Assembly: GCF_001544015.1 (NCBI RefSeq)
Contig: NZ_AP014924.1
Location: 3,658,001-3,722,000 of the forward strand
Length of the DNA stretch: 64,000 nt
Reading direction: 5' to 3'
From: Limnochorda pilosa
GTDB taxonomy: Bacteria; Bacillota; Limnochordia; Limnochordales; Limnochordaceae
Numbering within the stretch: the stretch's first letter is position 1; each line of letters begins with the position of its first letter. The notes below the pieces were generated by a model that saw nothing but the letters and a program-made list of their open reading frames with translations, ran no database searches and was not told where the DNA came from. Shown one piece after another: positions 1 to 64,000 of this stretch. Both the position numbers and the translations under genes were made by a program.

Positions 1-429
1 TCCTCGCTGGAGGCTCGGGAGGAGACCCTCGTCCAGCTCAGGCGACGCATGCTGGATGCGGCTCAGGACGAGCTCCAGCGGTTGATGGCCGACTTCCGGG
101 CGTCGCTGCCGCCGCCCGCCCGGCGCCCGAGCCGCGCCCAGGTACGCCGCAAGGCGGGCAAGTTCCTGCCGCCCCCCGACCCCGTCGCCGAGGTGTGGGC
201 CGAGCCGGGCGAGGCGTGGCAGCTCTCCTTCGACGAGGCGCCCCCGCCCGCCGCACCGGAGCCTGAGGAACCCGAGGAGCCCGACGTGGCGCAGTTCGTG
301 CGCCGGTTCGCCCGAACCCCGGGCGGAGACCGGACCCAGCATGCCCACGCCCGCTTCCTGCTGCAGCTCTGGGACCGGTTGCAGGCGGTCCGGGATCCCG
401 AGAGCCGTCGGGGGCGACCGGCCGGCTGA
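1..429 (+). CDS. C-terminal part of an unrecognised protein
   Basis: The frame is open from the first base, so the 5' end lies outside the window; an internal ATG at 49 is probably not the start. The visible 142 residues begin with a charged, probably helical stretch, pass through a proline/glutamate-rich linker (around residues 85-100) and end with a basic tail. I recognise no domain and no membrane segment. It ends 21 bp before lutA on the same strand and could be co-transcribed with the lut genes, but nothing in it indicates a role in lactate use. Function unknown. Confidence 0.45.
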   Translation, partial: SSLEAREETLVQLRRRMLDAAQDELQRLMADFRASLPPPARRPSRAQVRRKAGKFLPPPDPVAEVWAEPGEAWQLSFDEAPPPAAPEPEEPEEPDVAQFVRRFARTPGGDRTQHAHARFLLQLWDRLQAVRDPESRRGRPAG

Positions 430-450
430 GCGCTCGCGTCTCTGGCAGGG

Positions 451-1266
451 ATGCCCAGGCAGCCGGCGAAGCCTTTCCTCGATGGCGCGCGGCCGCCCGG
501 GGCGGCCCAACGGCCACTCCGGGGGTGGGTCGCGACGGCACACAAGGCATCCCTCTTCATCACGTGCCTGGCTGATGCGTTCTTCCCTCAGGTGGGGGAA
601 GCGATGGTCCGGGTCCTCCACCGCCTGGGCGTCCGCCTGGACTTCCCCGAGGAGCAGGTCTGCTGCGGGCAGCCCGCCTTCAACGCCGGGTACCGGGACG
701 CGGCCCGGGAGGTGGCCCGGGGTCTGGTGCGGGCCTTCGCCGGCAGCGAGGCGGTGGTGGCGCCCTCGGGTTCCTGCGCCGGCATGATCCGCCACTCTTA
801 CCCCGAGCTCTTCCGGGGCGATCCCATGGAAGCCGAGGCCCTGGATCTGGCCCGCAAGACCTTCGAGTTCTCCGAGTACGTGGTGGGGCACCTCGGCGTG
901 GTGGACGTGGGCGCCCGCTTTCCCACTCGGGCCACGTACCACACGTCGTGCCACATGAGCCGTCTCCTGGGCGTGCGCAACCCGCCGTTGGAGCTGCTCC
1001 GCCACGTGGATGGGCTGGAGCTGGTGGACCTGCCCCACTCGGAGGAGTGCTGCGGCTTCGGGGGCACCTTTTCGGTGAAGATGCCTGAGGTGTCCACCGC
1101 CATGGGCCGGCGGAAGGCCGACTCCGTCGTGGCTACGGGCGCGGAGGTCCTCATCGGCTCCGACGCGGGCTGCCTCATGCAGATCGGCGGCCTCTTGCGC
1201 CGGCAGGGCCGGTCTCTTCCCGTGATGCACGTGGCTCAGGTGCTCGACGGGGGGGTGAAGCGATGA
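451..1266 (+). CDS. lutA: Lactate utilization protein A, (Fe-S)-binding
   Basis: LutA is the cysteine-rich (CCG domain) subunit of the LutABC complex, which oxidises L-lactate to pyruvate. The 271-residue product has both CCG-type cysteine sets: CCGQPAF and SCAGM in the first half, SCHMS, ECCGFGG and GCLMQ in the second. The conserved family N-terminus (SLFITCLADAFFP) starts about 28 residues after the ATG at 451. No better in-frame start lies between, so the start is somewhat uncertain and the first residues may be an extension. Its stop overlaps the lutB start by 4 bases (ATGA), and the order lutA-lutB-lutC is the standard one. Confidence 0.9.
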   Translation: MPRQPAKPFLDGARPPGAAQRPLRGWVATAHKASLFITCLADAFFPQVGEAMVRVLHRLGVRLDFPEEQVCCGQPAFNAGYRDAAREVARGLVRAFAGSEAVVAPSGSCAGMIRHSYPELFRGDPMEAEALDLARKTFEFSEYVVGHLGVVDVGARFPTRATYHTSCHMSRLLGVRNPPLELLRHVDGLELVDLPHSEECCGFGGTFSVKMPEVSTAMGRRKADSVVATGAEVLIGSDAGCLMQIGGLLRRQGRSLPVMHVAQVLDGGVKR

Positions 1267-2792
1267 CGCCCGAGCGCAGCCGTGATCTGAACGGGGGCGT
1301 CCGGACCCGGGCGCGCCGCGCGCTGGCCGACACCGGGACCCGCCAGGCCCTGGCCGCGACTGCCGGACGCTTCCGGGGCGCCAGGGTCCAGGCAGCGGCC
1401 GAGTACGGCGACTTCGACGCCTTGCGGGACCACGGGCAGGCCCTTCGCGCCCATACCATCGAGCACCTCTCCGAGTACCTGGCCCTCCTGCGCCGCCAGG
1501 TGGAGTCCGCGGGCGGCCACGTGCACTTCGCGTCCACAGCCCGGGAGGCCGTGGACGCGGTGATGCAGGTGGTGCGCCAGCGCCGGGCCCGGCGGGTGAC
1601 CAAGTCCAAGTCCATGGTCTCCGAGGAGATCGAGCTGAACGCCGTCCTGGAGGCCGAGGGCGTGCGGGTGGTGGAGACGGACCTGGGCGAGTACATCATC
1701 CAGCTCGCGCACGAGCCGCCCTTCCACATCATCGCCCCCGCCCTCCACAAGACCCGCGCCCAGGTGGCCGATCTCTTCCGGGAGCAGGCGGGGGCCCCTC
1801 TGCCGGCGGACCCCACCATTCCCCAGCTCAACGCCTTCGCCCGCGAGAGGCTGCGTGAGGAGTTCCTGCAGGCGGAGATCGGCATCACCGGCTGCAACTT
1901 CGCCGTGGCCGAGTCCGGCTCCGTCGTCCTGGTGACCAACGAGGGCAACGGGCGGATGCAGACCACCATGCCGCCGGTGATGATCACCCTCATGGGGATG
2001 GAGCGGGTGGTGCCCACCTGGGAGGACCTGGGGGTACTCCTGGAGCTCCTGGCCCGCAGCGCCACGGGGCAGAAGCTCTCGAGCTACACGTCGGTGGTCA
2101 CGGGGCCGCGGCGGGAGGGCGAGGCCGACGGCCCCGAGGAGTTCCACCTGGTCATCGTGGACAACGGTCGCTCGCGGATGCTCGGCACCGAGTTCCAGGA
2201 GGCGCTCCACTGCATCCGCTGCGGCGCCTGCCTGAACGCCTGCCCCGTCTACCAGCAGATCGGGGGGCACGCGTACGGCTGGGTCTACTCGGGGCCCATC
2301 GGCGCGGTGATCACACCTCTCATGCGGGGCATCGAGGAGTGGGGCGAGCTGGCCCAGGCCACCAGCCTCTGCGGCGCCTGCTGGGAGGCTTGCCCGGTGC
2401 GGATACCCCTCCACGACTACCTGGTCCGCATCCGCCAGCACGAGGCCATGGGCGCCGGTCGGCCGCGGCACCCGCTGGAGGCGGACCTGATCGGCGCCTG
2501 GCGCTGGCTCATGAGCCGCCCCGGGCGCTACCGGCGGGCCCTGGGCGCCGGGAGCCGGCTGGGCGGGCCTGTGACCGACGACGGTCACCTGAAGCGCGCC
2601 GCCGGGTGGCTCCCCGTCCTGAGTGGCTGGATGGCCCAACGCGACTTCCCTGCGCCAGCCCGTCGCCCCTTCCGAGAGCGCTGGGCGCAGCTGGAGCGGG
2701 AGCTGTACGGGCCCGAGCAGGGCCCCTCTGAGCGACGGCCGGCGCCCGGCAACGAGGCCGGAGCGAAGGAGCAGGGAGGTGAACGCCCGTGA
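1263..2792 (+). CDS. lutB: Lactate utilization protein B, LUD domain and 4Fe-4S ferredoxin
   Basis: LutB is the iron-sulfur subunit of the lactate oxidation complex. The 509-residue protein has an N-terminal LUD domain (about residues 60-300) followed by two 4Fe-4S motifs, CIRCGACLNACP at about 317-328 and CGACWEACP at about 370-378. The C-terminal segment (about 400-509) is the usual helical LutB extension, here ending in a low-complexity charged tail. The ATG overlaps the lutA stop and the TGA overlaps the lutC start (GTGA), showing tight translational coupling of the three genes. Confidence 0.93.
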   Translation: MTPERSRDLNGGVRTRARRALADTGTRQALAATAGRFRGARVQAAAEYGDFDALRDHGQALRAHTIEHLSEYLALLRRQVESAGGHVHFASTAREAVDAVMQVVRQRRARRVTKSKSMVSEEIELNAVLEAEGVRVVETDLGEYIIQLAHEPPFHIIAPALHKTRAQVADLFREQAGAPLPADPTIPQLNAFARERLREEFLQAEIGITGCNFAVAESGSVVLVTNEGNGRMQTTMPPVMITLMGMERVVPTWEDLGVLLELLARSATGQKLSSYTSVVTGPRREGEADGPEEFHLVIVDNGRSRMLGTEFQEALHCIRCGACLNACPVYQQIGGHAYGWVYSGPIGAVITPLMRGIEEWGELAQATSLCGACWEACPVRIPLHDYLVRIRQHEAMGAGRPRHPLEADLIGAWRWLMSRPGRYRRALGAGSRLGGPVTDDGHLKRAAGWLPVLSGWMAQRDFPAPARRPFRERWAQLERELYGPEQGPSERRPAPGNEAGAKEQGGERP

Positions 2793-3394
2793 TCTCCGGA
2801 CACCCTGGCCCTCGCCCTGCGCCGCCGCCCTTCGACGAACCGCTCTTCGACCGTTTCGCCCGGGAGCTGGAGGCCCTGGGGGGCGTCGGGCGCACCCTCC
2901 GTGGCGTCGCCCAGCTCCACGCCTACCTGGCCGATCTGATCCAGGCCGCTGCGGCACGCGATCCGGAAGGGGGTGTGCCGGTGCTCCGGTGGCGCGACGA
3001 GCGTCTGGAAGCCCTGGACCTGGACGCCGCCCTGACCTGCGCCGGCGCCCGGGTGCTGGCCTGGCCAGCTTCCCGGGAGGAGGCTGCCCGGGCCCTCATC
3101 GGCATCACCTGGGCCCAGGCGGCCATCGCCTTCACGGGCACCCTGGCCCTGGAGCACGACGCGGCCCGGGGCCGGCAGGTGAGCCTGCTCCCGCCGGTGC
3201 ACGTGGCCCTCTTCCGCCGCGAGGCGCTGGTCCCCCACCTGGCGGACTACCTGCGACGCTTTGCGGGGCGGCCGGAGGCCGTTCCCTCCAACCTCACCCT
3301 GGTCACCGGCCCCAGCCGTACCGCCGACATCGAGCAGACCCTCACCGTGGGGGTGCACGGCCCCGGCGAGGTGCACGCGCTGCTCCTGGAGTGA
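2789..3394 (+). CDS. lutC: Lactate utilization protein C, LUD domain
   Basis: Third subunit of the LutABC lactate dehydrogenase complex. The 201-residue protein is essentially one LUD domain. The late motif TGPSRTADIEQTLTVGVHGP is strongly diagnostic of LutC/YkgG proteins. The GTG start at 2789 has a GGGAGG ribosome site 9 bases upstream and overlaps the lutB stop by 4 bases. It ends 9 bp before mutM. Confidence 0.93.
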   Translation: MISGHPGPRPAPPPFDEPLFDRFARELEALGGVGRTLRGVAQLHAYLADLIQAAAARDPEGGVPVLRWRDERLEALDLDAALTCAGARVLAWPASREEAARALIGITWAQAAIAFTGTLALEHDAARGRQVSLLPPVHVALFRREALVPHLADYLRRFAGRPEAVPSNLTLVTGPSRTADIEQTLTVGVHGPGEVHALLLE

Positions 3395-3403
3395 TCCACG
3401 TCC

Positions 3404-4237
3404 GTGCCCGAGCTACCCGAGCTGGAAGCGGTCCGGCTGTTCCTGCGGGAGGTCCTCCCGGGCAGGGAGATCGTGGAGGCGCAGGTCTTCCGCCCCACGG
3501 TGATCCGCTGCCTGGCGGGCGAGCCCTTCCCGGAGGCGATCCGCGGCCGCCGCTTCGAATCGGTGGGACGTCGAGGGAAGTTCCTGCGCTTCGGGCTCAG
3601 CGACGGCCTGGAGATGGTCATCAACCCCATGCTCACGGGCCGCCTGCAGTGGGCGAGGCGCGGCGACCGGCGCCTGCAGAAAGGCTTCTTCTCGCTCCTC
3701 CTGGACGGCGGGCACGAGCTCCGCTACTCGGACGCGAAGAGCATGGGCATGGTCTACCTCCTGCCCGCGGCCGACCTGGAACAGATCCCCCGCTTCGCGG
3801 ACCAGGGCCCCGAGGCGGACGACCCGAACCTGGACCTGGAAGCCTTCCGGGCCCGCCTCCGCCGCTTCCACGGTGAGGTCAAGTCGATCCTCACCAACCA
3901 CCGCTTCCTGGCCGGGATCGGCAACGCCTACGCGGACGAGATCCTCTTCGAGGCGGGGATCTACCCCTTCCGGCGACGGCCGAGTCTGACCGTCACCGAG
4001 GTGGAGGCGCTCCATCGGGCCCTGGTCGTGGTCCTTGGGCGGGGGCTGGCCCGGGCACGGGAGGCCATCACCGAGACGGGCGAGATCCACCTGAAACCTC
4101 GCGGCTTCTTCGCGGTCCACGGGCGGCCGGGCGAGCCCTGCCTCCGGTGCGGCCGTCCCGTCTCGGCGGTGCGGACCGGGCGCATCGCCACCCATTTCTG
4201 CCGCACCTGCCAGCCCGGGAGCCTGGTGCGGAACTAG
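3404..4237 (+). CDS. mutM: Formamidopyrimidine-DNA glycosylase (Fpg/MutM)
   Basis: Excises oxidised purines such as 8-oxoguanine and FapyG and nicks the abasic site. The N-terminus after the GTG start reads PELPE, with the catalytic proline right after the initiator and the family glutamate next to it. The H2TH region (NHRFLAGIGNAYADEILF) is at about residues 165-182. The C-terminus carries the zinc finger CLRCG...CRTC (residues about 246-270). The length of 277 residues is typical. No strong ribosome site is visible. The gene follows lutC by 9 bp and is probably transcribed with the lut genes, perhaps linking oxidative lactate use with repair (inference). Confidence 0.95.
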   Translation: MPELPELEAVRLFLREVLPGREIVEAQVFRPTVIRCLAGEPFPEAIRGRRFESVGRRGKFLRFGLSDGLEMVINPMLTGRLQWARRGDRRLQKGFFSLLLDGGHELRYSDAKSMGMVYLLPAADLEQIPRFADQGPEADDPNLDLEAFRARLRRFHGEVKSILTNHRFLAGIGNAYADEILFEAGIYPFRRRPSLTVTEVEALHRALVVVLGRGLARAREAITETGEIHLKPRGFFAVHGRPGEPCLRCGRPVSAVRTGRIATHFCRTCQPGSLVRN

Positions 4238-4251
4238 AGAGGAGATCGTCG

Positions 4252-5001
4252 ATGAGCTTCGCCACGAAGAGTTCCTGGTACTGCCTGCGCCTTCCGGCCG
4301 TGGCCGCGGCCCTGGCCTTCCTGGTGGCCGTCGCTCCTCCCGCGCTGCAGGCGGCGGCCGAACCACCCGGTCAAGAGCCTTCCGTAACCGAAGGCGGCTC
4401 CTACTCAGGCATCAGCCTGGCCTACATGGATACCGCCGCCATCAACACCATCCTGGATAGGTCTGGCTGGACCGTCCCGCGCTTCGACCAGGGACCCCTC
4501 TTTGTCTGGACCTCGGGTGGGGGCGGCCAGGTGGGCCCGGTGCGCCTGGGCTTCACCTTCGGCTTCGGCACCCGCAGCCAGCGCGACAACAGCCAGGAGA
4601 CCGCCAGCAGTCTCACCGTCTACCGGGGGGACCTGCGGGCCGACTACGTCCTGCCCACGGGGCTGGGGCGCCGCCCCGACCGGCCCGACGGCGCCCTGGC
4701 CCTGTTCGCCGGGGCCGGCCTGGGCGTGGCCTACGGGGCGCTGCGGATCGAGCAGCCTTTGCCTCTGGACCCGGGGGAAGAAGTGCCCGCCTTCCGCGAG
4801 TCCGACCGCTGGCTGATCACCGCCGGGCCGGCCTTGGGGATCCTCTTCACCCCGTCGTCCTTGGCCTACGTGGAGCTCTCGGCCTCCTACACCTACCCCT
4901 TCCCCCTGGGCGGGCCGCGCAAGGACGAGCCCCTGGACCCGGGCGGCGCTCTGCTCCGGGGACTTACCGTCAACCTGGGGCTGATGCTGGCGGACTTCTG
5001 A
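4252..5001 (+). CDS. Secreted beta-barrel-like protein of unknown function
   Basis: I chose the ATG at 4252 because GAGAGGAG lies just upstream; a longer frame from 4147 would overlap mutM. The 249-residue product has a signal peptide (hydrophobic AVAAALAFLVAVA, then an ALQAAA-type cleavage region). The mature part alternates short amphipathic strands with glycines (for example VRLGFTFGFG, LALFAGAGLGVAYG, AYVELSASYTY) and ends in a strand finishing in phenylalanine (LGLMLADF), the pattern of an outer-membrane beta-barrel. No catalytic motif is visible. If real, it implies an outer membrane. Family unknown. Confidence 0.7.
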   Translation: MSFATKSSWYCLRLPAVAAALAFLVAVAPPALQAAAEPPGQEPSVTEGGSYSGISLAYMDTAAINTILDRSGWTVPRFDQGPLFVWTSGGGGQVGPVRLGFTFGFGTRSQRDNSQETASSLTVYRGDLRADYVLPTGLGRRPDRPDGALALFAGAGLGVAYGALRIEQPLPLDPGEEVPAFRESDRWLITAGPALGILFTPSSLAYVELSASYTYPFPLGGPRKDEPLDPGGALLRGLTVNLGLMLADF

Positions 5002-5046
5002 ACACGGTTCCGGCCCAGCCAGTGGCCCAAACGGAGGCGATGACCC

Positions 5047-5925
5047 ATGCCCGCGGACTACCACATGCACCTGGAGGCCGACGACCTCTACGAGGACCTG
5101 CCCCACACGGTGGCGCGGATCGCAGAGTACGTCGAGGCGGCCCGCCGGGCCGGGGTGGACGAGATCGGCATCAGCGAGCACTGCCACCGCTTCCGGGCTT
5201 TCCGGCCGATCATGGCCCACCTCTTCGAGGGTGCCACCGGCCAGCATCCCCACGTGGTCGCGTGGCTCTCGTCGGACTTCCGCCATGAGCTGAACCGGTA
5301 CGTCGAGGTCGTGCTGGATGCCCGGCGCCAGGGCCTTCCCGTCCGCCTGGGTCTGGAGGTGGACTACCTCCCCGACCGGGAGGAGGCGATCGCCCGGGCC
5401 CTGGATGGGATTCCGTGGGACTACGTGCTCGGTTCTGTCCACTTCGTCGACGGCGCATCCATTGACTCGAGCCCCGAGATCACCTGGCCCGGCACCCCCG
5501 TGGAGCGTCTCTGGCGGCGGTACTTCGAGCACCTGGCCCAGGCGGCGGCCAGCGGCCTCTTTACCTGCCTGGCTCACCCAGACCTGCCCAAGAAGTTCGG
5601 CTTCCGGTCCGATCCCTTCCCATGGGATGCTTTCGAGCCGGTCGTCGAGGCCGCAGCGGCCACCGGAACCGGCTTCGAGGTGAACACCGCCGGGCTACGG
5701 AAGCCCGCGCGGGAAATCTATCCCGCCCAGGAGCTCCTCGCCGCCGCCACCCAACGGGGCCTGCCGATCCAGCTGGGCTCCGACGCCCACCGTCCTGAAG
5801 AGGTGGGCGCCGGATTCGCCGAGGCGCTGCGCTGGGCCCGAGACGCCGGGGCGACCGCCCTCACCCGCCGGGCCGGGAGGCGCGCCGTGCCCGAGCTGCT
5901 CGGGGGGTCGCTCAGGGACCGATGA
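5047..5925 (+). CDS. hisJ: Histidinol-phosphatase-type PHP-domain hydrolase
   Basis: A PHP-superfamily metallophosphatase similar to HisJ/HisK, which dephosphorylates L-histidinol phosphate in histidine synthesis. Metal ligands of the PHP fold are visible: YHMH at residues 5-8, the ISEHCHRF motif near residue 43, GLEVDY near 105, GSVHF near 135, CLAHPDL near 185 and GSDAHRPEE near 243. The length of 292 residues fits. GGAGG lies 9 bases before the ATG. No other his gene is adjacent, so the substrate is inferred from family only; other PHP phosphoesterases are possible. Its 3' end overlaps the convergent protease gene by 14 bases. Confidence 0.82.
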   Translation: MPADYHMHLEADDLYEDLPHTVARIAEYVEAARRAGVDEIGISEHCHRFRAFRPIMAHLFEGATGQHPHVVAWLSSDFRHELNRYVEVVLDARRQGLPVRLGLEVDYLPDREEAIARALDGIPWDYVLGSVHFVDGASIDSSPEITWPGTPVERLWRRYFEHLAQAAASGLFTCLAHPDLPKKFGFRSDPFPWDAFEPVVEAAAATGTGFEVNTAGLRKPAREIYPAQELLAAATQRGLPIQLGSDAHRPEEVGAGFAEALRWARDAGATALTRRAGRRAVPELLGGSLRDR

Positions 5926-7966
5926 TGCTCCCGCCGCCGGCTTCGATGAGGCGGCGCCATTCGTCGGGGAGAAGGGCCACCGGCCGGGCGTAGTTCTGCT
6001 TCTCCAGAAGCTCGGTGTCGTAGCGCACGTCGGACGGCACGCCGATGAGCACCCCATCGCGCGCCCGGATCATCAGGCCGCCCGAGTTCCCCGCGTTCAC
6101 CGTCGCGTCGGTCTGGATGAGCACGCGGCGGCCCCGGTCCGTGGTGAAGCCGGAAACGATCCCCCGCGTGAGGGAGAGCGGGTAGCGCCCCAGGGTGCGG
6201 GCGATCCCCGGGTAGCCGATGACAACCACCTCATCTCCCAGGGAGACGGGGCCCAGGTCCAGGGGCACCCAGGGAAGCGGACCGGCCGGCGTGTCGCCGT
6301 TCAGGTCGGTCTCGATCCGGAGCAAGGCCAGGTCGTACTCGGGGAGGGTTTCTTGCAGGCGGGCGTAGAAGGACTGGACCGCCGCGCCCCGCTCCGAGTC
6401 CGAGAGGCCGACCACCACCCGCTCGGGCACCCCACCGGCCTCGCGCAGCGGCTCGCCCTGGCAGGCGAAGGCTGGGCCCGAGGTCTCGCAGGTGGCCACC
6501 ACATGGTAGTTGGTGAGCACCAGGCCGTCCGGGGAGACCAGGCTCCCCGACCCCGTCCCCTGAGAGGTGGAGATCTGAACGGTGGCGGCGATGGCCCGCT
6601 GGAGCGGCGTCAAGGCTTGTTCCGGCTCCCCTGCGGGCTGAAAGGTCGGGTGCGGGGGCAGCGGCTCGTCGAATCGGGCCTCGATCTCGTAATCGACGGG
6701 GGCGGGCTCCCAGTTCACCACGCCCACCCACCAGCGAGCCGGGCGATCCTCTCCCAGCGGAAGCACCAGCCGCTCGTTGTCCAGGGCGCTCATGACTGCA
6801 TGGGGATAGGCGTCCAGCGCGACGGGTACGGCCCCCTCCGGGGCCACTACCAGGTCCAGAGGCCCCTCGGCCTCGAAGAGCCCCACCTCCAGCCGGCGGG
6901 CACCCGGCGGCGCCTCCACCGCCCAGTACCGCACCAGGTCGCGCTCTCCCAGCCGTCCCTGGAGCCGGACCCCCGCCGTGAGGGCACCCTCCACCTGCTC
7001 CTGGGGCGGCGCCGTCACGGTCGGAGCCGAAGCGTCGTTCGACGCACGAAAGGCTGTGTGCAGGGTGAAGGCTCCTCCGGGGGCGCCATCCACCAGGTTG
7101 GCCACGTCGATGTAGTACCGGCCTGCGCGCAGGGCGGGCTCGCCCCACGCCGAGATGACGATTTCCTCCAGGCTGTCGGGGGTCACGGCCGCGTGGTCGG
7201 AATCCGTCTCCCAGTCGAGCATCTGCTGGCCGAAGCGGGCGAAGAGGTCCAGGTCTGTCTTGGCCTGCAAGGTCAGGACGACCGAGGCGACCCCCTGGGG
7301 CACGTCCAGGGTGTAGGTACGGTAGTGTTCGGGTGCGGCCCCCACCGTTCCCGACAGGATCTCCCCCGGCACCAGGGATCCATCGACGCGGGGGCCGCCG
7401 TCGGAGGACGCTTCTTCCCCGGCCCCTTCGCCCACCTGCGTTCCAAGGCTGCCCGGCCCTTCGGCCCCCGAAGACTCCCACGCCAGGGTGTAGCGCCCCG
7501 TCTCCCCCGGCAGGGCCGTGTTGGCCACCACCACGTAAACGCCGTCGGAGGGCAGGGTTGCCTGGAGGAAGGCATCGGTACCGCCACCCGAGTCGTCGTC
7601 CTCGGCCACCAGCCCGCCCGCCCCGTCGAGGAGGACCAGGTACGCGTCCACGTCGGCGGAGGAGAGGCGCAGGGAAACAGTCTGGCCTGCACTGCCTTGC
7701 AAGGCATACCAGTCGTAGTGGCTCCCATCGTCCAGGGTGGGGTCGTCGTCGGTCAGCCGCCCCTCCACGGGCGTATCCGGTTGTAGGAAAGGTGTCGCCG
7801 TTGAGGCCGCCGACGCCGGAGCCGGAAGGGTCAGGAGGAGAACGGCGAGCCCGAGGAGCGCCCCAACCCACCGCCGATGCGCTCTCGCCACACCGGGCGG
7901 ATGAAGGTCCCTCCCGCTCCTGCTGCTAGAACGACCCACGGACAGCCCAAAGAACACCACACGCAT
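5912..7966 (-). CDS. Secreted trypsin-like serine protease with PPC-type domains
   Basis: The 684-residue protein has a basic N-terminus and a signal sequence at about residues 33-55 ending in an APASA-type site. PPC-type prepeptidase beta-sandwich domains follow: one at about 65-165 with YDWYALQG, and others at about 195-300 and 325-430. The C-terminal third is a chymotrypsin-fold protease with a full triad: His in LTNYHVV, Asp in YDLALL, Ser in NAGNSGG. The PPC domains normally aid secretion or are trimmed off. GGAGG precedes the ATG by 7 bases. It is convergent with the PHP gene. Substrate unknown; HtrA-like without a PDZ domain. Confidence 0.85.
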   Translation of the reverse strand: MRVVFFGLSVGRSSSRSGRDLHPPGVARAHRRWVGALLGLAVLLLTLPAPASAASTATPFLQPDTPVEGRLTDDDPTLDDGSHYDWYALQGSAGQTVSLRLSSADVDAYLVLLDGAGGLVAEDDDSGGGTDAFLQATLPSDGVYVVVANTALPGETGRYTLAWESSGAEGPGSLGTQVGEGAGEEASSDGGPRVDGSLVPGEILSGTVGAAPEHYRTYTLDVPQGVASVVLTLQAKTDLDLFARFGQQMLDWETDSDHAAVTPDSLEEIVISAWGEPALRAGRYYIDVANLVDGAPGGAFTLHTAFRASNDASAPTVTAPPQEQVEGALTAGVRLQGRLGERDLVRYWAVEAPPGARRLEVGLFEAEGPLDLVVAPEGAVPVALDAYPHAVMSALDNERLVLPLGEDRPARWWVGVVNWEPAPVDYEIEARFDEPLPPHPTFQPAGEPEQALTPLQRAIAATVQISTSQGTGSGSLVSPDGLVLTNYHVVATCETSGPAFACQGEPLREAGGVPERVVVGLSDSERGAAVQSFYARLQETLPEYDLALLRIETDLNGDTPAGPLPWVPLDLGPVSLGDEVVVIGYPGIARTLGRYPLSLTRGIVSGFTTDRGRRVLIQTDATVNAGNSGGLMIRARDGVLIGVPSDVRYDTELLEKQNYARPVALLPDEWRRLIEAGGGSIIGP

Positions 7967-8183
7967 CTCCCCGCCTCCGCTCGGTCATCGTGAAGCCGCT
8001 CCTGCGACTTCGACCGGTCCAGCTTCCTCCTTCATTTTCGGCCCCGGACCGACCTTCTGAAGCCCCGAGTCGTTCTGGCGCCGGGCGCTCAGGTATGGTA
8101 CCGTGAGGGAAGGTGGGCCAGCGCTCGCGACCAAGCCGACGAGGGAGCGCCGGTCCTTTCCACGGGAGAGGAAGGGATCCGTC

Positions 8184-8705
8184 ATGCACGACGAGCTCGA
8201 CCCATCGGAGCGGGAGAGAACGCACGGACCTCGATCGCGGGGGCTTGACGACCCTCCCAAGGCGGACCTGATCCGCCGCTTCGTCGCAGCGGTACTGGAC
8301 GGCGTCGTAGCCGGAGTCCTCAACCTCGCGATCCCGCTGCTCGGCGGCCTCCTCGGCGCGGCCTACATCCTCTTCAAGGACGCCCTGCCCTACGAGGTCA
8401 CCCGCAACCGGGCCTATGCCAACCAGAGCATCGGCAAGCGGGCGGCCGGACTGGAAGTCGCTCTCCTGGAGGGCCACGGTCCCATGTCCTGGGGGCTCTC
8501 TGCCCAGCGGAACTGGCCGCTGGCCATCGGTGCCGTCCTCGGGGCCATTCCCCTGGCGGGGTGGGTCCTGGGTCCGGTGCTGGGCTCACTCATCGGGCTC
8601 GTGGAAGCGCTCCTGATCGTGATCGATCCCGACGGCCGGCGCCTGGGCGACCGGATGGCCGAGACCCAGGTGGTCCCCGCCACCCGCCGCCGGATGGTTG
8701 CGTAG
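8184..8705 (+). CDS. RDD family membrane protein
   Basis: The 173-residue product has a charged N-terminal tail of about 25 residues. The RDD core follows (RRFVAAVLDGVVAG), with hydrophobic segments around residues 35-65, 105-130 and 130-150 and the family motif DGRRLGDRMAETQV near the end. I chose the ATG at 8184 because GAGAGGAAGG lies upstream; the frame extends 27 codons further up without support. RDD proteins are small integral membrane proteins of mostly unknown, possibly transport-related function. It is divergent from the protease gene, with a 217-bp gap that holds no clear promoter I can name. Confidence 0.75.
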   Translation: MHDELDPSERERTHGPRSRGLDDPPKADLIRRFVAAVLDGVVAGVLNLAIPLLGGLLGAAYILFKDALPYEVTRNRAYANQSIGKRAAGLEVALLEGHGPMSWGLSAQRNWPLAIGAVLGAIPLAGWVLGPVLGSLIGLVEALLIVIDPDGRRLGDRMAETQVVPATRRRMVA

Positions 8706-8789
8706 CCGCCCCCGGCCACTGGGACCGCCGGTTCTGAGCGTCTCGTGAACCACCGACAAAGATGATCGTTACCTAGTTCACACGTGCTA

Positions 8790-8817
8790 TTGAGCCGGGG
8801 CAGGATCATGATAGACT
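8790..8817 (+). promoter_or_regulatory. Predicted sigma-A promoter of the peroxiredoxin gene
   Basis: TTGAGC at 8790-8795 and TAGACT at 8812-8817, separated by 16 bases, with TG one base before the -10 (extended -10). It lies 40 bases upstream of the peroxiredoxin start. No PerR-like palindrome is obvious. Confidence 0.55.
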
Positions 8818-8856
8818 CTAGTTTGGAACGACTCCTTGTTAAGAGAGGTGCTGGCA

Positions 8857-9513
8857 TTGGTCCCTGAGAGCAGCACGGTCGAACGCGTTGGACTTCCCGT
8901 CCTTGGCAAGCCGGCCCCGGACTTCGAGGCGAACACCACGCAGGGACGGTTCCGCCTGGCCGACTTCCGAGGGAGCTGGCTCGTGCTCTTCTCTCACCCC
9001 GCCGACTTCACGCCCGTCTGCACCACGGAGTTCATGGCCTTCGCTCGCAAGTACGACGCTTTCCAGGAGCGCGGCGTCCAACTGCTGGGGCTCTCGGTGG
9101 ACAGCGTTCCTTCACACATCGCCTGGACCCGCAACGTCGAGGAGAAGACCGGGGTGAAGATCCCCTTCCCCATCATCGCCGACCTGGACCGGAAGGTGGC
9201 CCAAGCGTACGGGATGTTCCAGGAGGGGGAGAGCAGCACCGAGACCGTCCGCTGTGTCTTCGTCATCGACGCCGAAAGCGTGTTGCGGGCCATGATCTAC
9301 TACCCGCTCAACGTGGGTCGCAACGTGGACGAGGTCCTTCGGCTGGTCGATGCGCTCCAGACGGCGTCCAAGCACGGCGTGGCCACCCCGGCCAACTGGA
9401 GGCCGGGCGAGAAGGTGGTCGTCCCCGCCCCCACCACCCAGGAGGGTGCGGTCGAGCGGCTGCAGGAAGGCCTCGAGAGCGTCGACTGGTATCTGTCCTT
9501 CAAGGAGCTCTGA
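8857..9513 (+). CDS. Peroxiredoxin, 1-Cys (Prx6-like) type
   Basis: Reduces hydrogen peroxide and organic hydroperoxides in the cytosol. The peroxidatic cysteine sits in PADFTPVCTTEF at about residue 54, and the C-terminal half has the extended Prx6/AhpC-TSA architecture (TPANWRPGEKVVVPAP near residue 185). A further cysteine (ETVRC, about residue 134) exists, so a 2-Cys mechanism cannot be excluded. I chose TTG at 8857, which has AGAGAGGTG six bases upstream; a TTG at 8836 is in frame but has no ribosome site. Its length of 218 residues matches the family. A small winged-helix gene follows and a terminator lies at 9801. Confidence 0.92.
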   Translation: MVPESSTVERVGLPVLGKPAPDFEANTTQGRFRLADFRGSWLVLFSHPADFTPVCTTEFMAFARKYDAFQERGVQLLGLSVDSVPSHIAWTRNVEEKTGVKIPFPIIADLDRKVAQAYGMFQEGESSTETVRCVFVIDAESVLRAMIYYPLNVGRNVDEVLRLVDALQTASKHGVATPANWRPGEKVVVPAPTTQEGAVERLQEGLESVDWYLSFKEL

Positions 9514-9560
9514 AGGCTGCTTCCCGACCTGGAACCGGAACGGCGAAGGAGGCGCGGGCG

Positions 9561-9755
9561 GTGGCGTGCGTGACGGACGGGCAGCCCAGCGAGAGCGGGC
9601 GGAGCATGATCGAGGCGGTGGCGGCGGGAGCGCGTACCGCCGAGGACGTAGCCCGGCAGACCGGCCTCCCGCTCTTCCGCGTGCGCGGCGGCCTCCGGGA
9701 TCTGGTGGCAAGCGGGCTCCTGGTGGAGACCGCCGATGGGTACCACAGGCCCTGA
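9561..9755 (+). CDS. Small winged-helix DNA-binding-like protein
   Basis: A 64-residue product starting at GTG, with AAGGAGG eight bases upstream. Residues 16-62 look like a minimal winged helix: helices around AGARTAEDVARQTG and LFRVRGGLRDLVASG, followed by a short beta-wing (LLVETADGYHR). This resembles the DNA-binding part of MarR/DprA-type proteins. It lies 47 bp after the peroxiredoxin gene and before a strong terminator, so the two are probably one transcript. A redox-linked regulatory role is only a guess. Confidence 0.6.
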   Translation: MACVTDGQPSESGRSMIEAVAAGARTAEDVARQTGLPLFRVRGGLRDLVASGLLVETADGYHRP

Positions 9756-9800
9756 CACCGGGCGCGCTCTCGGTGAGGCGGCGCGTTCACGATAGAATGC

Positions 9801-9829
9801 GGGCCTGGCCTTGGGGCCAGGCCCTTTCT
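9801..9829 (+). terminator. Intrinsic terminator after the peroxiredoxin/winged-helix genes
   Basis: A perfect 10-bp stem (GGGCCTGGCC / GGCCAGGCCC, 9801-9810 and 9815-9824) with a TTGG loop, followed by TTTCTC. Confidence 0.75.
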
Positions 9830-9917
9830 CCAGGCGCGAGACCAGCGCCGGCAAGCGGGGCTCGCTTGCGGAGAGGAATCCAGGCGCGGGCAGGTAACGT
9901 CTTGGGGGTGCCCCGCC

Positions 9918-11447
9918 ATGCGCTCATCCGACCGAGCGTTCGTTCGAGCCGACAACCTGGACGTGCTGCGGGAGCTTCCCGACGGCGCGTTCGACCTCGT
10001 CTACCTGGACCCGCCCTTCAACTCCAACCGGCGGTACGGGCTGGACCGCGGTCAACCGGATCGGGCGTTCCGCCGTGGCCGCCGCGCCGATGGTCCCTGG
10101 GGCCTGGCCTTCGACGACGCCTGGCGCTGGGACGAGGAGACGGCTGCCGGTTTTCACGGGCTGCTGCAACGGCTCCCCCCCGGTCCCCGGGAGCTCCTGG
10201 CCACCCTCCGCCAGGCTCTTGGCGCGGGCGACCTCCTGGCCTACCTGGCCATGATGGTCCCCCGTCTCGTGGAGCTCCACCGGGTCCTGGCACCCACGGG
10301 CTCCCTCTACCTCCACTGCGATCCCCAGGCCAGCCACTACCTGAAGCTTTTCCTGGACTCCATCTTCGGCGCCGATCGCTTCCGGCGCGAAATCGTCTGG
10401 CGAAGCGGCTGGGTGAGCGGATTCAAGAGCCGCGTGCCGAACTGGGTTCGCAACCACGACACCCTCCTCTACTACACGCGGGGGCCCCGCTTCGTCTTCA
10501 ACAAGGAGGCCGCCTACCAGCCCCACCCTGAGGGCTACCAAAGGCGGGGTGGGGGTGCGAACCCGCGGGGCGTGGCCCTGGACGACGTCTGGACCGACAT
10601 CTACTCCCCGTGGATCATGAGCTTCAGCAAGGAGAAGCTGGGCTATCCCACCCAGAAGCCCATGGCTCTCATGGAGCGGATCGTACGCGTCTCCACGAGA
10701 CCCGGCATGCGCGTCCTCGACCCCTTCGCCGGCGGGGGCGCGGCGCTGGTCGCCGCTGAGGCCATGGGACGGCGCTGGCTGGGCATCGACTCCACCCACC
10801 TGGCCACGGCCATGATCCGCTACCGGATGCTCTGGCGCTTCGGGCTGGATCGGAGTCGCTTCCCCGTGCACGGGGAACCCCACGACCTCAGCGCCGCGCG
10901 GGCCCTGGCCCGGAACGACCCGCTTCAGTTCGGCTGGTGGACCCTCTCCCTCGTCCACGCCCGGCCCTTGGGGGCGGGGAGGACGCAGGAGCCAGGAGCG
11001 GGTCCGCGCATCGAGGGTGCGCTGCCAGCGAGCGCAGGGGTTCTCGACGACGAGACCCCGCCGGCGCTCGCCCCCGGCTCCGCCGCCGAGATTCCGTGGG
11101 GGATGGAAGGCGGCCCGCCGTGGACGCTGGTGATCGTCCAGGCGGTACTACGGCCTGCGGACCTCCCGGACCTGGTCCAGAGGGCCCGGGAACTGGGGGC
11201 CCAGCGGGTGCTGGCCACGGCCCTCGAGCTGCCCGCAGGCGCCACCGCGGCGGCCGGGGCCGTGGCGGGTCAGGGACGCTTCGGGTGGGCAGCGCCGGAG
11301 GATGGGGTCCAGCTTGTGACCCTTGAGGACCTGCTCCGCCGCGACCTCACCCCGGCCCTGATCCAGCGGCCGCTGCCCCAGCTCCACCTTACACCGCAGC
11401 CCCAGGGCCCCCGCGGCCGTAAGGGCCGCCGCGCCGGGCCAACCTGA
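9918..11447 (+). CDS. Solitary beta-class DNA methyltransferase with a decayed nuclease domain
   Basis: A SAM-dependent N4-cytosine or N6-adenine methyltransferase of the beta class. The catalytic motif IV (DPPFNSN, about residues 34-40) comes first and the SAM-binding motif I (DPFAGGG, about 273-279) comes near the end of the catalytic part. Residues 155-248 are nearly the same as the methyltransferase-nuclease fusion at 53760-55214 (7 differences in 94), so the two should recognise the same site. After about residue 335 the protein still aligns with the fusion's nuclease domain (QFGWWTLSLVHARP; VTLEDLLRRDLTP). However, the Mrr-type GIDG...QVK motif is gone, with VIVQAVLR in its place. GGGGGTG precedes the ATG. 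No restriction gene is adjacent. Confidence 0.88.
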   Translation: MRSSDRAFVRADNLDVLRELPDGAFDLVYLDPPFNSNRRYGLDRGQPDRAFRRGRRADGPWGLAFDDAWRWDEETAAGFHGLLQRLPPGPRELLATLRQALGAGDLLAYLAMMVPRLVELHRVLAPTGSLYLHCDPQASHYLKLFLDSIFGADRFRREIVWRSGWVSGFKSRVPNWVRNHDTLLYYTRGPRFVFNKEAAYQPHPEGYQRRGGGANPRGVALDDVWTDIYSPWIMSFSKEKLGYPTQKPMALMERIVRVSTRPGMRVLDPFAGGGAALVAAEAMGRRWLGIDSTHLATAMIRYRMLWRFGLDRSRFPVHGEPHDLSAARALARNDPLQFGWWTLSLVHARPLGAGRTQEPGAGPRIEGALPASAGVLDDETPPALAPGSAAEIPWGMEGGPPWTLVIVQAVLRPADLPDLVQRARELGAQRVLATALELPAGATAAAGAVAGQGRFGWAAPEDGVQLVTLEDLLRRDLTPALIQRPLPQLHLTPQPQGPRGRKGRRAGPT

Positions 11448-11489
11448 CCGACCGTTCTTCGAACCGGTGGCCGTTCGAGCTGGGCGCCG

Positions 11490-12041
11490 TCAGACCCGCT
11501 TTTTCTCGCTTCCGCGGGCCGCGCTCCCGACGGCCCCCAGAAGGGCCAGACCGCTCAGCGAGAGGGGCGCCAGGGGCGGCGGCACGCTGCCCCGACGCTC
11601 CCGGGCTTCTGCTGCCTCGGGCTCGTACGGCTCGCGGGCGTCCATCTCCCCGAGCCGGGCGCGCCCGTCGCGCTCCCCCGCCCGTACCTCCTCCGCCGCA
11701 GCCGCCCCTGAGAGGCTCTGGGCGGCGAGGACCCCCGGCCGGCCCGCCCGCTCGCTCCCATCCAACCGCTCTTCCGCGTGCAGGAAGGTCCCGGCCAGGC
11801 CCGTGAGCCCCAGGAGCAGCATCAGGGCAGCCACGCGTAGGGGACCTCGTCCCGAAAGCTTGAGCCCGGCCAGGCTCAGGAGAAGGCCGGCCAGGCTCCC
11901 CACGACCCCGACGAGCTGGACTCCTTCCGTGTGGCCCGTGAGGATCAGCTCCAGGAAGAGCACGAGGAAACCGCCACCTACCAGCACCAAGACCCAGTCG
12001 GCCAACCGGCGCGTTACCGCCGCCTGCAGATGGTCCAGCAT
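11490..12041 (-). CDS. Hypothetical membrane protein
   Basis: 183 residues. Three hydrophobic segments are visible at about residues 15-35, 42-62 and 68-86, followed by a long charged, disordered-looking segment and a final hydrophobic patch (LAPLSLSGLALLGAVG, about 155-172) before a basic KKRV tail. GGAGGAGGG lies 8 bases before the ATG. It is the last gene of a minus-strand group with the DUF3307 and SatD-like genes (86 bp gap). I do not recognise the family. Confidence 0.55.
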   Translation of the reverse strand: MLDHLQAAVTRRLADWVLVLVGGGFLVLFLELILTGHTEGVQLVGVVGSLAGLLLSLAGLKLSGRGPLRVAALMLLLGLTGLAGTFLHAEERLDGSERAGRPGVLAAQSLSGAAAAEEVRAGERDGRARLGEMDAREPYEPEAAEARERRGSVPPPLAPLSLSGLALLGAVGSAARGSEKKRV

Positions 12042-12127
12042 GAGAAACGCCCTCCTCCATCACGCCTCTCTCGGGGCCCGTGGTGAAGAGCGTAGCAGAT
12101 CCCCCTGAAGGAATCCTGAAGATCGGA

Positions 12128-12877
12128 CTACCGCAAGGCCAGGAAGCCCAGGAGGGCGATACCGGCGCTGAGGAGTGTGCCCACCAGATAATACTCGGCG
12201 AAGGCCCGCTCCTCCAGCTCCTTGAATCGGGCGATGGACTTGGCCGCGAGCACGAAGCCCACGGCCGCCTCGGCCCGAACCAGGAGAAGGCTGAGGATGA
12301 GCCCCCGCTCCAGGATGCCGATCCACGTTCCGGCTCTGGTGATTCCCGCCTGGGAGGGCCGCCCACCCTCGAGCCCCGCCGCCTGCAGCACCAGCCGGAT
12401 CAGGATGGCTGCGGCCGCCAGCGTGTAGCCGTAGATGGCCGCCACCTGCCAGGTACGGGAGGAGAGAAGCCATGGCGCCCACAGGCGGGCGCCTTCGGTC
12501 CCCAGCACGGTCCACAGGAGGGGGCCGTCGGCCGGAAAGGGCCCGAGCCAGAGGAGGACCTGAAGGACGATCACGACGTGCACGATCTGGTCGACCAGGA
12601 AGAGCCAGACGGCACCGGCGAGCGAGCGGAACTGCCGGCCGGCGGCCTCCTTCAGCCCGTCGAGCACCAGGTGGGCTGCGACGACGACCCCCCAGGCCAG
12701 GACCAGCCGTCCGGAGAGGAACGGCCAGGTGATCACCGCCAGGGTCGCCAGGTGCACCCCGCCGTGGGCCAGGAAAGCCCCCCATGATCCGTCACGCTTG
12801 CCCGCGACCATGCGCTCCGATTGGAAGACGAAGTCTCCGACCACGTGCGCCGTGAGGAACTGCCAGAAGGGAATCAC
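12128..12877 (-). CDS. DUF3307 family membrane protein
   Basis: The motif LTAHVVGDFVFQSERM just after the start, then KRDGSWGAFLAHGGVH, is characteristic of DUF3307 integral membrane proteins. The rest has about six to seven hydrophobic segments. I chose the GTG at 12877 (MIPFWQFLTAH...), which has GGAGG eight bases upstream; the frame runs further up but without a ribosome site. The product is 249 residues. DUF3307 genes commonly sit beside satD, as here (65 bp gap), which suggests a joint but undefined envelope or stress function. Confidence 0.8.
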   Translation of the reverse strand: MIPFWQFLTAHVVGDFVFQSERMVAGKRDGSWGAFLAHGGVHLATLAVITWPFLSGRLVLAWGVVVAAHLVLDGLKEAAGRQFRSLAGAVWLFLVDQIVHVVIVLQVLLWLGPFPADGPLLWTVLGTEGARLWAPWLLSSRTWQVAAIYGYTLAAAAILIRLVLQAAGLEGGRPSQAGITRAGTWIGILERGLILSLLLVRAEAAVGFVLAAKSIARFKELEERAFAEYYLVGTLLSAGIALLGFLALR

Positions 12878-12942
12878 TGGATTCACCTCCGCAAGGGTGA
12901 ACCGTTCCGTTTCTCGGTGTGATGGGTGACTGGCCGACCGAC

Positions 12943-13617
12943 CTACCGCCCGGCCTCCCGGGTCGTCCGCGCCAGGAGCTGGTCGAGGTACGCCTCGGCC
13001 GCCCGAACCTCGTTCCAGTGGGCGGCGGCGCAACGCTTCTGGACGTTCTGGAACGCGATGCCGAGCCGGCCGGCAGCCCGCTGGTAGGTTCCGGCGTCCT
13101 CATAGGCGGCGATGGCCTCCCACTGCTCGGCCGTCCACCTGCCGACGAGCGCGTCCAGCAGCCCGAGGAGGGCATTCACGCCCTCGTCCAGGTCCCTGCG
13201 ACCCGATCGGAGGAGGGTCGCCGGTCCTCTGGCCGCCCGGGCCGCCTCGAGCGCCTCCCGGCTTCGGTGGAAGGCAGGGCCGTCAAGCTCCCATGTGTGC
13301 CGGCCCTCGAAGGCGGTGGCCACCTCCCCCAGACCCAGCCCCACCCGCAGCCGCACCGGGGGCTGGAGCTGCACGAGCCGGTATCGGAGCCGGCGGACCC
13401 AGGCCAGGGGGTCTCCGTCCGGCCGCAGCACCCCCTGGATCTCGTCGCCGCGGATGAGCCCCAGGGGGCTTCGCAGGGAACCCACGGCCTCTCGGTTCAC
13501 CTGCTCCAGCACCCCTTCGATCTCCCGCTGGGCGCGCTCCCGGTCCGGCAGGCGGCGCGAGCCGACCACGTCCGCGATGAGGGCCAGCCATTCCGGGTGG
13601 TGCCCATCGTCGCCCAT
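12943..13617 (-). CDS. satD: SatD family protein
   Basis: The 224-residue product starts with the SatD signature LIADVVGSRRLPDRER (residues about 11-26). A cyclase-like alpha/beta region follows (LIRGDEIQGVL, VRLRVGLGLGEV), and there is a helix-turn-helix-like C-terminus (TYQRAAGRLGIAFQNVQKR). SatD was named from the streptococcal secretion and acid tolerance locus; its biochemical role is not established. I chose the ATG at 13617 because GGGGAGG lies 7 bases upstream; 41 more in-frame codons exist upstream without support. It is the first gene of the satD-DUF3307-membrane protein group. Confidence 0.75.
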   Translation of the reverse strand: MGDDGHHPEWLALIADVVGSRRLPDRERAQREIEGVLEQVNREAVGSLRSPLGLIRGDEIQGVLRPDGDPLAWVRRLRYRLVQLQPPVRLRVGLGLGEVATAFEGRHTWELDGPAFHRSREALEAARAARGPATLLRSGRRDLDEGVNALLGLLDALVGRWTAEQWEAIAAYEDAGTYQRAAGRLGIAFQNVQKRCAAAHWNEVRAAEAYLDQLLARTTREAGR

Positions 13618-13775
13618 GCCACGGCCTCCCCGCCTCACGGGTGAAAGAAGAGATTTCGCCCCTGATGGGGTGAATTCGGCGTCGCCTGCGGCGCCCCTCC
13701 CGCCCGCCGCTGAATCCGACGCGGTGGCCGGTACATGCACGAGGTTCGGCGCCCGAGGATCAACCCAGGAGTCTC

Positions 13776-13804
13776 TTGACAGCGATCGCCTGTTCGATTA
13801 TGCT
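13776..13804 (+). promoter_or_regulatory. Predicted sigma-A promoter of the radical SAM gene
   Basis: TTGACA at 13776-13781, 17-base spacer, TATGCT at 13799-13804, ending 39 bases upstream of the ATG at 13843. Confidence 0.65.
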
Positions 13805-13842
13805 GGTGACGAATAGGTGTTCGCTACGCTGGAGGTGGCTGC

Positions 13843-14865
13843 ATGGCACGGTCCCGCGTTCAGTACGTCGAGATCCTGGCGGCCAGCGCCCTCAACCGTG
13901 TCCAGGCGCCGGGCATGCCCTTCCGCTGGTCCCTGAACCCTTATAGGGGCTGTTCTCACGGATGCGCTTACTGCTATGCGAGGGTCACGCACACGTACCT
14001 GGACCTCTCGGCCGGGGACGCGTTCTCCACGCGGATCCTGATCAAGCGGAACATGCCGGAGCTGCTGGAGCAGGAGCTCTCGAAGCCTTCCTGGCAGCGG
14101 GAGTGGGTCGCCCTCGGCACCGCCACCGACGCCTATCAGCCCGCGGAGGGACGCTACCGCATCACCCGGGCGATCCTGGAGAGCCTCCTGGCTCATCGCA
14201 CCCCCGTCACCCTGGTGACCAAGTCGCCCCTGGTCCTGCGGGACCTGGATCTCCTGGCCGAGCTGCACCGGGCGGCGGGCGTTCGGGTAAGCATCAGCCT
14301 CGTCAGCCTCGACCGGGGTCTCCTCCGCGCCGTGGAGCCCGGGGCGCCTCCACCCTCCGCCCGCCTCGAAGCCCTGCGGCGCCTGAACGAGGGCGGCGTG
14401 CCCGCTGGGTTGATGCTGGCTCCCATGCTCCCGGGGCTCACCGATGGTATCGCCAGCCTCTCCGCGGTGGTTCAGGCAGCGCACCGGGCAGGCGCCGCCT
14501 CCCTGGGGTACCAGGTGCTCCGGCTCTGCGAGGGGGCCCGCGAGGTCTACCTCGAGCGCCTCGCCGAGCTCCTCCCCGACCTGGAAGCTGCTACCCGCAA
14601 GCTCTACCGCTCGGGCGACTACGCTCCCCGCTCCTACCAGGCAGCCATCGGGCAGCGGCTGAGAGCCATCCTCCGACGGTACCCCATCCCCGGACCGCAC
14701 ACCGTCTACCCGGCGCCCACCCTGTATGGAGGAAGCCAGGTCCACCGCCCTGCGCCCGGCTCGGAAGCGCGCCGGGGCGAGCGGAGGCAAGGGGAGGTGC
14801 CCCTGGCAGTCGCAGGGGCCCGTGCCGACAGCAGGCGCCCTGTACAGACTGTGCTGGCCTGGTGA
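13843..14865 (+). CDS. Radical SAM protein, SPL/Rv2578c-like family
   Basis: 340 residues. The radical SAM cluster motif CSHGCAYC (C-x3-C-x2-C) is at about residues 37-44, preceded by RWSLNPYRGC, a signature of the spore photoproduct lyase-related (Rv2578c-like) group. SAM-binding strands follow (VALGTATDAYQPAEGRY, PVTLVTKSPL, RVSISLVSLD). GGAGGTG lies upstream of the ATG. The substrate of this subgroup is unknown; lesion repair is possible by analogy with spore photoproduct lyase but not shown. The C-terminal 50 residues look low-complexity. Confidence 0.85.
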   Translation: MARSRVQYVEILAASALNRVQAPGMPFRWSLNPYRGCSHGCAYCYARVTHTYLDLSAGDAFSTRILIKRNMPELLEQELSKPSWQREWVALGTATDAYQPAEGRYRITRAILESLLAHRTPVTLVTKSPLVLRDLDLLAELHRAAGVRVSISLVSLDRGLLRAVEPGAPPPSARLEALRRLNEGGVPAGLMLAPMLPGLTDGIASLSAVVQAAHRAGAASLGYQVLRLCEGAREVYLERLAELLPDLEAATRKLYRSGDYAPRSYQAAIGQRLRAILRRYPIPGPHTVYPAPTLYGGSQVHRPAPGSEARRGERRQGEVPLAVAGARADSRRPVQTVLAW

Positions 14866-15075
14866 CGCAGCGGTGTTCTCGGCGCGTCTCATCAGCCTCC
14901 GGCCCCGGGTCTCGACGCCGCGTACGTCGATCCCACCCGGCACTGGAGGCCATAGCCCGCATCGACGAATCGATGATCCCCGTCACCAGGAGCCGCGTCT
15001 TCCTCGCAGAAACTCCTCCGTCATGAGATGCCTGCCGACGTTCTTGCGAGGAGGACCTCTCCCGGTGATGCTCAC

Positions 15076-16149
15076 GTGAACGGCGAATGGCAAGCCCTTC
15101 TTTCCACTGGGGTGCCACCCTTGAACAGACGAGCGGCCCGGGACGCATACGTTCGTCTCTGCCGCCTCACCAAGCCCCGGGGGAGCCTCGGGCGCCTGGA
15201 GGCGGTGGTCGTCCGGCTGGCCGCGATCACGGGCGAGCCCCTGCCCCGGGTCGAGCCGGCATCCATCCTGGTCTTCGCGGGCGACCACGGGGTCGCCCTC
15301 AGGGGGGTGAGCGCCTATCCCCCTGAGGTGACCGGGCAGATGCTGGAGAACTTCCGGTCCGGCGGCGCAGCCATCTCGGTGCTGGCCCGGCGGCTGGGCG
15401 CCGAGCTGACCGTGGTCGACGCCGGTGTCCGGAAGGCCCCGGCGGTCTCCGGGGTCCTCCGGCGCTCCCTGGGCGAGGGCACGCAGGACATCACGCTCGG
15501 GCCTGCCATGGATCGGGCCACCGCCCTCGCGTCGATCGCCGTGGGGTGGGAGGTGGCGAAGGAGGCGCTCGACCGCGGCGCGCGGTTGCTCGTTCCCGGC
15601 GAGATGGGGATCGGGAACACCACCGCCGCGGCTGCGGTGGCCAGCGCTCTGACGGGCCTGTCCCCCCGCCTCCTGGTGGGGAGGGGGACGGGCCTCGGCC
15701 AGGAGGGCCTCCAGCGGAAGCGCGCCGCCGTCGAGGCCGCCCTCGCCGCCAACCGCCCCGACCCGGCCGACGCGCTGGACGTGCTGGCCCGGGTGGGCGG
15801 GTTCGAGCTGGGCGGGATAGCCGGCGCCTTCCTCGCTGCGGCCTTCCACCGCCGCCCGGCGCTGGTGGACGGCTTCATCGCCTCAGCGGCCGCCCTGCTG
15901 GCGGAGCGTCTGGCCCCGGGGGCCCGCCGCTTCTGGATCGCCGGACACCGCTCGGCGGAGCGCGGGCACCGGCGCGTCCTCCGAGCCCTCCGCCTCCGGC
16001 CGCTGCTCGAGCTGGGCCTTCGCCTGGGCGAGGGCACGGGGGCCGCGCTCGCCCTGGAGCTCGTCTCGGCCGCGTGCACCCTCCAGCGGGAGATGGCGAC
16101 CTTCGACGAGGCCGGCGTCTCCGACCGGGAGGAATCCGGCCCCGGCTGA
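15076..16149 (+). CDS. cobT: Nicotinate-nucleotide--dimethylbenzimidazole phosphoribosyltransferase
   Basis: Activates the lower ligand of cobalamin, making alpha-ribazole phosphate. The N-terminal LTKPRGSLGRLE motif, FAGDHGV, GGAAISVLARR, GEMGIGNTTAAAAV and the catalytic region GRGTGL all match CobT. I chose GTG at 15076, which gives the usual family N-terminus (EWQALLSTGVPPLN). An ATG at 15028 is in frame; the AGGAGG at 15049-15054 is not ideally placed for either. The product is 357 residues. It lies just upstream of, and outside, the cobalamin riboswitch, so it is not directly controlled by it. Confidence 0.93.
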   Translation: MNGEWQALLSTGVPPLNRRAARDAYVRLCRLTKPRGSLGRLEAVVVRLAAITGEPLPRVEPASILVFAGDHGVALRGVSAYPPEVTGQMLENFRSGGAAISVLARRLGAELTVVDAGVRKAPAVSGVLRRSLGEGTQDITLGPAMDRATALASIAVGWEVAKEALDRGARLLVPGEMGIGNTTAAAAVASALTGLSPRLLVGRGTGLGQEGLQRKRAAVEAALAANRPDPADALDVLARVGGFELGGIAGAFLAAAFHRRPALVDGFIASAAALLAERLAPGARRFWIAGHRSAERGHRRVLRALRLRPLLELGLRLGEGTGAALALELVSAACTLQREMATFDEAGVSDREESGPG

Positions 16150-16186
16150 AGAATACTGGCGTCCAGCATCACCGAAAACCAACGCC

Positions 16187-16361
16187 ACGCGGGCAGTGCC
16201 TCCTTCGGACCCTTCGGAGGAGGAGAATAGGGAATCGGGTGCAAATCCCGAGCGGTCCCGCCACTGTAACCGGGGAGCGACCTTCATCGACCACTCGGCC
16301 TCAGGCCGGGGAAGGGAAGGCGACGCGAGGATCCGGAAGCCAGGAGACCTGCTGCCCGCCG
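16187..16361 (+). promoter_or_regulatory. Cobalamin (B12) riboswitch
   Basis: The conserved core GTGCAAATCCCGAGCGGTC is at about 16240-16258, with GCCACTGTAACCGGGGAGCG following, and the B12 box AGCCAGGAGACCTGC is at about 16338-16352. A perfect 8-bp P1 helix closes the element (GCGGGCAG 16189-16196 with CTGCCCGC 16352-16359). It sits in the leader of the btuD-to-cbiP operon and should switch it off when adenosylcobalamin or a related corrinoid is bound. Confidence 0.95.
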
Positions 16362-16427
16362 GCTGGTGTTTCCCCTCCGCGGAGAGGGGAGCCGGCGCCC
16401 GGCTCTTCTTCCTGGTTGCCTGCCCCT

Positions 16428-16463
16428 ACCCCGATCTGCGAGACGGGTTGGGGTTTTTTCTTT
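16428..16463 (+). terminator. Terminator of the cobalamin riboswitch expression platform
   Basis: ACCCCGATCT (16428-16437) pairs, with GU wobbles, with GGGTTGGGGT (16445-16454) and is followed by a T-rich tract (TTTTTCTTT). It lies about 65 bases past the B12 box and 55 bases before btuD, so control is probably by transcription termination. A second hairpin (CCCCTC/GAGGGG near 16372-16388) lies between and may take part in the switch. Confidence 0.8.
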
Positions 16464-16517
16464 GGGTCGCGGGTACGGCTCCCTCTCCGCGAGGGGCTGC
16501 CTGCAACGGGCGAGGGG

Positions 16518-17333
16518 GTGACCGGGACGAGGCTGGAGCTGACCGACGTCCACGCCGGCTACCCCGGCCGTCCGGTGCTGCGGGGCGTGAGCCTCGCGGT
16601 GCGGGAGGGGGAGTTCCTGGGGCTGATCGGGCCCAACGGTGTCGGGAAGACCACGCTCTTGCGGGTGGCGGCGGGCCTCCTCGTCCCCGACCGAGGGCAC
16701 GCAAGGCTGGGCGGTCGTCCGGTTCAGGGCATCCCCAGGCGGGAGCTGGCCCGGCAGGTGGCGGTGGTGGGGCAGGCTGCGCCGGCCTCTTTCGGCCTGA
16801 CCGCCTGGGAGGTGGTCCTCCTGGGCCGCCTTCCCCACCTGAGACGCTTCCAGAGGGAGGGCCCCCGCGACCTCCAGGCCGCCGCGGAGGCCATGCGCCT
16901 CACGGGAACGGAGAAGCTACGCGACCGCCGGGTCGACCGGCTCTCGGGCGGCGAGGCCCAGCGGGTGCAGCTCACACGCGCCCTGGCCCAGGAACCGGAG
17001 ATCCTCCTGCTGGACGAGCCCACGGCGCACCTGGACATCGGCCACCAGGTGGAGTTCCTGGACCTGCTCCTGCGGCTCAACCGGGAGCGCCGGCTCACGA
17101 TCGTGGCCTCTCTCCACGACCTCAACCTGGCGGCCCAGTACTGCCGCCGTCTGGTCCTCCTGGAGGGGGGCCGCGTCCGGGCGGCGGGGACCCCCGAAGA
17201 GGTCCTGACCGAACCGATCCTGGCCTCCACCTACGGAACCCCCGTCCGGCTGGGGAGGCATCCCGTTCAGGGAACGCCGGCCGTTCACCTGCTCGCACGT
17301 TATCAGGCACCGAAGGAGGCGGTCTTCCCGTGA
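16518..17333 (+). CDS. btuD: Vitamin B12 ABC transporter ATP-binding protein
   Basis: ATPase of the corrinoid importer. Walker A GPNGVGKTT at about residues 37-45, signature LSGGEAQRVQLTRAL at about 142-156, Walker B ILLLDEPTAHLD at about 162-173, and the H-loop region SLHDLNLAAQ near 200. The 271-residue length fits FepC/BtuD-type ATPases. The start is GTG at 16518 behind a purine-rich GAGGG; the frame is open far upstream but that part lies in the riboswitch. The stop overlaps the btuF start (GTGA). Siderophore specificity is possible for this family, but the riboswitch and neighbours argue for B12. Confidence 0.9.
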   Translation: MTGTRLELTDVHAGYPGRPVLRGVSLAVREGEFLGLIGPNGVGKTTLLRVAAGLLVPDRGHARLGGRPVQGIPRRELARQVAVVGQAAPASFGLTAWEVVLLGRLPHLRRFQREGPRDLQAAAEAMRLTGTEKLRDRRVDRLSGGEAQRVQLTRALAQEPEILLLDEPTAHLDIGHQVEFLDLLLRLNRERRLTIVASLHDLNLAAQYCRRLVLLEGGRVRAAGTPEEVLTEPILASTYGTPVRLGRHPVQGTPAVHLLARYQAPKEAVFP

Positions 17334-18298
17334 GACACCCACGTCGAACCCGGATGGCCCAGCGCCCCCACCCTCGGGCGCTCCTTGGAATGCTCGCGAC
17401 CCTGCTCCTCGTCGCCCTCCTGCTCCCCTCCCCGGCGGTCGTGGCCGAGGACCCGAGCGCCTACCCCTTCACCTTCACCGACGACTCCGGCCGCGCCGTC
17501 ACCTTGGAGGCGCCACCTCGGCGGGTCGTCTCCCTCGGCCCCTCCAACACGGAGATCCTCTACGCCATCGGCGCGGGGGATCGCCTCGTGGGGGTGGACG
17601 TGTACAGCGACTACCCGCCCGAGGTCGAGGGCCTGCCGAAGGTGGGCCAGCTCCTGGAGCCCGACTTCGAGCGGATCGTGGCCCTCCGGCCCGACCTGGT
17701 CCTCCTGATCAACCTCTCTCAAGAGCACCAGGAGCGGCTCCGAGCGTTGGGTCTCAACGCGGCCCACATCAACGCGGCCACCCTGGCGGACGTGTACGAC
17801 CGGATCCTGCTCCTGGGGCGGGCCCTGGACCGGGAGGACGAGGCGAGGCGGGTAGTGGAGGAGATGCAGCGCCGTATCGAGGCAGTGCGGCGGCGGGTCG
17901 CCTCGGTGCCCCCGGCCGACCGCCCCAGGGTCTTCTACGAGGTCTGGCCCGACCCGCTCATGACCGCCGGGCCGGGAAGCTTCATCCACGACGTGATCGA
18001 GCTCGCGGGAGGCGAGAACGTGGCCGCCGACGCGCCCGCGCCCTGGCCCGCGTTCAGCCTGGAGAGCCTGGTGGAGCGGGCGCCCCAGGTGATCCTGACG
18101 CCCTTCGCGGAGAGCGTGCAGGCCCTGCGGGAGGACGGCCGGCCGGGCTGGTCCGGCTTCCCGGCGGTCCGGGCGGGCCGGATCCACCTGGTAGACCAGG
18201 ACGTGGTGGGCCGGCCGGGGCCGCGCGTCGCCCAGGCGGTGGAGGAGCTGGCCGCCCTCTTCTACCCCGAGCGCTTCGGCCGGGAGGAGGCGCCCTGA
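17330..18298 (+). CDS. btuF: Vitamin B12-binding protein (periplasmic/extracellular)
   Basis: Substrate-binding protein that captures corrinoids and delivers them to BtuC. The 322-residue product has a signal peptide ([19 protein letters not shown], about residues 17-35). The Fe/B12-binding fold follows: [42 protein letters not shown], and a late [11 protein letters not shown] motif. No lipobox cysteine is visible after the signal segment, unusual for a monoderm Gram-positive but consistent with a periplasm. AAGGAGG lies 10 bases before the GTG. It overlaps btuD by 4 bases and btuC by 1. Confidence 0.9.
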
Positions 18299-19404
18299 TG
18301 GACGCCGTCCCCGCGCGGATGGAGGTGGGCGCTCCGGCCCGGGTCGCCCGGCGGAGGCCGGGGACCCTCCTCATGCTCACCGCGGCCTGGGTGGCCGTCG
18401 CCTTCCTGGCGCTCTGGGTGGGCTCGGTCCGCCTTCCCCCCGCGGAGGTGGTCCACACCCTCTTGGAGCGTCTCCCCGGGGTGGGCGGGCTGCTGGAAGG
18501 ATCCAGCGTTCCGGCATCCCACCAGGTGATCCTCTGGCAGATCCGGCTTCCCCGGATCCTCCTGGCCGGAGGGGTGGGAGCCGTCCTGGCCTTCTCGGGC
18601 GCCGTCCTCCAGGGGCTCTTCCGCAACCCCATGGCGGACCCCTTCGTCCTGGGTCTCTCGGGCGGCGCCGCGGCAGGGGCGGTGGCCTCCCTGGCCATGG
18701 GCGTCGGCTTCCGCCCGGTCCTCAGCTTCCTGCCGTTCCCGGCCCTGCCCCTCTTCGCGTTTGCCGGGGGCCTCGGCTCGGTGATCCTGGTCTACTCCCT
18801 GGCCCTGGAGTGGGGACGCGCCCGCCTGGAGTCGCTCCTCCTGTCGGGCCTGGCCGTCGGAGCAGTCATGTCGGCCGTGGTCTCGCTCCTCCTCCTCTTC
18901 AGCGGGGAGGATGCCCACAAGGCGATCTTCTGGCTGATGGGCAGCCTGGGGGCGGCGAGCTGGGAGCGGATCCGGGCCGTCCTCCCCTACCTCGTCCTCG
19001 GCGGACTGGGCGTCCTGCCGTACCTCCGGGAGCTGAACGCGCTCCTCCTGGGCGAGGAGCCGGCCGCCCACCTGGGCGTGGAGGTGGAACGGGTGCGGCG
19101 CCGGCTCATCGGCGCCACCGCGCTGATGACCGCCGCGGCGGTCTCGGTCAGCGGGGTGATCGGCTTCGTGGGCCTCATCACCCCCCACGTGGTCCGGCTC
19201 CTGCTCGGCCCCGACCACCGCCGCCTGGTCCCCGCCTCCGCGCTGGCGGGAGCGATCCTGCTCACGCTCACGGACACCGTCGCCCGGACCCTGCTCGCCC
19301 CGGTGGAGATCCCCGTCGGTGCGCTGACGGCCCTGATGGGCGGGCCCTTCTTCCTCGCGCTCCTGCGCCGGCGGCGGGAGAGCTTCTTCGGGGGGAGTAC
19401 CTGA
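18298..19404 (+). CDS. btuC: Vitamin B12 ABC transporter permease (FecCD family)
   Basis: Membrane subunit of the corrinoid importer. The 368 residues contain roughly ten hydrophobic segments and FecCD signatures: [40 protein letters not shown] at about 100-120, [19 protein letters not shown] at about 285-303, and a final [23 protein letters not shown]. The start overlaps btuF (TGATG) and the stop overlaps cobO in the same way. Confidence 0.93.
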
Positions 19405-19931
19405 TGAGGAAGGGCCTGGTGATCGTCCACACAGGAGACGGGAAGGGCAAGACCACTGCCGCCTTGGGCATCCTCCTCCGCGCCTGGGGTCGTGGTATGA
19501 AGGTGGTGATGCTCCAGTTCCTGAAGCACCGGAACGCCCGCTTCGGCGAGCTGCGGGCCGCGGAGCGGATGGGGGTGGAGGTGATCCCGTTGGGGGACGG
19601 CTTCACGTGGACCTCTCGGGATCCGGGGAAGAACCAGGCGCTGGCCAGGGCCGGCTGGGAGCGGTGCAGGGACCGGATCCTCGCGCCTGAGGGCGCCCAC
19701 GACGTCATCATCCTCGACGAGCTGACCTACCCGCTGATCTACGGGTGGCTGGAGCTGGACGAGGTCCTGGAGACGCTCCGCCGCCGGCCGCCCATGCGCC
19801 ACGTGATCATCACCGGCCGCCAGGCCCCCCAGCCCCTGCTGGACTTCGCCGACCTGGTGACCGAGATGCGGCTGGTGAAGCATCCCTACTCCGAGCAGGG
19901 GATCCGGGCTCAGCCGGGGATCGAGTTCTGA
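19404..19931 (+). CDS. cobO: Corrinoid adenosyltransferase (CobO/BtuR type)
   Basis: Transfers the adenosyl group of ATP to cob(I)alamin or cob(I)yrinate diamide. The P-loop [12 protein letters not shown] is at about residues 11-22 and the Walker B-like [11 protein letters not shown] at about 101-111; [15 protein letters not shown] is typical of the family. The ATG overlaps the btuC stop by one base. The 175-residue length is normal. Confidence 0.94.
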
Positions 19932-19953
19932 TGAAGCCTCAGGAGGACCGGCG

Positions 19954-21480
19954 ATGACCGCTCGTCTGGTGGTGGCCGGTACCCACAGTGGGGTGGGCAA
20001 GACGACGGTGGCCGTGGGGCTCATGGCCGCCCTCGCCCGGCGCGGCCTGGCGGTTCAGGGCTTCAAGGTGGGCCCGGACTTCATCGACCCCAGCTACCAC
20101 CGCGCCGCGACGGGTCGCCCCGTCTGGAACCTCGACACCTGGATGGCCGGTGAGGCGGGCGTACGCCGCGCCTTCGACCGCGCGACCTTTGGGGCGAGCG
20201 TGGCGGTCGTCGAGGGCGTCATGGGCCTTTACGACGGGGCCGGCCCCACGGACGACAGGGGCAGCACCGCCGCCGTCGCCAGACTCCTCGACGCCCCCGT
20301 GCTCCTGGTCCTGGACGGCTCCGCCTTGGCCCGGAGCGCCGCCGCGGTGGTACGGGGCTTCCAGACCTTCGCGCCCGGAGGACACCCGGGCCTCCATCTC
20401 GCCGGCGTGGTGGCCAACCGGGTGGCGGGCGCCGGGCACCTCCGGCTGCTGCGGGAGGCGATCGAGGCGTACACGGGCGTGCCCCTCCTGGGCGGGCTGG
20501 CCAGGGAGGAGGCCCTCCGTCTGCCCGAGCGACACCTGGGGCTGGTCCCGGCGCCCGAGCGGCCGGCGACGGGGACCTTCCTGGAGCTGCTCGCCGGCCG
20601 CGTGGAGGCGGGACTCGACGTGGACCGGATCCTGGCCCTGGCCCGCTCGGCTCCGCCTCTATGTCCGTGGGACGAGCCCGTTGAGGAAAGGCTCTGTCGC
20701 GAGGAGCCCCCACGGGGGGTACCGCGCCGGCCTTCCCATCCAACGGGGCCGGCCCCGCAGCCGCAGGTGCGGATCGCCCTCGCCCGGGATGAAGCCTTCA
20801 GCTTTTACTACGAGGAGAACCTCGATCGGCTCCAGGAGGCCGGTGCCGAGCTGCTCCCCTTCAGCCCCATGCGGGACGACGCCCTGCCCGGTGGCTGCGG
20901 CGCCGTCTACCTCGGGGGCGGATACCCTGAGCTGTTCGCCCGGGAGCTGGCCGGGAACAGGTCGATGAGGGCCTCCCTCCAGCATGCCGCCTCCCGCGGC
21001 ATGCCGATCCTTGCCGAATGCGGAGGGCTCCTCTACCTCTGCCGCGAGCTGGTCGACTTCCAGGGGCGGCGCTACCCTATGGTCGGCCTCGTGCGGGGAA
21101 CCGCCCGCATGCAGGAGCGGCTTGCGGCCCTGGGCTACGTGGAGGTGGAGGGGACCGGCTCCTCCTTCCTCCTGGAACCGGGTGAGGTCGCGCGCGGGCA
21201 CGTCTTCCACCACTCGGTCTTCGAACCCGAGGGGACCCTCCTCCCTCCCTACCGGATCCGCAACCGCCGCGATCCGGGCGCGGCGGGACACGCCGTCGGG
21301 AACCTGCTTGCGAGCTACGTCCACCTCCACTTCGCCTCCAACCCCCGCCTCGCGCCCCGCCTGGTGGAGGCGGCTCGGCGCTTCCTGGCCGGGTCCCAGG
21401 CCAGGGCACCTGCGGGGCGGTACCGCCGGGAGACCGACGGAGGGAAGAGGACCTCCTGGGGAGGTGCTTCGGGTGCCTGA
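19954..21480 (+). CDS. cbiA: Cobyrinic acid a,c-diamide synthase
   Basis: ATP- and glutamine-dependent amidation of cobyrinate. The N-terminal P-loop GTHSGVGKTTVAVGL and KVGPDFIDPSYH motif belong to the amidoligase half. The C-terminal half is the glutamine amidotransferase domain with GGGYPELF, the nucleophile cysteine in LAECGGLLYL (about residue 353) and GHVFHHS. AGGAGG precedes the ATG. A proline/arginine-rich linker lies between the halves, and the last 20 residues are a low-complexity tail overlapping cobU. Length 508 residues. Confidence 0.95.
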   Translation: MTARLVVAGTHSGVGKTTVAVGLMAALARRGLAVQGFKVGPDFIDPSYHRAATGRPVWNLDTWMAGEAGVRRAFDRATFGASVAVVEGVMGLYDGAGPTDDRGSTAAVARLLDAPVLLVLDGSALARSAAAVVRGFQTFAPGGHPGLHLAGVVANRVAGAGHLRLLREAIEAYTGVPLLGGLAREEALRLPERHLGLVPAPERPATGTFLELLAGRVEAGLDVDRILALARSAPPLCPWDEPVEERLCREEPPRGVPRRPSHPTGPAPQPQVRIALARDEAFSFYYEENLDRLQEAGAELLPFSPMRDDALPGGCGAVYLGGGYPELFARELAGNRSMRASLQHAASRGMPILAECGGLLYLCRELVDFQGRRYPMVGLVRGTARMQERLAALGYVEVEGTGSSFLLEPGEVARGHVFHHSVFEPEGTLLPPYRIRNRRDPGAAGHAVGNLLASYVHLHFASNPRLAPRLVEAARRFLAGSQARAPAGRYRRETDGGKRTSWGGASGA

Positions 21481-22114
21481 GCTGATCCTCGTCACCGGCG
21501 GCGCCCGGAGCGGCAAGAGCCGGTGGGCCGAGCGCCTCGCCGGAGCGCGGGGTGGGCCTGTGACCTTCGTGGCGACGGCCCGGGTGGAGGACGCCGAGAT
21601 GGCCGAACGGGTCCGGCGCCACCGGGCCCGGCGCCCGCCCGAGTGGAGGACGGTCGAGGCACCCCTGGGGCTGGCACGGGTCCTGCGGGACCTGGCGGCG
21701 GAGGACAGCCGATCCGCCGGGGCCGGAGACGTGGCCCGTGCCAGCCGGAAAGCGGCCCCCGTCATCGTCGACTGCCTCACCCTCCTCCTCAGCAACCTGC
21801 TCCTGGAGGCGAGCCGGGGCCGGGAGGGCGGGGAGGAGGGGCCGCCGGATCCTGGGGTGGAGGAGGCGGTGCTGGGCGAGGTCCGGGCCGCCCTCGAGGC
21901 GGCCGAGGCCCTGGTCGGCCCCGTCATCTTCGTGACCAACGAGGTGGGCGGCGGCATCGTCCCCCTCTCCCCCGTGGCGCGCCGCTTCCGGGACCTGGCG
22001 GGCCTGGCCAACCAGGAGGCGGCCGCCCGGGCGGGCCGGGTCTACTGGATGATCTCGGGCATCCCGGTCCGGGTGAAGGGGTCCCCGTTCCCAGGAGAGG
22101 AGAACCTCCGGTGA
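21473..22114 (+). CDS. cobU: Adenosylcobinamide kinase / guanylyltransferase
   Basis: Phosphorylates adenosylcobinamide and attaches GMP in nucleotide-loop assembly. The P-loop GGARSGKSRWAE is near the N-terminus, followed by VTFVATARVEDAEMAERVRRHRARRP with the guanylylation histidine in HRARRP, VDCLTLLLSNLL, and VTNEVGGGIVP. I chose GTG at 21473 (GGGGAGG eight bases upstream), overlapping the cbiA end. The product is 213 residues, with a short insert (about residues 75-90) relative to typical CobU. Confidence 0.92.
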   Translation: MPELILVTGGARSGKSRWAERLAGARGGPVTFVATARVEDAEMAERVRRHRARRPPEWRTVEAPLGLARVLRDLAAEDSRSAGAGDVARASRKAAPVIVDCLTLLLSNLLLEASRGREGGEEGPPDPGVEEAVLGEVRAALEAAEALVGPVIFVTNEVGGGIVPLSPVARRFRDLAGLANQEAAARAGRVYWMISGIPVRVKGSPFPGEENLR

Positions 22115-23109
22115 TCGAGCCCGGGATCCTGCCCATCGCCTACCTCCTGGACCGCCTGGTGGGGGATCCGGCGTGGCTGCCGCATCCTGTCCGCATGGTC
22201 GGTAGGACGGTGCCCCCGCTCGAGCACGCCCTCCGCCGCCTCTTCCAGGGGCCCACCGCCGAGCGCCTCGCGGGTTTCCTCCTCCTGGCCGTGCTGGCTG
22301 GGGCGACCTGGGCGCTCGCCTGGCTCCTCCTCACCCTGACGGCCTGGGCTTCCCCCTGGGCCGCCCGGTTCCTGGAAGCCTGGCTGGTGGCGGCGACACT
22401 CGCACCCCGGGGGCTGGCGGCCGAGGCCCGGGCGGTTCATCGGGAGCTCGCGGCCGGGCGGCTCGAAGGCGCCCGCCGCCGGGTGGCAGGCCTCGTCGGC
22501 CGGGAGACTTCCGACCTCCCCGAGGCGGAGGTGGTGCGGGCCGCGGTGGAGAGCGTGGGGGAGAACCTGGTGGACGCCGTCACCGCGCCCCTCCTCTACG
22601 CCGCCCTGGGGGGCGCTCCCCTGGCCCTGGCCTACCGGACCGTCAACACCCTCGACGCCCTGGTGGGCCACCCGAGCGCGCGCTACCGCTTCTTCGGATG
22701 GGCCTCCGCCCGGGCCGACGACCTCCTGAACTACCTCCCGGCCCGGCTCACGGTTCCCATGGTCGGCCTGACCGCCGCCCTTCTGGGCCTCGATGGCCCC
22801 GGGGCCTGGCGGGCAGCCGTGCGGGACGGGCGCCGTCACCCCAGCCCCAACGCCGGCCTGGCCGAGGCCGCCTTTGCCGGTGCGCTGGGGGTCCGCCTGG
22901 GAGGCTGGAACCGCTACGAGGGGGTGCCCCACTTCCGGCCGTACCTGGGCGACCTCATCCGCCCGCTGGAGAGAGCGCGGATCCAGGAGGCGATCCGCCT
23001 CATGGAGGGATCGGGTCTCCTGGTGCTCGTGCTCCTCCTGCTCGTCCTCTCCCTTTTCTCGCCTTCCCTGAGCGCGCCCATCGCGGCGGGATGGGGTGGG
23101 CAGCCGTGA
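22111..23109 (+). CDS. cbiB: Adenosylcobinamide-phosphate synthase (CbiB/CobD family)
   Basis: Integral membrane enzyme that joins the aminopropanol arm (or its phosphate) to adenosylcobyric acid. Signatures: AYLLDRLVGDPAWLPHPVRMVG at the N-terminus, VESVGENLVDAVTAPLLYA near residue 150, YRTVNTLDALVGH, GWASARADDLLNYLPARLT, and a terminal hydrophobic segment. The GTG start overlaps the cobU stop by 4 bases. 332 residues. Named cobD in Pseudomonas and cbiB in Salmonella; I use cbiB to avoid confusion with the decarboxylase below. Confidence 0.94.
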   Translation: MIEPGILPIAYLLDRLVGDPAWLPHPVRMVGRTVPPLEHALRRLFQGPTAERLAGFLLLAVLAGATWALAWLLLTLTAWASPWAARFLEAWLVAATLAPRGLAAEARAVHRELAAGRLEGARRRVAGLVGRETSDLPEAEVVRAAVESVGENLVDAVTAPLLYAALGGAPLALAYRTVNTLDALVGHPSARYRFFGWASARADDLLNYLPARLTVPMVGLTAALLGLDGPGAWRAAVRDGRRHPSPNAGLAEAAFAGALGVRLGGWNRYEGVPHFRPYLGDLIRPLERARIQEAIRLMEGSGLLVLVLLLLVLSLFSPSLSAPIAAGWGGQP

Positions 23110-23924
23110 GGCGGTCAGCGGCAGGGCGTCCGGGCAAGGAGCGCGGGAAGGCAGGCATTCCCGCCCTCCTCCTGCCTCTGGTGGCCGTCCACTTCCTCAC
23201 CCGGCTTCCCGTGCGCCTCCCGGGCGTGCCAAGCCCTGAGGCGCTGGCGGCCTCGCTTCGGTACTACCCGTTGGTCGGCCTCGCCCTGGGCGCGGCCGCA
23301 GGGGCGATGGGGGCCACCCTCGGCCGCCTCGGCCTCGATGCGCCCGCGCCTGCGGCCGTGAGCCTCGCGGCCCTCGTCCTCCTCACGGGCAACCTCCACC
23401 TGGACGGCCTCATGGACACGGCCGACGGCCTGGGTGGTGCCCGGGAGCGGGAGAGGGCCCTGGAGATCATGAGGGACAGCCGGGTCGGGGCTCACGGCGT
23501 CTCCGCCGGCATCCTCGCGTTGCTCCTCCACCTCGCGCTGCTGGCGGGGCTCTCCGGGGCGGGACTGGTGCGGGACCTCGCGCTCGCCTGCGGGTGGGGG
23601 CGGTGGGCCCTCGTTTACGGAGCCTGCCGTTACCCCCACGCCCGGGCCGGAGGAGGCCTCGCCAGCCCCTTCATGGAGCACGCGGGTTTTCCGGAGCAGG
23701 CCTGGGCCCTGGGGAGCCTCCTGCTGCTCGGCCCGGCCGTCGCAGGGGGCGCGTCGGCGCTCTCCCTCTGGGCCGGCGCCGCCCTGGCCGGCCTCGCGGT
23801 GCCCGCGGCGGGGGCGGCCTGGCTTGCCCGGCGGCTCGGAGGCCTGACCGGCGACACCCTGGGCGCGCTCTCGGAGACGACGACGGTGGCCGTCCTCCTC
23901 GCGCTCCGGCTGGGGGGAGGCTGA
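23106..23924 (+). CDS. cobS: Adenosylcobinamide-GDP ribazoletransferase (cobalamin synthase)
   Basis: Membrane enzyme that joins GDP-cobinamide with alpha-ribazole. The metal-binding signature GNLHLDGLMDTADGLGG is at about residues 98-114, followed by RDSRVGAHGV. Multiple hydrophobic segments cover the rest. GTG at 23106 overlaps the cbiB stop by 4 bases, matching the pattern in this operon; ATG at 23091 is an alternative. The product is 272 residues. Confidence 0.93.
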   Translation: MRRSAAGRPGKERGKAGIPALLLPLVAVHFLTRLPVRLPGVPSPEALAASLRYYPLVGLALGAAAGAMGATLGRLGLDAPAPAAVSLAALVLLTGNLHLDGLMDTADGLGGARERERALEIMRDSRVGAHGVSAGILALLLHLALLAGLSGAGLVRDLALACGWGRWALVYGACRYPHARAGGGLASPFMEHAGFPEQAWALGSLLLLGPAVAGGASALSLWAGAALAGLAVPAAGAAWLARRLGGLTGDTLGALSETTTVAVLLALRLGGG

Positions 23925-23927
23925 GCG

Positions 23928-24422
23928 ATGGAGGTCCGATGGGCGGCGGCGAGCGCCCCCGGCACGTGCGGCGAGCTGGTCCAGGGGACCCTCCGAGGGG
24001 AGCCGTTCCTGGTCAGCTGCCCCATCTCCTGGCGGGCGTGCGCCCGGGTCGTCCTCCGGCGCGAGCGCGGCCTCTGCGTCTCAGGCCCCCGGGGTCGCTG
24101 GAAGAGCCTCCGGGCCGTCCGGGCGGCGCTCCGCCTGCTGGGTGTCGAAGACGTCCGGGCCGAGCTCTCCCTCTCCTCCCCCCTCCCGGTGGGGAAGGGG
24201 ATGGGGAGCAGCACCGCCGAGGTCCTGGCGGCCGCCGCGGCGACGGCGGCGGGTGGCGAAGGCGGAGCCGGCCGCCGTCTATCTGGGAAGGGGGCACGTT
24301 CAAGGTGGAGGGGTGCACGTCCTTCGGGCCGGAGCCGCCGGCTCCGTTTCCCGTCCACGGCGGGGATCGCCTCGAGGCCTCCCGCCGGTACGGCCGGCCC
24401 GGTGATCGCTTCGTCGACCTGA
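23928..24422 (+). pseudogene. Truncated L-threonine kinase (PduX-like, GHMP family)
   Basis: The first about 110 residues are a normal GHMP-kinase N-terminus. APGTCGELVQGTLRGEPFLVSCPIS matches PduX-type threonine kinases, and the ATP-loop PVGKGMGSSTAEVLAAA is at about residues 87-103. Full-length homologues are near 300 residues. Here the recognisable part stops around 24260 and the frame continues as arginine/glycine-rich sequence into the decarboxylase gene, overlapping it by 118 bases. The C-terminal two thirds, including the second half of the active site, are missing. Either a deletion removed them or this is a relic. Threonine phosphate for the nucleotide loop would then need another source. 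Confidence 0.7.
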
Positions 24423-25450
24423 GCGTCAACGTGAGCTTCACCGGCCCGCCACGGGCGGTGCGGGAGGCCCTGCGGGCCGCCGCGGAAGAGGTCGAGCGCT
24501 ACCCCGAGCCCCGCGCCGCCCGCCTGCGGGCCCGCCTGGCCCTCCGGGAGGGAGTTCCTGAGGGATCGGCGATGGTGGGGAACGGGGCGAGCGAGCTGAT
24601 CTACCTCCTGGCCTCCGCCCTGGCCGCCGGGGCCCGGGGGCGCCGCTTCCTGGTCCCGTCGCCCACCTTCGGCGAGTACCGGCGCGCCCTGGAGGGCCAC
24701 GGGATCGCAGTGAGGGAGGTCCCCCTCCCCTGGGAGTCCTTCGCCCTCCCCGTGGAGGTGGTCGAGCAGGAATTGCAGGAGGCGGCCGGTCTCTTCCTCT
24801 GCAACCCGAACAACCCCACGGGCCGGCTGGAGCCCAGGGAGGTGCTGCTTCCGCTGGCCCGGGCGGCCGCGGCCCGAGGCGCCTGGCTGGTCGTCGACGA
24901 GTCGTTCCTCCCCTTCGCGCCCCAGGGGGAGGAGGACTCGCTGGTGCCCGAGGTCGCCCGCCTCCCCAACCTGGTGGTGCTCCGCTCGCTGACCAAGCTC
25001 CATGCCATCCCCGGCGCCCGCCTGGGGGTCGCCTTCGGCCCGCCGGAACTGGTGGCGGCCATGGAGGCGCGCCGGGACCCGTGGAGCGTCAACGCCTTCG
25101 CCCAGGCGGCGGGCCACGCCCTGCTCGACGCCGCTGCCGACCTGGGACGTCTCCGCCGGGACGTCGCCCGGGCCCGGGAGGCGCTGGTTCGGGAGATGGA
25201 AGGGGTCCGGGGTCTACTCCCGCGCGCCTCGTCGGCCAACTTCCTGCTGGTGGAGGTGACAGCCCCCGGCTGGCGAGCCCCCGCGGTGGTGGATGCCCTG
25301 GGGCGGCGGGGCATCCTCGTCCGGGACTGCCGCTCCTTCGGCCCCATCGGGGAGCGCTTCTTCCGCACGGCGGTGTCGGGCCGCCCCGCCCGGGATGCCC
25401 TCACCGCCGCGCTCGGGGACCTCCTGGGCAGGGAGGCGCTCCACTCATGA
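24305..25450 (+). CDS. cobC: Threonine-phosphate decarboxylase (CobD/CobC, class I/II aminotransferase fold)
   Basis: PLP enzyme that makes (R)-1-amino-2-propanol phosphate for the cobalamin nucleotide loop. The N-terminal HGGDRLEASRRYG and LSVNVSFTGPP motifs are typical. CNPNNPTGRLEP, the aspartate in VVDESFLPF, and the PLP lysine in LRSLTKLHAIPGARLGV are all present. I chose GTG at 24305 with GGAAGGGGG upstream; the frame is open far upstream. The product is 381 residues. It begins inside the truncated kinase frame and its stop overlaps the next gene (ATGA). Confidence 0.9.
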   Translation: MEGCTSFGPEPPAPFPVHGGDRLEASRRYGRPGDRFVDLSVNVSFTGPPRAVREALRAAAEEVERYPEPRAARLRARLALREGVPEGSAMVGNGASELIYLLASALAAGARGRRFLVPSPTFGEYRRALEGHGIAVREVPLPWESFALPVEVVEQELQEAAGLFLCNPNNPTGRLEPREVLLPLARAAAARGAWLVVDESFLPFAPQGEEDSLVPEVARLPNLVVLRSLTKLHAIPGARLGVAFGPPELVAAMEARRDPWSVNAFAQAAGHALLDAAADLGRLRRDVARAREALVREMEGVRGLLPRASSANFLLVEVTAPGWRAPAVVDALGRRGILVRDCRSFGPIGERFFRTAVSGRPARDALTAALGDLLGREALHS

Positions 25451-26961
25451 CCAGGACAGGTGGGGCAAGCACCTGGGCCCGCGCGCTCATGGTCCAGGGG
25501 ACCGGCTCCCACGTAGGCAAGAGCCTCATCGCCGCCGGGCTCTGCCGCATCTTCGCCGAGGACGGCCACCGGGTCGCCCCCTTCAAGGCGCAGAACATGT
25601 CGCTCAACGCCTGGGTGACGCCCGAGGGGGGCGAGATCAGTTGGGCTCAGGCGGTGCAGGCTCGCGCCGCGGGCCTCCCGCCCCACGTCGACATGAACCC
25701 GGTCCTCCTCAAGCCCGTCCGGGACACGGGCTCCCAGGTGGTCCTCCTGGGCGAGGCGGTGGGGACCCTCTCCGCCGTCGAGTACCAGGCGTTCAAGCCC
25801 CGGATCTGGCAGGCGGTCCTGGCGGCCCTGGACCGCCTCCGGGCCGCCCACGAGATCGTCGTCATCGAGGGGGCCGGAAGCCCGGCCGAGGTGAACCTGC
25901 GGGAGGGCGACATCGCCAACATGGCCGTGGCCGAAGCTGCGAACGCCCCCGTCCTCCTGGCGGCGGACATCGACCGGGGCGGGGCGCTGGCCTGGGTGGT
26001 GGGGACCCTGGAGCTGCTCGCGCCCGAAGAGCGGGCCCGGGTGCGGGGGATCCTCATCAACAAGTTCCGGGGGGATCGCTCGCTCCTCCAGCCGGGCCTC
26101 GACTTCCTGGAGGAACGGACGGGCGTACCCGTGCTCGGGGTGATCCCCTACCTCCCCCGGATCGGCCTCCCCGAAGAGGACACCCTCCCCGATGAGCGCC
26201 CGCCCGCCCCCGTGCGGCCGGACACCGTCCACGTCGTGGTGCTCCGGCACCCCCACTTGGCCAACTTCACCGACTTCGACGCCCTGGCCGGGGAGCCGGA
26301 CGTGGCCCTCCGCTTCGTGGGGAACGGGGAGCCGCTGGGCCGCCCCGATGTGGTCGTCCTGCCCGGCTCCAAGACCACCCTGGCCGACCTGGAGCACCTG
26401 AGGGCGCACGGCTACGACGCCGCCATCCACCGCCTCGCGGCGGAGGGGTCGTACGTGGTCGGCCTCTGCGGTGGTTACCAGATGATGGGGCTGGAGGTGG
26501 CCGATCCCCTGGGCGTCGAGGGACCCTCGCGGTCCCTCCCGGGCCTAGGGCTCCTGCCGGTGCGAACGGTTCTCCGCCCCACCAAGCTGACGGCCCTGGC
26601 GCGGGGCGAGTCGCTCCTCCCCGGGATGGAAGGCCCCGTGGAGGGGTACGAGATCCACATGGGCGAGAGCGAGCGGGCAGGAGGCTCCTCCGCCCTCCGC
26701 CTGCAGCGCCGGAACGCTCCGCGCGGCGAGGTCGACGACGGCTGCTGGGCCGGCGACGGCCGCGTCTTCGGTACCTACCTCCACGGTCTCTTCGACCACC
26801 CCGGATTCCGCCGGAGCTTCCTCAACCGGGTACGGGCCGGGAAGGGGCTGCCGACGCTCCCACCGGCCCCGGAGGCGCCGCCCGACGAGCCCTACCGGCG
26901 GCTGGCGCAGGCCCTGCGGGAGAGCGTCGACATCGAGGCCGTCTACCGCCTGATGGGCTGA
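25447..26961 (+). CDS. cbiP: Cobyric acid synthase
   Basis: Glutamine-dependent amidation of adenosylcobyrinic acid a,c-diamide at four positions. The N-terminal P-loop-like GTGSHVGKSLIAAGLCRIF, APFKAQNMSLNAWVT, EGAGSPAEVNLREGDIANM and LAADIDRGGALA are strong signatures. The C-terminal amidotransferase domain has LPGSKTTLADL, the cysteine in VGLCGGYQMMG (about residue 340) and GYEIHMGES, with a late TYLHGLFD. The length of 504 residues is typical. It is the last gene of the riboswitch-controlled operon. Confidence 0.96.
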   Translation: MTRTGGASTWARALMVQGTGSHVGKSLIAAGLCRIFAEDGHRVAPFKAQNMSLNAWVTPEGGEISWAQAVQARAAGLPPHVDMNPVLLKPVRDTGSQVVLLGEAVGTLSAVEYQAFKPRIWQAVLAALDRLRAAHEIVVIEGAGSPAEVNLREGDIANMAVAEAANAPVLLAADIDRGGALAWVVGTLELLAPEERARVRGILINKFRGDRSLLQPGLDFLEERTGVPVLGVIPYLPRIGLPEEDTLPDERPPAPVRPDTVHVVVLRHPHLANFTDFDALAGEPDVALRFVGNGEPLGRPDVVVLPGSKTTLADLEHLRAHGYDAAIHRLAAEGSYVVGLCGGYQMMGLEVADPLGVEGPSRSLPGLGLLPVRTVLRPTKLTALARGESLLPGMEGPVEGYEIHMGESERAGGSSALRLQRRNAPRGEVDDGCWAGDGRVFGTYLHGLFDHPGFRRSFLNRVRAGKGLPTLPPAPEAPPDEPYRRLAQALRESVDIEAVYRLMG

Positions 26962-26979
26962 GTCTCCAGCCGCTTGCCG

Positions 26980-27001
26980 GATCGAGCCGTCGATCGTTTT
27001 T
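26980..27001 (+). terminator. Possible terminator of the cobalamin operon
   Basis: GATCGA and TCGATC (26980-26985, 26990-26995) form a 6-bp stem with a GCCG loop, followed by GTTTTT. The stem is short, so confidence is moderate. Confidence 0.5.
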
Positions 27002-27013
27002 CGTCTCCCGGCG

Positions 27014-27043
27014 TTGACGGAGCGTCTCACGAGGGGTTATCAT
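27014..27043 (+). promoter_or_regulatory. Predicted sigma-A promoter of the Dps-like gene
   Basis: TTGACG at 27014-27019, 18-base spacer, TATCAT at 27038-27043. The AT-rich stretch just downstream (TTATCTATAGAT) stands out in this GC-rich DNA and could hold a metal or peroxide regulator site, but it matches no consensus well enough to name. Confidence 0.6.
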
Positions 27044-27086
27044 TATCTATAGATGTGCAGGATCTCTTGATATCCAATTTCCACAC

Positions 27087-27119
27087 GTGCCGCCGGTACG
27101 TGCACTTCAGCGGCGGCAC
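27087..27119 (+). repeat. Perfect 9-bp hairpin in the leader of the Dps-like gene
   Basis: GTGCCGCCG (27087-27095) and CGGCGGCAC (27111-27119) with a 15-base loop that itself contains GTGCAC. It sits in the leader of about 135 bases between promoter and start. No T-run follows, so it is not a classic terminator. Confidence 0.55.
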
Positions 27120-27186
27120 CCCATGATACCGGTGGCCGTCCGTCCTGCGTCCCGAGATCCGTCGAGTCAAGGAGGTATGTGACAGC

Positions 27187-27810
27187 ATGGCCGACAAGCC
27201 TCATGCGTCCGGTCGCGTTGCTGCTGGTGATGCATCCCAGCGGGTTGGGGTCGAGGTGCTGGAAGCCCGCGGGGTCAACGTCGAGGTGCTCCGAGAGAAG
27301 CTCATCGACGCCATCGGAGCCGAGTTCACCACCTACTACTACTACAGCATCCTCAGGATGTACCTGGCAGGCTACGAGGATTACAAGGAGATCTGCGAGG
27401 ACGCCCGCCTGGAGGACCGATCCCACTTCGAGCTGGTCCTTCCGCGGGTCTACGAGCTGGGCGGCTCCATCCCGCGCGACATCCGTGCGTTCGCCGACCG
27501 GGCCTCCTGCCCCGACGCCTACCTCCCCGACGACCCGTCACCCGTCAACGTGCTCGAGGTGCTGCTGGAAGCCGAGCGCTGTGCCATTCGCACCTGGAGC
27601 GAGATCTGCGACCTGACCGCCGGTGGCAAGGACCCGCGCACCTACGACATGGCCTCCCGCATCCTTCAGGAGGAGATCGAGCACGAGGCGTGGTTCATCG
27701 AGCTGCTGAGCAAGGAGCGCGACGGAGTGATTCGGCCCTCGGGCCACTTCCGGCGCGGTGAGCCGGGGGATGCACCCCACAGCAAGAACCGGCCCTTCTA
27801 CAACCCGTGA
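27187..27810 (+). CDS. Dps-like ferritin-family protein (DPSL type)
   Basis: Ferritin-like four-helix protein. The first helix carries [22 protein letters not shown], and ligand residues follow in EDRSHFE (about residues 79-85) and [15 protein letters not shown] (about 165-179). Two cysteines, in RASCPD and EAERCAIR, match the pair seen in Dps-like 'thioferritin' proteins of anaerobes. These oxidise iron with peroxide, store it and protect DNA. AAGGAGG precedes the ATG. An N-terminal tail of about 35 residues precedes the fold. A ferredoxin gene follows by 7 bp and may provide electrons (inference). Length 207 residues. Confidence 0.85.
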
Positions 27811-27817
27811 TCGTTCG

Positions 27818-28174
27818 ATGGCCGGTGCCGAGACCCGGATCACGCCCAGCCATCCGGTGGAGCTGATCACCCCCTCTGGAACACACCGCCTGGAGGTCGC
27901 AGAAGACCAGTTCATCCTGGACCGCGCCCTCCAGGCGGGTCTCGACCTCCCGCACACGTGCCTGCAGGGCTGGTGTACCACGTGCGCCGGGCGCATCCTC
28001 GAAGGGGAAGTCGACCCGAGCGCCGCCCTCCGGTACTACCGCGAGGACCGCGAGGCCGGATACGTGCTGCTCTGTACGGCACGGCCCCGGGGTCCTCTGC
28101 GCATCCAGACCCATCAGAAGGAGGCCCTCCGGGCCAACCGCCGCAAACACCGCCTTCCCGCGCCCAGGGCGTGA
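27818..28174 (+). CDS. 2Fe-2S ferredoxin
   Basis: Plant-type ferredoxin fold with cysteines in TCLQGWCTTCAG (C-x4-C-x2-C, about residues 47-56) and YVLLC (about 88). 118 residues from ATG 27818, which lies 8 bases after the Dps-like stop; a GTG at 27758 inside that gene is in frame but less likely. No strong ribosome site is visible, suggesting translational coupling. The C-terminus is basic (ALRANRRKHR). Probable partner: a nearby oxidoreductase or the Dps-like protein. Confidence 0.85.
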   Translation: MAGAETRITPSHPVELITPSGTHRLEVAEDQFILDRALQAGLDLPHTCLQGWCTTCAGRILEGEVDPSAALRYYREDREAGYVLLCTARPRGPLRIQTHQKEALRANRRKHRLPAPRA

Positions 28175-28221
28175 GTCACCGGCAACGAGGTCTTCGACCC
28201 CGAGGGGGTCAGGAACTGCGA

Positions 28222-29142
28222 TCAGAATCGAACCCGCAGGCTCACGCGGTGGGAGCCGCCCAGGAAGGGATGCGCTTCGTACGCGTAGTCGACGCTGCCG
28301 AGGTCGAGAGCTACGCCCACACCGCCGGTGGGCGTCCAGAGCCCGTCGCGCGTCCAGAACCCCGCCCGGAGGGCCACAAGGTCCAAGCGGACCTCACCGC
28401 CCACCCGGAGGGATCCTCCCCCGAGCGTCGCGCCGTCCGGCGCCGGGGTTGCGTGGGCCGTCAGCGGCTGCTCGTACTCCACCGTTCCCAGCCACCAGGA
28501 TCCCTCGACGGCCAGCGCCAGCGTGGCACTGGAGGCCATGACCACCGGGTCGCCCCCGCCGGGCAAGACGAACCCCGGCAGGTTCCGCACCATGGCCGCC
28601 ACTCGGATCGGGCCGATCTTCGCCATCGCACCGCTGGTGAGGCTGAGGCCCAGGGAACTTGTCTCCCTCAGACCCTGGCGGTACGCCAAGACGCTGGCGC
28701 CCAGCGCCAGCTTCCCGAGGGGCCGACCGAACCCCAGCCAGGTCGCCATCTCGCTGGTACTGAAGGCAGCCAGAGGATCGCCCGCCGCGTCCCGCTCCTC
28801 GGAGGAGACCTGGACGAGCATGAAGGTCGCCCCCACGGTCGGAAGGGCCAGCGAGAGGTGCAGGTTGTTCACCACGCCGAAGTCCCGAGCGTAAAGGCTC
28901 ACCACCTCCCGATCCTCCGCCCAGGCCAGGGCCGCCGGGTTGTAGTAGGCGGCGCTGGCGCCCTCGACGATGGCGGCGTAGGCGCCTCCCATGGCGAGCG
29001 CCCGGCTGTCCGCCCCCGTGGCGGTGCTCGCGCCCGCACCCACCTGGCCCGCGGCGGCAGGTGCAACCACCCAACTCGCCCCCAGCAGAGCGACGGCGAG
29101 GATCCAGGGCCGGGCCCGGGCCGGGGTTCGAGCGAGGCTCAT
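28222..29142 (-). CDS. PorV/UPF0164-like outer-membrane beta-barrel protein
   Basis: 306 residues with a signal peptide (RPWILAVALLGASWVVAPAAAG). Right after the signal comes GADSRALAMGGAYAAIVEG and AAYYNPAALAW, the hallmark N-terminus of PorV/PorQ/UPF0164 barrels. Repeated amphipathic strands follow (LHLSLALPTVGATFMLVQ, WLGTVEYEQPL), ending in a strand that finishes in phenylalanine (HRVSLRVRF). PorV-type proteins act in type IX secretion, where they shuttle cargo. The ATG overlaps the stop of the upstream protease by 4 bases, so the two form an operon. Confidence 0.75.
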   Translation of the reverse strand: MSLARTPARARPWILAVALLGASWVVAPAAAGQVGAGASTATGADSRALAMGGAYAAIVEGASAAYYNPAALAWAEDREVVSLYARDFGVVNNLHLSLALPTVGATFMLVQVSSEERDAAGDPLAAFSTSEMATWLGFGRPLGKLALGASVLAYRQGLRETSSLGLSLTSGAMAKIGPIRVAAMVRNLPGFVLPGGGDPVVMASSATLALAVEGSWWLGTVEYEQPLTAHATPAPDGATLGGGSLRVGGEVRLDLVALRAGFWTRDGLWTPTGGVGVALDLGSVDYAYEAHPFLGGSHRVSLRVRF

Positions 29143-31046
29143 CGCTCGATCACCAGCGTCTGGGGCCGGCTCACCCGCTCGCCCGTCACCAGCACGAAGA
29201 GGTACGTCCCGTTGGCCAGCGGCCGGCCAGCGCCGTCCCTCAGGTCCCACTCGAACATCCCCTGTCCCTCGGGAATCGTCGCCTGGAACACCTCGCGCCC
29301 GCTCACATCGAAGATGCGAAGCTCCTTGGCGCCACCGCCCGCGTCGACGTAGAAGCGGGCCGTGCTGCGGGCTGGGTTGGGGCCCTGCCGAACCGGCTCT
29401 TGGCTCCGCGGGGGCGGCGTCTCTTCGTGCCTGAGCGCGGCGGCCAGGTTCAGCCGGCCGCCCGTGGCCACCCTACCGTTCAGCCCCGGCAGTCGATCCA
29501 CCGACCCCAGGAACATCTCCTTCACGGTGGGGCCCATGCCCCCGCCGGGAGCTCCCGGGAAGGGGGGCGCATCGGGGAACGCAGCCATCAGCAGGGCAGA
29601 GGCACCGGTCACCACGGGCGCGGCCATGGACGTACCGCTCGCGAAGGCGTAGGGCGGCTCGCCCGGGGCGACCCACCCGCGGGGCACCGTGGAGAGGATG
29701 AGGTCTCCCGGCGCGGCCAGGTCGACCGTGTGGGCCCCATAGTTGGAGAAGCTGGAGAGCCGGTCGTTCCAATCCGTGGCCGCCACGGCGATGACGTTGG
29801 GCAGGTCGTAGCTCGCGGGGTACGAGGGCGTCGCGTCGTTGTCGTCGCCCACCCCGTCATCGCCCCCGTTCCCTGCCGCCGCCACGAACAGCAGGCCCGT
29901 CGCCTCGATCGCATCCCGCTCGAAAGTGGAGAACTGCGGGGACCCGTAGCTCGCGTTGATGATGTGCGCGCCGTTGGCGGCCGCGTAGGCGAGGGCCTCG
30001 ATCTCGTCTGCGACGCTGCCTCCCGCCTCGCCTGCGAGGAACTTGGCCGACAGGATCCGTACCCGCCACGCCACACCGGCCACGCCCTCGCCGTTGTCGC
30101 CCTGCGCGCCGATGATCCCTGCCACGTGGGTTCCGTGGAAGTCGTCTCGTGGATCGTCGTAGACGACCCCGTTGCGAGGGTAAGTCGTGAAGTCGCACCC
30201 GTGGACGTCGTCGATGCAGCCGTTCCCGTCGTCGTCGACGCCGGGGAGGCCGCCCGCCTCCGCCGGATTCACCCACAGGTTCGCAACCAGGTCCGGATGA
30301 CCGACGTCGATGCCCGTATCGACCACGGCCACCACGATGTCAGCCGCGTCGGTGATGGTGGACCAGGCTTCGGGGGCGTCGATGTCGGCGTCGGGCGTGC
30401 CGGAGACCTGGGCGCCCGTTGGATCGTAGGCAAAGTCTTGCCCGGCGTTATCCATCGCCCACTGGCGGACGAAGAGGGGGTCGTTGGGTCTCACCCGGGT
30501 CTGCGTCGGATACCGCAGGTAGTTGGGCTCCGCGTAAAGGACGTCGGGGTCCTCGCGAAGGCGCGAGAGTGCATCCTCCACGCCCAGCGCGTCAGGAAGG
30601 CGGACGTGGTAGAGGCGTAGCCGTCCCCCCACCGAGGGGGCCGGCTCGTGACCCCGGGGTAGCTCGAGGACGCGCATCACCTTGGCTCCCAGGGCCTCGA
30701 TCTTTCGAACGGCCACGGCGCGGGGCCCATCGGGCTGGCCGGGCGACGGCCCCGCCGCCCCGTCCGCCTCTTCGCGGAACCGGACCAGCAGCTCGCCCTC
30801 CCGGTACGCGGGCCGCCTTCCCGGAGCGCCGGGCACCCGCAGGACGGGTTGCGGAGTGCTTGCCGGCTCCGGCGCCGGGTGCGCTCCCGCCCGAGCCACG
30901 TCCCCGGGCGGCGCCACGCCCAGCACGAGGGCGAGCACCAGCCAGGGCACGAGAGCCCTGACGGGCCTCGCGCGCGAGAGAAGCGGGTGCGCACCTCGGG
31001 CTCGATGGGCGTCCAAGCATGGCCTTACGAACACGCGTCCGTCCAA
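29139..31046 (-). CDS. Secreted subtilisin-like S8 protease with FlgD-like C-terminal domain
   Basis: 635 residues with a signal segment (ALVPWLVLALVLGVAPPG) and a propeptide-like region (about 70-190, YREGELLVRFREE). The S8 catalytic domain has Asp in VVDTGIDVGHPDL, His in FHGTHVAGIIG, the oxyanion Asn in FVAAAGN and Ser in SGTSMAAPVVTG. The last about 80 residues are a FlgD/T9SS-type Ig-like domain (KELRIFDVSGREVF, WDLRDGAGRPLANGTYLF). Such domains often serve in sorting or anchoring to the outer membrane. TTG at 31046 has GGAGGTG seven bases upstream. Translationally coupled to the PorV-like gene. Confidence 0.88.
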   Translation of the reverse strand: MDGRVFVRPCLDAHRARGAHPLLSRARPVRALVPWLVLALVLGVAPPGDVARAGAHPAPEPASTPQPVLRVPGAPGRRPAYREGELLVRFREEADGAAGPSPGQPDGPRAVAVRKIEALGAKVMRVLELPRGHEPAPSVGGRLRLYHVRLPDALGVEDALSRLREDPDVLYAEPNYLRYPTQTRVRPNDPLFVRQWAMDNAGQDFAYDPTGAQVSGTPDADIDAPEAWSTITDAADIVVAVVDTGIDVGHPDLVANLWVNPAEAGGLPGVDDDGNGCIDDVHGCDFTTYPRNGVVYDDPRDDFHGTHVAGIIGAQGDNGEGVAGVAWRVRILSAKFLAGEAGGSVADEIEALAYAAANGAHIINASYGSPQFSTFERDAIEATGLLFVAAAGNGGDDGVGDDNDATPSYPASYDLPNVIAVAATDWNDRLSSFSNYGAHTVDLAAPGDLILSTVPRGWVAPGEPPYAFASGTSMAAPVVTGASALLMAAFPDAPPFPGAPGGGMGPTVKEMFLGSVDRLPGLNGRVATGGRLNLAAALRHEETPPPRSQEPVRQGPNPARSTARFYVDAGGGAKELRIFDVSGREVFQATIPEGQGMFEWDLRDGAGRPLANGTYLFVLVTGERVSRPQTLVIER

Positions 31047-31479
31047 CGCGCGCCACCTCCTGCCTCAGGATGCCGGTGCGTTCCAAGAAGGTGACGAGAC
31101 CCTGGCGGGCCCGGGGCTCCGAAAGGCCCGGCGCTAACCATTCAGCCTGACGCGAACGCCACCTCGTTACCGCTTCGTGGAAAAGGCGTGCAGCCTGGAT
31201 CCACGAATCCTCGCGGGGTCCACCGAACGGCCGTCCGAGCGGAACGCGGCGACGCCACGTCTGGCCGTCCCGACCGGACCGGCGTTCAAGTGCGGCCCAT
31301 GCGATTCCGATGCGTTGAGGGAGCCCTCTTTTCCCGGGCCCGAAGCCACGCGAGCCCGGTGCGATGCGGAGATGGGACCGATGACTCACGCGCACGGGTC
31401 GGCACGGAGGAATCATTTTCCGCCTCCCAGCCCATACTCCTTGGGTGAACAGACACGGTTCACCAGGGGGTATGTCGCC
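31047..31479. other. Gene-free stretch between the S8 protease and a small gene
   Basis: No convincing coding sequence in either direction; open frames here are shadows of GC-rich DNA. It should hold the minus-strand promoter of the protease, which I cannot place. A perfect 7-bp hairpin (GGTGAAC / GTTCACC, 31444-31464) sits just ahead of the small gene at 31480. Confidence 0.5.
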
Positions 31480-31692
31480 GTGACCCGACGCGAAGAACGG
31501 ACTCCCATGCCGTGGCCCGCCCGCCAGCCTGCCCCGCCGACTTCCGGCGAGGAGGCGCTCCAGGCGGAGCAGGTCCGCCGCGCCATCCAGGTCCTTCGCC
31601 GGGCCCCTCAACTCTCCCACGAAGCGCGCCGGCGCGGGACCCGCGCGCTGGAAGCCGCGTGCGCCCGGCTGTCGCAGCAGCCCCGGGTCTGA
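31480..31692 (+). CDS. Small hypothetical basic protein
   Basis: A 70-residue product from GTG 31480, which has AGGGGG nine bases upstream; ATG 31507 is an alternative. The N-terminal half is proline-rich (MPWPARQPAPPTSG) and the C-terminal half is a charged amphipathic helix (QVRRAIQVLRRAPQLSHEARRRGT). I recognise no family. Evidence for translation is limited to the ribosome site and helix-like composition. Confidence 0.35.
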   Translation: MTRREERTPMPWPARQPAPPTSGEEALQAEQVRRAIQVLRRAPQLSHEARRRGTRALEAACARLSQQPRV

Positions 31693-31731
31693 ATCGGAAC
31701 GACCGGGTACCCTCGAACGGGCGGATGCCCC

Positions 31732-31768
31732 TTGCATGAGCATGCTTCGGCTGGTATGCTTATGCAAA
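31732..31768 (+). promoter_or_regulatory. Promoter embedded in a near-perfect inverted repeat (putative operator)
   Basis: TTGCAT (31732-31737), 17-base spacer, TATGCT (31755-31760). The same stretch is an inverted repeat: TTGCATGAGCATGC (31732-31745) against GTATGCTTATGCAA (31754-31767), 12 of 14 positions complementary, 8-base loop. A repressor bound here would cover the whole promoter. Confidence 0.55.
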
Positions 31769-31794
31769 GGCCTTCACGCGGGGGGCGTTCGCCG

Positions 31795-32001
31795 GTGCGG
31801 TGTCGCTGCGGGGGCGAGCAGACCTTGATCCATCGAGACGTGGTGCGTTCGACCACCACCGGCGAGGAGGTCCGGGTGGGGCATGTCCCCCACCTGATCT
31901 GCACCCGCTGCGGCCGAACCGTGCTCACGCCGGAGATGGATCGCCGGGTCGCAGACGCCGTCGCCTTCGCTGCCGAGCGCGGCGCCACTGTCCTCGCCTG
32001 A
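31795..32001 (+). CDS. YgiT-type zinc-finger protein
   Basis: 68 residues from GTG 31795, beginning directly with the zinc-binding sequence (MRCRCGGEQTLIHRD) and containing a second pair in ICTRCGRTVLTPEM. This is the layout of YgiT/MqsA N-terminal zinc domains, normally antitoxin parts. No partner toxin of the MqsR or DUF4258 type is adjacent and no C-terminal HTH is present. Starting at TTG 31732 would put the promoter inside the gene, so I prefer 31795 (GGGGG upstream). Confidence 0.6.
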   Translation: MRCRCGGEQTLIHRDVVRSTTTGEEVRVGHVPHLICTRCGRTVLTPEMDRRVADAVAFAAERGATVLA

Positions 32002-32028
32002 GGCCGCATCTGCCGAAGGAGACGAGGA

Positions 32029-33984
32029 TCAGCGCGCCACCCCCGTGGGCCCGCCCCGAGCCAGCACGCGCCGGTCGCCCAACCGGCGCGTGAAGCCGAC
32101 CTCGTCCAGGTGCTCCATCAGGGGCACGGCGTACTTGCGGGACGTGTCGATCACATCCCGCAGCTCCCGGACCTCCATCGCTCCGTGCTCGGTGATGTAG
32201 CGCTCCACCAGCTGCATCAACCAGGTCTGCCGCGCGCTGGAGAGCACCAGCCCCTTCGCGGTGCGCACCAGCTCGCCTTGCTCGATCAGGGCGGCCACCA
32301 GCTCGGGGTCGGCCCCCTGATCCACCAGCTCATCGAAGGTGGGCGGCTCGAAGGGATCCCCGTCCAGGCGGGCCAGAAGCGCCGCCCTCGCCCGCTCTTG
32401 CTCGGGCCCGAGCTGGACCTGATGCGTGCTAAGTCGCACGTGGGGCCCCTGGCGAACCACCTTCCCCCGGGCCACCATGCGGTCCAGGATCTGCTGGAAG
32501 AGGTCCTCCTCCATCCCGAGGCCGCTGCGCAGGGTCTCGGCCGGGCAACCGTTTCGCAGGGGGTGGGCCCGGTGGAAGCTCTCCAGGCGTGCCCCGATCT
32601 CGCCCTCGGCCCACTCCCAGTACGCGCGCGACGCCACGTAGCCCGGGAGGACGACTGCCTCCCCTTTCGGATCCAGCGCGTCCAGGATCGGGGCCAAGCG
32701 CTCGTCGCCCAGGGGTACCAGAACCGGAAGCTCGGATCGCCGGATCACGTGATAAGCTGCCAGGAAACGACCGACCAGCGCGCCGACGGGGCTGTCCGCC
32801 AGGGACCGGAGCCAAGCCGGATCCAGGTACTCGGGTGCGCCCGAACCGCCCCGCCTTGCCCCGCGCCAGCTCGCATGAACCGGCCCCAGGCGTAACCGCC
32901 GGCCCCGTACCCGACGCGCGAAGGGCTCCAGCACCCTCCCACCCCCGAGGGTCGCCTGAACCCCCGGATCCCGCAAGATGAACCGGTCGCTCCACTGAAC
33001 GGGAAGGGACCCCTCCACCTCCACCTGCACCAGGCCCGCCTGGCCGGGTTCGAGCACGGCGCCCTCCAGGATCCGCACCCGGGCGTTCCGTTCGGCCGAA
33101 CCCAGGTAGAGGAGGACCTGCGCCAGGTCCTGAAGCGGTGAGCCGGTGGACTCCAGCAGGCGTATCCAGGCGTTGAACCGGTCCGACACCCGGTAGCGGC
33201 CCGGCGCGGCGATGGCCTGACCGCGGGCCACCTCCTCGGGACCCACCCCGGAGAGGTTTACGGCCACACGGGACCCGGGCACTGCCTGGTCACGAGCCTG
33301 CTTGTGTGTCTCCAGGCCCCGGACTCGGGCAACCTTCGACCCCGGTAGCACCTCCACCCGCTGGTCCACGCCCAGGGTGCCACCCTCCAGGGTCCCCGTG
33401 ACCACCGTCCCCGCCCCTCGGATGGTGAAAACCCGATCCACCCAAAGCCTTGCCCGGTCCTCGTCCGGAACGGGCGGCGCCGCGCGAAGCTGGCGGTCCA
33501 GCTCGGCCACCAGCTCCTCCAGACCCTGGCCCGTCACCGCGGAGACGGGGATGATGGGCGCCCCAGCCAGGCTGCTCCGGGCGATGCGCTGGGCGACGTC
33601 GTCGCGCACCAGCTCGAGCCAGTCGGGCTCGACCCGGTCGGCCATGGTCAGCGCCACCACCCCCCTGGAAACGCCCAGGAGGTCGAGGATGGCCAGGTGC
33701 TCTTCGGACTGGGGCATCCACCCGTCGGTGGCGGCCACCACGAAGAGGGTCACGTCGATGCCGCCCACCCCCGCCAGCATGTTGCGCACGAAACGGTGAT
33801 GGCCCGGAACGTCGACGATGCCGGCCTCTTCGCCCGAAGGCATTCGGATCCAGGCGAACCCCAGATCGATGGTCATCCCACGGGCCTTCTCCTCCGCCAG
33901 GCGATCAGGGTCGATGCCCGTGAGCGCCCGGATGAGGGTGGACTTTCCGTGATCGATGTGGCCCGCCGTCCCGATGACGTGCAC
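32029..33984 (-). CDS. selB: Selenocysteine-specific translation elongation factor
   Basis: GTPase that delivers Sec-tRNA to in-frame UGA codons with a SECIS element. The G domain starts at once: GHIDHGKST (G1, about residues 8-16), then DVPGHHRFV (G3). The G4 position reads TMADRVEPD, where TKxD is usual. Beta-barrel domains follow ([15 protein letters not shown]), and the C-terminal third has the winged-helix repeats that bind SECIS RNA ([16 protein letters not shown]). The length of 651 residues is full. GGGAGGGAG precedes the GTG start. It follows selA by 33 bp. Confidence 0.95.
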
Positions 33985-34017
33985 GGCACCAGCTCCCTCC
34001 CGGTGGCCTTCGCCGCC

Positions 34018-35427
34018 TCAGGCCTGCCCCTCTCCGTGGCGCCCGGGGCCGGCGTCAAGCGCCCGGAAGAGCGCGCCCAGCAGCAGGTCGTCCTCTTCGG
34101 GACGGACCGTCCGCAGGTCGAGGAAGAGGCGGTCGCCCTCGACGCGGCCCACCACGCTGGGCTCGCCCCACCTCAGCCGCCGTGCCAGATCCTCGAGCTC
34201 CCCCGGAACGCGCAGTTCCAGGCCCGCGGTGGCCAGCTCCTGCCCGGGAAGCGAACCGCCCCCCACCGGGCTGCGCCCTTCGGCCGCCCGCGCTGAGGCG
34301 CTGGGCGGAAGGGCGCCGGCGACCCGGGCCGCAAGCCTTTCCGCCCTGGCCCGCAGGTCCGAAAGCGGCTGGCGAAGCATGCGCCAGATAGGGACCGCGT
34401 CCCCCTCGCCCCGCAGGTAGTGCAGAAGGGTGGCCTGAAGCGCCGCCAGCGTCATCTTGTCGACCCGTACCGCCCGGGCCAGCGGGTGCCGCCGGCAGGC
34501 GTCGACCCACCTGCGCCGACCCAGGATGAGACCGGCCTGGGGCCCCCCCAGGAGCTTGTCGCCGCTGGCCGTCACCAGGTCCGCGCCCGCCCGCAGCACC
34601 TCCTGGATCATGGGCTCGTGCTCCAGGCCCAGCTCGCGGGTCTCCACCAGCACGCCGGAGCCCAGATCTTCGATGAACGGCAGCCCGTGCCCGTGTGCGA
34701 GCTCGGCCAGGCGGCCGCTTTCGACGCTCTCGGTGAAACCTATCTGGCGGAAGTTGCTCTGGTGAACCTTCAGCACGGCGCCCGTGTCCAGGCCGATCGC
34801 CCGCTCGTAGTCGGCGAGTCGGGTCCGGTTGGTGGTGCCGACCTCCCTCAGCCGGCACCCGCTCTGCTCCATCACGTCCGGTATGCGGAAGGAGCCCCCG
34901 ATCTCCACCATCTCGCCCCGGGAGAGCAGCACCTCCCTCCCGGAGGCCACCGCGCTCAGCACCAGGAGCACGGCCGCGGCGTTGTTGTTCACCACCATGG
35001 CCGCCTCGGCTCCGGTCAGCTCCTGAAGCAGGAGCTCTCCATGGCGGTGGCGGGAACCGCGGCGTCCCGTCTCCAGATCGAACTCCAGGTTACTGTAGCC
35101 GGTGGCCGCTCGGGTCGCGGCTGCGGCGGCCTCGTCCGAAAGCGGCGCCCGACCCAGGTTGGTGTGAAGCACCACACCCGTGGCGTTGAGGACTGACCGG
35201 AAAAGGGACCGCCCGGTTCGATCCGTTGCTTCCCGCACCTCACGCTCGAGTTCGGCCACCGAGGGTATCCCTTCGCCCGCGCCCACCGCCTGCCGGTGAG
35301 TCTCGATCACCTCACGGCAGAGCCTCCGGGCCACGGCGTGGCCGAAGCGTGCCTCCGCCTCCCGGCCGGCTTCGGATCGAAGCAGGCGGTCCACCGCAGG
35401 CAGACCCCGCCGCCCCACCCTCTCCAT
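34018..35427 (-). CDS. selA: L-seryl-tRNA(Sec) selenium transferase
   Basis: PLP enzyme converting Ser-tRNA(Sec) to Sec-tRNA(Sec). Signatures: NATGVVLHTNLGRAPLS at about 85-101, GYSNLEFDLETGRRGSRH, VVNNNAAAVLLVL, IEDLGSGVLV and the PLP lysine in TASGDKLLGGPQAGL (about residue 300). I chose ATG 35427, giving 469 residues, the normal length; the frame continues upstream into the htrA promoter region, so the longer version is unlikely. Operon selA-selB. No tRNA-Sec gene is visible in the window. Confidence 0.95.
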   Translation of the reverse strand: MERVGRRGLPAVDRLLRSEAGREAEARFGHAVARRLCREVIETHRQAVGAGEGIPSVAELEREVREATDRTGRSLFRSVLNATGVVLHTNLGRAPLSDEAAAAATRAATGYSNLEFDLETGRRGSRHRHGELLLQELTGAEAAMVVNNNAAAVLLVLSAVASGREVLLSRGEMVEIGGSFRIPDVMEQSGCRLREVGTTNRTRLADYERAIGLDTGAVLKVHQSNFRQIGFTESVESGRLAELAHGHGLPFIEDLGSGVLVETRELGLEHEPMIQEVLRAGADLVTASGDKLLGGPQAGLILGRRRWVDACRRHPLARAVRVDKMTLAALQATLLHYLRGEGDAVPIWRMLRQPLSDLRARAERLAARVAGALPPSASARAAEGRSPVGGGSLPGQELATAGLELRVPGELEDLARRLRWGEPSVVGRVEGDRLFLDLRTVRPEEDDLLLGALFRALDAGPGRHGEGQA

Positions 35428-35518
35428 CTCGCCCCCGGTTCCTTCCGAGGCAGCCACCCTCATCCCCCCGACCCATCCACGAAGAAGCCTTCCACACGGG
35501 CCCTGGCAGAGTTCGGCT

Positions 35519-35548
35519 TTGAAGACGCTCCCGGCGTCGCGGTATAAT
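35519..35548 (+). promoter_or_regulatory. Predicted sigma-A promoter of the HtrA-like gene
   Basis: TTGAAG at 35519-35524, 18-base spacer, perfect TATAAT at 35543-35548. A 7-bp hairpin (CCAGGCG/CGCCTGG, 35582-35604) lies between it and the ribosome site. Confidence 0.7.
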
Positions 35549-35623
35549 GTGGGCTGCAGTGCGAAACCCATTGGTACAGCACCAGGCGCCCCAGGGACGC
35601 CTGGCACCAGAGGAGTGAACACC

Positions 35624-36856
35624 TTGCGACGCGGTCGTCGAACTCTGCTCTACCTGGGCGGCGCGCTCGCCCTGGTTCTCGCCGGCGTCCTCCTGGCCTC
35701 CTTGCTGGGAACACCTTCTCCCATCCGGGCCCAGGACCCCCCGGCCGACACGCAGCAGGCGCCTCCGGCAGAGGAGTCGCCGGCGGCGGCCCTGGCCTTC
35801 CCGGGCGGCAGCCCATCGGCGGTGGCCGACGTAGCCGAGCGCCTCAATCCGGCCACCGTCTACATCGAGGTGACCCTGCCCCAGCAGCCCCGACAACAGC
35901 AACCGTTCAACGATCCGTTCTTCGGCCCCTTCTTCGGTCCCTTCTTCCCACCGGACCAGGGGCGGCCGATGCAGGCGGGTACGGGGTTCATCATCGACCA
36001 GGAGGGGCACGTCCTCACCAACCAGCACGTGGTGGGCAACCTGGGCGGTAAGCAGTCGATCCGGGTCTACCTGGAGACGGCGGACTTCAAGGGCTGGGTG
36101 GACGCGAACCTGATCGGTGCCGACTACCAGCTCGACCTGGCGGTGCTTCAGATTCAGAAGCCTCGCCAGTTGAAGGAGCTCCCTGTGGCACCGTTGGGGA
36201 ACTCCGACGCCATGCGCCCTGGAGATTGGGTGCTGGCCATCGGGAACCCCTTCGGCGAGCAGCTGGGCCTTGCCCATACGGTGACCGTCGGGGTCGTGAG
36301 CGCCCAGGGGCGGCAGATCTCCGTGTGGGATCAGTCCCGCCGCACCCCCCGCACCTACACGGACCTGATGCAAACCGACGCAGCCATCAACGAGGGGAAC
36401 AGCGGCGGACCCCTGATCAACCTGCAGGGTGAGGTCGTCGGCATCAACACCGCCGTCAACACCCAGGCCCAGGGGATCGGCTTCGCCATCCCCATCAACA
36501 CGGCGAAGAAGGTCCTGCAGGACCTCATCGAGCGCGGCATGACCCCTGGGGGTCCGTGGATCGGCGTCTCCTTCACGGACGTGACCGCGGAGATCGCCGG
36601 GGCCTTGGGTCTTTCGTCAACCGACGGCATCGTCGTCTCCGAGGTCATCGCTGGGCAGCCGGCCGAGAAGGCGGGCCTGCAGGCCTACGACGTCATCGTG
36701 GAGCTGAACCGGAAGGCCGTGAAGAACGGCGAGGAGTTCCAGAAGGCGGTCCAGCAGTTGAAACCGGGCGACACGGCTGTCGTCCGGGTGATCCGGGGCG
36801 GCCGGTCCCTCCTGCTCACCGTGGAGGTGGGCGAGCGGCCTCCGGAATTCCGGTAG
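35624..36856 (+). CDS. HtrA/DegP-like serine protease with PDZ domain
   Basis: Envelope quality-control protease. 410 residues with one N-terminal membrane anchor or signal (LLYLGGALALVLAGVLLASLLG). A proline/glutamine-rich linker follows, then a trypsin-fold domain with His in LTNQHVVG, Asp in LDLAVLQI and Ser in NEGNSGGPLI. A C-terminal PDZ domain (VIAGQPAEKAGLQAYDVIVEL) completes it. TTG at 35624 is the likely start because AGAGGAG lies eight bases before it. Regulated from the TATAAT promoter at 35519-35548. Confidence 0.93.
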   Translation: MRRGRRTLLYLGGALALVLAGVLLASLLGTPSPIRAQDPPADTQQAPPAEESPAAALAFPGGSPSAVADVAERLNPATVYIEVTLPQQPRQQQPFNDPFFGPFFGPFFPPDQGRPMQAGTGFIIDQEGHVLTNQHVVGNLGGKQSIRVYLETADFKGWVDANLIGADYQLDLAVLQIQKPRQLKELPVAPLGNSDAMRPGDWVLAIGNPFGEQLGLAHTVTVGVVSAQGRQISVWDQSRRTPRTYTDLMQTDAAINEGNSGGPLINLQGEVVGINTAVNTQAQGIGFAIPINTAKKVLQDLIERGMTPGGPWIGVSFTDVTAEIAGALGLSSTDGIVVSEVIAGQPAEKAGLQAYDVIVELNRKAVKNGEEFQKAVQQLKPGDTAVVRVIRGGRSLLLTVEVGERPPEFR

Positions 36857-36907
36857 GGCGCCCGGACCCGGGCGGGGTCGCCCGAACGAGAACCCACGAA
36901 CGCGCCT

Positions 36908-36949
36908 GCGCCACCGGCTGGGGATACACCTTCCAGGCCGGTGGCGCTT
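36908..36949. terminator. Bidirectional terminator-like hairpin between htrA-like gene and folB
   Basis: GCGCCACCGGCTGG (36908-36921) pairs with CCAGGCCGGTGGCGC (36933-36947) with a single bulge. It lies between convergent genes. No long T-run on either side, so it may act as a transcript end stabiliser. Confidence 0.55.
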
Positions 36950-37006
36950 CCGCGTTCACCCGGCGGCGCCTCGCCCCAAGCACCCTGGCCGCCCGGGCCT
37001 ACCCGC

Positions 37007-37378
37007 TCAATCGGAGAGCTCCACCTGGGCGAAGGCCAGCGGGCCGCCCACCGGGGCCTCCGGCTTCCTTACCCTCACCCGCACGTGGGTCACGGGGCGC
37101 CGGAAGGTGGTCCGTTCCACCCGATCCCGCACGGTACGGAGGATGCGCTCCGCCAGGTGCTCCAGCAGGTGGACGGGCGGTCCCTCCATGATCTCTCGAA
37201 CCATGTCGTAGAGGAGACGGTAGTCCACCGTCTCCTCGATGCGATCGCTCGCCCTGGGCCAGGTGAGGTCCAGCTCCAGCTCCAGGTCCACCTCGAAGGT
37301 CTGGCCCCGCTCCCGTTCCTCCGGCAGCACCCCGTGGTACCCGTGGAAGCGCATGCCCTGCAGGAGGATGCGGTCCAT
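37007..37378 (-). CDS. folB: Dihydroneopterin aldolase
   Basis: Folate pathway enzyme cleaving dihydroneopterin to 6-hydroxymethyl-dihydropterin and glycolaldehyde. Signatures: LLQGMRFHGYHGVLPEERERGQ at the N-terminus, ETVDYRLLYD with the substrate-binding tyrosine, and VHLLEHLAERIL in the centre. The length of 123 residues is typical. It starts 6 bp after ftsH on the same strand. folP and folK are not adjacent. Confidence 0.93.
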   Translation of the reverse strand: MDRILLQGMRFHGYHGVLPEERERGQTFEVDLELELDLTWPRASDRIEETVDYRLLYDMVREIMEGPPVHLLEHLAERILRTVRDRVERTTFRRPVTHVRVRVRKPEAPVGGPLAFAQVELSD

Positions 37379-37384
37379 GCCGGT

Positions 37385-39331
37385 CTACTCCAGGCCCACC
37401 GCGGGCTTGGGCCGCTGCTTCCCAAGACCCTCCTTGGGCGTCCGGCCCTCGGGCCGTTCCGGGGCCTCGGTGGTGGCCGCCGCCACCGACTCGGGCACCT
37501 TGGGCTGCGGCTCGGGCGCAGGCTTCGCCTCCGGCAGCGTGCCCTCCTCCATCAGGTGGCGGAAGGTGGCCTCGTCCACCGTCTCCCGGTCCTTCAGAAC
37601 CTCCACGAGCTTCACGACCCGGTCCCAGTGCTCGGTGAGGATCTGCCGGGCCCGCCGGTGCGCCTCGTCGACCAGGCGGCGGACCTCCTTGTCGATCGCG
37701 GCGGCGACCTCCTCGGAGTAGTTGCGCTCGCGGGCGATGTCGCGGCCGAGGAAGATCTCGCCCTGACGGTTTCCGAAGGTGAGCGGTCCCAGCTCGTCGC
37801 TCATGCCCCACTCCATCACCATGCGCCGCGAGAGGCTCGTGGTCTTCTCCAGGTCGTCCTGGGCGCCGGTGCTGATCTCGTCGAAGGCGACCTCTTCCGC
37901 CGTCCGCCCGCCCAGCATGTGGGCCAGCCGGTCGGTCAGCTCCGCGCGGGTGGCCACGTACCTCTCCTCGGCGGGAAGGGTCATGGTGTAGCCGCCGGCC
38001 ATGCCCCGGCCGATGATGGTCACCTTGTGGACCGGATCCCCGTGCGGAAGGAAGTGGGCGACCACCGCGTGCCCCGCCTCGTGGTAGGCGAAGACCTCCT
38101 TGTCCCGCTCGGTGAGGACCCGCTTCTTCTTTTCGGGCCCCAGGAGGACCCGATCGATGGCCTCCTCGCAATCGGCCATCGTGATCCGCTTGACGCCCCG
38201 CCGGGCCGCCAGGATCGCCGCCTCGTTCATCAGGTTCTCCAGGTCGGCGCCCGAAAAGCCGGGGGTGCGGCGGGCCAGGGTCTCCAAGGAGACGTCCTCG
38301 GCCAGCGGCTTGTTCCGGCTGTGGATCTTCAGGATCTCGATGCGACCCTGCAGGTCGGCCCGGTCGACGATGACCTTCCGGTCGAAGCGGCCGGGACGGA
38401 GGAGGGCCGGGTCCAGCACGTCGGGCCGGTTGGTGGCGGCCATGATGATGATGCCCGTGTTGGGCTCGAAGCCATCCATCTCCACCAGGAGCTGGTTGAG
38501 CGTCTGCTCGCGCTCGTCGTGCCCGCCGCCCAGGCCCGCACCCCGGTGCCGGCCCACCGCGTCCAGCTCGTCGATGAAGACGATGCATGGGCTATTCTTC
38601 TTGGCGGTGTCGAACAGGTCGCGCACCCGGGAAGCGCCCACGCCTACGAACATCTCGACGAAATCGGAGCCTGAGATGCTGAAGAAGGGCACCCCGGCCT
38701 CGCCCGCCACGGCCCGGCCGAGCAGGGTCTTGCCGGTGCCCGGCGGCCCCACCAGGAGCACGCCCTTGGGGATCTTGGCCCCCAGCTCCACGAACTTCTT
38801 GGGGTGCTTCAGGAACTCGACGATCTCCTGAAGCTCCATCTTGGCCTCGTCCAGGCCCGCCACGTCGTCGAAGCGGACCTTGCTCTTCTCCTCGGTGTGG
38901 AGCTTGGCCCGGCTCTTGCCGAAGGACATGGCCCGGTTGTTGCCGCCCTGCATCTGGTTCAGGATGAAGAGCCACAGGCCGACGAAGACCACCAGCATCA
39001 GGACGTTGGGAAGGATGGAGACCCACCACGCCGGGGGCGGTGTGGGCGCCGCGGACACCTGCACACCCTTGGCCAGGAGCTGGTCCGCCAGGTTCGTGAG
39101 GTTCGGGGGGGCAAAGGTCTTGAACTCGGTGCCGTCCTTCATGCGACCGTGGATCTCCTGCTCGCCCACCATCTTGACGCTCGCAATGCGGCCGGCGTTC
39201 AGGGACTGGACGAACTCGGTGTAGTCCAGGTTCCGGGCGCTCTCCGAGGGCGTGTAGAAGGTGCTGACGATCATGACCGCCAGGACCGCGATCAGGAGGT
39301 AGAGGCTCAGGCCTCTGAGGAACCGGTTCAA
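37385..39331 (-). CDS. ftsH: ATP-dependent zinc metalloprotease FtsH
   Basis: Membrane-bound AAA protease that degrades misfolded and regulatory proteins. Two N-terminal membrane segments (about residues 9-26 and 104-126) flank an external domain. Walker A GPPGTGKT at 195-202, Walker B VFIDELD at 251-257, the arginine region GRFDRKV, and the zinc site HEAGH at about 417-421. The C-terminus has a variable proline/alanine-rich tail. 648 residues. TTG 39331 has GGGGAGG eight bases upstream. Confidence 0.97.
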
Positions 39332-39503
39332 GGGTGTGTCCTCCCCTCACCTGCGAACAAAGCGGGCGGGCCAGTGACGCTCGTTTCGTTCGGCCTGGTC
39401 CGCCCGCCTGACGTCGATAGGCTCCGCGTGGACAATGGCTGTGCCGTCCGATTCTGCAAGCCGCGGGAGACACCTCTCCCAAACGGCTGATCCGTTCGAG
39501 GGT

Positions 39504-39532
39504 ATTATACCATAGTCGTTCTCAGGCAACAA
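39504..39532 (-). promoter_or_regulatory. Predicted sigma-A promoter of ftsH
   Basis: On the minus strand: TTGTTG (39532-39527), 17-base spacer, perfect TATAAT (39509-39504). The leader to the ftsH start is about 165 bases. Confidence 0.65.
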
Positions 39533-39604
39533 CGAACCCACTGTACCGCCCGCTGCGACGGCCTTCGTGGGTTCACGAGGGCTCCGGGACGGGTCGACCC
39601 CGGT

Positions 39605-42025
39605 TCACCATCCGCTTCCCGCAACCCGGCCTGTGGCCGGCCCGTCCGGCCGCAGGCGCGCCACCAGCACGGTGGCGTCGTCGTGGCGATCCGGCCCCCA
39701 GAGCTCACGCGCCCGGGCCACAAGGATCTCCGCCAGCACCGCCGGGTCCTCACCGTGGAACCTGGCCACCTCCTCTGCCAGCCAGTCGGGCCGGAAGCGT
39801 CCCCCTGCCTCCCAAAGGCCGTCGCTGGCCAGGATCACCCGATCGTCGGGCCCCAGGGAGACCACACGCACGTCGGCCTCCACCTCGTCCAACACCCCTG
39901 CCGGCGGGCTCTCGCCCTCCACGATCTCCAACCGCCCGGCCCGAACCAGGAGCGAGGGGGCCGCGCCGATCTTGACGATCTCCGCCTCACCGCTGTAGAG
40001 GTCCACCACCAGCATGTCCAGGGTGGCGAAGCGCACCTCAGGCGATCGGGCCCTGAGAAGGGTGTTCAAGGTTCGGACCGACGCGTGCAGCTCCAGCCCC
40101 GCCTCCAGGAGCGACTGGAGCAGCGTCACCGCTGCGTGGCTCTCCTGCCACGCGGGCACCCCCGTGCCCATGCCGTCGCTGAGGACCACCGCCACGCGCC
40201 CGTCCACCAGCTCGGTACGCTCCACGCAGTCACCCGAGTGCAGCTCCCCTTCGCGCAGGACGGCCGCATCGGCCACCTCCAGCGCGTAGCGCCGGCGCGC
40301 CACCAGCTCGAAGCGGCAGCCCATCTGCCCGGGGCCCTCCAAGCAGGAAGCGTTCCACACCGCGTAGGGCCTTCCCAGGCGACGCGAGACCAACGGGGCG
40401 ATGACCCGCTCGCAGTGTCCCGGACCCGGGCATCGACCCCGAAGCTGGCCCGTGACGCGGTACCGGTTGGGTCCCACCCGGCTGCATCGGAGCCGTTTCA
40501 GGTCCACCGTTCCGGCCAGGGTTCTCCGCAGCGCCCGCTCCACCTCCCCCACGTTCTGTGCCCGGTCCTCCACCCGGCTGGCCATGGCGTCCAGTAACCG
40601 GGAGACTCCCCGGAGCTGCTCGGGAAGAAGGACATTGTGCCGATGCGACCGGCCCAGCTCCTCCTGCGCTGTCCGGAAGCGCGGCAGGGTGAGGCCGACG
40701 CCCTTCAACAGCCGGTCGTGGTGGGTGCAGCGGAGGCTCAGCCGCCGGGGTAACCCGGCCTCGGACAGACTCGCCGCCGAGCTCTCCACCGTTCCCACCA
40801 GCTCCACCATGTCCCAGTAGGTCGCATACGCCTCGCGGCCCCAGCACCGTTCGTGCGCGGGGCAGCCCTGGCAAGCCTCAGCATGGACGGCCTGGATGAA
40901 GAGCCCGACCTCCTCGTCGGGCCGCGCCTGCCGCTCGGGCTCGAGCTGGCGGGCCATCCGGTCGAAGAGGCCTCCCACCTTCCGCAGATCCGCCCCCACC
41001 TCGACGCGCAGGTCGGGTTCCTGGGCCGCTTGGCCCCCCGTCCCCCACCGCGCCTCCCAGCGCCGCAGCACCTCGCGCGGCAGCAGGGCGGTAAGGATCG
41101 TCGCCGTCACCGCCGAGAGGAAGACCTGCTCCATGGCCGCAGGGTCCGCCACCTGGGGTGCGGTCAGGAGCAGGCCCGCCCAGAAGCCCGCGAGTGCCGC
41201 CAGGCGTCCAAGCGGCCGCAGCAGACCCGCCACCAACCCCGCCAGGCCCAGCAGCGCCGCCCAGCCCGGCGGGTAGCCGAAGCTCCACGCCCACACCGCC
41301 CCCATCCCCAGTCCGAGGCCTGCACCCGCCCCCGCACCCGCCACCAGGGCGGCGAGCTGCACCAGAACGAACGCGCCAAGCCACCCCGGCTGCAGGAGCT
41401 CGCCGCGCCATCCCCACAGCGCGCTCCCGCACAGGACGACAAGCACGGCCAGACCTAGACTGCGGGGCAGGTCCCACTCCAGGTCCTGCCCTGCCAGGGG
41501 CATCCAGAGGAGGAAGCCAGCCGCAAGACCCAGGGCGGGCAGGATCAGCTCCTGCAGGGCCGCGAGCGATGTCGCCTGGCCGGAAGAGTCCAGCAGGCCC
41601 GCACCACCCTGAAGGACCGCCAGGAGCAGGGCCTGCCAGCCTGGAGCCACCCGCGCTCCCCCGCGGTGCGCCCGCAGGGCCGCGTGGGCGAGGGTGAAGA
41701 GCAGCAGGACCATCAGCTCTCGCCCCACGCTCCCCGGCGCCGTCCTCAGGCCGCCGAGCACCATCCCTCCCACCACGGCCGCCACCCGCCCCCACTGGCC
41801 CGCAGCGGCGGCGGTCGCCCCCAGAGCCCCGGCCCACACCCCTCCCGGCGTTCCGGGCAAGGGGACTCCTACCAGCAGGAACCCGGCCACTCCCAAGGCC
41901 GCAAGGTGCCCCAGCCCCTGCAACCGCTCCCAGGGGAGACGCCGGCCTCCCCGAGATCGTCCCAATGGGGCAAGTCTCGCTGGCGTCGCACGGTACAGGT
42001 GGGCATTCGGGGCATCGGAAGCCAT
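39605..42025 (-). CDS. spoIIE: Stage II sporulation protein E, PP2C-type phosphatase
   Basis: In spore formers SpoIIE dephosphorylates SpoIIAA in the forespore and so releases sigma-F; it also associates with the division septum. The 806-residue protein has about ten hydrophobic segments in residues 40-310, a central FtsZ-interacting-type region, and a C-terminal PP2C domain (about 590-806). Metal-binding aspartates lie in VVLSDGMGTGVPA and ILASDGLWEAGG, with a late DRHDDATVLVARL. I chose ATG 42025, which has GGGAGGG eight bases upstream. It lies next to ftsH, as in Bacillus, but without the intervening tilS/hpt. Confidence 0.93.
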   Translation of the reverse strand: MASDAPNAHLYRATPARLAPLGRSRGGRRLPWERLQGLGHLAALGVAGFLLVGVPLPGTPGGVWAGALGATAAAAGQWGRVAAVVGGMVLGGLRTAPGSVGRELMVLLLFTLAHAALRAHRGGARVAPGWQALLLAVLQGGAGLLDSSGQATSLAALQELILPALGLAAGFLLWMPLAGQDLEWDLPRSLGLAVLVVLCGSALWGWRGELLQPGWLGAFVLVQLAALVAGAGAGAGLGLGMGAVWAWSFGYPPGWAALLGLAGLVAGLLRPLGRLAALAGFWAGLLLTAPQVADPAAMEQVFLSAVTATILTALLPREVLRRWEARWGTGGQAAQEPDLRVEVGADLRKVGGLFDRMARQLEPERQARPDEEVGLFIQAVHAEACQGCPAHERCWGREAYATYWDMVELVGTVESSAASLSEAGLPRRLSLRCTHHDRLLKGVGLTLPRFRTAQEELGRSHRHNVLLPEQLRGVSRLLDAMASRVEDRAQNVGEVERALRRTLAGTVDLKRLRCSRVGPNRYRVTGQLRGRCPGPGHCERVIAPLVSRRLGRPYAVWNASCLEGPGQMGCRFELVARRRYALEVADAAVLREGELHSGDCVERTELVDGRVAVVLSDGMGTGVPAWQESHAAVTLLQSLLEAGLELHASVRTLNTLLRARSPEVRFATLDMLVVDLYSGEAEIVKIGAAPSLLVRAGRLEIVEGESPPAGVLDEVEADVRVVSLGPDDRVILASDGLWEAGGRFRPDWLAEEVARFHGEDPAVLAEILVARARELWGPDRHDDATVLVARLRPDGPATGRVAGSGW

Positions 42026-42089
42026 GATCCAGACCCTCCCGTCCATCATCACGCTGGATCGCCGCCTCGCCGGCGGATGAAGGCGACTG

Positions 42090-42122
42090 GGGGCAGCCCC
42101 ACCCAGTAAAGGAGGCTGCCCC
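42090..42122. repeat. Perfect 9-bp hairpin upstream of spoIIE
   Basis: GGGGCAGCC (42090-42098) and GGCTGCCCC (42114-42122), in the gap between the HD-domain gene and spoIIE. It may end the HD-gene transcript. No T-run. Confidence 0.4.
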
Positions 42123-42262
42123 GCAGTCCGCCGAGCGTCGAGGGGAGAAACGGCTGTCCTCAGGATACCATCGGGGCGCGGCGGGGTCTGTCGAAAGCCT
42201 TGGGCCGGGGCTCGAAAGATTCCATGGTGAGTTCATCCCGATCGGCCGGTCGTCCAGCGCGC

Positions 42263-43576
42263 TCAGGCCTTGGGGCCAGGGTCCTTCCACCACCGGGTGG
42301 GGTAACCGAAGGTCGCCTCGGCCAACGCCCGGGCTCGGGGCTGGGTCCCTGCCGGCACGAAAAGGTAGAGCTTCCACAGCCCCTCGTACTGGGCCTGGAG
42401 AGAGGCCATGCCCCACCGGCGTTGAAGCGGCTCGGGAAGCCGAGTCAAGGGGTGAAGGCCTTCGGACGTTCGCACGGGCACCGTGGCTTCGTTCAGGTAG
42501 CTGGGGGCAGGAACGTAGAGGATCACCTGGTCGTCCGGCACCCCCAGAGCGTCTGCCAGCCTGGCCTCCACCGCTTCCCTGGCGGCGGCGCACCGGTGGT
42601 AGGCCTCCACCAGCCGGTCCCGCCCGTCGGGACCCACCGCATCCAGGTCCAGCACGTAGGCCCGCTTCAGCAGCTCGCGCCGGCGGAGGCCCTGAACCAG
42701 TCGCACGCTCCCAGCGTCCCCTCCGTCTCTTCCCGCCTGCTCCAGGCGTTCCAGGAAGAGCTCGTCGGTGAACTGCTCCAGCTGCCGGGGGTCCCATCCC
42801 CGTTTCAGGACCCGCTCCAACGCCTTGCTTACCATGGCTCCCGCCGCCACCTTGGCGTGATGGAGGTAGACGCGTTCGGTGAGGACGTACCGCATGCGAA
42901 GGACGTGGAGGATCTCCGAGAAGGCATCGGGCCGTTCCACGCCGTGCTCGCTCAGCTCGAGCACCAGCTGGTCGCCCTCGAGCCCGAAGAGGTCCAGGAC
43001 TCGGGCGTCGTACCGCTGGACCAGCCCGGTGAAGTGGGCGTCGCGCAGCAGGTAGTCCAGGAGGTCCGCGTCGACGGTGCCCGCCACCAGATCTCGGCTC
43101 CAGCCCGGGACTTTGGGGTCCCGGCGCCCTCCGGAACGGTCGCCGCGGGCCAGCAGGGCGGTCACCCCTTCCTGCAGGCCCAAGCGGTCCAGCCGCTCTC
43201 CCAACCGGCCCTGCCCCAGCGCGCGCCGGAGCCGCTCGGGGGTGTCGTGCCGGGGAAGCACCCGCCGCTCGTCCTCGAAGGTGTGCCCGAAGGGAACGTG
43301 CGACACGTCGTGGAGGAGGGCTGCGGCCATGACGACGCGGGCTGCGTCCGGCTCCAGCCGGGCGCCGCGGCGAGCGAGCCGCTCCAGGATCCTTCCGGCC
43401 ATGTGGAGGGTGCCCAGACTGTGATCGAAGCGAGTGTGCAGAGTTCCGGGGTAGACCAGGGAAGCGGTGCCCAGCTGCTTGACCCCCCGCAACCGCTGGA
43501 CCTCCGGGGTGTCGAGAAGCTCCACCAGCTCCTGGGTGAGCTCGATGTCGCCATGAACCGGATCCCGGATGATCAC
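42263..43576 (-). CDS. HD-domain phosphohydrolase, dNTPase/SAMHD1-like
   Basis: The N-terminus IIRDPVHGDIELT and LVYPGTLHTRFDHSLGT, followed by LLHDVSHVPFGHTFE with the metal-binding HD pair, match the deoxynucleotide triphosphohydrolase-like HD family (YwfO/SAMHD1 type). A later VDADLLDYLLRDAHFTG supplies the last metal aspartate. 437 residues. GGAGGAGGG precedes the GTG. Substrate not certain: dNTP or other phosphoesters. Confidence 0.85.
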   Translation of the reverse strand: MIIRDPVHGDIELTQELVELLDTPEVQRLRGVKQLGTASLVYPGTLHTRFDHSLGTLHMAGRILERLARRGARLEPDAARVVMAAALLHDVSHVPFGHTFEDERRVLPRHDTPERLRRALGQGRLGERLDRLGLQEGVTALLARGDRSGGRRDPKVPGWSRDLVAGTVDADLLDYLLRDAHFTGLVQRYDARVLDLFGLEGDQLVLELSEHGVERPDAFSEILHVLRMRYVLTERVYLHHAKVAAGAMVSKALERVLKRGWDPRQLEQFTDELFLERLEQAGRDGGDAGSVRLVQGLRRRELLKRAYVLDLDAVGPDGRDRLVEAYHRCAAAREAVEARLADALGVPDDQVILYVPAPSYLNEATVPVRTSEGLHPLTRLPEPLQRRWGMASLQAQYEGLWKLYLFVPAGTQPRARALAEATFGYPTRWWKDPGPKA

Positions 43577-43610
43577 GGGCTTCCCTCCTCCCCTGGTCGG
43601 CCCCTGCCGC

Positions 43611-43644
43611 GGGCGTGCCCGGACCGCTCGGTCCGGGCCCGCCC
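43611..43644 (-). terminator. Terminator-like hairpin after the 2-oxoacid oxidoreductase operon
   Basis: A 15-bp stem with one mismatch (43611-43625 and 43630-43644) and a GCTC loop, 24 bases past the end of the beta-subunit gene and ahead of the HD gene. No T-run follows. Confidence 0.5.
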
Positions 43645-43667
43645 GGAGACCCCCACCTGCTGCAAGG

Positions 43668-44519
43668 TCAACGGTAGGCGTCGATCAGCTCTCGGATGTA
43701 CGCCCGGGGATCCACGGTCTCCCGGGGCCGCTGGGCCTCCAACCGCTCGTCGTACGCGATGGCCTCGGGCTGCTGGTAGAAGACGCCCGTGAAGATCCTC
43801 TCGGACGTGATGGCCAGCTCGAAGGCCCGCACCTGGTTCCTGGGGTCGTAGCCGTCCGGCAGGGACGCCGTGTTGGTCTTGACCTGCTTGTAGGTGTTGT
43901 TGAAGGTCGGGCACGGGCTGACCGCGTGGATGAAGGCGAAGCCCCGATGCTCGATCCCACGGCGGATCAGGTCCGCCAGCTGGTCAAGCGACGACGATGC
44001 CCCGCGAGCCACGAAGGAAGCGCCGTAGGCGATGGCCATGGCCACGGGGTTGAGCGGCCGGTCCACGTTGCCCACCGGGGTGGTGGACGAGACCAGGCTC
44101 ACGGGGCTGGTGGGCGACACCTGTCCTTTGGTGAGGCCGTAGATGGAGTTGTCCATCATGACGTAGGTGATGTCCGGGTTGCGGCGCACCGCATGGGGGA
44201 AGTGCCCCGCCCCGATGGCCAGACCGTCGCCGTCGCCGCCCACCGCCAGCACGGTGAGCTTCGGGTTGGCCAGCTTGAGCCCGGTGGCGATGGGCAACAC
44301 CCGCCCGTGCACCCCGTGGAAGCCGTACGCGTTCAGGAAGATCGGGAACCGGGAGGAGCAGCCGATCCCGGAGATGACTGCCACCTCGTGCGGCTCCACC
44401 TGGAGTGCGGCCAGCGCCCGCGTCGTCGCCTCCAGCACCGCGTAGTCACCGCACCCTGGGCACCAGGTGGGCTTGTTCTGGCTGCGGTACTGCTTGGGAA
44501 GGACCTGGCTAACGGCCAT
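43668..44519 (-). CDS. korB: 2-oxoacid:ferredoxin oxidoreductase, beta subunit
   Basis: Thiamine diphosphate-binding subunit. WCPGCGDYAVL near the N-terminus, GIGCSSRFP, HGRVLPIATGLKLANP, and the ThDP/Mg motif VGGDGDGLAIGAGHF...NSIYGLTKGQ are diagnostic of the KorB/PorB family; the KorB-like layout favours 2-oxoglutarate, but pyruvate is possible. 283 residues. The start overlaps the alpha-subunit gene by 11 bases. Confidence 0.9.
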   Translation of the reverse strand: MAVSQVLPKQYRSQNKPTWCPGCGDYAVLEATTRALAALQVEPHEVAVISGIGCSSRFPIFLNAYGFHGVHGRVLPIATGLKLANPKLTVLAVGGDGDGLAIGAGHFPHAVRRNPDITYVMMDNSIYGLTKGQVSPTSPVSLVSSTTPVGNVDRPLNPVAMAIAYGASFVARGASSSLDQLADLIRRGIEHRGFAFIHAVSPCPTFNNTYKQVKTNTASLPDGYDPRNQVRAFELAITSERIFTGVFYQQPEAIAYDERLEAQRPRETVDPRAYIRELIDAYR

Positions 44520-46230
44520 CGGGATACACCTCTCTAATCTTCTCGTAGATGTCCGCAGGGCGGAACGGCAGCCCGTCCGTCTTGTTGAGGCGATAGGGCT
44601 TCACGTCGAAGCGGCTCCGGATCAGGTTGGCGAACTGACCGCTCAGGTTGACCTCGGGGATCAGGACCCGATCGACCTGCTCGAGGAAGGCTTCGATCTC
44701 CGCCTCGGGGAGCGGCCACACCATGCGGGTGTGCAAGGCGGCCACCCGATACCCCTCGCGGTTCGCCCGGGCCACCGCCTCGCGGATCACACCCTCCTGC
44801 GAGCCCCAGCCCAGCACGCCCAGCACGGGGTGCTCGTGGCCATGGCGCCGGGTCATGCCCGGCTCCTGCGCCACCAGCGCCATTTTCCGGGCCCTCTTGG
44901 CCATCATCCGGTTGCGGGACGCCGGGTCGTACACCGGGCGACCTTGCTCGTCGTGCTCCAGGCCGGTGATCACGTGCTGCAGGCCCTCCATGCCCGGGAT
45001 GGCCGTGGGCGAGACGCCCGAGTCGGTGAGAGCATAGCGCCGGTAGCTTCCGTTCTGCTTGGCCACGAGCCGCTCGCTGGCCGCGATGCGATCCACGTCA
45101 GGCAGGTCGATGCTCGCCTTGCGGAAGCCGAGGTACTGGTCCGACAGCACCACCACCGGGCACTGGTAGCGTTCCGCGAGGTCGAAGGCCTTGCCGATGG
45201 TGTAGAAGGCGTCTGCGACGCTGGTGGCTCCCAGCACGATGCGCGGCGCCTCTCCGTGAGCACCCCAGACGGCGATGTTCAGGTCGCCCTGCTCCTCCTT
45301 GGTGGGCATGCCGGTGCTCGGGCCCGCCCGCTGCACGTCCACCACCACCGCCGGGAGCTCCACCATGGACGCGAGGCCGAGCAGCTCCACCATCAGCGAG
45401 AGCCCCGGCCCCGAGGTGGCCGTCATCGCCTTGGCTCCCCCGAAGGAGGCGCCCAGGACCATGCCGAGGGCAGCCATCTCGTCCTCGGCCTGCACCAGCG
45501 TCCCGCCTACCTTGGGCAGCCGGCGGGCCAGGCCCTCCATGATGTCCGACGCGGGCGTGATGGGATACCCGGCGAAGAAGCTGAGCCCCGCGGCCAGCGA
45601 CCCCAACGCGATCGCCTCGTTGCCCGACAGGACCATGCGGCCCGTTTGGGTGCCCTGTCCCACCCGGAAGGGGTCCTTCTTGGTCAGGCGGTCCCGCACG
45701 TAGCCCGCTCCGATCTCCAGGGCCCGGCGGTTGGCGTCGAGGGCGTCCTCACCCTTGCGGGCGAAGCGCTGCTCGATGAGCCCCACCATCACGTCCCTCG
45801 GGACGTCGAAGAGCTCCGCCACGGCTCCCAGGACCACGATGTTCTTCGACCGGAGCGATCCGGCCTGGTCGCGGGCTAGGGAGGTCATGGGAACGGGGTA
45901 GGCCACCCCGTCGAAGGAGGTGTCCGGGCTGAAGTCGTCCGAGTCGTAGACCAGAACGCCGCCGGGTTTCAGATCCGGCAGCGCCTTGTCGTACGCCTCC
46001 CGGTTGAAGGCCACCAGCACGTCGAGCTGGTCGCCCTGGGAGAGGAGCAGCTCGTCTCCCACCCGCACCTGGTAGACCGCGTGACCGCCCCGGATCTCCG
46101 CCGGATAGGTGCGGAAGGTATAGACCTCGCGCCCCGCGCGAGCGGCCGCGAGGGTGAAGATCTCGCCGCAGCTGATCACGCCCTCGCCCGATTCCCCGCC
46201 GAAGCGCATGACGATATCGACATCGGCCAA
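44509..46230 (-). CDS. korA: 2-oxoacid:ferredoxin oxidoreductase, fused gamma-alpha subunit
   Basis: 573 residues. The N-terminal third is the gamma domain (VMRFGGESGEGVISCGEIF...). The rest is the alpha pyrimidine-binding domain starting at GNEAIALGSLAAGLSFFAGYPITPASDI, with QAEDEMAALGMVLGASFGGAKAMTATSGPG and the C-terminal VLGVLGWGSQEGVIREAV. The fused form is common in Firmicutes and Actinobacteria. I chose TTG 46230 with AGGGGGA seven bases upstream; 19 further codons are in frame but unsupported. A minus-strand TATAAT lies at 46369-46364, about 135 bases upstream. Confidence 0.9.
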   Translation of the reverse strand: MADVDIVMRFGGESGEGVISCGEIFTLAAARAGREVYTFRTYPAEIRGGHAVYQVRVGDELLLSQGDQLDVLVAFNREAYDKALPDLKPGGVLVYDSDDFSPDTSFDGVAYPVPMTSLARDQAGSLRSKNIVVLGAVAELFDVPRDVMVGLIEQRFARKGEDALDANRRALEIGAGYVRDRLTKKDPFRVGQGTQTGRMVLSGNEAIALGSLAAGLSFFAGYPITPASDIMEGLARRLPKVGGTLVQAEDEMAALGMVLGASFGGAKAMTATSGPGLSLMVELLGLASMVELPAVVVDVQRAGPSTGMPTKEEQGDLNIAVWGAHGEAPRIVLGATSVADAFYTIGKAFDLAERYQCPVVVLSDQYLGFRKASIDLPDVDRIAASERLVAKQNGSYRRYALTDSGVSPTAIPGMEGLQHVITGLEHDEQGRPVYDPASRNRMMAKRARKMALVAQEPGMTRRHGHEHPVLGVLGWGSQEGVIREAVARANREGYRVAALHTRMVWPLPEAEIEAFLEQVDRVLIPEVNLSGQFANLIRSRFDVKPYRLNKTDGLPFRPADIYEKIREVYPDGR

Positions 46231-46363
46231 ACGAGATTCCCCCTGTCCAACCCCCGTGCTTCTTGTATACAATTCCAGCGGCGACACCGCATCTCCTTCC
46301 TGACAGACGCCGCCGCGCGCGGGTAGCGAGCCGCCCCCAACGGCTGCTCACCGGCGCCCCTTC

Positions 46364-46369
46364 ATTATA
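46364..46369 (-). promoter_or_regulatory. Possible -10 element for the korAB operon
   Basis: Perfect TATAAT on the minus strand, about 134 bases before the korA start; the matching -35 (TTCGCG at a 17-base spacing) is poor. Confidence 0.35.
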
Positions 46370-46370
46370 C

Positions 46371-46627
46371 ATCGGTCACCGAATCGCGCGAAGAGATCCT
46401 ACTCGCTCCGGCCGCGCCTGGTTATGCTGGAGCACGAGGTCAAGCCGAGGGAGGCGCGCTCCGTGGAGCAGCGAATCGCCCGTCGCATCCCGCCCGCACA
46501 AAGGCTGGAGCAAGCTGGATGACGTCTGGGAGGGCGTGGCGGTCCGGACGCTGCTGGAGACGCGCCGCGACCGGGCCTGTCGACCCGGCCGCGGCGCGCT
46601 GCAGGATGTGCCCCGGGAGCCTCAGGC
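46371..46627. other. Gap between nadE and korAB, with a long hairpin and no firm gene
   Basis: I see no gene I can support. Short plus-strand reading fragments (around 46424-46520 and 46500-46615) have protein-like composition but are out of frame with each other, possibly a relic. Together with the korA leader (46231-46363) it makes a gene-free stretch of about 400 bases. Confidence 0.4.
46561..46598 (-). terminator. 15-bp hairpin downstream of nadE
   Basis: CGCGCCGCGACCGGG (46561-46575) and CCCGGCCGCGGCGCG (46584-46598), one GU-type mismatch, 8-base loop, 30 bases past the nadE stop. No T-run; likely transcript end or stabilising structure. Confidence 0.5.
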
Positions 46628-47371
46628 TCAGCGGGCCACCCGAGGGATGGGCGGCAGCTCCCGCTTGTGCCGGCTCACCCGGTGGAGCGCCTCGATGCGG
46701 GCCAGGAGCTCGGGCGCGGCGGCCCCTTCCAGGAGGTAACGATCCAGTTCGGCGTAGGTGATCCCCATCTCGCCCTCGTCGCTCTGCCCCTCCCAGAGCC
46801 CCGCCGAAGGGGTCCTCTGGATGATGGCCTCGGGGAGCTCCAGGTACCGGGCCAGCTCCCGCACCTCTCCCTTCACCAGGTCTCCCAGAGGCAGGAGGTC
46901 CACGCCGCCGTCCCCGTACTTGGTGTAGTACCCGGTGTAGAGCTCGCTCCGGTTGCCGGTCCCCACCACCAGGTAGCCGCGGACGTTGGCCGCATGGTAC
47001 AGGGTAAGCATGCGAAGCCGGGGCTTCACGTTGGCCCGGGCGAGCTGCAGCCGCCCGGGGTCCGCCTCCGCGGGCAGCGTGGGCTGCAGTGCTCTGGCCA
47101 GGATATCGTAGACCGGCGAGAGATCCACCACCACGTGCGGGATCCCCACGTGCCTGGCCACCCGCTCGGCGTCGGCCTGGTCCTCGAGGTTGCTGTGGCA
47201 AGGCATCAGCACCCCGAGGGTGCGGCCCGGAGCGGCCCTCTGGGCCAGGGCGGCCGCCACCGCCGAGTCGATGCCCCCCGACAACCCCACCGCCAGTCCC
47301 TCTGCCCCGGACCGCTGCAGGTTGGCCTCCAGCCAGCGGACGAGCTGATCGCACACCTTGCCCGCGTTCAT
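46628..47371 (-). CDS. nadE: NH3-dependent NAD+ synthetase
   Basis: Last step of NAD synthesis, amidation of deamido-NAD. The ATP-binding loop GLSGGIDSAVAAALA is at about residues 28-42; VVGTGNRSELYTGYYTKYGDGGVDLLPLGDL and ARYLELPEAIIQRTPSAGLW are typical. The short length (247 residues) and absence of a nitrilase domain indicate use of ammonia, which fits the adjacent glnA/amtB genes. ATG 47371 has GGAGG eight bases upstream; a TTG two codons earlier is too close to it. Confidence 0.95.
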   Translation of the reverse strand: MNAGKVCDQLVRWLEANLQRSGAEGLAVGLSGGIDSAVAAALAQRAAPGRTLGVLMPCHSNLEDQADAERVARHVGIPHVVVDLSPVYDILARALQPTLPAEADPGRLQLARANVKPRLRMLTLYHAANVRGYLVVGTGNRSELYTGYYTKYGDGGVDLLPLGDLVKGEVRELARYLELPEAIIQRTPSAGLWEGQSDEGEMGITYAELDRYLLEGAAAPELLARIEALHRVSRHKRELPPIPRVAR

Positions 47372-47422
47372 CGCCAACGCCTCCTCCCGGGCGAGCCGCC
47401 CGGACGTGCGTGATGCTTGGGA

Positions 47423-48751
47423 TCAGAAGATCCCGAGGTACTGGTCCAGCTCCCAGCGGGAGATCTGGGTGCGGTAGAGGTCCCACTCCAGCTCCTTCGC
47501 CCGGACGAAGTGGGTATAGACGTGCTCGCCCAGCGCCTCCCGCACCACCGTGTCCTCCTTCAGGCGCTCCAGCGCGGCCTCGATGCTCCCCGGGAGGCTC
47601 CGGATGCCATACTCCCTGCGCTCCGCCGGGCTCATCTCGAAGATATTCTGATCCACCGAGGCCGGCGGCTCAAGCCCCCGCTTCACCCCATCCAGCCCGC
47701 CCTTGAGCATGACGGCCAGGGCCAGGTAGGGGTTGGACGAAGGGTCGGGCGAGCGGAGCTCCACCCGGGTGCCCTTCTCGCGACTGGCCGGTACCCGCAC
47801 CATCGCGCTGCGGTTGTGGGCGGACCAGGAGACGTAGACGGGCGCCTCGTAGCCGGGGACAAGCCGCTTGTACGAGTTCACCAGGGGGTTGGTGATGGCG
47901 GTGAAGCCTGGGGCGTGCTCCATGAGACCGGCGATGAAGCTGAGCGCCGTCTTGGAGAGCTGGTAGGGTCCCTTCGGGTCGTAGAAGGCGTTCTCTCCAT
48001 CCGCGAAGAGGGAGAGGTGGGTATGCATCCCCGAGCCGTTCACGCCGAAGAGCGGCTTGGGCATGAAGGTGGCATGAAGCCCGTGACGACGGGCGATGGC
48101 CCGCGTGACGTACTTGAAGGTCGCCACGTTGTCGGCGGTGGTGAGGGCGGTGTCGTAGCGGAAGTCGATCTCGTGCTGGCCCTCGGCGACCTCGTGGTGC
48201 GACGCCTCGACCTCGAAGCCCATCTCCTCCAGGGTGATGACGATCTCCCGCCGGGCGTCCTCTCCCAGGTCCACGGGCCCCAGGTCGAAGTAACCTCCCT
48301 GATCCTGGGTGTGCGTGGTGGGCGTGCCGTCGGAGCCGAGCCGGAAGAGGAAGAACTCGCACTCGGGGCCTGCGTAGGCCGTGAAGCCCAGGCTTTTCAC
48401 TTCCTCCAGGACCCGCTTGAGCACGAAGCGGGGGTCCCCCACGAAAGGCTCGCCGGAGGGGCGATGAACGTCGCAGATCAGGCGCGCCACGGATGCTCCC
48501 TCCTGGGTCCGCCAGGGGAAGACGGTGAAGGTGTCGTAGTCCGGCCGCAGATTCATGTCCGACTCCTCGATGCGGGTGTAGCCCTCGATGGAGGAGCCGT
48601 CGAACATGATCTCGTTGTCCAGCGCCTTCTCCAGCTGGCTCACGGGGATGGCCACGTTCTTGAGGATTCCCAGGACGTCCGTGAACTGCAGGCGGACGAA
48701 CCGTACGTTCCTCCTCCGGGCCTCCTCGAGAATCTCCTCTTTGGTGCGCAT
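47423..48751 (-). CDS. glnA: Glutamine synthetase type I
   Basis: ATP-dependent synthesis of glutamine from glutamate and ammonia. Signatures: [38 protein letters not shown] (residues about 49-68), [20 protein letters not shown] and the ATP region [21 protein letters not shown]. The 442-residue length and lack of an adenylylation-tyrosine insert fit the Firmicute GS-I-alpha group, controlled by feedback and GlnR. The ATG overlaps the glnR stop by one base. Confidence 0.96.
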
Positions 48752-49152
48752 CACACGTTCTCCTCCTTCGCTTTGCGCAGGGACGTCTCCAGGCGCGTCT
48801 GGAGGTCCTCGCGGTTGTTCACCGGGTAGAGCGACGACAGCCGCCTGGGATGGCCCAGGGTCGGCGAGCGGGAGTCTGGCTCCGGCTCACCCCCCTCTTG
48901 CGGCGCGCCGGTCGGCCGCTGCTGCAGGATCACCCGCACGCCCTCCAGGTTGAAGCCTTGGTTGGTGAGGCTCTTGATGCTCAGGAGCAGGTCCACCTCA
49001 CGGGGTGAGTAGATGCGGTGGTTCCCTGGAGAACGGGCCGGTTCCAGCAGCCCCACTTCCTCGTAGTAGCGGATCTGACGGGCGGTGAGACCCGTCAGCC
49101 GCTCCACGACGCCGATGGAGTAGAGCGGCGTGTCGGGGTCGGTCTGCCTCAC
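48751..49152 (-). CDS. glnR: MerR-family regulator, GlnR-like
   Basis: 133 residues. An N-terminal MerR helix-turn-helix ([40 protein letters not shown], in two parts: recognition helix about 24-33, wing at 42-50) is followed by a short tail, as in GlnR/TnrA. In Bacillus GlnR represses glnRA and other nitrogen genes when glutamine synthetase is feedback-inhibited. Direct coupling with glnA supports the assignment. The C-terminal signal tail is diverged, so details of control may differ. Confidence 0.88.
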
Positions 49153-49224
49153 CGGGACACCCCCTTGCCCTTGCCCTCAGGTGCGTCATGGACATGTTAG
49201 GCTTTCTGCCCAGACGATACCTCT

Positions 49225-49253
49225 ATGGTAGGTGGCCCTTGGGGCCTTGTCAA
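49225..49253 (-). promoter_or_regulatory. Predicted promoter of glnR-glnA
   Basis: Minus strand TTGACA (49253-49248), 17-base spacer, TACCAT (49230-49225), 73 bases before the glnR start. The -35 is part of TTGTCAAG (49247-49254), which is inverted as CTTGACAA at 49292-49299 upstream of amtB. Confidence 0.55.
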
Positions 49254-49292
49254 GTGTTTCGGGTTCGTTTTGGTTCGAGTGGCGCCAGATAC

Positions 49293-49332
49293 TTGACAAA
49301 TCGGTTGACACGGGGGAGGTCACCCGTATAAT
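49293..49332 (+). promoter_or_regulatory. Promoter of amtB-glnK with a duplicated TTGACA hexamer
   Basis: TTGACA at 49305-49310, 16-base spacer, perfect TATAAT at 49327-49332. A second TTGACA lies 12 bases upstream (49293-49298). I find no good TGTNA-N7-TNACA GlnR/TnrA box. Confidence 0.75.
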
Positions 49333-49477
49333 GGGAGGCAACATGACTCTGGCCTCTGCCGGGCTTCCACAATACGTTAAGTTATATCACGCCGCGTGCG
49401 AGGACACTCCAACGCACGTCGCCTTGCCGAATTCGTGGACGCCGGAGTCCAACGCCATTGCCTGGAGGGATATGGTA

Positions 49478-50758
49478 GTGTCAGCCATCGATACGGTGTG
49501 GGTGCTGGTCGCGGCCTTCCTGGTCTTCTTCATGCAGGCCGGCTTCGCGATGGTCGAGGCCGGTCTCACCCGGGCCAAGAACGCCGGGAACATCGTGATG
49601 AAGAACCTGATGGACTTCGCCGTGGGATCCCTGGCGTATTGGATGGTCGGCTTCGCCATCATGTTCGGCGCGGGGAGCGCGTTCTTCGGATCCTCGGGCT
49701 TCTTCCTCTCCGGCGACTGGAGCTTCCTGGGGCTCAACGTGCCCATTGAAGCCTTCTGGCTCTTCCAGGTGGTCTTCGCGGGAACGGCGGCCACCATCGT
49801 TTCGGGGGCCATGGCGGAGCGGACCCGCTTCACCGGCTACCTGATCTACAGTGCGGTCATCTCCGCGGTCATCTACCCGGTGGTGGGGCACTGGACCTGG
49901 GGCGGTGGATGGCTCTCGCAGCTGGGGAGCCAGGGCTTCATGGACTTCGCCGGTTCCACGGTGGTCCACTCCGTCGGCGGCTGGGCGGCCCTGGCGGGTG
50001 CCATCGTCCTGGGCCCCCGCATCGGCAAGTACAACGAGGATGGGTCCATCAACCCGCTGCCGGGCCACAGCATCACGCTGGCCGCCCTGGGCGTCTTCAT
50101 CCTCTGGTTCGGGTGGTTCGGCTTCAACCCCGGCTCCACCCTGTCAGGGACCGATCCCGCCATCGCCCTCATCGCCACCAACACCAGCCTGGCGGCGGCC
50201 GCAGGCGCCACCCTGGCCATGCTCACAAGCTGGATCCGCTACGGCAAGCCCGACGTGAGCATGACCCTCAACGGGACGCTGGCAGGCCTGGTGGGAATCA
50301 CGGCCGGGTGCGCCTTCGTGGACATCTGGGCCGCGGTGGTCATCGGTGCCCTGAGCGGCATCCTGGTGGTCCATGGAGTGGAGTTCTTCGATCGGGTACA
50401 CGTGGACGACGCCGTAGGTGCCATCGCCGTCCACGCGGTGGCGGGCGCCTTCGGAACGCTGGCCGTAGGGCTCTTCGCCACCGACGGTGGTCTCTTCTAC
50501 GGGGGTGGGTTCGAGCAGCTGCTGGTCCAGCTCGCCGGGGTGCTCTCCGTTTTCGCTTGGACCTTCGGAACGGCTTACGTCCTCTTCAAGCTCCTGGCCG
50601 CGACCATCGGCCTCCGCGTCACCCCCGATGAGGAGACGATGGGCCTCGACCTGGGCGAGCACGGTCTCACGGCGTACCCCGACTGGGCTCCCCTGCAGCC
50701 GGGCTTGGGCAGTGCCCACGCCCAGGCAGCCCGCGTCTCGCGGGGGCAGACGGGCTGA
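49478..50758 (+). CDS. amtB: Ammonium transporter
   Basis: Amt/MEP/Rh channel. The 426 residues start with DTVWVLVAAFLVFFMQAGFAMVEAG and contain about 11 membrane segments; GGGWLSQLG, DFAGSTVVHSVGGWAAL and GWFGFNPGSTLSG are conserved Amt motifs including the pore histidine region. I chose GTG 49478 with GGAGGG eight bases upstream. An earlier ATG at 49343 is too close to the promoter, so a leader of about 140 bases remains. Followed by glnK 38 bp later. Confidence 0.93.
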   Translation: MSAIDTVWVLVAAFLVFFMQAGFAMVEAGLTRAKNAGNIVMKNLMDFAVGSLAYWMVGFAIMFGAGSAFFGSSGFFLSGDWSFLGLNVPIEAFWLFQVVFAGTAATIVSGAMAERTRFTGYLIYSAVISAVIYPVVGHWTWGGGWLSQLGSQGFMDFAGSTVVHSVGGWAALAGAIVLGPRIGKYNEDGSINPLPGHSITLAALGVFILWFGWFGFNPGSTLSGTDPAIALIATNTSLAAAAGATLAMLTSWIRYGKPDVSMTLNGTLAGLVGITAGCAFVDIWAAVVIGALSGILVVHGVEFFDRVHVDDAVGAIAVHAVAGAFGTLAVGLFATDGGLFYGGGFEQLLVQLAGVLSVFAWTFGTAYVLFKLLAATIGLRVTPDEETMGLDLGEHGLTAYPDWAPLQPGLGSAHAQAARVSRGQTG

Positions 50759-50796
50759 AGCGGCCCCAGGCCGCCGATGAGGAAGGAGAATCCGCC

Positions 50797-51135
50797 ATGA
50801 AGAAGCTGGAGTGCATCATCCGCCCGTCGCACTTCGACGCCGTCAAGCAGGCGCTGGCCAGCTTGGACGTGCGCGGCATGACGGTGGTCCAGGTGATGGG
50901 TTACGGCAGCCAGAAGGGCCAGACCGACGTCTACCGGGGCGTGGAGTTCACGGTGAACCTGCTCCCCAAGGTGAAGATCGAGGTGGTCCTAGCCGACGAG
51001 GCCGTGGAAGCCGCCATCGACGCGGTCACGGCCGCGGCCCGCACCGGGCAGGTGGGCGACGGGAAGATCTTCGTGAGCGACGTGGCCGAGGCCGTTCGGA
51101 TCCGCACGGGCGAGCGGGGAGCTGCGGCCGTCTGA
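50797..51135 (+). CDS. glnK: P-II nitrogen regulatory protein
   Basis: Small signal protein that senses 2-oxoglutarate and ATP/ADP and blocks AmtB. 112 residues; KKLECIIRPSHFDAVKQAL, the T-loop start GYGSQKGQTDVYRGVEF with the conserved tyrosine at about 51, and the C-terminal TGQVGDGKIFVSDV nucleotide-binding signature. AAGGAGA precedes the ATG. Co-transcribed with amtB, the standard arrangement. Confidence 0.95.
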   Translation: MKKLECIIRPSHFDAVKQALASLDVRGMTVVQVMGYGSQKGQTDVYRGVEFTVNLLPKVKIEVVLADEAVEAAIDAVTAAARTGQVGDGKIFVSDVAEAVRIRTGERGAAAV

Positions 51136-51161
51136 CCGGCGCTCCGAAGGCTTCGTTTCAA

Positions 51162-51187
51162 GGAAGGGCGGCGGGTGCCGCCCTTCC
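51162..51187 (+). terminator. Hairpin ending the amtB-glnK transcript
   Basis: Perfect 11-bp stem GGAAGGGCGGC / GCCGCCCTTCC with a GGGT loop, 27 bases after the glnK stop. No T-run. Confidence 0.6.
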
Positions 51188-51328
51188 GCCGCGTCATGGG
51201 GTGCGAGGCCCACGCGGCCGTGGACATCCCTCGGGCGGCGCAACGGGGCGACCCAGTCCCCGGAGGGGGGAAAGGGCGCCCTCGTGCATAGGATTCGCCG
51301 AGTCACCTGTCCCTGGGGAGGCGATGCG

Positions 51329-52288
51329 ATGCAGGCGATCTGGGTGGCGCGGGGCCGCGCGGTCGCGTGGGCCTTCGTGGCGACAACGACCCTCCTCGGC
51401 GTCATCGGGCTGGTGGCAGCCCCGCCTTCACTCTGGCACTCGTTCCTCTCGCGGGTCAACCGCGACCCATCTCAGTGCGGACTTCCCGGGCTCCCCGATC
51501 CGGCCTCCTTTTCCGTGGTGGACCCTGCCAGCATCCCCTGGCGGGCCGCGCCTCCACCCGAGCTCGTCGAGCTTCAGCGCCGGTACACCGCGGGTCGTCT
51601 GGTGGGCGCCTACCGCATCCGCTTGACCGAGCCGCTCTTCCAGGAAGCGGCCAACGTGGAACGAGGTGCCGAGCTGCTGCGGGGTACCGTCCTGCAACCC
51701 GGGGAGACGCTCTCGTTCAACGGACGCGTGGGGCCCTACACTGCGGCTCGGGGCTTTCGCGACGGCCCGGAGTACCGGGCGGGCCGCGTGGTCCCATCGG
51801 CCGGCGGCGGGATCTGCAAGGTCTCGTCGGCGCTCTTCAACGCCGCCGTTCTCGCAGCCCTGACCGTTCTCGAGCGCCATCCTCACACCATGCTCGTGTC
51901 GTACGTGCCCGGCGGCCAGGATGCGGCGGTGGCCTACCCCTACAAAGACCTGCGGCTCCGCAACGACCAGGCCGGCCCCGTGGTCATCTGGGCCGACTAC
52001 CGGGACGCGGCGGTAACCGTGGCCGTGTACGGGTCCCACCAGCCGCCGGCCATCGAGTGGTCCCACCAGGTCCTGGAGCGAACGCCCTTCCCTCAAGACC
52101 GGCGCCCCCACCGCTCGTTGCCTGCCGGGGAAGAGCGCATCCTGCTGCGAGGCCTCGACGGGATGCGCCTCCGCTCCTGGCTCACGGTGCTCCACCCGGA
52201 CGGCCGCCGGGAGGAGAGGGACCTAGGCGTCACCATCTACCGTCCGAGACCTCAGGTGGTGGAGTACGGCGCCGCGGCTTCCTCGTAG
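51329..52288 (+). CDS. VanW family protein
   Basis: 319 residues with one N-terminal membrane segment (AVAWAFVATTTLLGVIGLVA). The VanW domain carries VLQPGETLSFNGRVGPYTAARGF, PSAGGGICKVSSALFNAAVLA (about residues 150-180) and HPHTMLVSYVPGG...DAAVAYPYKDLRLRN. VanW proteins occur in glycopeptide resistance clusters and spore or envelope loci, but their activity is undefined. I chose ATG 51329 (GGGGAGG seven bases upstream). No vanHAX genes are near, so there is no sign of resistance. Confidence 0.88.
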   Translation: MQAIWVARGRAVAWAFVATTTLLGVIGLVAAPPSLWHSFLSRVNRDPSQCGLPGLPDPASFSVVDPASIPWRAAPPPELVELQRRYTAGRLVGAYRIRLTEPLFQEAANVERGAELLRGTVLQPGETLSFNGRVGPYTAARGFRDGPEYRAGRVVPSAGGGICKVSSALFNAAVLAALTVLERHPHTMLVSYVPGGQDAAVAYPYKDLRLRNDQAGPVVIWADYRDAAVTVAVYGSHQPPAIEWSHQVLERTPFPQDRRPHRSLPAGEERILLRGLDGMRLRSWLTVLHPDGRREERDLGVTIYRPRPQVVEYGAAASS

Positions 52289-52304
52289 CGGACGAGGATG
52301 ACGC

Positions 52305-52335
52305 GAAAAGGCCGGGGGAACAGGTTGCCCCGGCC
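52305..52335 (-). terminator. Intrinsic terminator downstream of tRNA-Lys
   Basis: On the minus strand GGCCGGGG / CCCCGGCC (52335-52328 and 52317-52310) with a 10-base loop, followed by TTTT (52309-52306). It lies about 120 bases past the tRNA 3' end. Confidence 0.7.
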
Positions 52336-52457
52336 GCACACATCGGAGCCCCACCCTCCGGGGCGGGGCCCGTACCTTCGAGGCGGCGTCGTGGGAACAG
52401 CCAGGTGAGGAACACCCCGCCTGTTCCCGCCACGGATCGCCAAACCCTCTTCGTCAT

Positions 52458-52533
<76 letters not shown>

Positions 52534-52563
52534 GCGAACCCGCTCTACATCGGCCTCTCGGAG

Positions 52564-52616
52564 CTGGCAAGCCTGCATTAACTTGCCAGTCCCATGCTCT
52601 GGCCACTGCATGGGAC
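52564..52616. repeat. Two consecutive perfect hairpins upstream of tRNA-Lys
   Basis: CTGGCAAG / CTTGCCAG (52564-52571, 52582-52589; 10-base loop) and GTCCCATGC / GCATGGGAC (52589-52597, 52608-52616; 10-base loop). The two share one base. Same loop size in both. Confidence 0.65.
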
Positions 52617-52972
52617 CATGCGCCCTCGCATGCCCCGCAGGCACGAGGATAGCATATACCCCCTGCCTTTTCAAGCCCCCCAGTGTTAACTTTCCCTGCC
52701 ATGAATGGCTGATCTAGGCTCAGAGCCACTGGCGGGCCTCACGCTCCCCTCCTCGCGGCGTCTCGCCTGATTACTCCCGCGCCTGCTGGTCCGGCCCGCA
52801 GCGCCTGCGGCGGGGACCCGTGCGGCAATCGTAGTCCAGGATCGGTGAACCGCCTGGATCACCGTTGTGGCACCGCTCCCGGCGAATCCCGGCCAAACGC
52901 AGCAGCGATTGGGCTCAGGAACTCCGCGGCTGCCCCCCCGTGCGCCGGATACCCCTTGCCTGTCCTGGAGAA

Positions 52973-53016
52973 GCCCATGAAATGGGCGTAGATGAAGCCC
53001 CGGCTGTAACCGGGGC
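52973..53016. repeat. Tandem hairpins resembling an IS200/IS605 end
   Basis: GCCCAT-GAA-ATGGGC (52973-52987), then a TAGATGAA spacer, then GCCCCGG-CTGTAA-CCGGGGC (52997-53016). A GAAGCCCC...GGGGC hairpin is typical of IS200/IS605 right ends and of their omega-RNA scaffold. No tnpA or tnpB gene is nearby, so this would be a relic. Confidence 0.4.
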
Positions 53017-53079
53017 GTGGGTGGCCTGCCCTGCAGAACGGTACGAATGTCGCACCCAGCCGCCGGGTCGAATCTCTGG

Positions 53080-53361
53080 CTACCCCAGCCTCGCCCTCAC
53101 CCGCTTCGCTGCCTCGCGTGCCGTGGCGAGGTAGGCCCGCTCGTCGCCCCAGGGGTCGAGGTAGCGGGCGAGGGGGCTTGCGGGGTGAAGGAGGTCGAGG
53201 GCTCGCCCGAGGTCCCTCTCGAGCCTCGCCAGGCGCCGGGCCTCCCTCTCCCCCTCGTGGGGCATGAGGTCCACCTCGCCCAGCATCCGGGCCCACCGCA
53301 GCTCAGTCGAGGCATCCTCCACCGGGTCAGGGGACCAGCCAGCCATGGCCATCACCACCAT
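53080..53361 (-). CDS. Hypothetical helical protein
   Basis: About 93 residues from ATG 53361. The centre is a charged helix (GEREARRLARLERDLGRALDLL) and the C-terminus another (AYLATAREAAKRVRARLG), separated by SPLARYLDPWGDE. No known family. It follows a terminator (53421-53447), so it should have its own promoter. A perfect 10-bp inverted repeat (53357-53384) covers its start codon. No clear ribosome site; the start is uncertain. Confidence 0.45.
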   Translation of the reverse strand: MVVMAMAGWSPDPVEDASTELRWARMLGEVDLMPHEGEREARRLARLERDLGRALDLLHPASPLARYLDPWGDERAYLATAREAAKRVRARLG

Positions 53362-53384
53362 GGTTCGTGGTAGTGAACCATGGT
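53357..53384. promoter_or_regulatory. Perfect 10-bp inverted repeat, putative operator
   Basis: ACCATGGTTC, 8-base spacer, GAACCATGGT. Each arm also contains the palindrome CCATGG. It overlaps the proposed start of the hypothetical gene; the 18-base centre-to-centre distance is compatible with binding of a dimeric regulator on one face of the helix. Confidence 0.45.
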
Positions 53385-53420
53385 TCTCTACTACTTGCCT
53401 CATCCCCTGCTGGTGGATGC

Positions 53421-53447
53421 AAGAAAGCCGACCCCAGGAGGGTCGGC
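53421..53447 (-). terminator. Intrinsic terminator after the zinc-ribbon gene
   Basis: On the minus strand GCCGACCC / GGGTCGGC, perfect 8-bp stem with a TCCTG loop, followed by TTTCTT. It ends the methyltransferase-nuclease/zinc-ribbon transcript 26 bases after the stop. Confidence 0.75.
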
Positions 53448-53472
53448 CCTGTCCGATATCCACCCCCGAGGG

Positions 53473-53676
53473 CTACATCGGGCCGCCCGGGTGAACCTTC
53501 ATCTCGGCGTATCCGCACTCATCGCACACCAGCGGCCTGAAGATACCGAGCACCTTGCCGTCGACCTTGACGAGCGGTTCCCTTGACCTGCGCTTCTCCT
53601 CGTCGGTTCGGTCGGGGAACCAGTCGATCCAGGTCTGGACCATCGTTCCCTTGCCACACTTGGGGCAATCTGCCAT
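53473..53676 (-). CDS. Small zinc-ribbon protein
   Basis: 67 residues with two CxxC pairs, CPKCGKG at residues 4-10 and CDECGYAEM at about 51-59, separated by a charged segment (DRTDEEKRRSREP). GAGGAGG precedes the ATG by 9 bases. It lies 83 bp after the methyltransferase-nuclease gene on the same strand and before a terminator, so it is probably part of that transcript. Role unknown: nucleic-acid binding or an accessory to the restriction enzyme are possibilities (inference). Confidence 0.65.
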   Translation of the reverse strand: MADCPKCGKGTMVQTWIDWFPDRTDEEKRRSREPLVKVDGKVLGIFRPLVCDECGYAEMKVHPGGPM

Positions 53677-53759
53677 CTGTTATCGCCTCCTCGGGAGGAT
53701 TTGACCGTGGTCGCTCTGCAACCCAGGTACGTTGACACGCTCTTCGACGGCCGAGGCCG

Positions 53760-55214
53760 TCACATCCCGAGCTGCCCCTGCTCGACCGGCCGGTCCTTAC
53801 TCGCTCGCTTCGCCCGTTGGAAAGTTGCCTCGGCAAGACGAGGGAACTCGAGCCGCGCGTGGCCCGCGAGCAGGTCCTCGATAGTGAGGATCTGGATCCT
53901 CGGGTATCGCTTCCCCGGCAAGGAGGGAGGCTCGTACAAACCTGCTGCTGCTGCCTCCTTCACCATCGGTTTGGTCGGCGCTTCAAGGGTGATGAAGGCA
54001 CCGATCGGGGCCTTCTCTCGCTCGAGCACACCCTTCAGGTCACGGATCTGCGAAGCTGTGACGTTGCCGCTCTTCACCTGGACGATGATGGTCTTCGCCT
54101 TCCCGGAGCCATCATCAAAGAAGTTGATGTAACCATCGATCCCGGTGTCGGCGCCCTTCTTCTTGTCGTGCGCTGGCCTGGCGTCGATCAGGCCAAGGGC
54201 CCACCACTCGAACTGGAAACGGCCATCCTTCTCGTCAAGCAGGGCCCGGGCATCTTCGACGGTGGTCGGCGCACCTAAGACCTCGTAGGGTGACAGCTCC
54301 TCGCTGAACGCGTCATGGAGTCGGTGCTTCATCAAGGCAATGGCAAGGTGGGTGATGTCGATCCCGATCCAGCGACGGTTCAACCGTTCGGCCACCGCGA
54401 CCGCGGTGCCGCAACCGCAGAATGGGTCGAGGACCACATCGCCCTCGTTACTGCTGACCTGGATGATACGCTCTAGGAGAGCCTCGGGCTTTTGGGTGGG
54501 GTAGCCCAGCTTCTCTCTGCTAAAGCTCATGATCCACGGGGAGTAGACGTCGGTCCAGACGTCGTCCAGGGCCACGCCCCGCGGGTTCGCGCCACCGCCC
54601 CTCCGCTGGTAGCCCTCAGGGTGGGGCTGATAAGCGGCCTCTTTGTTGAAGACGAACCGGGCCCCCCGCGTGTAGTAGAGGATGGTATCGTGGTTGCGGA
54701 TCCAGTTCGAGGCGCGACTCTTGAAACCGCTTACCCAACCGCTTCGCCAGACGATCTCCCGCCGGAAGCGCTCTGCGCCGAAGACAGCGTCCAGCAGGAG
54801 CTTGATGTAGTGGCTGGCAGTCGGGTCGCAGTGGAGGTAAAGGCTCCCTGTAGGCTTCAGCACTCGGTGAAGCTCCACGAGGCGGATGGACATCATGGTG
54901 AGGTAGGCCATCATATCATTCTGGCCGAGGAAGGCTCTGAGGGCCTGCAGGAGATTGGCCAGGTCCCTAGGCCCCTCGGTCACCACCTCACGGTAGGCCC
55001 TCTCGGATTCGAGCCCCCAATGCCACGTGTCCTCAAAGGCGGTGATTTGTGCCTGAGATGCTTCGCCCGATGGCTCCTTGAAGAGCACGTTGTAGGTGGC
55101 GTTCGAGTTGAACGGCGGGTCGAGGTAGATGAGGTCCACGGACTCGTCTGGGACGTGCTCCCGGAGGATCGTGAGGTTGTCGCCCAGGTAGAACTTGTTC
55201 ACCCAGCCGTCCAT
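53760..55214 (-). CDS. DNA methyltransferase fused to an Mrr-like nuclease domain (single-chain R-M)
   Basis: 484 residues. The N-terminal part is a beta-class N4/N6 methyltransferase: catalytic DPPFNSN at about residues 32-38 and SAM motif DPFCGCGTA at about 266-274, the latter followed by RWIGIDITHLA. After a hinge (QFEWWALGLIDARP) comes a PD-(D/E)xK domain of Mrr type: GIDGYINF near residue 356 and IIVQVKSG near 377 supply the Asp and Q-x-K. Modification and cleavage in one chain is the layout of self-contained restriction-modification enzymes. GGGAGGG lies 9 bases before the ATG. A near-identical specificity block occurs in the methyltransferase at 9918. Confidence 0.88.
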   Translation of the reverse strand: MDGWVNKFYLGDNLTILREHVPDESVDLIYLDPPFNSNATYNVLFKEPSGEASQAQITAFEDTWHWGLESERAYREVVTEGPRDLANLLQALRAFLGQNDMMAYLTMMSIRLVELHRVLKPTGSLYLHCDPTASHYIKLLLDAVFGAERFRREIVWRSGWVSGFKSRASNWIRNHDTILYYTRGARFVFNKEAAYQPHPEGYQRRGGGANPRGVALDDVWTDVYSPWIMSFSREKLGYPTQKPEALLERIIQVSSNEGDVVLDPFCGCGTAVAVAERLNRRWIGIDITHLAIALMKHRLHDAFSEELSPYEVLGAPTTVEDARALLDEKDGRFQFEWWALGLIDARPAHDKKKGADTGIDGYINFFDDGSGKAKTIIVQVKSGNVTASQIRDLKGVLEREKAPIGAFITLEAPTKPMVKEAAAAGLYEPPSLPGKRYPRIQILTIEDLLAGHARLEFPRLAEATFQRAKRASKDRPVEQGQLGM

Positions 55215-55312
55215 CCGTGACCGCCCTCCCGGAGGTAGGAATTGGCTACCGGGGGGCGAATTCCTGTTCCTTGCGGCGGACGAAACGGCCGGTCGGCCGG
55301 GGGGTGATACGG

Positions 55313-56185
55313 GTGAAGCGCGAGCAAGCCGAACAGATCCTGCTCTCCACTTACGACGCTGTCAAGAGCGGCCTGTCGGTCGAGGGTCCCAAACTCGACC
55401 TGAAGCGGCAATGGTGGAAGCTGCGCGGCGACGAGGACGAGTTCGCAAAGGACCTCTGTGCAATAGCTAACTCACCCGGCAACGCCGACGGGGTTATCAT
55501 CCTCGGCCTTGACAAGAGCGGCCAGGCATATGATGCTGGCGTTGAGACGACTGGTCTCGACGAAGCAGACATCCAGTCCAAGGCAAACGCCTTCATTGAA
55601 CCTCGTCTGCGCTGGGAACTGCATGAGTTCCAGATTGAGGGAAAACGCGTAGCCGTCATCGTGATCCCCAGGTCCGACTCGCGCCCGCACGTCGTGCGGA
55701 GGCACCGTGACCGAGAGAACTGCATCTTCATCAGGCGCGGGTCTCAGACGGGGCTGGCCGGACGGCGTGAACTGGACGAGATGTTCGGCAATCGATCGCC
55801 CGTGGCGGAACCAAAGCTCTTCATACACTCGTTCAGCCTGCCCGGGTACCCGACCAACACCGTGACCCTGGATTGCATCCTGATGACCGGGGAGAGTGCC
55901 GTCGTGGTCTCCCGCGGTTCTTGCACCATCAGGTTTCGCGACGAAACCGAGCAGCCTATCCCGATCATCAGGCTCTATAGCCACGACAGAGATGTTCTCA
56001 CCGACCCGAGCGACATCTTCCCAGCTGTCTTTCCCCCGAATAAGGTCATTCGATTCGAGCTGGAGGGCGGGCTGCGGTGGGACTCCTTGCACAAGGGTCA
56101 GCGATCCACGGCTGGCTTCTCTCTCCATGTCTCTCTCGACCGGCTAGAGGGTAGCCCACTTCGGACATCCACGGCTCTCAAGTAA
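55313..56185 (+). CDS. AlbA_2/Schlafen-like putative nucleic-acid-binding protein
   Basis: 290 residues. The N-terminal about 140 residues match the AlbA_2 (divergent AAA_4/Schlafen core) domain: EGPKLDLKRQWWKL, DEFAKDLCAIANSPGNADGVIILGLD, KRVAVIVIPRSDSRPHVVRR and CIFIRRGSQTGLAGRRELDEMF. The C-terminal half is beta-rich and unrecognised. I chose GTG 55313 with GGGGG eight bases upstream; GTG 55304 is also in frame. It is divergent from the methyltransferase-nuclease gene (98 bp apart). Codon use is less GC-biased than in the core genes, suggesting acquired DNA. A defence-associated role is inferred from position only. Confidence 0.75.
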   Translation: MKREQAEQILLSTYDAVKSGLSVEGPKLDLKRQWWKLRGDEDEFAKDLCAIANSPGNADGVIILGLDKSGQAYDAGVETTGLDEADIQSKANAFIEPRLRWELHEFQIEGKRVAVIVIPRSDSRPHVVRRHRDRENCIFIRRGSQTGLAGRRELDEMFGNRSPVAEPKLFIHSFSLPGYPTNTVTLDCILMTGESAVVVSRGSCTIRFRDETEQPIPIIRLYSHDRDVLTDPSDIFPAVFPPNKVIRFELEGGLRWDSLHKGQRSTAGFSLHVSLDRLEGSPLRTSTALK

Positions 56186-56212
56186 GGGACGGCTACCGAA
56201 GCTAACAACTGA

Positions 56213-56232
56213 GCCCCCGGTTCCCCGGGGGC
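56213..56232. terminator. Terminator-like hairpin between convergent genes
   Basis: GCCCCCGG-TTCC-CCGGGGGC, perfect 8-bp stem, between the AlbA_2 gene and the sigma-like gene. No T-run. Confidence 0.5.
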
Positions 56233-56274
56233 CCTCTCCTTGCCGTGCCGAGGGCCTAAGCAATGCTTAGACCC

Positions 56275-57030
56275 CTACCCCGCTGCTACCGAGGCCAGCA
56301 GCTGCCTCCGCCTCTCCCTCTCCCGCCTCGTGTGCCAGGCGTAGAGCCGGTCGAGCCAGCCCTCGTCTTCAAGGTCAATCTACCTGCGGAGCAGGGTGTT
56401 GCTCCTGGGATGCTCCTCGACGATCGCCAGGCCCACCATGATCTCCGGGGCCACGGGGGCGAGCCTCTCCGGGTGGGGGTCGGGGATGGTCTCGGCGAGG
56501 AGGGAGGTGCTCTCCTCCAGCTGGACCTCCATGTCGAGCGGGAGGGGCGAGACGAGGGCGTGCCAGATGGTCTCCACGTCCCCCAGCCTCAGCGTGGGAT
56601 CGAGCCTCACCACCGTGCGGGCGTCGGCCTCCCAGGGCTCGAGGCCAGCCCGCTCGAGCACAGCGGCTACCCGCCCGAGAACGGTCCAGAGGTGCGTGGC
56701 CACCTCCGCGTCGGCGTGGATGGCCCGTCGGATCCCCTGGCGGACCCAGCAGGCGGCGTAGGTGAGGAAGCTCGAGCGGCGGGAGGGGTCGTACTTCTCA
56801 AGCGCCCGAAGGATGCCGATAAAGCCCTCCTGGGCGAGGTCCTGTGCATCCAGCCTGGCTCGTTGGGAGGCGAAGAGCCGGCGGTACGACGTAGCCGCTT
56901 CCCTGTAAACGAAGCCTGCGCAGGACTCGATGAGCCGGACGGTGGCGCCCTCGTCTCCCTGCTTGGCCAGGGCAGCGAGATGGATCTGCTCTTCCCTGGG
57001 CACAGCGCGCGGGCGAATGGTCTGGTGCAT
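56275..57030 (-). pseudogene. Sigma-70 region 2-like gene with an in-frame TAG
   Basis: From ATG 57030 (GAGGTG five bases upstream) 216 residues are read to a TAG at 56380-56382. Residues about 60-105 are a clear sigma-70 region 2: DAQDLAQEGFIGILRALEKYD, SFLTYAACWVRQGIRRAI. The rest lacks a recognisable region 4. After the TAG the same frame stays open for 34 more codons (starting IDLEDEGWLDRLYAWHTRRE, basic and helical) to a second TAG at 56275-56277. Either a nonsense mutation cut the protein short, or the TAG is the true end. Other genes here show no sign of TAG reassignment. Phage- or element-type sigma is possible. Confidence 0.6.
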
Positions 57031-57085
57031 GCTAGCACCTCGATTGGGAGGAGAGTAGGGCGTTGGGTCGCGGGGCTTGCTGCCG

Positions 57086-57262
57086 TTATTCTACCGCATC
57101 ATCGAGCCCCTGGGGCTCACTCAGGGGCTCTGCGTCGCGAGGTTCTGGCTTGCGGGGGAAGCGGGTAACCCACACCCACCAGGTGGGGAGATCCTTGTCT
57201 AGCAGGCGGTAGTGAGGATCCCCTTGCTTTCGTGGCTCGGGCTCTCGCCGGATGACCTTCAT
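57086..57262 (-). CDS. Small hypothetical protein upstream of the sigma-like gene
   Basis: 58 residues from ATG 57262, with AAGGGGGTGG a few bases upstream. It is charged and tryptophan-containing (MKVIRREPEPRKQGD; LPTWWVWVTRFPRKPEP), ending in an acidic tail (GLDDAVE). It is on the same strand as the sigma-like gene, 55 bp ahead, so they may form one transcript. No family recognised. Confidence 0.45.
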   Translation of the reverse strand: MKVIRREPEPRKQGDPHYRLLDKDLPTWWVWVTRFPRKPEPRDAEPLSEPQGLDDAVE

Positions 57263-57459
57263 GCCGCCACCCCCTTGCCAACATTCTACCGGTTCTCGCC
57301 ACTCCCAGCAACTGAGCCGGAGCTACGCGACGGGAGGCCCTGTACCGTCCGGGCCACGGGCTCGGGCCGATGGTCTTCGAACTCAAAGGAGCATTACAGG
57401 AAATCCCTACGAGGTGCCGAAACAATGTGATGGAGCATCCTACCAAGGGGGACGGGTTC

Positions 57460-57897
57460 ATGCAGAACTGGCTTCCGTGGATCATCGGCCTTGCGGTCGC
57501 GGCGCTGATCGTCGTCCCCATGGCGACGTACAATCCGCCTACGGAGACGGGCGTCGTCCTGACGGGGAGGGTCATCGAGGCCTCAGGCGAGCCGCTGCGA
57601 GCGAGGGTGGAGGCATGGCAGGCTTGGGAGCATAGTTACGGCTCACCTGTCAACTACTGGAAGATACCCAACTGGCGCATGCCCGTTGCGACAACGGACG
57701 CAGGCGGGTACTTCCGGCTGGAGGACCTGATCGACTACCCGGAGATGAAAAGCCATGAGTACTACATCGTGATCGCCCCGGACCGGCCGGGATATGCGCA
57801 CACGGGCTACTACCTTGACCTCACCAAGCACCAGGAAGGCGAGGTCATTGACTGGGGTACGATCGCTGTCAATCGGGATGCGTCTTCCGGGCGCTGA
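57460..57897 (+). CDS. Membrane-anchored protein with a carboxypeptidase-regulatory-like Ig domain
   Basis: 145 residues from ATG 57460 (AAGGGGGA seven bases upstream). An N-terminal membrane segment (WIIGLAVAALIVVPMA, residues about 6-21) is followed by a beta-sandwich of the CarboxypepD_reg/transthyretin type: VVLTGRVIEASGEPLRARVEAW, then TTDAGGYFRLEDL and YYIVIAPDRPGYAHTGYYLDL. Probably exposed on the outside. Function unknown. It is followed 259 bp later by the large repeat protein on the same strand. Confidence 0.65.
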   Translation: MQNWLPWIIGLAVAALIVVPMATYNPPTETGVVLTGRVIEASGEPLRARVEAWQAWEHSYGSPVNYWKIPNWRMPVATTDAGGYFRLEDLIDYPEMKSHEYYIVIAPDRPGYAHTGYYLDLTKHQEGEVIDWGTIAVNRDASSGR

Positions 57898-58156
57898 CCG
57901 CGCGGCGCAAGCTTCCCGGGACCCTGCGGACCGGACGCTCGTAACGGGCGAGCAGTTCTTCATGCTTCTCGAGCGCGCTCGCCCGACCCGGGGCCACCGG
58001 GGTTACCCTCCTACAGCGGTCCCTCCCTCGCACTACAGGAATCCTGCAGGAACGATGGCCTTGAGGCAGAACTTACCATCGTAAGGAACCTTGGGGCTAC
58101 TGCGCCCGTCTCTCGACGGAACCGCCGCTGGGTTGGGGCCTCAGGGGGGATCGGCG

Positions 58157-61100
58157 GTGAAGCAGCGCTCAGGCTGGCAGGCAACTCGCGCGTCCAGGTC
58201 TCTTGCAAGCGGTCTGATCATCGGCCTCCTCTGCACGCTGGCCCCATGGGTGGCTCTGGCCGCCACTTTCACCGTGGACTCACTCGCGGACAGCCACGAT
58301 CATACGCCCGGCGACGGGTCATGCGCCGATCAGTCAGGCGCGTGCACGCTTCGGGCGGCCATCGAAGACGCGAGCACCAACGGGGAGCCCGACACCATCC
58401 TCTTCGCCATCGACGGGGTCATTAGCCTCGTCCTCGGCCCCATTGAGCTTCTGGAAGGCGCGACGACCATCGCAGGGGCGGACGGTCGCGTCACGGTCGA
58501 CGGGTCCGGGAATCCGCAGGATACGGATAACTTCCTGATTCGCTCGGACGACAACGTGATCCGAGGGCTTATGGTCCAGAATGCGCGGCGAGACGGCATA
58601 CGCATCGAAGGCGCGCGCAACATCATCGGCGGCAGCGAGCCCGGGCACCGAAACGTCATCAGCCTCAACTCAAGCGCAGGAATCCACATTGATGGTGCTG
58701 GCGCGCTCGACAACGTGATCAGCGGTAACTACATTGGGACGGATCCAACGGGGAGGTTCGCGCGAGGCAACGCCTACTACGGCATCTATGTGCTCCGTGG
58801 TGAGCACACCATCATTGGCGGCGATACCCCATCAGAGCGGAATCTTATCTCGGGCAATGGGGAGTACGGGATCTACATCCTTGAAGCGAACAACAACGTA
58901 GTTAGCGGCAATTACGTAGGGACGGCGATTGATGGTGAAGTCGCCATAGGTAATAGTATAGGCGTCTCTATCGGGGGCTGGTCGACAGGCAACGTGGTTG
59001 GCGGCGACACGCCTGCAGAGCGGAACCTTGTCTCGGGAAACGGGAAAGGAATCGAGATCGGGCAACCTGGAGCTGCTGATAATGTGGTGATCGGTAACCT
59101 TATAGGCACGGACGTGAGCGGGACACGTGCGCTCGGCAACTCTACTGGTGTGGTCATCGTATCCGGCGCGACGTCCAACACAATTGGAGGTACGTCGGCC
59201 AGCGTCCGTAACGTGATCTCGGGCAACGTCTCGAGCGGAGTACAGATCGTGAGCAGCGGCACGACTGGTAACGCTGTCATCGGGAACTACATCGGAACCG
59301 ACATCTCGGGCACTGTGGCCCTGGGCAACGGCCGTGACGGTGTTTCTCTGGAATACGGCACTCACGACAACATTGTCGGTGGGGAGAACCCAGGGGCGGG
59401 TAACGTCATCGCGTCCAACCAAGGGGCTGGCGTGCGGCTACTCCAGTCCACGAGCAACGTCGTCGCAGGCAACCGCATCGGTACCGACGCGAACGGCTCC
59501 AAGGCACTTGGCAACGGCCATGGGATCCTGCTTGAAAGCGCTGCCGCAGCCAACGTCATAGGTGGAGATACGCCTGAGTCCGGCAATCTCATCGCCTTTA
59601 ACGGAACCGGCATCACCATGACGGGGTCAAGTACCAGGTTCAACAAGATCCGCTATAACAGCATGCGGGAGAACTCGGGGCCGGGCATCGTGATTTCCAA
59701 TGGTGCTCAGGATGGCATATCACCGCCAACGATTCATAGCGCCGATCTCACGATGGTCGTCGGCACGGCCGCCTCGGGTGGGATGACCATTGATCTCTAC
59801 CTCGCCGACGGCGACCCTTCAGGTGCCGGTGAGGGCGAGACATTCGTGACAACAGGCGTAACTGGCGAGAACGGCGACTTCGCCATTCCCGTTTCGGGCC
59901 TGTCAGCAGACGATGTACTGACGGCTACCGCGACCGACGCCTCGGGCAATACTTCGGCCTTCGCCCTCAACGTGGAAGTCAACGTCCCTCCCGTGGCCCA
60001 GGCTGGTCCAGATCAACTTGTACTGGTTGGCCAAGCAATGCAGCTTGACGGATCGGGGTCCCATGACCCGGACGGCGATTCGCTCTCGTATTCCTGGTCT
60101 TTCGTTTCGAAGCCTCCTTCCAGCGGGGCTGCCCTGGCCGACCCCTTCGCGCAGGCGCCGACTTTCGTCCCCGATGTCGCAGGAGAGTACCGGGTGGAGT
60201 TGGTCGTGGACGACGGCCACGGAGAAACTGACCGAGATGAGGTGACCGTCACCGCCAACACTCCGCCGGTGGCGGATGTGGGGCCTGATCAGCGTGTGCT
60301 GCCGGGGACAACGGTGCAGCTCGAGGGGTCTGGCTCCACTGACCCAGACGGGGACCCCCTCGCCTACGGGTGGGAGTTCGTCTTCAGGCCAGCGGGAAGC
60401 GAGGCGGTGCTGGCTGGCGCGAGTACGCCCACGGCCAGCTTCGTGGCCGATGTGGCGGGAGTTTACACCGTCCGGCTGACGGTGGACGACGGGCGTGGAG
60501 GGACTGCCCAGGACGAGGTCACCATCACCGCCAACACGCCGCCCGTAGCGAACGCGGGGCCGGGCCGTATCGTGCTCTTGGGTTCCACCGTACAGCTTGA
60601 CGGCTCAGGGTCACATGATCCTGACGGGGACCAGCTGAGCTACCGCTGGACTCTGGTATCGGCCCCGAGCGGAAGCTCCGCTGCCTTGTCCGACCCGGCC
60701 TTGCCAGCGCCGACCTTCGACGCCGATGTGGCTGGGGCTTACGTACTGGAACTGGTTGTGACGGACAGCAGGGACGAGACGGGCGTGGATCAGGTGACCA
60801 TCACGGCCAACACCCGGCCACTGGCCGATGCAGGATTGGACCAGCGAGTTCTGCCAGGAACAACGGTCCATCTCGACGGATCCGGCTCCAGTGACCCCGA
60901 CGGGGATCCGCTGGTTTATGAATGGGGGTTCGTCTCCAGACCCTTGGGGAGTGAGGCGGCGCTCGCTGGCGCCTCGACCTCCACGGCCAGCTTCGTGGCC
61001 GATACGGCAGGGGTCTATGCCGTGCGGCTGACCGTAGAGGACGGTCGGGGCGCGAACGACCAGGACGAGGTCACCATCACCGCCAACACGCCGCCCCTGG

Positions 61101-64000
61101 CGAACGCAGGGCCAGACCAGGTCGTCCCGCTGGGCGCGACCGTACAACTGGACGCCTCTGGCTCCTTCGACGCTGACGGGGATGACCTCATGCACAACTG
61201 GAGCCTAATCGACATGCCCGATGGCAGTAGCGCAACGCTTTCCGATCCCGCGCTCCGTGCCCCGACATTTATCGCGGACCTCCCAGGCGAGTATCGGATC
61301 GAGTTGACTGTCAGCGACGGAGCCGAAGCGAATGTCGATGTGGTCGTTGTTACAGGCAACGCTCCCCCAGTCGCCAACGCGGGAGTTGATCAAGAGGTTC
61401 TCGTAGGCAACACCGTCCTCCTCGACGGCACGGGGTCCTCGGATCCCGAGGGCGACGCGCTGTCCTACTCGTGGTACTTTGTTTCCAAGCCACCCAACAG
61501 CAACGCTGCACTTTCCGACGATGCTACGGGAACACCCAGTTTTGTCCCCGACGTTGGAGGTGAGTACGTCGTAGCAGTCGGAGTTAGTGATGGAATCAGC
61601 GACAGTGAGCCCGACACGGTCACAATAGCGGCGAATTCCCGACCGGTAGCCCGTCCAGGTGAAGACCGAGTGGTGCTGGTGGGTTCAAGCGTTGAGATGG
61701 ACGGATCAGCGTCCTTCGATCCTGACGGTGACCCGCTCACGTATGAATGGTCGTTGCTGTCGAAGCCCTCCGCCAGTGGCGCCGCCCTGGAAGGGGAAAA
61801 CACGCCGACCCCCGCCGTCGTGGTTGATATCGCAGGTACCTACGTGGTCCGGTTGACCGTTGATGACCAGAGAGGTGGCACAGGCTCCGCCGAGGTAGCG
61901 ATCCTCGCCAACACCGCACCCATCGCCGCTGCCGGAACAGACCAGTCGGTGAGTGTAGGTGATGCCGTGCAACTCGATGCCTCCGGCTCGCTCGATGCGG
62001 ACGCTGATATCCTGGCGTACGTGTGGTCGTTTCTTTCTAAGCCGACATCCAGCGGTGCCACCCTGCTCAATCCGAATGCAGCGACGGCCTCCTTCCTTTC
62101 GGACGTCGCCGGTCAATACCATCTTCAGGTGCTGGTCACGGACATCCACGGGGCTACAGGCTCTGATGAGGTAGTGATTACCGCCAACACCGCACCCGTC
62201 GCCAATGCCGGTCCAGACCAACTTGTACCTGTGGGGACAACCGTGCAGCTGGACGCTTCCGGCTCCTTCGATTCGGACGGAGACAACCTCGTGTACGAAT
62301 GGAGCCTATCGGGCATGCCCGATAGCAGTAGCGCAGTGCTCTCCGATCCCGCTCTCCCCTCCCCCACTTTCGTCGTGGACGTCCCCGGCCAGTATCAGGC
62401 AGATCTTGTTGTCAGTGACGGGCGAGAGTCGAGCTTCGACTCGACTATCGTCGTGGGAAACGCCGCCCCCGTCGCGAGTGCCGGGGCGGCTCAAGTCGTC
62501 CCCGTGGGGAAAATAGTCCGCCTTGACGGCACCGGCTCCGACGACCCCGAAGGCGATGAGCTGGCCTACTCCTGGCGCTTCGTGTTCCTCCCCGCCGGAA
62601 GCAACGCTTCGCTCGCTGGAGCGGATACGGACGCTCCAAGCTTCACCCCCGACGTCGCCGGGGAGTATGTACTGGAACTGGTTGTGAGCGATGGGCTGAG
62701 TGAGAGCCCTCCCGATCGCGTTACCGTCACTGGGAACGGCCGCCCGGTTGCCGATGTGGGACCCGATCAGGAGGTGCTGCTGGGGGCAAAAGTAACCCTC
62801 AACGGTGCAGGCTCAACCGACCCAGAAGGAGAGCCGCTGGCGTATGCGTGGGGCCTGACCGCACGCCCGGCAGGTAGCGAGGCGGCGCTGACCGGAGGCT
62901 CCACTCCAGTGGCGACCCTCGTGCCCGACCGCCCTGGAACCTACGAGGTCACCCTCACGGTCGCCGATCCATGGGGCGGCACGGATGCAGCGACCGTAGC
63001 GATCCTAGCCCGTGCCAGGCCGGTCACCACATTCGACCATGCACCCGCAACGGATCTCACGACCGCCAGCGTCATCGCGTTCGCAGACTCCTCCAGTGAC
63101 GAGGACGGGGAAATCGTGGGCTGGGAGTGGGAGTTCGGCGACGGTGCGACCAGCAATCTCCAGAACCCCTCCCACCAGTACGCCGCGCCAGGAATCTACC
63201 ACGTGTCGCTCGTCGTGACGGATGATGATGACCTCTCAAGTAACCCGGTGCGCGCCACGCTCGCTGTCGGGACGCCCGGCGCGCCCGTTGAGGGCGTATT
63301 GAGCGAGCAAGCGCCCTCGGGGGACTACACCATGGATGCCTCGGCCCTGGGTGGCATCACGTTGGTGAAGTCCGGGCCTGGTACCCCCCTGATGACTGTC
63401 GCCAGCTACGGCGGCAATCCAGTTGCCGCAGGGGTGAAGCTTTTCGCAGGAGAGGGAAGCTACTTCGACGTCAACCTCGACTCAGGCGAGGGTGTCGATG
63501 CCGTCGAACTCTCCTGGGTGGCCGGGAGCGACGTCGATCCGAGCGACTTGCACCTGATGTGGCACGACGAGCCCGCCCGTACGTGGAAGCTCGTTTCTCC
63601 CCAGCAGGTGTCTGCGGGCACGAGCGGAGTCGTACGGGTCGTCGCCCGTCTCGACGGGGCTTCCTCCCCGACGGTGGCCCAGCTTACCGGGACGATCTTC
63701 GCGGGCGGGGCCAACGCGCCACCGGAGGTAACGATCCTGGCGCCAGAGGCCGGGGCAATGTGGGAAGGCGACAAGATCATCCGCTGGGCTGCCGCCGACC
63801 CCGACGGGGACGATGGCGCGGTGACGATCGACCTCGCCTATACCTCGGCGGGCGGCAACTGGGTCTCCATCGCAGCAGGCGTGGCGAACGTCGGGGAGCA
63901 CGAGTGGGATACTTCGGTGGTTCCGGCGGGCGGGATCTACCGCGTGCGGGTCACCGCGACGGACGCGCTCGGCGGCTCGGGTGAGGCCACCAGCGAGCCG
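58157..64000 (+). CDS. Giant secreted beta-helix and Ig/PKD-repeat protein, 3' end outside window
   Basis: The frame is open for 1948 codons to the last base. GTG 58157 has AGGGGGG seven bases upstream. Order: signal peptide (LASGLIIGLLCTLAPWVALA); a CSLREAI-type N-terminus (CTLRAAIEDA, about residue 64); a right-handed beta-helix from about 150 to 500 built on turns such as NVVGGDTP, NTIGG and NIVGGENP; a linker Ig domain; eleven tandem 91-92-residue Ig-like repeats (59993-63022, each starting like VANAGPDQxV); a PKD domain (WEWEFGDGATSN, 63023-63260); then further Ig-like sequence. This is the build of surface adhesins or polysaccharide-interacting proteins. The anchor, if any, lies beyond the window. 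Confidence 0.88.
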   Translation, partial: MKQRSGWQATRASRSLASGLIIGLLCTLAPWVALAATFTVDSLADSHDHTPGDGSCADQSGACTLRAAIEDASTNGEPDTILFAIDGVISLVLGPIELLEGATTIAGADGRVTVDGSGNPQDTDNFLIRSDDNVIRGLMVQNARRDGIRIEGARNIIGGSEPGHRNVISLNSSAGIHIDGAGALDNVISGNYIGTDPTGRFARGNAYYGIYVLRGEHTIIGGDTPSERNLISGNGEYGIYILEANNNVVSGNYVGTAIDGEVAIGNSIGVSIGGWSTGNVVGGDTPAERNLVSGNGKGIEIGQPGAADNVVIGNLIGTDVSGTRALGNSTGVVIVSGATSNTIGGTSASVRNVISGNVSSGVQIVSSGTTGNAVIGNYIGTDISGTVALGNGRDGVSLEYGTHDNIVGGENPGAGNVIASNQGAGVRLLQSTSNVVAGNRIGTDANGSKALGNGHGILLESAAAANVIGGDTPESGNLIAFNGTGITMTGSSTRFNKIRYNSMRENSGPGIVISNGAQDGISPPTIHSADLTMVVGTAASGGMTIDLYLADGDPSGAGEGETFVTTGVTGENGDFAIPVSGLSADDVLTATATDASGNTSAFALNVEVNVPPVAQAGPDQLVLVGQAMQLDGSGSHDPDGDSLSYSWSFVSKPPSSGAALADPFAQAPTFVPDVAGEYRVELVVDDGHGETDRDEVTVTANTPPVADVGPDQRVLPGTTVQLEGSGSTDPDGDPLAYGWEFVFRPAGSEAVLAGASTPTASFVADVAGVYTVRLTVDDGRGGTAQDEVTITANTPPVANAGPGRIVLLGSTVQLDGSGSHDPDGDQLSYRWTLVSAPSGSSAALSDPALPAPTFDADVAGAYVLELVVTDSRDETGVDQVTITANTRPLADAGLDQRVLPGTTVHLDGSGSSDPDGDPLVYEWGFVSRPLGSEAALAGASTSTASFVADTAGVYAVRLTVEDGRGANDQDEVTITANTPPLANAGPDQVVPLGATVQLDASGSFDADGDDLMHNWSLIDMPDGSSATLSDPALRAPTFIADLPGEYRIELTVSDGAEANVDVVVVTGNAPPVANAGVDQEVLVGNTVLLDGTGSSDPEGDALSYSWYFVSKPPNSNAALSDDATGTPSFVPDVGGEYVVAVGVSDGISDSEPDTVTIAANSRPVARPGEDRVVLVGSSVEMDGSASFDPDGDPLTYEWSLLSKPSASGAALEGENTPTPAVVVDIAGTYVVRLTVDDQRGGTGSAEVAILANTAPIAAAGTDQSVSVGDAVQLDASGSLDADADILAYVWSFLSKPTSSGATLLNPNAATASFLSDVAGQYHLQVLVTDIHGATGSDEVVITANTAPVANAGPDQLVPVGTTVQLDASGSFDSDGDNLVYEWSLSGMPDSSSAVLSDPALPSPTFVVDVPGQYQADLVVSDGRESSFDSTIVVGNAAPVASAGAAQVVPVGKIVRLDGTGSDDPEGDELAYSWRFVFLPAGSNASLAGADTDAPSFTPDVAGEYVLELVVSDGLSESPPDRVTVTGNGRPVADVGPDQEVLLGAKVTLNGAGSTDPEGEPLAYAWGLTARPAGSEAALTGGSTPVATLVPDRPGTYEVTLTVADPWGGTDAATVAILARARPVTTFDHAPATDLTTASVIAFADSSSDEDGEIVGWEWEFGDGATSNLQNPSHQYAAPGIYHVSLVVTDDDDLSSNPVRATLAVGTPGAPVEGVLSEQAPSGDYTMDASALGGITLVKSGPGTPLMTVASYGGNPVAAGVKLFAGEGSYFDVNLDSGEGVDAVELSWVAGSDVDPSDLHLMWHDEPARTWKLVSPQQVSAGTSGVVRVVARLDGASSPTVAQLTGTIFAGGANAPPEVTILAPEAGAMWEGDKIIRWAAADPDGDDGAVTIDLAYTSAGGNWVSIAAGVANVGEHEWDTSVVPAGGIYRVRVTATDALGGSGEATSEP
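59993..63022 (+). repeat. Eleven tandem Ig-like modules of 276 or 273 bp
   Basis: Module starts: 59993, 60269, 60545, 60821, 61097, 61370, 61646, 61922, 62198, 62471, 62747, ending at 63022. Nine are 276 bp and two (61097, 62198) are 273 bp. Each encodes xANAGPDQxV, VQLDGSGSxDPDGDxLxYxW and a closing VTITANT-like strand. Confidence 0.9.

Follow-up and report, generated by a model that had tools for sequence, protein, structure and literature searches.

A probable old transfer of a target-recognition module between a solitary methyltransferase and a methyltransferase–Mrr fusion on one Limnochorda pilosa chromosome

In Helicobacter pylori, target-recognition domains move between Type III mod genes that are not orthologous (Furuta and Kobayashi 2012, cited by PMC3983042 and PMC7379913); the movement takes place within and across species, between enzymes of beta-class type and by recombination in conserved flanking motifs. 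Single-chain restriction enzymes with a companion methyltransferase are also on record, as in the Type IIG enzymes Eco57I, BpmI, BpuSI and BseRI, where the two are known to act on the same site (PMC3874165). In Metamycoplasma hominis, a solitary and a restriction-linked methyltransferase, the DAM1/DAM2 pair, both methylate GATC; the shared motif was measured, and module transfer is not described in the available part of that report (PMC10305163). Recognition-domain movement among Type III enzymes and companion methyltransferases are already known, and the combination described below is a variant of them.

The window that we analysed, a 64,000-nucleotide stretch of the L. pilosa chromosome (NZ_AP014924.1, positions 3,658,001 to 3,722,000), encodes a solitary methyltransferase (SOL) and a methyltransferase–Mrr fusion (FUS); the orthologue of SOL in a congener (genome G001) is referred to as ORT. 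As in H. pylori, a recognition domain appears to have moved between non-orthologous genes, but the partners there are Type III mods, whereas here they are a methyltransferase–Mrr fusion and a probably nuclease-dead solitary enzyme on a single chromosome. As in the Type IIG systems, one chain is predicted both to modify and to cut and a separate methyltransferase is present; action on the same site is known there and expected here. Type IIG enzymes are, however, gamma-class with an N-terminal nuclease (PMC3874165), whereas FUS has the beta-class motif order and a C-terminal Mrr domain and falls outside the Type IIG definition, and unlike the Type IIG companions, SOL lies 42 kb from FUS and is not co-inherited with it. 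The M. hominis pair likewise combines a solitary with a restriction-associated enzyme, but its common motif was measured, whereas for SOL and FUS it is the module transfer that can be seen in the sequences and a common motif is predicted. What is added, judging from sequence comparison, is the beta-class methyltransferase–Mrr family as a further arena for recognition-domain movement, together with a candidate donor–recipient pair of solitary and restriction enzymes on one chromosome, in which the solitary lineage would be the donor.

SOL (9918..11447, plus strand; 509 aa) is a beta-class N6_N4 DNA methyltransferase (PF01555, E 2.7e-33) with a probable nuclease-dead C-terminal domain, and FUS (53760..55214, minus strand; 484 aa) is a methyltransferase–Mrr single-chain fusion (PF01555, E 4e-41; PF22722, E 1.5e-9; PF04471 Mrr_cat, E 3e-8). 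Both proteins carry DPPF (motif IV) before the recognition region and DPFxGxG (motif I) after it, the order that together with PF01555 marks beta-class amino DNA methyltransferases; in SOL, motif IV reads LDPPF, motif I reads DPFAGGG and both are intact. The closest folds are those of M.BceJIV, CcrM, M.MboIIA and M.RsrI. The preliminary description had pointed to a shared specificity block in two proteins that are otherwise more diverged, and its coordinates and differences proved exact on re-alignment: residues 155-248 of SOL (10380..10661, plus strand) and residues 150-243 of FUS (54486..54767, minus strand) align without gaps and differ at 7 of 94 residues (87/94 matching, identity 0.926) and at 30 of 282 bases. 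Both of the identical DNA runs that it mentioned were located, one of 42 bases (10557-10598 in SOL, 54549-54590 in FUS) and, one mismatch further on, one of 25 bases (10600-10624 and 54523-54547). Identity is not uniform along the two proteins, rising from 0.38 over residues 1-104 to 0.76 over residues 105-154 and 0.93 in the block, then falling to 0.45 over residues 249-360 and 0.30 at the C-terminus; over the rest of the methyltransferase it is ∼46%.

Close relatives of FUS are widespread in Bacteria and Archaea, with at least 580 of 593 pattern-matching genome stretches encoding one among the matches listed. In a family alignment of 88 members (3,828 pairs), variability is highest in the block: two members paired at random have an identity of 0.20-0.35 over most of it and usually of 0.5-0.8 in the flanking methyltransferase, and the motifs on either side, LYLHCDP and YPTQKP, are conserved family-wide. 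The block coincides with this hypervariable region and lies between motif IV and motif I, where target recognition had been placed at the outset. In this alignment, the SOL–FUS pair (block 0.90 versus backbone 0.46) has the largest block-minus-backbone excess of all 3,828 pairs, and its likeness in the block is far greater than chance would give.

Because enzymes with nearly the same backbone can carry different blocks, the region is best described, from the sequences, as an exchangeable target-recognition module, a cassette that is replaced while the conserved flanks on either side stay in place. The enzymes of Streptomyces phages Triste (L224) and Werner (L225) are nearly the same on both sides, including the nuclease, with an unrelated segment in the block. 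Fusions encoded in the same genome have backbones that are 94-98% identical and modules that are ∼30% identical (L179/L180 of G485; L148/L149 of G457; L144 of G456), and tandem fusions (L009/G456) show the same; all of these, the phage pair included, are independent swaps of the one segment. G485 is Fimbriimonadales KatS3mg018, and another relative is carried by Marinitoga phage MPV1. In Chloroflexota genomes G462 and G464, family members L207, L210, L212 and L219 carry an HNH nuclease at the C-terminus in place of the Mrr domain; within this family, therefore, module and nuclease can both be exchanged.

The module class of SOL and FUS is also present in fusions L011, L020, L034 and L071 and in Dehalococcoidia L146, but block identity for the other carriers of the class reaches only about 55-69%, compared with 93% for SOL and FUS. 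It is found on another backbone in several species of one genus of Bacillota (family f29; L092-L101, L104), and the similarity extends to a Type III-like Mod (L102). Searches with the block alone gave no confirmed relative among viral contigs and phages and only distant matches (36-38%) among plasmids. The idea that a GGGANP insertion is unique to SOL, ORT and FUS was dropped, as similar loops occur in the ungapped sequences of L011 and L020.

The nuclease domain of FUS (53763..54182, minus strand) is a Mrr-like PD-(D/E)XK domain in which D356, D360 and K381 are present, and the matching residues (D..D and VK) are kept in 85 of 85 other aligned fusions. The predicted model (mean pLDDT 82) has the order strand-strand-helix-strand-helix-strand, and the Mrr_cat match (3e-8) is that of the C-terminal Mrr-type domain of a methyltransferase–Mrr single-chain restriction-modification enzyme. 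We infer from the sequence that FUS cleaves DNA. The gene belongs to a tract that adjoins a tRNA-Lys gene and has a GC content of 64%, whereas the remainder of the window has 71%; this fits outside acquisition of the fusion. In the segment 52458-64000, the tRNA-Lys gene is followed by this tract, in which long ORFs are few; it may have been acquired and may extend past the window end. Divergent from FUS is a Schlafen/AlbA_2-domain gene (55217-56185, plus strand; PF04326, 4.4e-17; weak PADLOC match to PDC-S50), for which there was no match in congener G001.

In the SOL C-terminal domain (10959..11444, plus strand), the residues corresponding to FUS D356, D360 and K381 are not conserved; by strand position, RIEG stands for GIDG and VQAV for VQVK, leaving SOL without the D..D and VK catalytic residues of Mrr-type enzymes. 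A domain search found no nuclease family match in SOL. Its predicted strand and helix order is nevertheless that of the Mrr-type domain, but profile comparison with the Mrr family was weak (probability 3.8%, E 0.011); the last ∼150 residues are probably a dead form of the nuclease domain of the fusion. The initial view of SOL as a solitary enzyme accordingly needs qualification: it is a methyltransferase with no match to a nuclease family, but not simply a free one, since it has ∼150 extra C-terminal residues. ORT is 72% identical to SOL and likewise lacks the nuclease residues, and the C-terminal domain is still constrained, as dN/dS between the orthologues is ∼0.32. SOL lies near homologues of the neighbouring genes of the congener, and the ORT neighbourhood holds several of the same genes; this synteny and the GC content support the proposal that the solitary copy is core-like. 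The flanking ORFs were judged by sequence reading to encode a putative peroxiredoxin-like protein and a membrane protein. With no adjacent cognate nuclease gene and persistence in the lineage, SOL has the properties of an orphan methyltransferase. FUS was not found in G001, a draft that is 86% complete.

Block and backbone give conflicting trees. In the backbone tree, FUS is nested among fusions with unrelated modules and SOL with ORT forms a separate, distant branch, a SOL + FUS clade being rejected with an AU p of 2.8e-44; in the block tree, SOL + FUS is recovered with support of 86-89. Such a conflict, with conserved motif flanks, is the pattern by which movement of a target-recognition domain between non-orthologous genes is recognized. 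A segment scan placed the strongest signal at SOL residues 151-251 (10370-10670), with a score reached by none of 20,000 permutations. Gene conversion or recombination of the module, raised in the preliminary description, is well supported by the tree conflict, the swaps in other members and the comparison with the congener.

Within the block, the data are suggestive of a younger common ancestor for SOL and FUS than for SOL and ORT. Bases unique to ORT and bases unique to SOL stand at 31:11 inside the block and 107:94 outside (Fisher p 0.016), and because this skew is confined to the block it points to closeness of SOL and FUS without a general rate difference. Four-fold sites in the block are identical at 31/40 positions between SOL and FUS and at 22/39 between SOL and ORT (p 0.058). 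The transfer may be older than the divergence of the two congeners; its date relative to that split is uncertain because a SOL + ORT sister pair is not firmly rejected for the block (AU p = 0.086) and a conversion test on silent codons only was not significant (13:8 versus 23:33, p 0.13). Between SOL and FUS, the block has a dN of 0.033 and a dS of 0.489. The transfer is therefore old and not a fresh copy, and the resulting dN/dS of ∼0.07 indicates that both copies have been under purifying selection since, in support of the suggestion that selection has kept the same target.

The best interpretation of these results, and one that we consider likely, is an old module transfer from the lineage of SOL to an incoming fusion, held by purifying selection, with both enzymes acting on the same or an overlapping site. 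SOL would be a vertically inherited methyltransferase of the genus whose C-terminal domain is probably nuclease-dead, and FUS a single-chain restriction-modification enzyme joining a beta-class amino methyltransferase to a C-terminal Mrr-type nuclease. Long ago, recombination in the conserved motifs on either side would have given a FUS-type gene of this lineage the module carried by SOL or by a gene very closely related to SOL, and purifying selection since then would have left the module almost unchanged in both genes. The direction from SOL to FUS is the one that the distribution of modules favours: ORT has the same module (87% identity) and FUS was not found in its genome, which indicates that the SOL lineage held the module independently, and the nearest backbone relatives of FUS carry other modules, so that transfer from the SOL lineage to FUS takes one event and the reverse takes one extra.

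That reverse course, in which FUS brought the module along and the SOL module was replaced by conversion, retargeting SOL to match the incoming nuclease, we regard as improbable. Fusions can evidently import this module class, as its four other fusion carriers attest, but the possession of the module by ORT speaks against it, and a block tree that pairs FUS with L011 is rejected (p 0.035); one that unites FUS with L011 and L020 is not (p 0.09). Still less probable is a third source, from which each gene independently got the same module class, with strong selection on specificity residues preserving the likeness. The class is indeed widespread, from Bacillota solitary enzymes and the Dehalococcoidia member to the Type III-like Mod, and block protein identity is under strong purifying selection; yet the other carriers remain far less alike in the block than SOL and FUS, which are closer in DNA as well, at the four-fold sites. 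That the likeness is due to chance, or to general conservation of catalytic sequence, is favoured only by the family-wide retention of the LYLHCDP and YPTQKP flanks, and we give it practically no credence: the interior of the block is where the family is least conserved, and general conservation is ruled out by the 88-member profile.

The remaining alternative concerns not the transfer from the SOL lineage but its consequence for specificity. In the CcrM–DNA complex, Loop-2B reads G1, A2 and A3, and Loop-45 and Loop-6E read T4/C5, with further contacts to the target adenine and to the backbone (PMC6787082). Loop-45 and Loop-6E map inside the shared block and Loop-2B maps outside it; its equivalents, the loops after motif IV, span about residues 31-67 of SOL (10008..10118, plus strand) and about residues 32-62 of FUS (55029..55121, minus strand) and are strongly divergent (identity 0.28 at FUS 37-61), so equal specificity is not guaranteed, a point absent from the preliminary description. 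The block might then determine the site only in part, the remainder being set by the divergent loop, giving overlapping but different sites and no protection by SOL against FUS. We think this rather unlikely, although it carries more weight than the other alternatives. Among members of the fusion family whose blocks are unrelated, the loop keeps a random-pair identity of 0.54-0.73 and is thus fairly conserved, which argues against it as the seat of specificity differences in the family. SOL and FUS probably methylate one site.

When a single recognition module serves both cutting and methylating, the two activities must change together, and the host chromosome must not be cut at the new site. 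This difficulty would disappear if a solitary methyltransferase carrying that module were already resident. Under the preferred reading of a transfer from the SOL lineage, the shared site would already be methylated by SOL whenever FUS is expressed, acquired or lost, and SOL methylation may protect the chromosome against FUS and make the fusion safe to carry, acquire and lose. More generally, resident solitary methyltransferases could serve as specificity donors, an incoming single-chain enzyme that captures their module gaining a target already methylated all over the chromosome and a safe installation; we offer this only tentatively, as a somewhat doubtful generalization. If it is true, module capture removes the lethal step of specificity change.

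The genome of Polyangium fumosum (G477) encodes a fusion (L198) and a nuclease-less relative (L199) with a module identity of 0.76 versus 0.46 in the backbone, which suggests that module sharing between solitary and fusion enzymes recurs. Pairing is not a rule: when five solitary members without a nuclease, from other genomes that bear fusions, were compared with the fusions retrieved for each genome, a partner with the same module was present for L199 but for none of L146, L192, L215 and L189, the last of which has a stop codon within its reading frame. In an enrichment test, nuclease-minus members shared a module with nuclease-plus members of their genome in 2/60 versus 0/131 cases (p 0.098); the 'inactive' class included methyltransferase–HNH fusions, and the result is not used as proof. 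The L. pilosa window and the Polyangium case provide a concrete two-gene system for testing the protection idea, and the natural module-swap pairs (Triste/Werner, L009 and G485) can be used to map residues to the bases that they read. The L. pilosa genome encodes another related solitary methyltransferase (L003; C1, about 172.3-173.8 kb; 504 aa), whose recognition region resembles that of L082 and whose C-terminus is by eye without nuclease residues.

Follow-up and report, generated by a model that had tools for sequence, protein, structure and literature searches.

Limnochorda pilosa, a spore-forming bacterium with an expected outer membrane, appears to carry a stripped-down, type IX-like secretion (T9SS-like) export route, in which nearly every putative exported protein is encoded next to its own PorV-like carrier barrel. 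This reading rests on homology of three parts (cargo tail, barrel and a distant SprA/Sov homologue), on gene order and on co-occurrence across genomes; transport itself and carrier specificity are inferred. Here we describe one such pair, a subtilase and a predicted outer-membrane barrel, located in a 64,000-nucleotide stretch (the window; positions 3,658,001 to 3,722,000 of contig NZ_AP014924.1) of a 3.817 Mb single-contig genome. Type IX secretion is described in print as confined to Bacteroidota and related FCB phyla: PMC11285876 states that T9SS genes are absent outside FCB phyla, and PMC4793230 found them only in Bacteroidetes. No report of this system in Firmicutes was found among titles and abstract starts of open-licence papers, preprints not included, and PMC8542988 holds type IX only in its reference list. 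A SprA-PorV-tail set in spore-forming Firmicutes and Bipolaricaulota extends the kind beyond that superphylum, suggests which parts form its core, offers a small version of it, and gives diderm Firmicutes a candidate route for very large surface proteins (up to 3398 aa in this genome).

The subtilase-barrel pair and its genome

The features are listed in the table below. The stop of the subtilase and the start of the barrel overlap as ATGA, from which translational coupling is inferred. The subtilase matches Peptidase_S8 (E 4e-53), a fervidolysin-type prodomain (5e-7) and, at its C-terminus, FlgD_ig (1.7e-6; 28.3 bits, just over the cut-off of 27), whereas its match to the T9SS type A tail TIGR04183 is 22.2 bits, just under the cut-off of 23. 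The Asp, His and Ser motifs VVDTGID, HGTHVAG and GTSMAAP and a hydrophobic N-terminal stretch were read by eye in the translation, without a signal-peptide program. A promoter and terminator scan found nothing, and a plasmid search of the pair gave two S8-only matches.

Coordinates of the features of the pair and of related genes (window positions unless stated otherwise)
Position	Strand	Feature
28222-29142	-	PorV/FadL-type predicted outer-membrane barrel, 306 aa, from its ATG; ends in Phe; putative carrier for the adjoining subtilase
29139-31046	-	S8 subtilase with prodomain and C-terminal sorting tail (putative cargo), 635-aa ORF from TTG
30950	-	Alternative GTG start of the subtilase, preferred by our codon-usage caller
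29142-29393	-	C-terminal T9SS type-A-like sorting domain of the subtilase
29568-30341	-	S8 catalytic domain (residues 236-493)
29139-29142	-	ATGA overlap of cargo stop and barrel start
39605-41923		SpoIIE
58250-64000	+	5' part of a second tailed cargo (2010 aa: beta-helix and about a dozen PKD domains), which runs past the window end to genome position 3722282 (locus L031:4251-10283)
genome 3722298-3723242		Barrel following the second tailed cargo, outside the window (locus L031:10299-11243)
genome 3016545-3020735		SprA-like gene, 0.67 Mb away from the pair

The first-pass annotation, made from the sequence alone, had inferred from the pair a diderm envelope and perhaps an export route related to type IX secretion, and both hold as far as sequence can tell. 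LpxC, LpxD, OmpH/Skp and a BamA with POTRA domains lie within one 16-kb stretch of the genome, so an outer membrane is expected; the diderm nature of the class Limnochordia is already published (PMC11456536). The neighbouring spore-former gene was confirmed as SpoIIE. The annotation had called the tail FlgD-type; the tail is nearer to the T9SS type-A sorting domain, though both match, and the pair is one of seven.

Searches of the genome with PorV_fam and FlgD_ig fell in the same places, and profiles built from its own copies gave 8 strong barrels and 12 tails, some of them partial. Seven of the 8 barrels have a tail 0-117 bp upstream on the same strand, while in 200,000 random placements never more than 2 did. 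For one of the seven (genome position 3004419) the nearest tail is a remnant and the complete cargo tail ends 290 bp upstream. The eighth barrel, in a cluster at 895-898 kb, is followed by tail fragments. Cargoes include S8 proteases of 635 and 3398 aa, an M6 protease, RCC1-repeat proteins and PKD proteins.

Homology of the tail, the barrel and the SprA-like protein

All 23 tails of an alignment that includes the window copy match TIGR04183 at E 0.01 or less (first member 33.6 bits), whereas the type B model TIGR04131 matches 1 of 23 (E 0.0099) and a flagellar rod-modification model matches 13 of 23. The best PDB matches of their profile are PorU (5e-8), an antigen PG93 (2.5e-4), an ice-binding protein and a Por-secretion sorting domain (0.0013), with flagellar proteins following from 0.16. 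The window barrel scores 47.3 bits against PorV_fam, under the cut-off of 90, which 5 of its paralogues in the genome pass. A profile of the 8 own barrels hits one PDB sequence at E up to 10, PorV of the SprA complex (6h3i_F, E 2e-5). The AlphaFold2 model of the window barrel (mean pLDDT 88.4) has about 14 barrel strands (16 listed, two of them short), and its top two Foldseek hits are PorV, 8gl6_F and 6h3i_F. VIA-align, however, ties PorV (Z 29.9, rmsd 4.5, 276 aligned) with FadL (Z 29.4, rmsd 3.1, 254 aligned), so fold alone does not decide. That the barrel is an ordinary FadL-type channel for hydrophobic compounds and the tail a generic FlgD-like Ig domain, their adjacency having no secretion meaning, agrees with this tie and with the FlgD_ig and flagellar matches, but we consider it very unlikely in view of the seven pairs, the co-distribution with SprA-like genes described below, PorV as the only sequence match in the PDB, the tails being nearer T9SS sorting domains, and a Pfam FadL (PF03349) match of only 11.6 bits against a cut-off of 29.7.

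A search of the genome with Pfam PF14349 for SprA gave no hit, although nothing was detected in the controls either; the homologue was found by reading the neighbours of pairs in related genomes, where a very large outer-membrane protein stood. The only NCBIfam match of the 1481-aa part first seen was TIGR04189, Sov/SprA. An alignment of three such proteins found relatives in 13 of 72 class genomes, and strong ones in 8, this genome included. Six of 7 members match TIGR04189 (best 2.9e-10; the protein of this genome E 1.9e-7, 28.7 bits), but these proteins score far below the cut-off of 200, with 14-41 bits in 10 of 12 such genomes and none at E 0.01 in 2. A wider group of roughly 1100-1290 aa OM proteins, with weak TIGR04189 hits, shares part of the SprA region (72 columns with SprA, 139 with the Bacillota proteins), so the TIGR04189 hit alone was not taken as proof.

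For a firmer test, SprA-family proteins were taken from 7 genomes (Ignavibacteria, Zixibacteria, two Calditrichota, WOR-3, Krumholzibacteria and Elusimicrobia), of which six pass the TIGR04189 cut-off and the Elusimicrobia one does not. Profile alignment by hhalign with 11 Bacillota proteins (10 after filtering) gave 99.2%, E 1.8e-19 over 496 co-linear columns; five Bipolaricaulota-group proteins gave 97.8%, 7.8e-13 over 403 columns, and the two groups align to each other over 1291 columns. Reversed SprA, BamA and an unrelated 1070-aa protein gave nothing. Only the N-terminal third aligns to SprA: the N-terminal part cut before the most conserved domain still gave 92%, 6e-7 over 143 columns, while the C-terminal part gave nothing significant. 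An AlphaFold2 model of the first 1200 of 1388 residues of the protein from L118, a locus of a related Bacillota MAG, is moderate (pLDDT 73.5, pTM 0.43), yet the first three of 350,542 PDB chains by Foldseek are chain A of SprA complexes (E 1.9e-17 to 1.2e-14), albeit with low TM-scores (0.24 and 0.15, rmsd 27). A beta-propeller like those of two-component sensors is inserted at residues about 569-879 of the L118 protein; it fills the VIA-align list for this model, in which SprA does not appear, which is inconclusive.

A tree of 23 SprA proteins places those of Bacillota and the Bipolaricaulota group on one side and the 7 comparison SprA on the other (100/100), Bacillota as one group having only 79/78, with warnings on long branches and composition and without a SprA of a cultured Bacteroidota. 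This speaks against a recent transfer from that set. A recently acquired and now decaying piece of a Bacteroidota T9SS, to which the cluster with tail fragments might point, is most unlikely on this tree.

Co-occurrence across genomes and the inferred export route

In 72 class genomes, strong tails (69 bits or more), barrels (170 or more) and SprA-like genes (115 or more) occur in the same 8 genomes; these thresholds were chosen after seeing the gaps, the next values outside the set being 40, 126 and 26. All 10 strong tails of the 7 relatives have a barrel 45-145 bp downstream, one of these split. A MAG of the same genus and a genome of a family that has the system lack all three at these thresholds, and genomes of another family of the class have weak tails and PorV-like barrels that are not adjacent. 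In 398 phylum genomes, SprA-like genes (best hit 195 bits or more) are in 23 and tails (64 or more) in 23, both in 21, with 2 and 2 alone (Fisher 1.4e-30, not corrected for relatedness); 5 genomes of one search and 4 of the other were left out as weak. In 13 of the 21 the SprA-like gene lies within 1.8 kb downstream of a tail on the same strand, although in one of these the tail is a 44-bit fragment and in another the gap of 0.36 kb is too small for a barrel.

Genes around the pairs were called with our own codon-usage script. SprA-like genes lie within three genes of the barrel in 8 of 13 Bacillota and 6 of 16 Bipolaricaulota-group loci; background genes carry tails in 1 of 55 and 21 of 115. 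In five Bacillota MAGs, that of L118 among them, the order is cargo-barrel-SprA on one strand, while in five of the six Bipolaricaulota-group loci the SprA-like gene is on the other strand. In Elusimicrobia and in FCB/WOR-3/other loci the upstream gene has a weak tail (15 bits or more) in 9 of 18 and 12 of 27, against a background of 7 of 151 and 15 of 219; 4 of 79 loci had no barrel gene called and were dropped from that count. For the barrel model 52 of 80 candidate barrels were chosen by hand, plus that of the window, and the 20 and 21 genomes of the whole-genome TIGR04189, C25 and GldM searches were also our choice. Around 23 stretches with SprA-like genes (20 distinct places, 3 overlapping) the families shared by three or more are SprA-like, cargo and barrel, plus one ABC-transporter-like group in 3.

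In Flavobacterium johnsoniae PorV sits across the side opening of SprA, the tail binds PorV loops inside the pore, and carrier plus cargo are thought to be pulled out together (PMC10994853). We infer that Sec exports the subtilase to the periplasm, that its sorting domain binds the loops of the PorV-like barrel docked at the side opening of the SprA-like translocon, that cargo and carrier leave together through that opening, and that the protease then stays on the barrel or is cut free. We hold this reading with good, though not full, confidence. Within this genome tail and barrel distances do not clearly correlate (r=0.32, 696 of 5040 permutations as high), and two barrels 96% identical go with tails 52% identical; over 14 pairs of several genomes r=0.47 (3 of 20,000 permutations as high), but relatedness confounds that.

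An alternative is that the barrel is a surface anchor only, the tailed proteins crossing the outer membrane by another route and then docking on their barrel by the tail. A secretin gene lies 3.3 kb upstream of the SprA-like gene, and type-B cargoes of Flavobacterium can end up statically bound through their SprF-like partner (PMC12618676). This explanation appears unlikely, as it accounts neither for the coincidence of SprA-like genes and tails in 21 of 398 genomes nor for the cargo-barrel-SprA clusters.

The C25 sortase PorU (PF01364) was not found in this or 12 other Bacillota/Bipolaricaulota-group genomes, whereas it was found in 7 of 8 comparison genomes of the same search. A GldM model found nothing in any of 21 genomes or in the 14 controls, so absence of the motor is not shown. 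We therefore call the system T9SS-like and do not file it as a complete T9SS. A more tentative possibility is that cargo, PorV-like carrier and propeller-bearing SprA-like translocon form a self-sufficient three-gene exporter, which works in diderm Firmicutes and Bipolaricaulota without the rotary motor and sortase of the Bacteroidota system and may be an old branch from before the elaborate version.

Comparison with known systems

The closest known system is the type IX translocon SprA(Sov)-PorV with type-A sorting domains of Flavobacterium johnsoniae and Porphyromonas gingivalis, with which the tail, the barrel and the co-occurring SprA homologue agree. The system here differs in that the SprA-like proteins are of 1327-1677 aa, against 1768-2179 aa in the comparison set, and have the inserted propeller, in that there is nearly one PorV-like gene per cargo, in that no C25 sortase was found, and in the phylum, Bacillota. 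SprB-SprF and other type-B cargo and PorP/SprF shuttle pairs likewise have a carrier gene directly downstream of the cargo gene in most cases and several such pairs in one genome, while type-A cargoes share one PorV (PMC12618676); here, the tails match type A, the barrel matches PorV models, and no PorP/SprF model was listed for it. The system here would join type-A tails and PorV-type carriers with the one-carrier-per-cargo layout of type B. FadL/TodX channels for hydrophobic compounds have the same barrel fold with N-terminal helices, but the Pfam FadL match of the window barrel is far under its cut-off, and its genome context is one of tailed cargo.

Secretin, carrier and cargo genes

A secretin gene (PF00263, E 8e-44) was detected 3.3 kb upstream of the SprA-like gene, where it lies between a cargo-barrel pair and the translocon. 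Two of the barrels, located about 1.75 Mb apart, are 96% identical, whereas the tails of the cargoes next to them are 52% identical, indicating a recent duplication or conversion of the carrier. In another cluster the barrel is followed by three tail fragments, and this cargo cluster looks degraded. We also noted a SpoIVB-type peptidase domain protein encoded beside BamA, and two DNA methylases within the window, the second of which is fused to a restriction-endonuclease-like domain.

Coordinates of the additional features (L numbers denote individual stretches of genomic sequence; f8, a family of the class; G069, a single genome)
Location	Strand	Feature
L103:3974-5212 (genome 3011973-3013211)		Secretin gene
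L028:12722-13708 and L029:10414-11286		Two near-identical barrels
L025:8553-11862		Barrel and three tail fragments
L034:8838-10847		SpoIVB-type (S55) peptidase domain protein
Window 9918-11447	+	N6/N4 DNA methylase
Window 53760-55214	-	N6/N4 DNA methylase, fused
L079:5265-10193 and L108:3161-8112 (f8)		PorV-like barrel and outer-membrane protein of roughly 1270 aa
L110:3-7321 (G069)		Protein with FlgD-like end, 403-aa protein, 329-aa barrel-like protein and 876-aa outer-membrane protein
L217:4940-8515, L218:4223-7726, L219:4957-8244, L220:3388-6900		Outer-membrane proteins of roughly 1100-1190 aa

Further arrangements and SprA-domain proteins in other genomes

In family f8 the PorV-like barrel is divergent from the large outer-membrane protein and stands next to what look, by eye, like flagellar/chemotaxis genes, while weak-tailed proteins are encoded on other contigs; this is perhaps a more distant version. 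In G069 the four genes stand in line, as read by eye, beside genes that look like exopolysaccharide genes. Finally, in genomes with true SprA, a second group of outer-membrane proteins, whose role is unknown, shares one SprA domain.
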